Positions 1 to 13,632 of a DNA stretch of 13,632 nucleotides are shown here, piece by piece. The position numbers and the translations under genes were made by a program. The stretch comes from an uncultured Pseudomonadota bacterium (lineage in GTDB: Bacteria; Pseudomonadota; Gammaproteobacteria; Burkholderiales; SG8-39). The stretch covers positions 1 to 13,632 of the forward strand of contig CAITSH010000401.1 in the NCBI GenBank assembly GCA_903895005.1. Direction: 5' to 3'. Positions within the stretch are counted from its first letter, which is position 1, and every line of letters begins with the position of its first letter. Below the pieces are notes generated by a model. It saw nothing but the letters and a program-made list of their open reading frames with translations. It made no database searches and was not told the DNA's origin.

Positions 1-663
1 CAGTTCGTCACGCCTCGATTGTTGTATTTCACCAAACGAGTCAATTTGGGCGGCTAGGTCGTCAAGTACTTTACCAAGCTTTAGGAGGTCTTCCTTGGAT
101 AATGGGGACCAAATATTTGCTACAGCTCCGACGCCAGTCATAATGGCACCTACCGGTCCATTGACGGTTATGTTTGGGGCGACGCTTGCCGCTTGCTGAT
201 TTATCGCGCGTGTTTCCATTTGCGCTACGAAAAATTCAATGCTGGCCTCAAAACGTTTAATTGCGACTATTTCTTCTGAGTCAACGAGGTCTGTTGCCAA
301 TAGGGCGTAGCCTGCATAGGCAGAGTTTGCTTTTTCCTGCGCATGGCCTCGAAGCTCAAGGGCATCCTCGTGGATATATAACTGCCCCTCCTGCTTTAGC
401 GCGGCGGTAAGATTTTGCGGCAAATGTGTCAGGGTGTCGGATACCACATGGATTAGGTGCTTCTCAATAAATCGGGCACGAACCGATAGTTCCCGTGCAC
501 AAAGTTCACCAATGCGTTGAACCGTCATGGTGGAATGCAATGTGCCATGCCCTATCGCATCTCCGTAGATTGATGAAACCTCCATATTGATTGTCGCCAT
601 CCGGCCAGCGCGCTCCGCGTGAATCAAATTTCGCGCGAGTTCTTGCGCTTTAATTGGAAGCAT
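1..663 (-). CDS. Unrecognised protein, partial (C-terminus off left edge)
   Basis: An open minus-strand frame of 221 codons with no stop runs off the left edge. I chose ATG at 663-661 (MLPIKAQELARN...). An in-frame TGA at 723-721 bounds the frame upstream, and ATG 600 (MATINMEVSS) is an alternative start. Neither start has a strong ribosome site. The first 140 or so residues look largely helical and charged, with no signal peptide or membrane segment. Around residues 165-182 a short Gly/Val/Ala-rich stretch (NITVNGPVGAIMTG) breaks the helices and may be a beta element, followed by another helical part (LSKEDLLKLGKVLDDLAA). I do not recognise the family. Its place beside an XRE regulator in the element suggests cargo, perhaps a defence or phage-related protein, but nothing seen proves that. 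Its base composition is nearer 50% GC than the GC-rich backbone. Confidence 0.6.
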   Translation of the reverse strand, partial: MLPIKAQELARNLIHAERAGRMATINMEVSSIYGDAIGHGTLHSTMTVQRIGELCARELSVRARFIEKHLIHVVSDTLTHLPQNLTAALKQEGQLYIHEDALELRGHAQEKANSAYAGYALLATDLVDSEEIVAIKRFEASIEFFVAQMETRAINQQAASVAPNITVNGPVGAIMTGVGAVANIWSPLSKEDLLKLGKVLDDLAAQIDSFGEIQQSRRDEL

Positions 664-736
664 TTTTGCAATCCGGTTATCGTTAGATCCGGCCCGTCGC
701 CAAAAAGAGGAGCTATGGTGTCATGAGCCCTACACG

Positions 737-753
737 CAGGCAACCGTTGCCTG
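737..753. promoter_or_regulatory. 17-bp perfect palindrome, candidate operator or terminator stem
   Basis: The sequence CAGGCAAC-C-GTTGCCTG has 8-base arms that are exact reverse complements around one central base. It lies in the 122-base gap between the end of the XRE gene (786) and the start of the next minus-strand gene (663). The symmetry suits a dimeric HTH repressor. As RNA it would fold as a 7-bp stem with a 3-base loop, so a weak terminator is also possible; a short T-rich run follows only on the plus strand. Confidence 0.35.
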
Positions 754-785
754 GTGGTTTTGGTGATGCTGGTGTACCGCTTCGG

Positions 786-1028
786 CTACAGCCCTGCCTT
801 TTGCATGAGCCTAGCAAGACTTAGTTCGAGTGCGGCCGCCAGGCGCGCCAGGGTCAGTACCGCGACGTTGTTGTCGCCACGTTCGATCCGCCCGACATAC
901 GAGCGGTCTACTTCCGATAGCAGTGCCAGCCGCTCTTGGGATATACCCTTGGATAGACGGACTTCTCGGATCGTTTTGCCGAGGGCAACTAAGGTGCGGT
1001 GCTGCCGCTTACCGGATGGATTAGCCAC
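786..1028 (-). CDS. XRE-family helix-turn-helix transcriptional regulator
   Basis: This is a small DNA-binding protein of 80 residues if it starts at the GTG at 1028-1026 (reads MANPSGKRQHRTL...). A single HTH_XRE domain covers nearly all of it. Helices start at LGKTIREVRLSKG, the turn region is ISQERLALLSEVD, and the recognition helix is RSYVGRIERGDN, followed by LTLARLAAALEL. The lack of any other domain resembles phage Cro/CI-type or restriction-modification controller proteins. The frame stays open to an ATG at 1109, but those 27 extra residues do not look like this family and would cover the palindrome at 1065-1076, so I prefer the GTG. No start has a clear ribosome site. It probably represses itself and/or the divergent gene at 1108 and may act on the gene ending at the left edge; this is inference from position. 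Confidence 0.75.
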   Translation of the reverse strand: MANPSGKRQHRTLVALGKTIREVRLSKGISQERLALLSEVDRSYVGRIERGDNNVAVLTLARLAAALELSLARLMQKAGL

Positions 1029-1064
1029 CCGCGCATCATTGCGGTAAGCTGCGCCACAGACCAC

Positions 1065-1076
1065 GGGACATGTCCC
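1065..1076. promoter_or_regulatory. 12-bp perfect palindrome, candidate operator between divergent genes
   Basis: GGGACATGTCCC is an exact 12-base palindrome. It lies between the preferred GTG start of the XRE regulator (1028, minus) and the ATG at 1108 (plus). A symmetric site between an XRE gene and a divergent gene is the usual place for an autoregulatory operator. The link is positional; no second copy of the same sequence was noticed nearby. Confidence 0.35.
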
Positions 1077-1107
1077 CCATATCCCGGTCGCATGGCGAGG
1101 GACAAAC

Positions 1108-1413
1108 ATGACTCGATGGTGCGTAGCAATACCCTTCGCTGCGCTCGCTTCGACTGCGGACGCAGGTTGGTTTGGCCCCTCAAACTACGACGAATGCATC
1201 CTTGAAAATATGAACGGTGTGGGCAGTGATATGGCTGCACGAGCCGTCGGTGCGGCGTGCGCACGGCAATTCCCGCCGAAGAAGATCGCCGAGAAACCAT
1301 TGGCCCCTGCGGCTACGGTTCCTCCTTCGCCGACCACGCCGGACAAGCCGGAGCAGCGCGAATCTATGGGTGGCAAATGGGATGGCCCGTTCATACCCGA
1401 CACTGCCAAATGA
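1108..1413 (+). CDS. Small secreted protein with WFGPSNYDECILENM motif
   Basis: A 101-residue protein with a short Sec signal peptide: N-terminal MTRWCVAIPF, then an Ala-rich stretch and a likely cleavage after ADA (about residue 19) before GWFGP. The mature part begins with WFGPSNYDECILENMNGVGS, continues with DMAARAVGAACARQFPPKK and ends in a Pro/Ala-rich low-complexity tail. The pattern W-F-G-x-x-N-Y-x-x-C-I-L-x-x-M followed by a second Cys and 'FPPKK' resembles a group of small uncharacterised proteobacterial envelope proteins that I know only by pattern. The two cysteines (about residues 29 and 51) could form a disulfide. A good ribosome site (GAGG, 7 bases before the ATG) supports the start. 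It is divergent from the XRE gene. Function is unknown. Confidence 0.7.
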   Translation: MTRWCVAIPFAALASTADAGWFGPSNYDECILENMNGVGSDMAARAVGAACARQFPPKKIAEKPLAPAATVPPSPTTPDKPEQRESMGGKWDGPFIPDTAK

Positions 1414-1495
1414 GTCAGGAACCGGTTACGGCGCGTCGAGCCTCCTTGGCTATTTGTGGCCAGACCGATGCTAGAGACGGGCCACGGAGCGTCCA

Positions 1496-1882
1496 ATGAA
1501 CGAGGGGCCGTCCGCGCTAACCACGGTACTTGAGGCGATCCTTGAGGCGGATCACTGCGAGGAAGGGGAGGACGAGCTTTCTATTGAGGAATCTCGTCGC
1601 GTAAGGTCAAAAATCCGTGAATTTTTGCAAATCACCGATTCACCCGATAGCCGACTACGGACGGACATTGCTGATTTCATTTACAGGAACTGTGAAGGGC
1701 AGTCATGCAGCGCGGCCGAACGGTATTTAAGCTCATGTACGGCTAAGCAAATCCAAAGTTTCAATCTCGTCGATGTCCTGGAGATTCTTCAGCCAGGGCG
1801 CGCCGAGGCTTACGAGGAGTTGGCCGACGAAAATGAGGCGGAGAATAGGGCGGGAAATAGGCCGGAAATATCGGGGAGATAA
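1496..1882 (+). CDS. Hypothetical acidic protein
   Basis: A 128-residue soluble, strongly acidic protein with no signal peptide or membrane segment. The first 70 residues look helical and charged (LTTVLEAILEADHCEEGEDE, then SIEESRRVRSKIREFLQI). The middle has three cysteines (CEGQSC, SSC), and the C-terminal 25 residues are Glu/Asn/Arg-rich (ELADENEAENRAGN) and probably disordered. The ATG at 1496 has a GGAG ribosome site 6 bases upstream. The stop is followed 4 bases later by the next gene, so the two are probably co-transcribed. I do not recognise the family. Its place in the tRNA-bounded segment marks it as accessory. Confidence 0.6.
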   Translation: MNEGPSALTTVLEAILEADHCEEGEDELSIEESRRVRSKIREFLQITDSPDSRLRTDIADFIYRNCEGQSCSAAERYLSSCTAKQIQSFNLVDVLEILQPGRAEAYEELADENEAENRAGNRPEISGR

Positions 1883-1886
1883 AGCC

Positions 1887-2105
1887 ATGATTGATTACGT
1901 CCTTGTAATTGGTTTCTACGCTGGCCTCTTTGCGCAGGCGGCGCAAGGCGTTTCCGTATCATCGCTACCCGTGACCTTCACCACCGAGGCCGAGTGTGCC
2001 TTGGCTGGCAATAAGATCAAGGCGGCGTTTGAGGATAAAGCCAAGTGGGCCGGGTTTATTTGCATACAGCACACGGTTCCAGTTGCGGCGACGCCGAAGC
2101 CATAG
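1887..2105 (+). CDS. Small exported or membrane-anchored hypothetical protein
   Basis: A protein of 72 residues from ATG 1887, which has a GGGGAG ribosome site about 8 bases upstream. The frame is open further upstream, but those codons overlap the preceding gene and have no such site. The N-terminus MIDYVLVIGFYAGLFAQAAQ is hydrophobic (signal peptide or single membrane segment, possibly cleaved after AQA). The remainder contains TTEAECALAGNKIKAAF and a second Cys in FICIQH, a two-cysteine layout common in small periplasmic or phage-borne proteins in which a missing-residue check cell reads as a disulfide pair. It ends in VAATPKP. It starts 4 bases after the stop of the preceding gene, so the two are likely coupled. 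Function unknown. Confidence 0.6.
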   Translation: MIDYVLVIGFYAGLFAQAAQGVSVSSLPVTFTTEAECALAGNKIKAAFEDKAKWAGFICIQHTVPVAATPKP

Positions 2106-2123
2106 CCAATTCGCCCCCGTTTT

Positions 2124-2483
2124 TTGCGGTCCTACATCCAGCACTGGCGTGGGTTTATCGGATTGATATGTATCACTTTGGCTCAACTTGATCGCGGCAA
2201 AGACAGCCACGAATTTGAGTTAGTGGCCATCTTCTTTGCCGCGGTGGTGCCGGAAATGCACCGTTGGTATGCGCTTGATGCGCTCGCGCGTGGACACATC
2301 TCACCAGGGCTTTGGAAGGGCCTGCCCGCAGATGTTGGATTAGGGGCGGGCGAGGGTGATCCGGGTCCCAAAGGACAGGTTATCCCTTGTAAAATTGCCT
2401 GCCAGATGCGTAATCTCTGCGTAACACCACCCGATTCGGGCATTTATGAGCAAATTAGATCAAGTGGTAAAAAGTCGGTCTAA
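2124..2483 (+). CDS. Doubtful hypothetical ORF near the element's right end
   Basis: An open frame of 119 codons from a TTG at 2124, with no ribosome site in front of it (the upstream bases are C and T rich). A later start, for example the ATG of MHRWYALDALARG, is possible. The translation is fairly balanced, with several Trp residues and a Gly-rich middle (VGLGAGEGDPGPKGQ). No domain, signal peptide or repeat is recognised. The opposite strand also has an open frame (2183-2443) with a poor, Pro/Ser-rich translation. It follows three plus-strand genes in the same direction, which slightly favours it. It may be a decayed gene. Confidence 0.3.
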   Translation: MRSYIQHWRGFIGLICITLAQLDRGKDSHEFELVAIFFAAVVPEMHRWYALDALARGHISPGLWKGLPADVGLGAGEGDPGPKGQVIPCKIACQMRNLCVTPPDSGIYEQIRSSGKKSV

Positions 2484-2564
2484 GTCTTAATTTCCTCGGT
2501 AAGGCAATCAGTTACCATCAAGTTAAGATGAGCTGTCTCGCCTTCAATCGACTTCAGGTATTAC

Positions 2565-2620
2565 TTAAAATCCCTCGCTGCGAAAGCGGCGTGCCGGTTC
2601 GATTCCGGCCCCGGGCACCA
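2565..2620 (+). other. tRNA-Leu(UAA) 3' remnant, att site
   Basis: From TTAAAA the sequence follows a bacterial tRNA-Leu(UAA). It has anticodon-loop bases ending the UAA anticodon, the stem 3' strand TCCCT (2571-2575), and a class II variable arm GCTGC-GAAA-GCGGC (2577-2590). The T arm is GCCGG-TTCGATT-CCGGC (2593-2609), followed by acceptor strand CCCGGGC (2610-2616), discriminator A and CCA (2618-2620). The 55 bases before it contain no acceptor 5' strand, no D arm and no matching anticodon stem, so it is not a gene. A break in the anticodon loop is a known crossover point for some integrase subfamilies. Confidence 0.85.
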
Positions 2621-2654
2621 ATTTGAAATGACTTTAATAAAATGAATTATCTTA

Positions 2655-2683
2655 TTGTTATTATTGTTATTAATATTTATTAT
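2655..2683 (+). promoter_or_regulatory. Candidate sigma-70 promoter for the DUF1178 gene
   Basis: TTGTTA (2655-2660) and TATTAT (2678-2683) are separated by 17 bases, matching 4/6 and 5/6 of the consensus. A start near 2690 would leave a leader of about 14 bases before the TTG codon. The tract 2621-2686 is extremely AT-rich with repeated TTATTG/TTATTA units, so chance matches are likely. The promoter lies on the chromosome side of the att site. Confidence 0.35.
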
Positions 2684-2703
2684 TTTCCCCATGGCGGTGG
2701 TAA

Positions 2704-3132
2704 TTGATCGTGTTTGAGCTCATGTGTGATGAAAATCATCGTTTTGAAGGATGGTTCTCATCGTCTGAGGAGTTTGACCGGCAGATTGTTGGGGAATTGC
2801 TCTCTTGCCCATCATGCGGTTCCATTTCAGTCCGCAAGTACCTTATGGCGAAAATTGGACGTGGGAAGGCGATCCAAGCCAGGGGCGGTGTTGCCCCGGG
2901 CGGGGCTGCTAAGGCCAATGCCGCTGATCTGTCAGGCCTTATAGACCACATTTTGCTCAACACTGAAGATGTTGGCGATGAATTTGCTGCTGAGGCGAGG
3001 CGAATGCATTCGCGCGATGTCGAGGTACGCGGTATCCGTGGTCATGCGACCTCTGAGGAGTCTGAGGCGCTGAGGGCGGAAGGGATCCCGGTTTTTTCTT
3101 TGCCCATTCCTCCTAAATCAGGCTGGAATTGA
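2704..3132 (+). CDS. DUF1178 family zinc-ribbon-like protein
   Basis: A 142-residue protein of the DUF1178 family, of unknown function. It starts at TTG 2704 (MIVFELMC), matching the usual MI-(V/K)-(F/Y) family start; a GGTGG lies just upstream, and GTG 2710 is an alternative. The N-terminal part holds a likely metal site: Cys8 and His12 in CDENHRFEGWF, then Cys35-x2-Cys38 in SCPSCGS. The middle is Gly/Ala-rich. The C-terminal half (residues 80-142: EDVGDEFAAEARRMH, then GHATSEESEALRAEGIPVF) is the conserved helical end of the family, finishing in a Pro-rich tail. It is the first backbone gene after the tRNA remnant and is convergent with the ankyrin gene. No clear terminator hairpin was seen in the 80 bases between them. 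Confidence 0.88.
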   Translation: MIVFELMCDENHRFEGWFSSSEEFDRQIVGELLSCPSCGSISVRKYLMAKIGRGKAIQARGGVAPGGAAKANAADLSGLIDHILLNTEDVGDEFAAEARRMHSRDVEVRGIRGHATSEESEALRAEGIPVFSLPIPPKSGWN

Positions 3133-3212
3133 TTGGGTCTAGGCGTTAGGTGGAGTTGTAATGCACGTTAGAATGTGTATTATGTTAAATATTGTATTCG
3201 TCTAAATCACCG

Positions 3213-3860
3213 CTATTCCTTCGCCCCTGCCTGCTTTAGCAAATCAACAATCTGAGAATTCCCGGCTTTGGCGGCCCATTGCAAGGCAGTTAGACCGCCA
3301 TCGGTTTTAATCCTTGGATCAGCATCCTCCCAGAGGAGCGCCTTGACTACGGGTAGATGGCCCTGCCGGGCGGCGATCATCAGTGCCGTCGCCCCGTTGG
3401 GGGCACGTGCGTCAATTTCGGCGCCTTTACTGAGCAAAAAACGACAAATTTCCGCATGCCCCTCGAACGCGGCATAAAGTAAGGGCGTCCAGCCTGCGGG
3501 GTTCACATCCGCGCCGGCCGCCTGGAGCCGGGTAACCACCGCCAAATGCCCTTTTATGGCCGCCAACATAATCGCGGTTTCTCCGGCACCATTTCGGGCA
3601 TTGACGCGGGCCCGGGTCTGAATGAGACGGTTAACCATCAATTCATTGCCCTCCCTGGCGGCCAACATCAAAAGCGTATCACCGCGGGAATCCGAAGAAT
3701 TGACGTCTATGCCACGAAGATAAAGCCGGTCAAAGGCAGAAATATCATTGGCCTTTACTGCTGCGAACATTTCATCGAGTGATTGGGAGCGGGCGACGGT
3801 CGTAATCAGCGATAACGCCAGGAAAAAAGAGAGGCACATGAACCGGGAGCATCGGGTCAT
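3213..3860 (-). CDS. Exported ankyrin-repeat protein
   Basis: A 215-residue protein with a signal peptide (hydrophobic MCLSFFLALSLITTVA, likely cleavage near residue 25, ARS/QS) and then ankyrin repeats filling the rest. Repeats lie at about 28-60 (degenerate cap), 61-93, 94-123, 124-156, 157-189 and 190-215 (C-terminal cap). Clear repeat marks are TLLMLAAREGN, TAIMLAAIKGH, TPLLYAAFEGH, TALMIAARQGH and TALQWAAKAGN. The third repeat is three residues short. Ankyrin solenoids bind other proteins; with the signal peptide this one should act in the periplasm, partner unknown. Its ATG overlaps the stop of tatD in an ATGA, so translation is coupled and it is the last gene of the mltG-tmk-holB-pilZ-tatD operon. 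Confidence 0.87.
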   Translation of the reverse strand: MTRCSRFMCLSFFLALSLITTVARSQSLDEMFAAVKANDISAFDRLYLRGIDVNSSDSRGDTLLMLAAREGNELMVNRLIQTRARVNARNGAGETAIMLAAIKGHLAVVTRLQAAGADVNPAGWTPLLYAAFEGHAEICRFLLSKGAEIDARAPNGATALMIAARQGHLPVVKALLWEDADPRIKTDGGLTALQWAAKAGNSQIVDLLKQAGAKE

Positions 3861-4633
3861 CGTGCTCGCTCCGGTATGCGAAATAGCTTGAAAAAATTGT
3901 CGCTTGTTACCTTTGCGATGGTCTCCACCGGTACGTTCCGTAGTCGTGCAATTTCTTCTGCAACATGCCGAACCCAGGCCGGTTGATTGATCTTCCCCCG
4001 GTGCGGCAACGGCGCAAGATAGGGCGAATCGGTTTCAATCAGAAGGCGATCGAGCGGCACCATCTTTGCGACTTCCTTGATAGAAAGCGCGTTTTTAAAG
4101 GTGACTATGCCGGAGAACGAAATGAAAAAACCCATGGAAACGCAAGCTTGGGCGACTTCAAGTGATTCTGTGAAGCAGTGCATCACCCCGCCCGCCTCGC
4201 CCGCATTTTCTTCGTCCATCAGGCGCAGTGTGTCTGCGACGGCCTCCCGGGTATGAATGACAAGTGGTTTGCTGGTTGCGCGTGCGGCTCTGATGTGTGC
4301 TCGAAATCGATCCCGCTGCCATTCCATGTCCCCCGAAGACCGGTAGTAGTCGAGGCCGGTCTCCCCAATCGCGACAACCTTCGGATGTAGTGCCAGTTCC
4401 GCCAGGTGGACCGGATCTACGGGAGCGCGAACATCGTGGTCGGGGTGAACACCGACAGTGGCATAGGCATTTTCATAGTTCTCGGCTACCGCGAGCACTC
4501 TCGGGAAGTCTTCGAGGTTTACGCTGACGCACAGAGCATGCGTCACCAGATTTGCCCGCATTTGCCCGAAAATATCTGGCAGCCTGTCAGCAAAATCAGG
4601 GAAATCAATATGGCAATGTGAATCGACGAACAT
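3857..4633 (-). CDS. tatD: TatD family metal-dependent hydrolase / DNase
   Basis: 258 residues, the usual length of the TatD/YcfH/YjjV family, which are cytosolic TIM-barrel phosphoesterases with 3'-5' exonuclease activity; some members have been given D-aminoacyl-tRNA deacylase activity. Metal ligands visible are His6 and His8 (DSHCHIDF), Glu91 (IGETGLDYY), His127 (VIHTREA), His152 (MHCFTES) and Asp202 (IETDSPYLAP). The LPHRGKINQP loop is typical of the family. The ATG at 4633 gives the canonical N-terminus MFVDSHCHIDF, though no ribosome site is clear. It follows pilZ by 87 bases and overlaps the ankyrin gene by 4 bases. Its place after holB matches ycfH in E. coli and many proteobacteria, so ycfH-like is the closest label. 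Confidence 0.93.
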   Translation of the reverse strand: MFVDSHCHIDFPDFADRLPDIFGQMRANLVTHALCVSVNLEDFPRVLAVAENYENAYATVGVHPDHDVRAPVDPVHLAELALHPKVVAIGETGLDYYRSSGDMEWQRDRFRAHIRAARATSKPLVIHTREAVADTLRLMDEENAGEAGGVMHCFTESLEVAQACVSMGFFISFSGIVTFKNALSIKEVAKMVPLDRLLIETDSPYLAPLPHRGKINQPAWVRHVAEEIARLRNVPVETIAKVTSDNFFKLFRIPERAR

Positions 4634-4720
4634 GGGGTGTTTGACCGACGTTTTAGGAGCCGTCAGATCAGTATGTGTGGGTGGGACGGGAAGACTGCAA
4701 CAGCGGCCCTAAGATGGTTT

Positions 4721-5026
4721 CTATCCGTCGGCGGGCGATCCGCTCTCGTCGTCGCTGAACTGGACGCCGACGCCTTGGGTTTTGTTGCTTTGGACGTTGG
4801 CCGGCGTTATCCAAACGACCTGCCCCGCGACCGGTATCTTTCCAGGCTCGCTCATCAGGCTGAGGAGCATAAAAACCTCATCTCCAATGCTGTAAGTCCT
4901 TGAAGTAGGCACAAAAATACCACCTCGCTTGAGATGGGGCATGTAAGCGGCGTATAACGCCGATTTTTCCTTGATATTGAGCGAAAGCACGCTCGGTCGG
5001 GCGCTTGGCTTTACTTCATCACTCAT
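4721..5026 (-). CDS. pilZ: Type IV pilus assembly protein PilZ
   Basis: 101 residues of a single PilZ domain, closely following the Pseudomonas PilZ pattern: LSLNIKEKSALYAAYMP (11-30 region), GGIFVPTSRTYSIGDEVF (35-52), LPVAG-like IPVAGQVVWITP (64-75) and GVGVQFSDDE (85-94). Like the founding PilZ, it lacks the RxxxR and DxSxxG motifs needed to bind cyclic di-GMP, so it should act through protein contacts. In Pseudomonas and Xanthomonas, PilZ binds the PilB ATPase and FimX to allow pilus extension. Its ATG overlaps the 3' end of holB by 8 bases. The tmk-holB-pilZ-tatD order is conserved in many beta- and gammaproteobacteria. The presence of this gene implies type IV pili encoded elsewhere. 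Confidence 0.93.
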   Translation of the reverse strand: MSDEVKPSARPSVLSLNIKEKSALYAAYMPHLKRGGIFVPTSRTYSIGDEVFMLLSLMSEPGKIPVAGQVVWITPANVQSNKTQGVGVQFSDDESGSPADG

Positions 5027-6032
5027 TTACGGTCGCCCCAAGTTCCCGGTAAGAAAGAAAAAGCGCCTCGAAAAAAAGCCTCGCATTCAGCGGGTGACGG
5101 GCAAGGCTGCGCGCGTCGCTCAGTTCCCTCGTGAAACGGTGAACCTTGCGCAGGTCGAGTTTGCCGCTTATGGCCAGGATCCGGTCACGCTGTGCAGGAT
5201 GATATCGGACTTCGCCCGTGGCGGCGGCGCGTATCAGGTCGTAAGTCCACTGTTGCAGCCAGCTGATGACGGTCGCAGGTTCGATACTCTGGCAAAAGTC
5301 GGTCAAAACCAATGCGTCTGGGCGAGGTTCGGCGATCCTTCGTGCAAACTCCCGGCGTAAGTCGCCGGCCTCCGCAAGCGCCAATGCTTTGAGCGGGGAG
5401 CCCCCGGCGTACGAAAGAAGGGCCTCCACATCTTTAACTGATTGATCACGAAGCCATTTTAGTGCGGAAGTGCGGTCTGGCGGCGCGATCGGAAGCTGCT
5501 GGCAGCGGCTTCGAATCGTAGGAAGGAGCCGGCTGGCTTCATTGGAAATAAGCAGAAACAGCGTGTCAGGGGGCGGTTCCTCAAGGCTTTTAAGGAGGGC
5601 ATTTGCCGTTGGGCCCTGCATTGCCTCTGCGGGTTCAATGATGATGACCCGTAATCCAGCCTGATGGGTGCCCGTGGAGAGCGTCTCCTGCATGGTACGA
5701 ATCTGCTCTATCTTTATATTTTTACTGGGTTTTTTCTTTGACTTCTTGCCATCCGCCTCGGTTGACTCCTCGCCCTCCTCCTCACTCATGCTTTCGGGTT
5801 GGAGATGCAAAAAATCAGGATGCGCGCCTTGGCTGAGCCAATGGCAGGCTTTGCAGGTGCCACAGGCAAGTCCGGATGCTTGGGGTGTTTGGCAGAGAAG
5901 CGAATAGCCATACTCACGCGTCAATACGGACTTGCCGATCCCTTCCTGGCCGTAAATTAATAAGGCGTGTGCAAGCCTGCCGCGCTGCTTCTGCAGTTTT
6001 GCCCAAATCTCATTTTGCCATTCAAATATCAT
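5019..6032 (-). CDS. holB: DNA polymerase III subunit delta' (clamp loader)
   Basis: 337 residues, the usual length for delta', part of the clamp-loader complex that opens the beta sliding clamp. It shows an AAA+ fold with a Walker A-like GQEGIGKS (28-35) and a zinc module with Cys47, Cys57, Cys60 and Cys63. It also has the sensor region [17 protein letters not shown] (145-161) and the SRC arginine-finger motif (175-177). The P-loop looks intact, unlike the degenerate one in E. coli. Residues 81-104 are a Glu/Ser then Lys-rich insert ([17 protein letters not shown]) between the zinc module and IKIEQIR, probably a disordered loop. Its ATG overlaps the tmk stop in an ATGA, and its end overlaps pilZ by 8 bases, so it is translationally coupled on both sides. 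Confidence 0.95.
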
Positions 6033-6646
6033 TTAGAACATATGTCTACGATTATTTTTTCAAGTATTACTTTAATTTCTTCGCGGGTTTTCGTACCATC
6101 AATCTGGCGAAACCGTCGCGGGTCAGCGGCTACGCGCGCAGCGTATCCGGCGCGTACCCGGGTGAAGAAATCGAGATTCTCCTGCTCAAAGCGGTCCAAA
6201 GCCGCTTGTTGCGCGAGCAAGCGCTGTCGGGCAATCTCCAGCGGAACGTCAAACAACAAAGTAAGATCGGGTTGAAGCCCCCCCTGCACCCATTGTTCCA
6301 GCGCTGAAATTCGCGCCAAATCCAAGCCCCGACCGCCGCCCTGATAGGCGAAGGTGGCGTCCGTAAAACGGTCGGAAACCAACCAGCGACCGGCTTCGAG
6401 TGCCGGTCGGATAATCTTTGCGATGTGCTCGCTTCTGGCGGCAAAGATAACGAGCGCTTCGGTATCCAAAGTCATAGGCTGCGTCAGCACAAGTTCGCGC
6501 AGGGATTCACCAAGCGGTGTGCCGCCCGGTTCGCGAGTGACGAGCACATCCTTGCCCAACTCGCGCAAGCGCGCCGCAATCCATTCGAGGTGGGTGCTTT
6601 TCCCGGCGCCATCGACGCCTTCCAGGGAGATGAATTTGCCGCGCAT
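6029..6646 (-). CDS. tmk: Thymidylate kinase
   Basis: dTMP kinase, which makes dTDP from dTMP and ATP for DNA synthesis. From the ATG at 6646 it has 205 residues and the canonical start [20 protein letters not shown] with P-loop GVDGAGKST. Further family marks are [11 protein letters not shown] (dTMP binding), [18 protein letters not shown] (DRF signature) and the LID region [19 protein letters not shown]. The frame is open to ATG 6685, adding 13 residues ([13 protein letters not shown]) that do not match the family. An AAGGA lies upstream of the shorter start but about 13 bases away, so the start is not fully settled. It follows mltG by 23 or 62 bases and overlaps holB by 4. Confidence 0.93.
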
Positions 6647-6708
6647 CAAGATGAAATGATCCTTATGTTTCTGCTGTAATGGCATGGGACATTCACGTTA
6701 ATTCCATT

Positions 6709-7701
6709 TTATCGCCTTGATGAGAGCTGATATTTTTGCACGGCGCGATTATGCTCGGCCAGCGTCTTCGAAAACTGGCTGGTTCCATCGCCGCGGGCGA
6801 CAAAATACAGTTCATCCCCTTTCGCCGGGGCGACTGCCGCCATCAGTGCGCCGCTGCCGGGCATGGCGATGGGGTGAGGTGTCAGTCCCCCACGGGTGTA
6901 GGTATTAAACGGGCCATCGCGCAGCAAGTGTTCTTTTTTTAGGTTGCCCTTGAATTCCTCACCAAGACCGTAGATGACCGTCGGATCGGTTTGCAGGAGC
7001 ATCCCGATACGCAGCCGGTTGTTGAACACGGCGCCGATGCGGGGACGGTCTTCCGGTCGCCCTGTTTCTTTTTCAATGATCGAGGCGAGGATCAGCGCTT
7101 CGTAGGGCGTTTTCAAAGGCGATCCGGGCGCGCGCTTCTCCCACGCTGCATCCAACCGGCTTTGCATCATGCGCCAGCTACGTTTGAGCACCGACAGGTC
7201 GCTCGCGCCCTTAGCGTAAAGGTAAGTATCCGGAAAGAACCACCCCTCGGGATGCTGCGCTGGAGCACCGATGCGCGCCATGATCTGCTCATTGGTGAGC
7301 CCGGCACTGTCATGCCTCAGGCTGTCGTCGGCGTTAAGCAGGGCCCGAATCTGGTTGAAGGTCCAGCCCTCGACAAAAACGATTTCAGACTGGGAGAAGT
7401 CCCCCTGGGTAATCTGTTCCAGCAGTTTCCAGGGCGTGATGCCATGCGCGACCTCATAACTCCCCGCCTTGATCGATCCGGCCTTTCCCGCCGCGCGCGC
7501 CAACAGCTCAAATTGCCAGGGGGACATGGCTATACCGGCTGCGGAAATCTGCCGCGCAGCACTGCGCAGTCCGCTGCCAGGTTGTATGGAAAAGTCCAGT
7601 TCCGGGCTTTGCAGGCGGATCGGGCTGAATGCAAACCAGGCAGCCCAGGCAAGACTGCCAAACACAGCAAGAGCGAGTACGGCGAAGAGGTTCTTGATCA
7701 T
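6709..7701 (-). CDS. mltG: Endolytic murein transglycosylase MltG (YceG)
   Basis: 330 residues, close to the E. coli length of 340. The protein cleaves nascent glycan strands at the inner membrane and is thought to set the end of peptidoglycan polymerisation. One N-terminal membrane segment (about 3-26, LFAVLALAVFGSLAWAAWFA) anchors it, with the rest periplasmic. A LysM-like N-terminal subdomain (about 35-110) is followed by the YceG domain: PEGWFFPDTY (151-160), then ASIIEKETG with the catalytic Glu at 210, then RPRIGAVFNNRLRIGM and LQTDPTVIYGLG. The C-terminal substrate loop NTYTRGGLTPHPIAMPG is present. It is the first gene of the operon with tmk, holB, pilZ and tatD, and is divergent from ygfZ. 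Confidence 0.95.
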   Translation of the reverse strand: MIKNLFAVLALAVFGSLAWAAWFAFSPIRLQSPELDFSIQPGSGLRSAARQISAAGIAMSPWQFELLARAAGKAGSIKAGSYEVAHGITPWKLLEQITQGDFSQSEIVFVEGWTFNQIRALLNADDSLRHDSAGLTNEQIMARIGAPAQHPEGWFFPDTYLYAKGASDLSVLKRSWRMMQSRLDAAWEKRAPGSPLKTPYEALILASIIEKETGRPEDRPRIGAVFNNRLRIGMLLQTDPTVIYGLGEEFKGNLKKEHLLRDGPFNTYTRGGLTPHPIAMPGSGALMAAVAPAKGDELYFVARGDGTSQFSKTLAEHNRAVQKYQLSSRR

Positions 7702-7748
7702 GCGCCACTCGCGCTTTGCGTGGGGGTATGTTGGAGTTTGCGTACGGC

Positions 7749-7754
7749 TATAAT
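7749..7754 (+). promoter_or_regulatory. Perfect -10 box (TATAAT) in the mltG/ygfZ divergent region
   Basis: TATAAT occurs within the 159-base gap between the divergent mltG and ygfZ starts, oriented toward ygfZ. No convincing -35 hexamer sits 16-18 bases upstream, so the promoter would be weak or activator-dependent. A start near 7761 gives a leader of about 100 bases. On the minus strand a TTGACC and a CATAAT lie in the same gap, but with only 14 bases between them, so the mltG promoter is not resolved. Confidence 0.35.
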
Positions 7755-7860
7755 GGGTCGATTATGCCACGCGGCGAAGCGGTCAAGCCTGCCGACTGTG
7801 GTTTACCGGGCGAGCTTCCTTTCTGTACAGCGCCTTCACGCAATACTTAAACAAACATCT

Positions 7861-8892
7861 ATGAATACCGATTGGGCAGCCTTTCTGGCAAATAATGCGG
7901 CAGTCGTCGATGACGGCGAGGTCCGAAACTTCGGAAACCCGGTGGGCGAGTTATCCGCCGCATCGCGCAGTCCTGTCGCCGCCGACCTGTCGCAGCTCGG
8001 CATCTTGTATTTCCATGGCGCCGATACGACGACCTTTTTGCAGGGTCAGTTGTCCTGCGACTTAGGCGCGATTTCCATCGACGGATGCAGTTACGGCAGC
8101 TACTGCACTGCCAAGGGCCGTGTACTCGCAACATTCCTCTTGTGGCGTACGGAAGCGGGTTATTTCATGGCCCTTCCCCGCGACATACTTGCGGCCACGC
8201 ACAAGCGACTGGGCATGTATGTGTTGCGCTCCAAGGTAAAACTCGAGGATGCATCAAACCGCACGGTTCTCATCGGGCTGACCACGCCGGGTGGTGCGGG
8301 CCTGCTTAACGGCTTGTTCGCCACGCTCCCTGAAACCGATAAAAAGGGTGTGCGATCCGATCGCGGATTGCTTCTCCGCCTTGCTCCGAACCGATGGTTA
8401 TTGGTCAGCGATGAGGTCGCCGCGCAGCAAGCGTGGCAGGAATTGTGCGCGGTGTTTTCTCCGGTTGGCGCGCCTGCCTGGTCGTGGCTTGAAATTCATG
8501 CCGGGGTTCCATGGGTGACAACGCCGACCCAGGATCAATTCGTGCCGCAAATGCTCAATCTTGAACTGATCGGTGGCGTCAGCTTTCAGAAGGGCTGTTA
8601 TCCGGGGCAGGAAATTGTCGCACGAACCCAGTACCTCGGAAAACTCAAGCGACGCATGTATCTGGCCAGCATTGCATCTGACGTCGCCCCCGCCCCGGGC
8701 ACGGCGCTGTACAGCGAAGCGCTGGGCGACCAGGCGAGCGGCATGGTCGTCAACGTGCAAGCCTCGCCTGCGGGCGGGTTTGACCTGCTCGCAGTCGCCC
8801 AGACGGAAAGTATCGGAGCGTCAGTGGTCCACGTCGGATCATTGAATGGCCCGGCGCTATCGATCCTGCCCCTGCCCTACGTGCTGCCATGA
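7861..8892 (+). CDS. ygfZ: tRNA-modifying / Fe-S maturation protein YgfZ
   Basis: 343 residues from ATG 7861. The frame is open another 290 codons upstream, but that part is antisense to mltG and meaningless. The protein belongs to the YgfZ/GcvT-like folate-binding family, which in E. coli supports MiaB-dependent tRNA modification and the activity of certain Fe-S enzymes; the mitochondrial relative is Iba57. The signature KGCYPGQEIVAR starts at residue 244, with the essential cysteine at 246, followed by TQYLGKLKRRMY. Early motifs include LGILYFHGADTTTFLQGQLS and YCTAKGRVLATFLLW, matching the aminomethyltransferase-like fold. It lacks the C-terminal features of true GcvT. Its stop overlaps the next ATG (ATGA), so it leads a three-gene plus-strand set. 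No strong ribosome site was seen. Confidence 0.93.
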   Translation: MNTDWAAFLANNAAVVDDGEVRNFGNPVGELSAASRSPVAADLSQLGILYFHGADTTTFLQGQLSCDLGAISIDGCSYGSYCTAKGRVLATFLLWRTEAGYFMALPRDILAATHKRLGMYVLRSKVKLEDASNRTVLIGLTTPGGAGLLNGLFATLPETDKKGVRSDRGLLLRLAPNRWLLVSDEVAAQQAWQELCAVFSPVGAPAWSWLEIHAGVPWVTTPTQDQFVPQMLNLELIGGVSFQKGCYPGQEIVARTQYLGKLKRRMYLASIASDVAPAPGTALYSEALGDQASGMVVNVQASPAGGFDLLAVAQTESIGASVVHVGSLNGPALSILPLPYVLP

Positions 8893-9173
8893 AGGTCAGT
8901 TACTTTGTGTACTACCGCATTGCAAAGCCTGACGAACCGGCGGCACGCACTATCATTGAGACCTTGCTTGCGCGCGTAAAAGAATCGACCGGCATCGCCG
9001 GACGGCTGCTGGTGCGCACCGAAGATCCGACCACCTGGATGGAAATCTACGAAGGCGTAGATCGCCCCGAATCGTTCGAAGCTGCATTGGCCGATGCCGT
9101 CGCAGCCTGCGACTTTGCCACAATCGTCGTTGCCAACTCCGGTCGGCACATCGAACGCTTCAAGTCCCTTTAA
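8889..9173 (+). CDS. DUF4936 family protein
   Basis: 94 residues, cytosolic, with no signal peptide. The sequence MKVSYFVYYRIAKPDE, then LLARVKESTGIAGRLLVRTE, TTWMEIYEGVDRPESFEAAL and FIERF-like RHIERFKSL at the end matches the DUF4936 family as I know it. This is a small alpha/beta (ferredoxin-like, antibiotic-monooxygenase-like) protein found mainly in Betaproteobacteria beside ygfZ and NRDE genes. Function is not established. The ATG overlaps the ygfZ stop by 4 bases, so translation is coupled. The fold name is inference from the strand/helix pattern; the neighbourhood is seen directly. Confidence 0.82.
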   Translation: MKVSYFVYYRIAKPDEPAARTIIETLLARVKESTGIAGRLLVRTEDPTTWMEIYEGVDRPESFEAALADAVAACDFATIVVANSGRHIERFKSL

Positions 9174-9196
9174 ATGGTATTGGGTCGTCGCGCCAG

Positions 9197-9982
9197 ATGT
9201 GCCTGATTCTCTTCGCGTGGCAATCCCACCCGGAGTACGCCCTGATTCTTGCTGCGAACCGGGACGAATTTTTTCACCGACCCGCCACCGCTGCGCATTA
9301 TTGGCCCGACTGCCCCAACCTGCTCGCTGGCAGGGACTTGGAACAAAACGGTACCTGGCTTGGTATTGACAACCAAGGCCGGTTTGCTGCACTCACGAAT
9401 TTTCGCGGTTCGGGTTCACGCGATGCGGGTGCGCGTTCGCGCGGTTTGCTCGTCAGTGAATTTCTGCAGGGGCAACTATCGCCCGAGGGCTATCTGGAGG
9501 CACTCGCCCCCGGCGCCAAGCGCTACAACGGTTTCAATCTGTTGGCATCCGACCAACATGGCATGTGGCATTTTTCCAATCGGAGCGGTACACCGCAGGC
9601 GGTACCTGTAGGCGTGCATGGGTTATCAAACCACCTTCTCGATACCGCCTGGCCCAAGGTTCTGGCTGGAAAGGCGAACATGCATCGCGCACTAGGCGGA
9701 AAGATCACGCCCGAGGACTTGCTGCAGATCCTCGACGATTCGGCGATTGCCCCGGATGAAGCCCTGCCGGACACGGGTGTTGGACTGGAGCGGGAACGTA
9801 AATTGTCGGCCGCGCGCATTGTGGGTGCGGGTTACGGCACGCGCTGCTCCACGGCGCTTTTGGTGCGCCACAGCGGAGAAACGGAATTCGTCGAACGCAC
9901 TTTCAACGAGGATGGCGGCGTCGCCGGTACCGTCGCGTTTCGAATTATGCCCGGCGACTCGCCAGCACGCGTCGCATCGTGA
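9197..9982 (+). CDS. NRDE / TANGO2 family protein
   Basis: 261 residues, the usual bacterial length of the NRDE family (TANGO2/HRG-9 homologues). The defining motif is present: MCLILFAW with Cys2 exposed after Met removal, then LILAANRDEFFHRPA (16-30), LLAGRDLEQNGTWLGID (about 42-58) and FAALTNFR (63-70). The fold resembles N-terminal nucleophile hydrolases, but no reaction is proven. Eukaryotic members are implicated in heme trafficking and lipid metabolism. It begins 23 bases after the DUF4936 gene with no obvious ribosome site. Its last 38 bases overlap the convergent acetyltransferase gene. Sitting behind ygfZ, a role in cofactor (Fe-S/heme) handling is conceivable, but that is inference. 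Confidence 0.9.
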   Translation: MCLILFAWQSHPEYALILAANRDEFFHRPATAAHYWPDCPNLLAGRDLEQNGTWLGIDNQGRFAALTNFRGSGSRDAGARSRGLLVSEFLQGQLSPEGYLEALAPGAKRYNGFNLLASDQHGMWHFSNRSGTPQAVPVGVHGLSNHLLDTAWPKVLAGKANMHRALGGKITPEDLLQILDDSAIAPDEALPDTGVGLERERKLSAARIVGAGYGTRCSTALLVRHSGETEFVERTFNEDGGVAGTVAFRIMPGDSPARVAS

Positions 9983-10418
9983 AGTGCGGGATATTCGCCT
10001 CGATAAATTCCGGGCCCTCGGCGACAAAGCCGCAGCGCTGGTAAAACCCCAGCGCCTGGGTTTGTGCGTGAAGCACCAGTGTTTCAAGCCCCCGCGCGCT
10101 TGCCAGCGCGACGAGGGCATCAAGTATGGCCATGCCCACACCACTCCCCCGCGATTCTTTTAGTACCGCCATACGGCCTACCCTTGCTTCTCTCGGTGTT
10201 GCCGGTTCCGGCGGCAGCAATCGGCCGGTACCGACGGCCTGCCCCGCAGCGCTGAAGGCGATGGCGTGGTCGGATACGGCATCCCATTCGTCCCACTCTT
10301 CGTCGATGCTCACGCCCTGCTCGTGAACGAACACGGTTTCGCGCAAAGGACGCGCCAAGGCGGACGCCCCGCTCCAGGGGAGTATCCGGACGGTGTATTG
10401 GTGAAAGGAGGGATTCAT
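9945..10418 (-). CDS. GNAT family N-acetyltransferase
   Basis: 157 residues forming one GNAT domain. The N-terminal half has LRETVFVHEQGVSIDEEWDE (27-46), a mark of ElaA-like/YjcF-like acetyltransferases. Motif A is VGRMAVLKESRGSGVGMAIL (about 79-98), with the acetyl-CoA pyrophosphate loop R-G-S-G-V-G. Motif B is LVLHAQTQALGFYQRCGF (115-132), and it ends with EFIEANIPHFTMRR. The acceptor substrate is unknown; relatives act on small amines or protein amines. The start at 10418 lacks a ribosome site on its own strand. It is divergent from the aldolase gene (45-base gap) and convergent with the NRDE gene. Confidence 0.9.
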   Translation of the reverse strand: MNPSFHQYTVRILPWSGASALARPLRETVFVHEQGVSIDEEWDEWDAVSDHAIAFSAAGQAVGTGRLLPPEPATPREARVGRMAVLKESRGSGVGMAILDALVALASARGLETLVLHAQTQALGFYQRCGFVAEGPEFIEANIPHFTMRRVLASRRA

Positions 10419-10430
10419 GGTGTCGAACGT

Positions 10431-10436
10431 TATAAT
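10431..10436 (+). promoter_or_regulatory. Perfect -10 box (TATAAT) before the aldolase-mtnA operon
   Basis: TATAAT lies in the 45-base gap before ATG 10464. Transcription would begin near 10443, leaving a leader of about 20 bases that contains AAGGG (10450-10454), spaced well before the ATG. The expected -35 position (about 10408-10413) does not match consensus and falls inside the 5' end of the divergent acetyltransferase gene, so an activator may be needed. Confidence 0.45.
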
Positions 10437-10463
10437 GCCGGGACATTTTAAGGGTTTGCGGCG

Positions 10464-12437
10464 ATGCAGAGTTTATGGAGTGACAGCGAGGCGGCGGGCT
10501 TTTCCGGAGACCTGGGTCTTCGGGTGTACACCTCGCGCTTGCTCGGGCGCGACAAATCGCTGGTAATGCATGGCGGCGGTAACACCTCGGTAAAAATACT
10601 TCACCGCAACCTCTTCGGTGAAGACGAGGTGATGCTTCATATCAAGGGCAGTGGCTGGGACCTTGAAACCATCGAGGAGGCGGGCTTTGCGCCGGTGCGC
10701 CTCGCGCATCTGCAACGCCTAGCCGGGCTCGACGCACTCTCTGATCCGCAAATGGTCAATGAAATGGCCACCCATCTGCTGAGGGCGAGCGCCCCCCCTC
10801 CGTCTGTCGAGACGATTCTGCACGCATCCCTGCCCCACAAGTACGTGGACCATACGCATGCGGACGCGGTCCTGGCCGCGAGTGATACGGCGGACGGTGA
10901 AGCGCGTATTCGCGAGATTTACGGTGACAGTGTTGTTGTGATTCCCTACCTGATGCCCGGGTTCGATCTGGCGCAATATTGCGCAAAGGCGTTTCCGCGC
11001 GAATCGGGCCCACAAACCATTGGCATGGTGCTTTTGCAGCACGGCATATTTTCATTTGGCGAAACGGCACGCGAATCCTATGAACGCATGATCGAGCTGG
11101 TGGCGCGCGCAGAGGCTTACCTTGCAAAACATCGCGCACGGGATACCGCCCAGGCACCCGTCGGCACCACGCCGCGATTTGACCCGAAAGCGCAGGCCGA
11201 ACTGCGTCAGGTTATTTCCCGTACGGCGGGCGGCCCGATGATCCTGAAGACTTGCTCAAACACGAGAACCCACGCTTTCGCCCGGCATCCGGCGGTGGCC
11301 GCGATTTGCGCTCAGGGCCCCATCACCCCGGATCACGTCATACGTACCAAACGGTTGCCGATGCTGGGCACCGATGTCGGCGCGTATGCCGATGACTACA
11401 AGGCCTATTTTGCGTTACACGAGCCGCAGGCGAAGGAGCGCAAATCCATGCTGGATCCCGCTCCACGCGTTGTGATTGATCCTGCCTTCGGCATGGCCGT
11501 GGTCGGACGCAGCGCCAAGGATGCGGCGATTGTCGAGGAACTCTACGAGCACACTATCGACGTCATGCTACAGGCCCAATCGCTGGGCGGTTATCGCGCA
11601 CTTCCGGCGCGGGATATTTTCGAGCTCGAGTACTGGGATCTCGAGCAGGCCAAGCTAGGCAAGTCGGGCAAGCCCCCAGTTTTTTCGGGCGAGGTCGCGG
11701 TTGTCACCGGAACTGCCTCGGGCATAGGTCGGGCGTGCGTTGCCTCGCTGCTAGAGCGCGGTGCTGCAGTCGTTGCGCTTGATGTTAATCCGGAGGTTCG
11801 CACCGCCTGGGCGCGTACCGATTATCTCGGCCTGGTATGTGACGTAACCGACGAGGCGCAAATCCAGGCGGCCTTGCACCGTGCCATCGCGGCGTTTGGT
11901 GGCGTTGACATGCTCGTTCTCAATGCGGGAATTTTTTCGGCGAACCGCAAGATCGAGGACCTGCAAAGCGACGAGTGGCGCAGGGTGATGAGCATCAATC
12001 TTGACGGGAACCTGTTCCTGATGCGCGCCTGTCATCCTTACCTCAAGCTCGCCCCGCGCGGCGGACGCGTTGTGGTGATAGGTTCCAAGAACGTTCCCGC
12101 CCCGGGGCCGGGCGCCGCGGCTTATTCGGCATCCAAGGCTGCACTGACGCAATTGGTGCGTGTGGCTGCACTTGAGTGGGGTGGCGATGGCATTCGCATC
12201 AATACGCTGCATCCCAATGCCGTATTTGATACGGCATTGTGGACGGACGCAGTTCTCGAGCAGCGCGCCCGCCATTACGGCATGAGCGTGCAGAATTACA
12301 AAACCAACAATGTGCTGAAAACCGAAGTGACCAGCCGCGATGTCGCAGAACTTGCGGCGGAAATGTGCGGCCCGCTGTTTGCCAAGACCACCGGTGCGCA
12401 ACTGCCGGTTGACGGGGGAAATGAACGTGTCATCTGA
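10464..12437 (+). CDS. Bifunctional class II aldolase / short-chain dehydrogenase
   Basis: 657 residues, a fusion of two enzymes. Residues 1-385 are a class II (zinc) sugar-phosphate aldolase of the RhaD/fuculose aldolase superfamily: HGGGNTSVK (36-44), HIKGSGWDL (59-67), metal His130 and His132 in VDHTHADAV, and His193 in LLQHGIFSFGE. Residues 405-657 are a classical SDR: TGTASGIG cofactor loop (415-422), Asp440 suggesting NAD(H) over NADP, NAG 487-489, Ser541, and Tyr554-x3-Lys558 in YSASK. The architecture matches YuxG and rhamnulose-1-phosphate aldolase/lactaldehyde dehydrogenases. No rhamnose genes are present. Instead it overlaps mtnA by 17 bases, so the likely substrate is 5-methylthioribulose-1-phosphate or 5-deoxyribulose-1-phosphate, giving DHAP plus an aldehyde that the SDR domain would reduce or oxidise. 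Domains are seen; the substrate is inferred. Confidence 0.92.
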   Translation: MQSLWSDSEAAGFSGDLGLRVYTSRLLGRDKSLVMHGGGNTSVKILHRNLFGEDEVMLHIKGSGWDLETIEEAGFAPVRLAHLQRLAGLDALSDPQMVNEMATHLLRASAPPPSVETILHASLPHKYVDHTHADAVLAASDTADGEARIREIYGDSVVVIPYLMPGFDLAQYCAKAFPRESGPQTIGMVLLQHGIFSFGETARESYERMIELVARAEAYLAKHRARDTAQAPVGTTPRFDPKAQAELRQVISRTAGGPMILKTCSNTRTHAFARHPAVAAICAQGPITPDHVIRTKRLPMLGTDVGAYADDYKAYFALHEPQAKERKSMLDPAPRVVIDPAFGMAVVGRSAKDAAIVEELYEHTIDVMLQAQSLGGYRALPARDIFELEYWDLEQAKLGKSGKPPVFSGEVAVVTGTASGIGRACVASLLERGAAVVALDVNPEVRTAWARTDYLGLVCDVTDEAQIQAALHRAIAAFGGVDMLVLNAGIFSANRKIEDLQSDEWRRVMSINLDGNLFLMRACHPYLKLAPRGGRVVVIGSKNVPAPGPGAAAYSASKAALTQLVRVAALEWGGDGIRINTLHPNAVFDTALWTDAVLEQRARHYGMSVQNYKTNNVLKTEVTSRDVAELAAEMCGPLFAKTTGAQLPVDGGNERVI

Positions 12438-13428
12438 AGCTGCTGCGGTACAAACCCTGCGCTGGGTCGATGGCCGTCTTGAACTCATAGACCAACGACG
12501 CTTGCCGCACGAAATCGTCTACGTCTGCTGCCGTAACGCCGCGGAAACGGCCGCGGCAATACGCGATATGGTGGTCAGGGGCGCGCCGGCGATAGGCTGC
12601 GCAGCCGCCTTTGGCATCGCGCTCGAGTCGGCTGCAGGAGGCAACCTCAATGCAGCGCACGCAGCGCTTGCCGCAAGCCGGCCTACCGCGGTCAACTTGT
12701 TCTGGGCCTTGCAACGCATGCGCGAAGCCATTGCCTCCGGGCGCCCTGCCCTGCAGGAGGCGCTGGCCATTTACGACGAGGACATTGCCATCAATCGCGC
12801 CATGGGCGGTTTCGGTGCGGCACTAATCGCCGATGGCGCGCGCATCATGACCCATTGCAACGCCGGGGCGCTGGCGACTGCCGGCCACGGCACGGCGCTG
12901 GGCGTCATCCGTTCGGCGCGCGACGCCGGCAAACGTATTTCGGTCGTTGCCAATGAGACCCGCCCTTACCTGCAGGGTGCGCGCCTGACGGCCTGGGAAA
13001 TGGTGCAGGAGCAAATCCCGGTCACCCTCGTCACCGACAACATGGCCGGCCACCTGATGCAGCAAGGCAAGGTCGATGTGATCGTCGTCGGCGCGGACCG
13101 CGTTGCGGCCAACGGCGACGCTGCCAACAAGATCGGCACCTACACGCTGGCGGTGCTGGCGGCGCGCCACAAGATTCCGTTTTACGTGGCAGCGCCGGTG
13201 TCGACCTTCGACCTGGCGATTTCCGACGGCAGCCACATCCCGATTGAGGAGCGTCATGCCGATGAAGTGACAGGTCACGGCGGCAATCGCTGGGCGGCGC
13301 ATGGTGTCCAAGTCTTCAACCCGGCTTTTGACGTCACCCCGGCGGATCTCATTACCGCGCTGATTACTGAGCGAGGCGTCATTCAAACACCCAATACGGC
13401 GCGGGTTGCCCAGCTCATTGGGCACTGA
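12421..13428 (+). CDS. mtnA: S-methyl-5-thioribose-1-phosphate isomerase
   Basis: 335 residues from ATG 12421, which has a GGGGGAA ribosome site directly upstream inside the end of the aldolase gene; earlier in-frame starts only add antisense-like sequence. MtnA converts methylthioribose-1-phosphate to methylthioribulose-1-phosphate (and 5-deoxyribose-1-phosphate to 5-deoxyribulose-1-phosphate). It belongs to the eIF2B-alpha/MtnA family. Family motifs are VVRGAPAIGCAAAFG (51-65), MTHCNAGALATAGHGTALG (143-161) with catalytic Cys146, TRPYLQGARLTAWE (180-193), VTDNMAG and VVGADRVAANGDAANKIGTY (222-241) with catalytic Asp226. It also has SHIPIEER near the end. The usual mtnB, mtnC, mtnD and mtnK/mtnP genes of the full methionine salvage pathway are not here; the partner is the aldolase-dehydrogenase. 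Confidence 0.94.
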   Translation: MNVSSEAAAVQTLRWVDGRLELIDQRRLPHEIVYVCCRNAAETAAAIRDMVVRGAPAIGCAAAFGIALESAAGGNLNAAHAALAASRPTAVNLFWALQRMREAIASGRPALQEALAIYDEDIAINRAMGGFGAALIADGARIMTHCNAGALATAGHGTALGVIRSARDAGKRISVVANETRPYLQGARLTAWEMVQEQIPVTLVTDNMAGHLMQQGKVDVIVVGADRVAANGDAANKIGTYTLAVLAARHKIPFYVAAPVSTFDLAISDGSHIPIEERHADEVTGHGGNRWAAHGVQVFNPAFDVTPADLITALITERGVIQTPNTARVAQLIGH

Positions 13429-13456
13429 TGCACTCGGTTTTTAAGGGTGCCATAGG

Positions 13457-13487
13457 CTGGAAATGCCCGTCTGGCGGGGGGTTTCAG
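13457..13487. terminator. Imperfect dyad after mtnA, possible terminator or IS target
   Basis: Nested arms CTG..AAA (13457-13463) and TTTCAG (13482-13487) flank an inner CCCG-TCTGG-CGGG stem (13466-13478). It lies between the mtnA stop and the transposase stop. The inner stem is only 4 bp and no T-run follows directly, so termination is uncertain. IS30 elements favour palindromic targets, so the dyad might instead mark the insertion site or form part of the IS end. Confidence 0.25.
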
Positions 13488-13500
13488 CTATTTTGCGAAT

Positions 13501-13632
13501 TTAAGTTCGAAGCGCAATGGGTATGGGCTTGAGGCCGAAGAGTACCTCGTGCGGGGTCAGGTAGCCAAGACACTTGCGTGGTCGTTGGTTTAGCTGGTCT
13601 GCAATCGATCGGAGTTTGGCTTCGGTTAGCCG
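13501..13632 (-). CDS. IS30 family transposase, C-terminal fragment (cut by window edge)
   Basis: The last 43 codons and TAA stop of a minus-strand gene that continues off the right edge. The translation contains LNQRPRKCLGYLTPHEVLFG, the highly conserved C-terminal end of IS30-family DDE transposases, whose final catalytic Glu normally lies just upstream of this segment, then ends PIPIALRT. The three catalytic DDE residues are outside the window, so intactness cannot be judged. The gene is transcribed toward mtnA. Confidence 0.9.
   Translation of the reverse strand, partial: RLTEAKLRSIADQLNQRPRKCLGYLTPHEVLFGLKPIPIALRT
13501..13632 (-). mobile_element. IS30 family insertion sequence, one end (minimum extent)
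   Basis: The transposase fragment shows that an insertion sequence enters from the right. Its terminal inverted repeat should lie between 13429 and 13500 but cannot be fixed without the other end; the stretch AGCTATTTTGCGAATTTAAG (13487-13506) is the most likely inner part of that repeat. Only the protein-coding extent is given. Confidence 0.75.

Follow-up and report, generated by a model that had tools for sequence, protein, structure and literature searches.

An aldolase fused to a short-chain dehydrogenase (SDR) is encoded next to mtnA in the window, the 13,632-nucleotide stretch of DNA analysed here, and is likely to serve as aldolase in a DHAP shunt that salvages 5'-methylthioadenosine and 5'-deoxyadenosine; this estimate covers the role as shunt aldolase and not the direction of the SDR step. 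In the proposed route, MtnP, or a nucleosidase plus MtnK, would yield methylthioribose-1-phosphate or deoxyribose-1-phosphate, which MtnA would isomerise to the ribulose-1-phosphate form. We infer that the fusion's zinc aldolase half (residues 1-400) would split this form into DHAP and methylthioacetaldehyde or acetaldehyde, and that the NAD-dependent SDR half (residues 407-657) would transform the reactive aldehyde before it could escape.

The fusion gene and mtnA

The fusion gene, of 657 codons for amino acids, lies at 10464-12437 (+) and mtnA, for methylthioribose-1-phosphate isomerase, at 12421-13428 (+), so that the 17-base overlap reported in the initial annotation was borne out. The MtnA assignment is given by TIGR00512 (426.8 bits, cut-off 279) and PRK05720 (447.2 bits, cut-off 271), and PDB entry 1t9k was matched at E 3.4e-111. 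A Shine-Dalgarno-like GGGGGA at 12414..12419 (+) lies within the fusion gene, 1 base 5' of the mtnA start. On the 5' side of the fusion, TATAAT at 10431..10436 (+) is a possible -10 element without a matching -35, and a promoter consensus scan found none.

The class II (zinc) aldolase half is encoded by 10464..11663 (+), and we take H130, H132 and H193 to be its zinc ligands and E116 its acid/base, by analogy with the family. The SDR half is encoded by 11682..12437 (+) and was recognised by PF13561/PF00106 and by fold match. Here D440 is presumably the acidic residue of an NAD-type enzyme, and N512, S541, Y554 and K558 we take to be catalytic; all five are kept in 31/31 mtn-linked rows of the residue table. 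Neither the domain matches of the two halves nor the fold search revealed the substrate. In the fold search (VIA-align rows) the aldolase part was represented by one chain, 3m4r, and residues 222-403 were scarcely covered.

Residues were compared with a rhamnose-type set of 39 proteins, defined by model score and not by proven function: 9 plasmid proteins and 30 Chloroflexota matches to the rhamnose model TIGR02632. Eight of the plasmid proteins adjoin a rhamnose isomerase gene, and the ninth (L100) adjoins a sugar kinase and is named rhamnulose-1-phosphate aldolase. Among the 30 Chloroflexota proteins, a rhaI or rhaB match was present in the short fetched flanks of 19 and absent from those of 11. 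Proteins shorter than 560 aa were excluded from the tree and the residue tables. The mtn-linked residue set does not include two proteins: L085, with mtnKA 4 kb away, which was nevertheless counted as linked in the tree, and L121, which lacks annotation.

Direction of the SDR step

The initial annotation had cast the SDR half as an aldehyde reductase. That part did not stand as worded, since those fusions in the family for which an assay was found oxidise an aldehyde with NAD+, as far as the available part of the source goes (PMC3870299), and sequence does not fix the direction. Because assayed RhaEW fusions oxidise, oxidation to methylthioacetate or acetate is slightly favoured over reduction to the alcohol. 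The same shunt and aldolase step with an SDR half that reduces methylthioacetaldehyde to 2-(methylthio)ethanol, and acetaldehyde to ethanol, is a somewhat doubtful but serious alternative. It is consistent with the conservation of N512, S541, Y554 and K558 in every linked row, position 512 being Leu in 30/39 rhamnose-type proteins, and with the many ketoreductases and alcohol or hydroxysteroid dehydrogenases among the 50 fold matches listed. However, the fold matches listed also include oxidising SDRs (N-acetylmannosamine dehydrogenase and pyridoxal 4-dehydrogenase), and fold likeness says little about direction. Further, Asn at 512 is kept by the rhamnose-type Chloroflexota fusions L123-L127, which adjoin a rhaB match, so that residue 512 is no marker of direction. 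As a candidate marker of reduction Asn-512 separated the sets well while the rhamnose type comprised 9 proteins (N in 31/31 linked, L in 8/9 rhamnose-type), but it failed once 39 were compared (L in 30, N in 8 and M in 1). Against a reductive SDR there is also the Chloroflexus aurantiacus RhaEW, which oxidises lactaldehyde with NAD+ in the portion of PMC3870299 that was available.

The direction would decide how the methylthio group leaves, as methylthioacetate on oxidation or as methylthioethanol on reduction. Methylthioethanol is converted to volatile methanethiol and ethylene in other bacteria. We tentatively put forward an oxidative branch of the DHAP shunt, possibly widespread, in which many mtnBCD-less Beta-, Gamma- and Alphaproteobacteria would use one bifunctional protein to convert the product of MtnA to DHAP and either methylthioacetate or acetate, with formation of NADH, the toxic aldehyde being passed between the fused domains, in contrast to the alcohol formed in Rhodospirillum. 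If this were true, both by-products of S-adenosylmethionine would have a major exit that has gone unrecognised.

Gene neighbourhoods of the relatives

A survey of how often the fusion neighbours mtnA, proposed in the initial annotation, found that 29 of the 80 named loci have mtnA near the fusion. On the strand of the fusion, mtnA lies downstream of it in 17 loci and upstream in 8; it comes after mtnP-apt in 1 and is on the opposite strand in 3. The orders include mtnP-mtnA-fusion (L059, L060 and L080), mtnP-apt-mtnA-fusion (L063), fusion-mtnP-apt-mtnA (L055) and mtnK-mtnA-fusion (L067, L070 and L076). All three large clades of the tree contain mtn-linked proteins, and the starred branches demand at least 11 changes of the linked/unlinked label, though loci cut by contig ends may be mislabelled as unlinked. 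Given this repeated placement, in several orders, beside genes for salvage of S-adenosylmethionine by-products, the fusion probably carries the last two steps of the shunt in one protein.

At the other 51 of the 80 loci mtnA was not seen; at least 8 of these are truncated within the fusion or less than 230 bases past its end. Some relatives adjoin glpD/ABC genes and some lsrF, and the fusion of L072 adjoins a ribokinase-like kinase and a split transketolase, its genome (G049) being without an mtnA match; these neighbours suggest that substrates drift among the relatives. The flanks fetched for the 10 Chloroflexota fusions, in two cases short on one side, contained no mtn or rha match. mtnA was not significantly commoner in Chloroflexota genomes with the fusion (9/10 versus 22/32, p = 0.25). 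M164 and F198, the two aldolase residues discussed below, occur in 7 and 8 of these 10 fusions, and the residue signature is therefore weaker outside Proteobacteria. The unlinked loci, the varied neighbours and the Chloroflexota members would all fit an aldolase/dehydrogenase that accepts deoxyketose-1-phosphates broadly, acts mainly on another sugar phosphate and owes its mtnA linkage to a side use, and class II aldolases are called promiscuous in the available part of PMC6302742. We consider this unlikely, however, as three different mtn genes are linked in differing orders and clades, and, within the annotated part of their genes, no single other pathway was common to the unlinked loci across clades.

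In the family of the nearest relative, G001, the fusion was found in 70 of 98 genomes (contig-cut pieces included), mtnA in 79 and both in 67, and in 63 of those 67 the fusion immediately precedes mtnA. The co-occurrence gave a Fisher p of 2e-8, uncorrected for kinship. Twelve of the 79 mtnA-bearing genomes lack the fusion. In 9 of 10 fusion-less genomes fetched, mtnA retains its NRDE-GNAT neighbourhood, and thus mtnA functions without the fusion there. As to what mtnA-only genomes use in place of the fusion, PF00596 matches were numerous in all 23 genomes searched, and ten fetched pieces did not single out a candidate.

Gene content of the genomes

Whole genomes were searched for 50 of the 80 loci (all 29 linked and 21 of the 51 unlinked). 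mtnA was above cut-off in 48/50, and 49/50 had an MTAP-family match, 25 of them above cut-off and 44 at 223 bits or more; the 5 weak matches, at 81-108 bits, may be other phosphorylases. The window contains neither a phosphorylase gene for 5'-methylthioadenosine or 5'-deoxyadenosine nor a nucleosidase gene with a kinase gene. mtnC and mtnD were above cut-off in 0/29 linked and 5/21 unlinked genomes (p = 0.0096), those five carrying the fusion alongside both genes. Weaker matches were left out of these counts: for mtnD, 21-25 bits (cut-off 27) in 4/50 genomes, 3 of them linked, and for mtnC, 20-31 bits (cut-off 128.1) in another 11 of the 50. In the G001 family mtnC was above cut-off in 0/98 genomes whether or not the fusion was present, and its absence there is therefore not specific; 24/98 had a match below cut-off, of which the strongest reached 81.9 bits and lies at the end of a contig of G129, a genome lacking both fusion and mtnA. 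The rhamnose mutarotase gene rhaM was found in 1/29 linked genomes. A rhamnose operon elsewhere lacking its own aldolase, or a complete mtnBCD pathway with growth unaffected by loss of the fusion, had been named as evidence that would count against the shunt, and these searches of relatives left the shunt standing. Its assignment is well backed by the mtnA, mtnP and mtnK linkage, the co-occurrence, and the 29 linked genomes without mtnC or mtnD above cut-off.

Subfamily of the fusion

Judged by model scores, residues and tree, the subfamily of the window fusion, NF006196, is different from the rhamnose subfamily. The fusion scored 1058.5 bits against NF006196 (PRK08324 group; cut-off 831) over residues 1-657 of 657, and 433.5 bits against TIGR02632, below the cut-off of 567.75. 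When searched by itself at E-values up to 1e-60, the aldolase half matched the PRK08324-group fusion models and TIGR02632 and nothing else. The L055 protein is a full-length NF006196 member above cut-off, and all four of the scanned linked proteins from Alphaproteobacteria (L059, L076, L080 and L083) exceed the NF006192 cut-off. At least 8000 homologues were scored, and architecture is known for the 120 listed.

Aldolase position 164 is M in 31/31 mtn-linked and R in 39/39 rhamnose-type proteins, and position 198 is F and W, respectively, in the same sets. Position 20 is R in the window fusion and L in the rhamnose type (apart from 2 rows with V and 1 with a gap). E116 versus D failed as a rhamnose marker, with 26 E and 13 D among the 39. 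In the tree four rhamnose-type proteins stand on one separate side with support of 100. Rhamnulose-1-phosphate is 3R,4S and the ribulose-1-phosphate substrates are 3R,4R, so the aldolase half would need a different or looser stereopreference than RhaE.

It is very improbable that the fusion is a rhamnulose-1-phosphate aldolase/lactaldehyde dehydrogenase (RhaEW) whose adjacency to mtnA is functionally meaningless: homology, identical domain order and the JGI name on relatives, 'rhamnose utilization protein RhaD', speak for it, but cut-off, residues, tree and context, including the rarity of rhaM in linked genomes, led us to reject a rhamnose role. The initial annotation was also right that no rhamnose genes are near, none being found among the 16 window ORFs scanned. 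An MtnB-like dehydratase of methylthioribulose-1-phosphate, with the SDR acting on the diketone product, is scarcely credible, for although MtnB is likewise a member of the class II aldolase superfamily (PMC6302742, available part), the later enzymes MtnC and MtnD had no match above cut-off in 29/29 linked genomes, and the family precedent is an aldolase.

Comparison with known systems

The suggestion that the fused enzyme might be uncharacterised fails for the architecture and holds for its use in the shunt, which is seemingly undescribed in the parts of the literature available. The fusion type is already known from rhamnose breakdown: RhaEW was assayed in 2013 as a bifunctional L-rhamnulose-1-phosphate aldolase/L-lactaldehyde dehydrogenase (PMC3870299, available part). 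The literature search found no assay for the NF006196 subfamily. RhaEW (TIGR02632, NF006189) and the window fusion have two domains in the same order, fall in one model group (PRK08324), and have the zinc-ligand histidines and SDR catalytic residues in common; the two-step chemistry on a 1-phospho-2-ketose predicted for the window fusion is analogous. For RhaEW it has been suggested that the output of the aldolase depends on the SDR. They differ in R164/W198/L20 versus M164/F198/R20, in the TIGR02632 score, and in that mtn genes, not rha genes, are linked to the window subfamily.

The DHAP shunt with stand-alone Ald2/DrdA (Rhodospirillum rubrum, Escherichia coli ATCC 25922 and Bacillus thuringiensis) couples MtnA to a class II DHAP-releasing aldolase, as proposed for the window; in common with the linked loci it has MtnP or MtnK variants, and its clusters can lack the remaining methionine salvage. 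In the available parts of PMC6079011 and PMC10986504, Ald2 and DrdA are separate enzymes and DrdA is likened to fuculose aldolase, and these descriptions set them apart from the window's RhaE-type aldolase fused to an SDR. From universal methionine salvage (mtnBCD) the linked relatives differ in their lack of mtnC and mtnD above cut-off. The NF006196 and NF006192 models carry the generic name 'bifunctional aldolase/short-chain dehydrogenase', without substrate or pathway. A shunt role would give both to a large, generically named subfamily that is often labelled rhamnose utilisation in one database, and would explain the disposal of 5'-methylthioadenosine and 5'-deoxyadenosine in many bacteria with mtnA and without mtnC and mtnD. 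In sum, the window fusion is probably a variant of the DHAP shunt, apparently undescribed, built on a fusion type known from RhaEW.

Structure of the fusion gene and its surroundings

The fusion is encoded at 10464-12437 on the forward strand, in an ORF of 657 codons. It matches NCBIfam NF006196 over its full length (1058.5 bits against a cut-off of 831), and Aldolase_II and SDR domains are both present. mtnA follows on the same strand at 12421-13428 (TIGR00512 and PRK05720), and these coordinates bear out the 17-nt overlap noted in the initial annotation; a Shine-Dalgarno-like GGGGGA lies just 5' of the mtnA ATG. The candidate promoter proposed there may be TATAAT at 10431-10436; a consensus scan returned no promoter. 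Pfam-matched neighbours in the window are housekeeping or unrelated genes, namely a divergent GNAT, TANGO2/NRDE, DUF4936, a GCV_T-like protein, YceG, thymidylate kinase, a DNA polymerase III delta-prime type protein, PilZ, TatD, ankyrin repeats, DUF1178 and a helix-turn-helix protein. Just 3' of mtnA, at 13496-13632 on the reverse strand, is the C-terminal end (44 residues) of a protein without a Pfam match, which we take to resemble an IS30-type transposase.

In a structure predicted from a 31-sequence alignment (mean pLDDT 89.7), residues 1-221 match PDB 3m4r as the aldolase domain, and a classical SDR fold spans about residues 404-657. Residues 241-372 of the model show a repeated strand-strand-helix pattern that, by eye, resembles the final part of the aldolase domain (187-223), and this segment is perhaps an old partial duplication.

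Linkage of the fusion to mtn genes

Among 80 named loci, the best 80 of 133 stretches encoding a fusion relative, mtnA is present in 29 (linked loci). In 17 of these both genes share a strand with the fusion first, and in 8 they share a strand with mtnA first, with a gap of more than 1 kb in L070 and L078; one locus (L055) has the order fusion-mtnP-apt-mtnA, and in three (L038, L050, L074) the two genes are on opposite strands. Alphaproteobacterial loci have the orders mtnP-mtnA-fusion (L059, L060, L080), mtnP-apt-mtnA-fusion (L063) and mtnK-mtnA-fusion (L067, L070, L076). NCBIfam identified mtnP (L055, L059, and L080, where the matches fall below the models' cut-offs), apt (L055) and mtnK (L070, L076), the others being found by tblastn. 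On a Ruegeria plasmid (L083) mtnA is immediately 5' of the fusion, and on a Mariluticola plasmid (L085) mtnKA lies 4 kb from it. Inherited synteny alone hardly explains the linkage, because gene orders differ across distant clades. Of the 51 loci without mtnA, at least 8 are cut inside the fusion or no more than 230 bases after it. At L042, a Chloroflexi assembly, the fusion is in two pieces, the second 82% and the first 56% identical to the window protein; the split is a frameshift, an error or a foreign piece.

The nearest named relative is genome G001 (85% identity), and 98 genomes of its family were sampled, contig-cut fusion pieces being counted as present. The fusion occurs in 70, mtnA in 79 and both in 67 (Fisher p = 2e-8, uncorrected for kinship). 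Of these 67, 63 have the fusion immediately 5' of mtnA, with a profile gap of 11-279 nt; the exceptions are two genomes with partial genes only (G125, G139) and two (G052, G097) in which fusion and mtnA are on separate contigs, with mtnP-apt-mtnA together. The twelve genomes with mtnA and no fusion count against strict dependence on the fusion. In 9 of 10 fetched fusion-less genomes mtnA still follows NRDE and GNAT; therefore the fusion was lost or gained at one site. At L087-L095 the TANGO2/NRDE-GNAT neighbourhood of mtnA is kept with no fusion between, giving a clean presence/absence site in one family. The L001 and L005 fusions, from two metagenome assemblies titled Bordetella parapertussis, group with other betaproteobacterial metagenome assemblies, and those two titles look doubtful.

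Pathway genes were sought in 50 genomes (29 linked and 21 of the 51 unlinked), of unstated assembly completeness. mtnA was over cut-off in 48, and 49 had an MTAP-family match, which passed the cut-off in 25, reached at least 223 bits in 44 and was weak in 5. mtnC and mtnD were over cut-off in the same five genomes, all unlinked (0/29 linked vs 5/21 unlinked, p = 0.0096), and rhaM was found in six (1/29 vs 5/21, p = 0.07). mtnC was over cut-off in 0 of the 98 G001-family genomes, with or without the fusion, so its lack in that family does not set fusion bearers apart.

Possible other substrates for the fusion family

Neighbouring genes suggest that one more substrate is related to AI-2-like sugars: plasmids of Sinorhizobium meliloti and of Thalassospira (L103, L104) carry a lone aldolase half, about 415 aa with no SDR, immediately 3' of lsrA/C/D/B-type transporter genes, and a fused relative in Shinella (L086) adjoins lsrF. 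On Rhizobium leguminosarum plasmids (L082, L084) glpD, sugar ABC transporter genes and a glycerol-3-phosphate dehydrogenase surround the fusion, and its annotated neighbours include no mtn or rha gene. In an uncultured alphaproteobacterium (L072, 8014-12972) it has a ribokinase-like kinase on one side and two transketolase halves on the other, and a genome search found no mtnA match; by these neighbours and that genome, L072 is another sugar pathway using the same fusion type.

A rhamnose role was assessed by comparison with RhaEW, the rhamnulose-1-phosphate aldolase/lactaldehyde dehydrogenase. The window fusion stays below the cut-off of the RhaEW model (TIGR02632, 433.5 bits against 567.75). 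In a tree made by a quick method, four rhamnose-type plasmid proteins make up one side (support 100), and mtn-linked proteins recur across all three large clades of the remainder, where the label must change at least 11 times. We compared 31 mtn-linked proteins with 39 rhamnose-type proteins, so named by model score (9 plasmid, 30 Chloroflexota). All 31 linked proteins have M at residue 164, where all 39 rhamnose-type proteins have R; residue 198, five positions after a predicted zinc-ligand histidine, is F in 31/31 and W in 39/39; residue 20 is R in 31/31 linked proteins and L (36), V (2) or a gap (1) in the others. With a hydrophobic residue instead of arginine, the site would be better fitted to a substrate tail of methyl or methylthio type than to the hydroxyl-bearing lactaldehyde end. 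The 52 other proteins, unlinked or not judged, mostly resemble the linked ones (M164 in 49, F198 in 43). Ten NF006196-like Chloroflexota proteins have M164 in 7 and F198 in 8; the flanks fetched for these ten contain no match to mtn or rha genes, and this outside test failed.

Redox direction and known enzymes

D440 presumably points to NAD as the cofactor. N512, S541, Y554 and K558 are conserved in 31/31 linked proteins. In the rhamnose-type proteins residue 512 is Leu in 30/39 and Asn in eight, five of these beside a rhaB match; because these eight keep Asn, the residue cannot tell oxidation from reduction. The two directions are close to evenly balanced, with oxidation slightly ahead: family precedent, RhaEW, favours oxidation, and the Rhodospirillum pathway precedent favours reduction.

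The fusion architecture is not novel, RhaEW being already known as an aldolase fused to an SDR (available text of PMC3870299). There, the Chloroflexus aurantiacus enzyme converts L-rhamnulose-1-P and NAD+ to DHAP and L-lactate, B. subtilis rhamnose use requires RhaEW, and neither product was seen without NAD+ (PMC3870299, same text). Since RhaEW forms L-lactate with NAD+, aldehyde oxidation is possible for an SDR of this family. No account of a fused aldolase/SDR acting in the DHAP shunt came to light in the literature searched, the available part of PMC10418091 included, most subscription papers lying outside that search. A role of the window fusion in the DHAP shunt is probable; the enzyme type is known, and its use in the shunt seems undescribed within that literature. 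In the known shunt, as the available portions of the reports describe it, MtnA is followed by a stand-alone Ald2 or DrdA, yielding DHAP and (methylthio)acetaldehyde (PMC10986504, PMC6079011, PMC5893883, PMC8102628, PMC12632272, PMC6302742).
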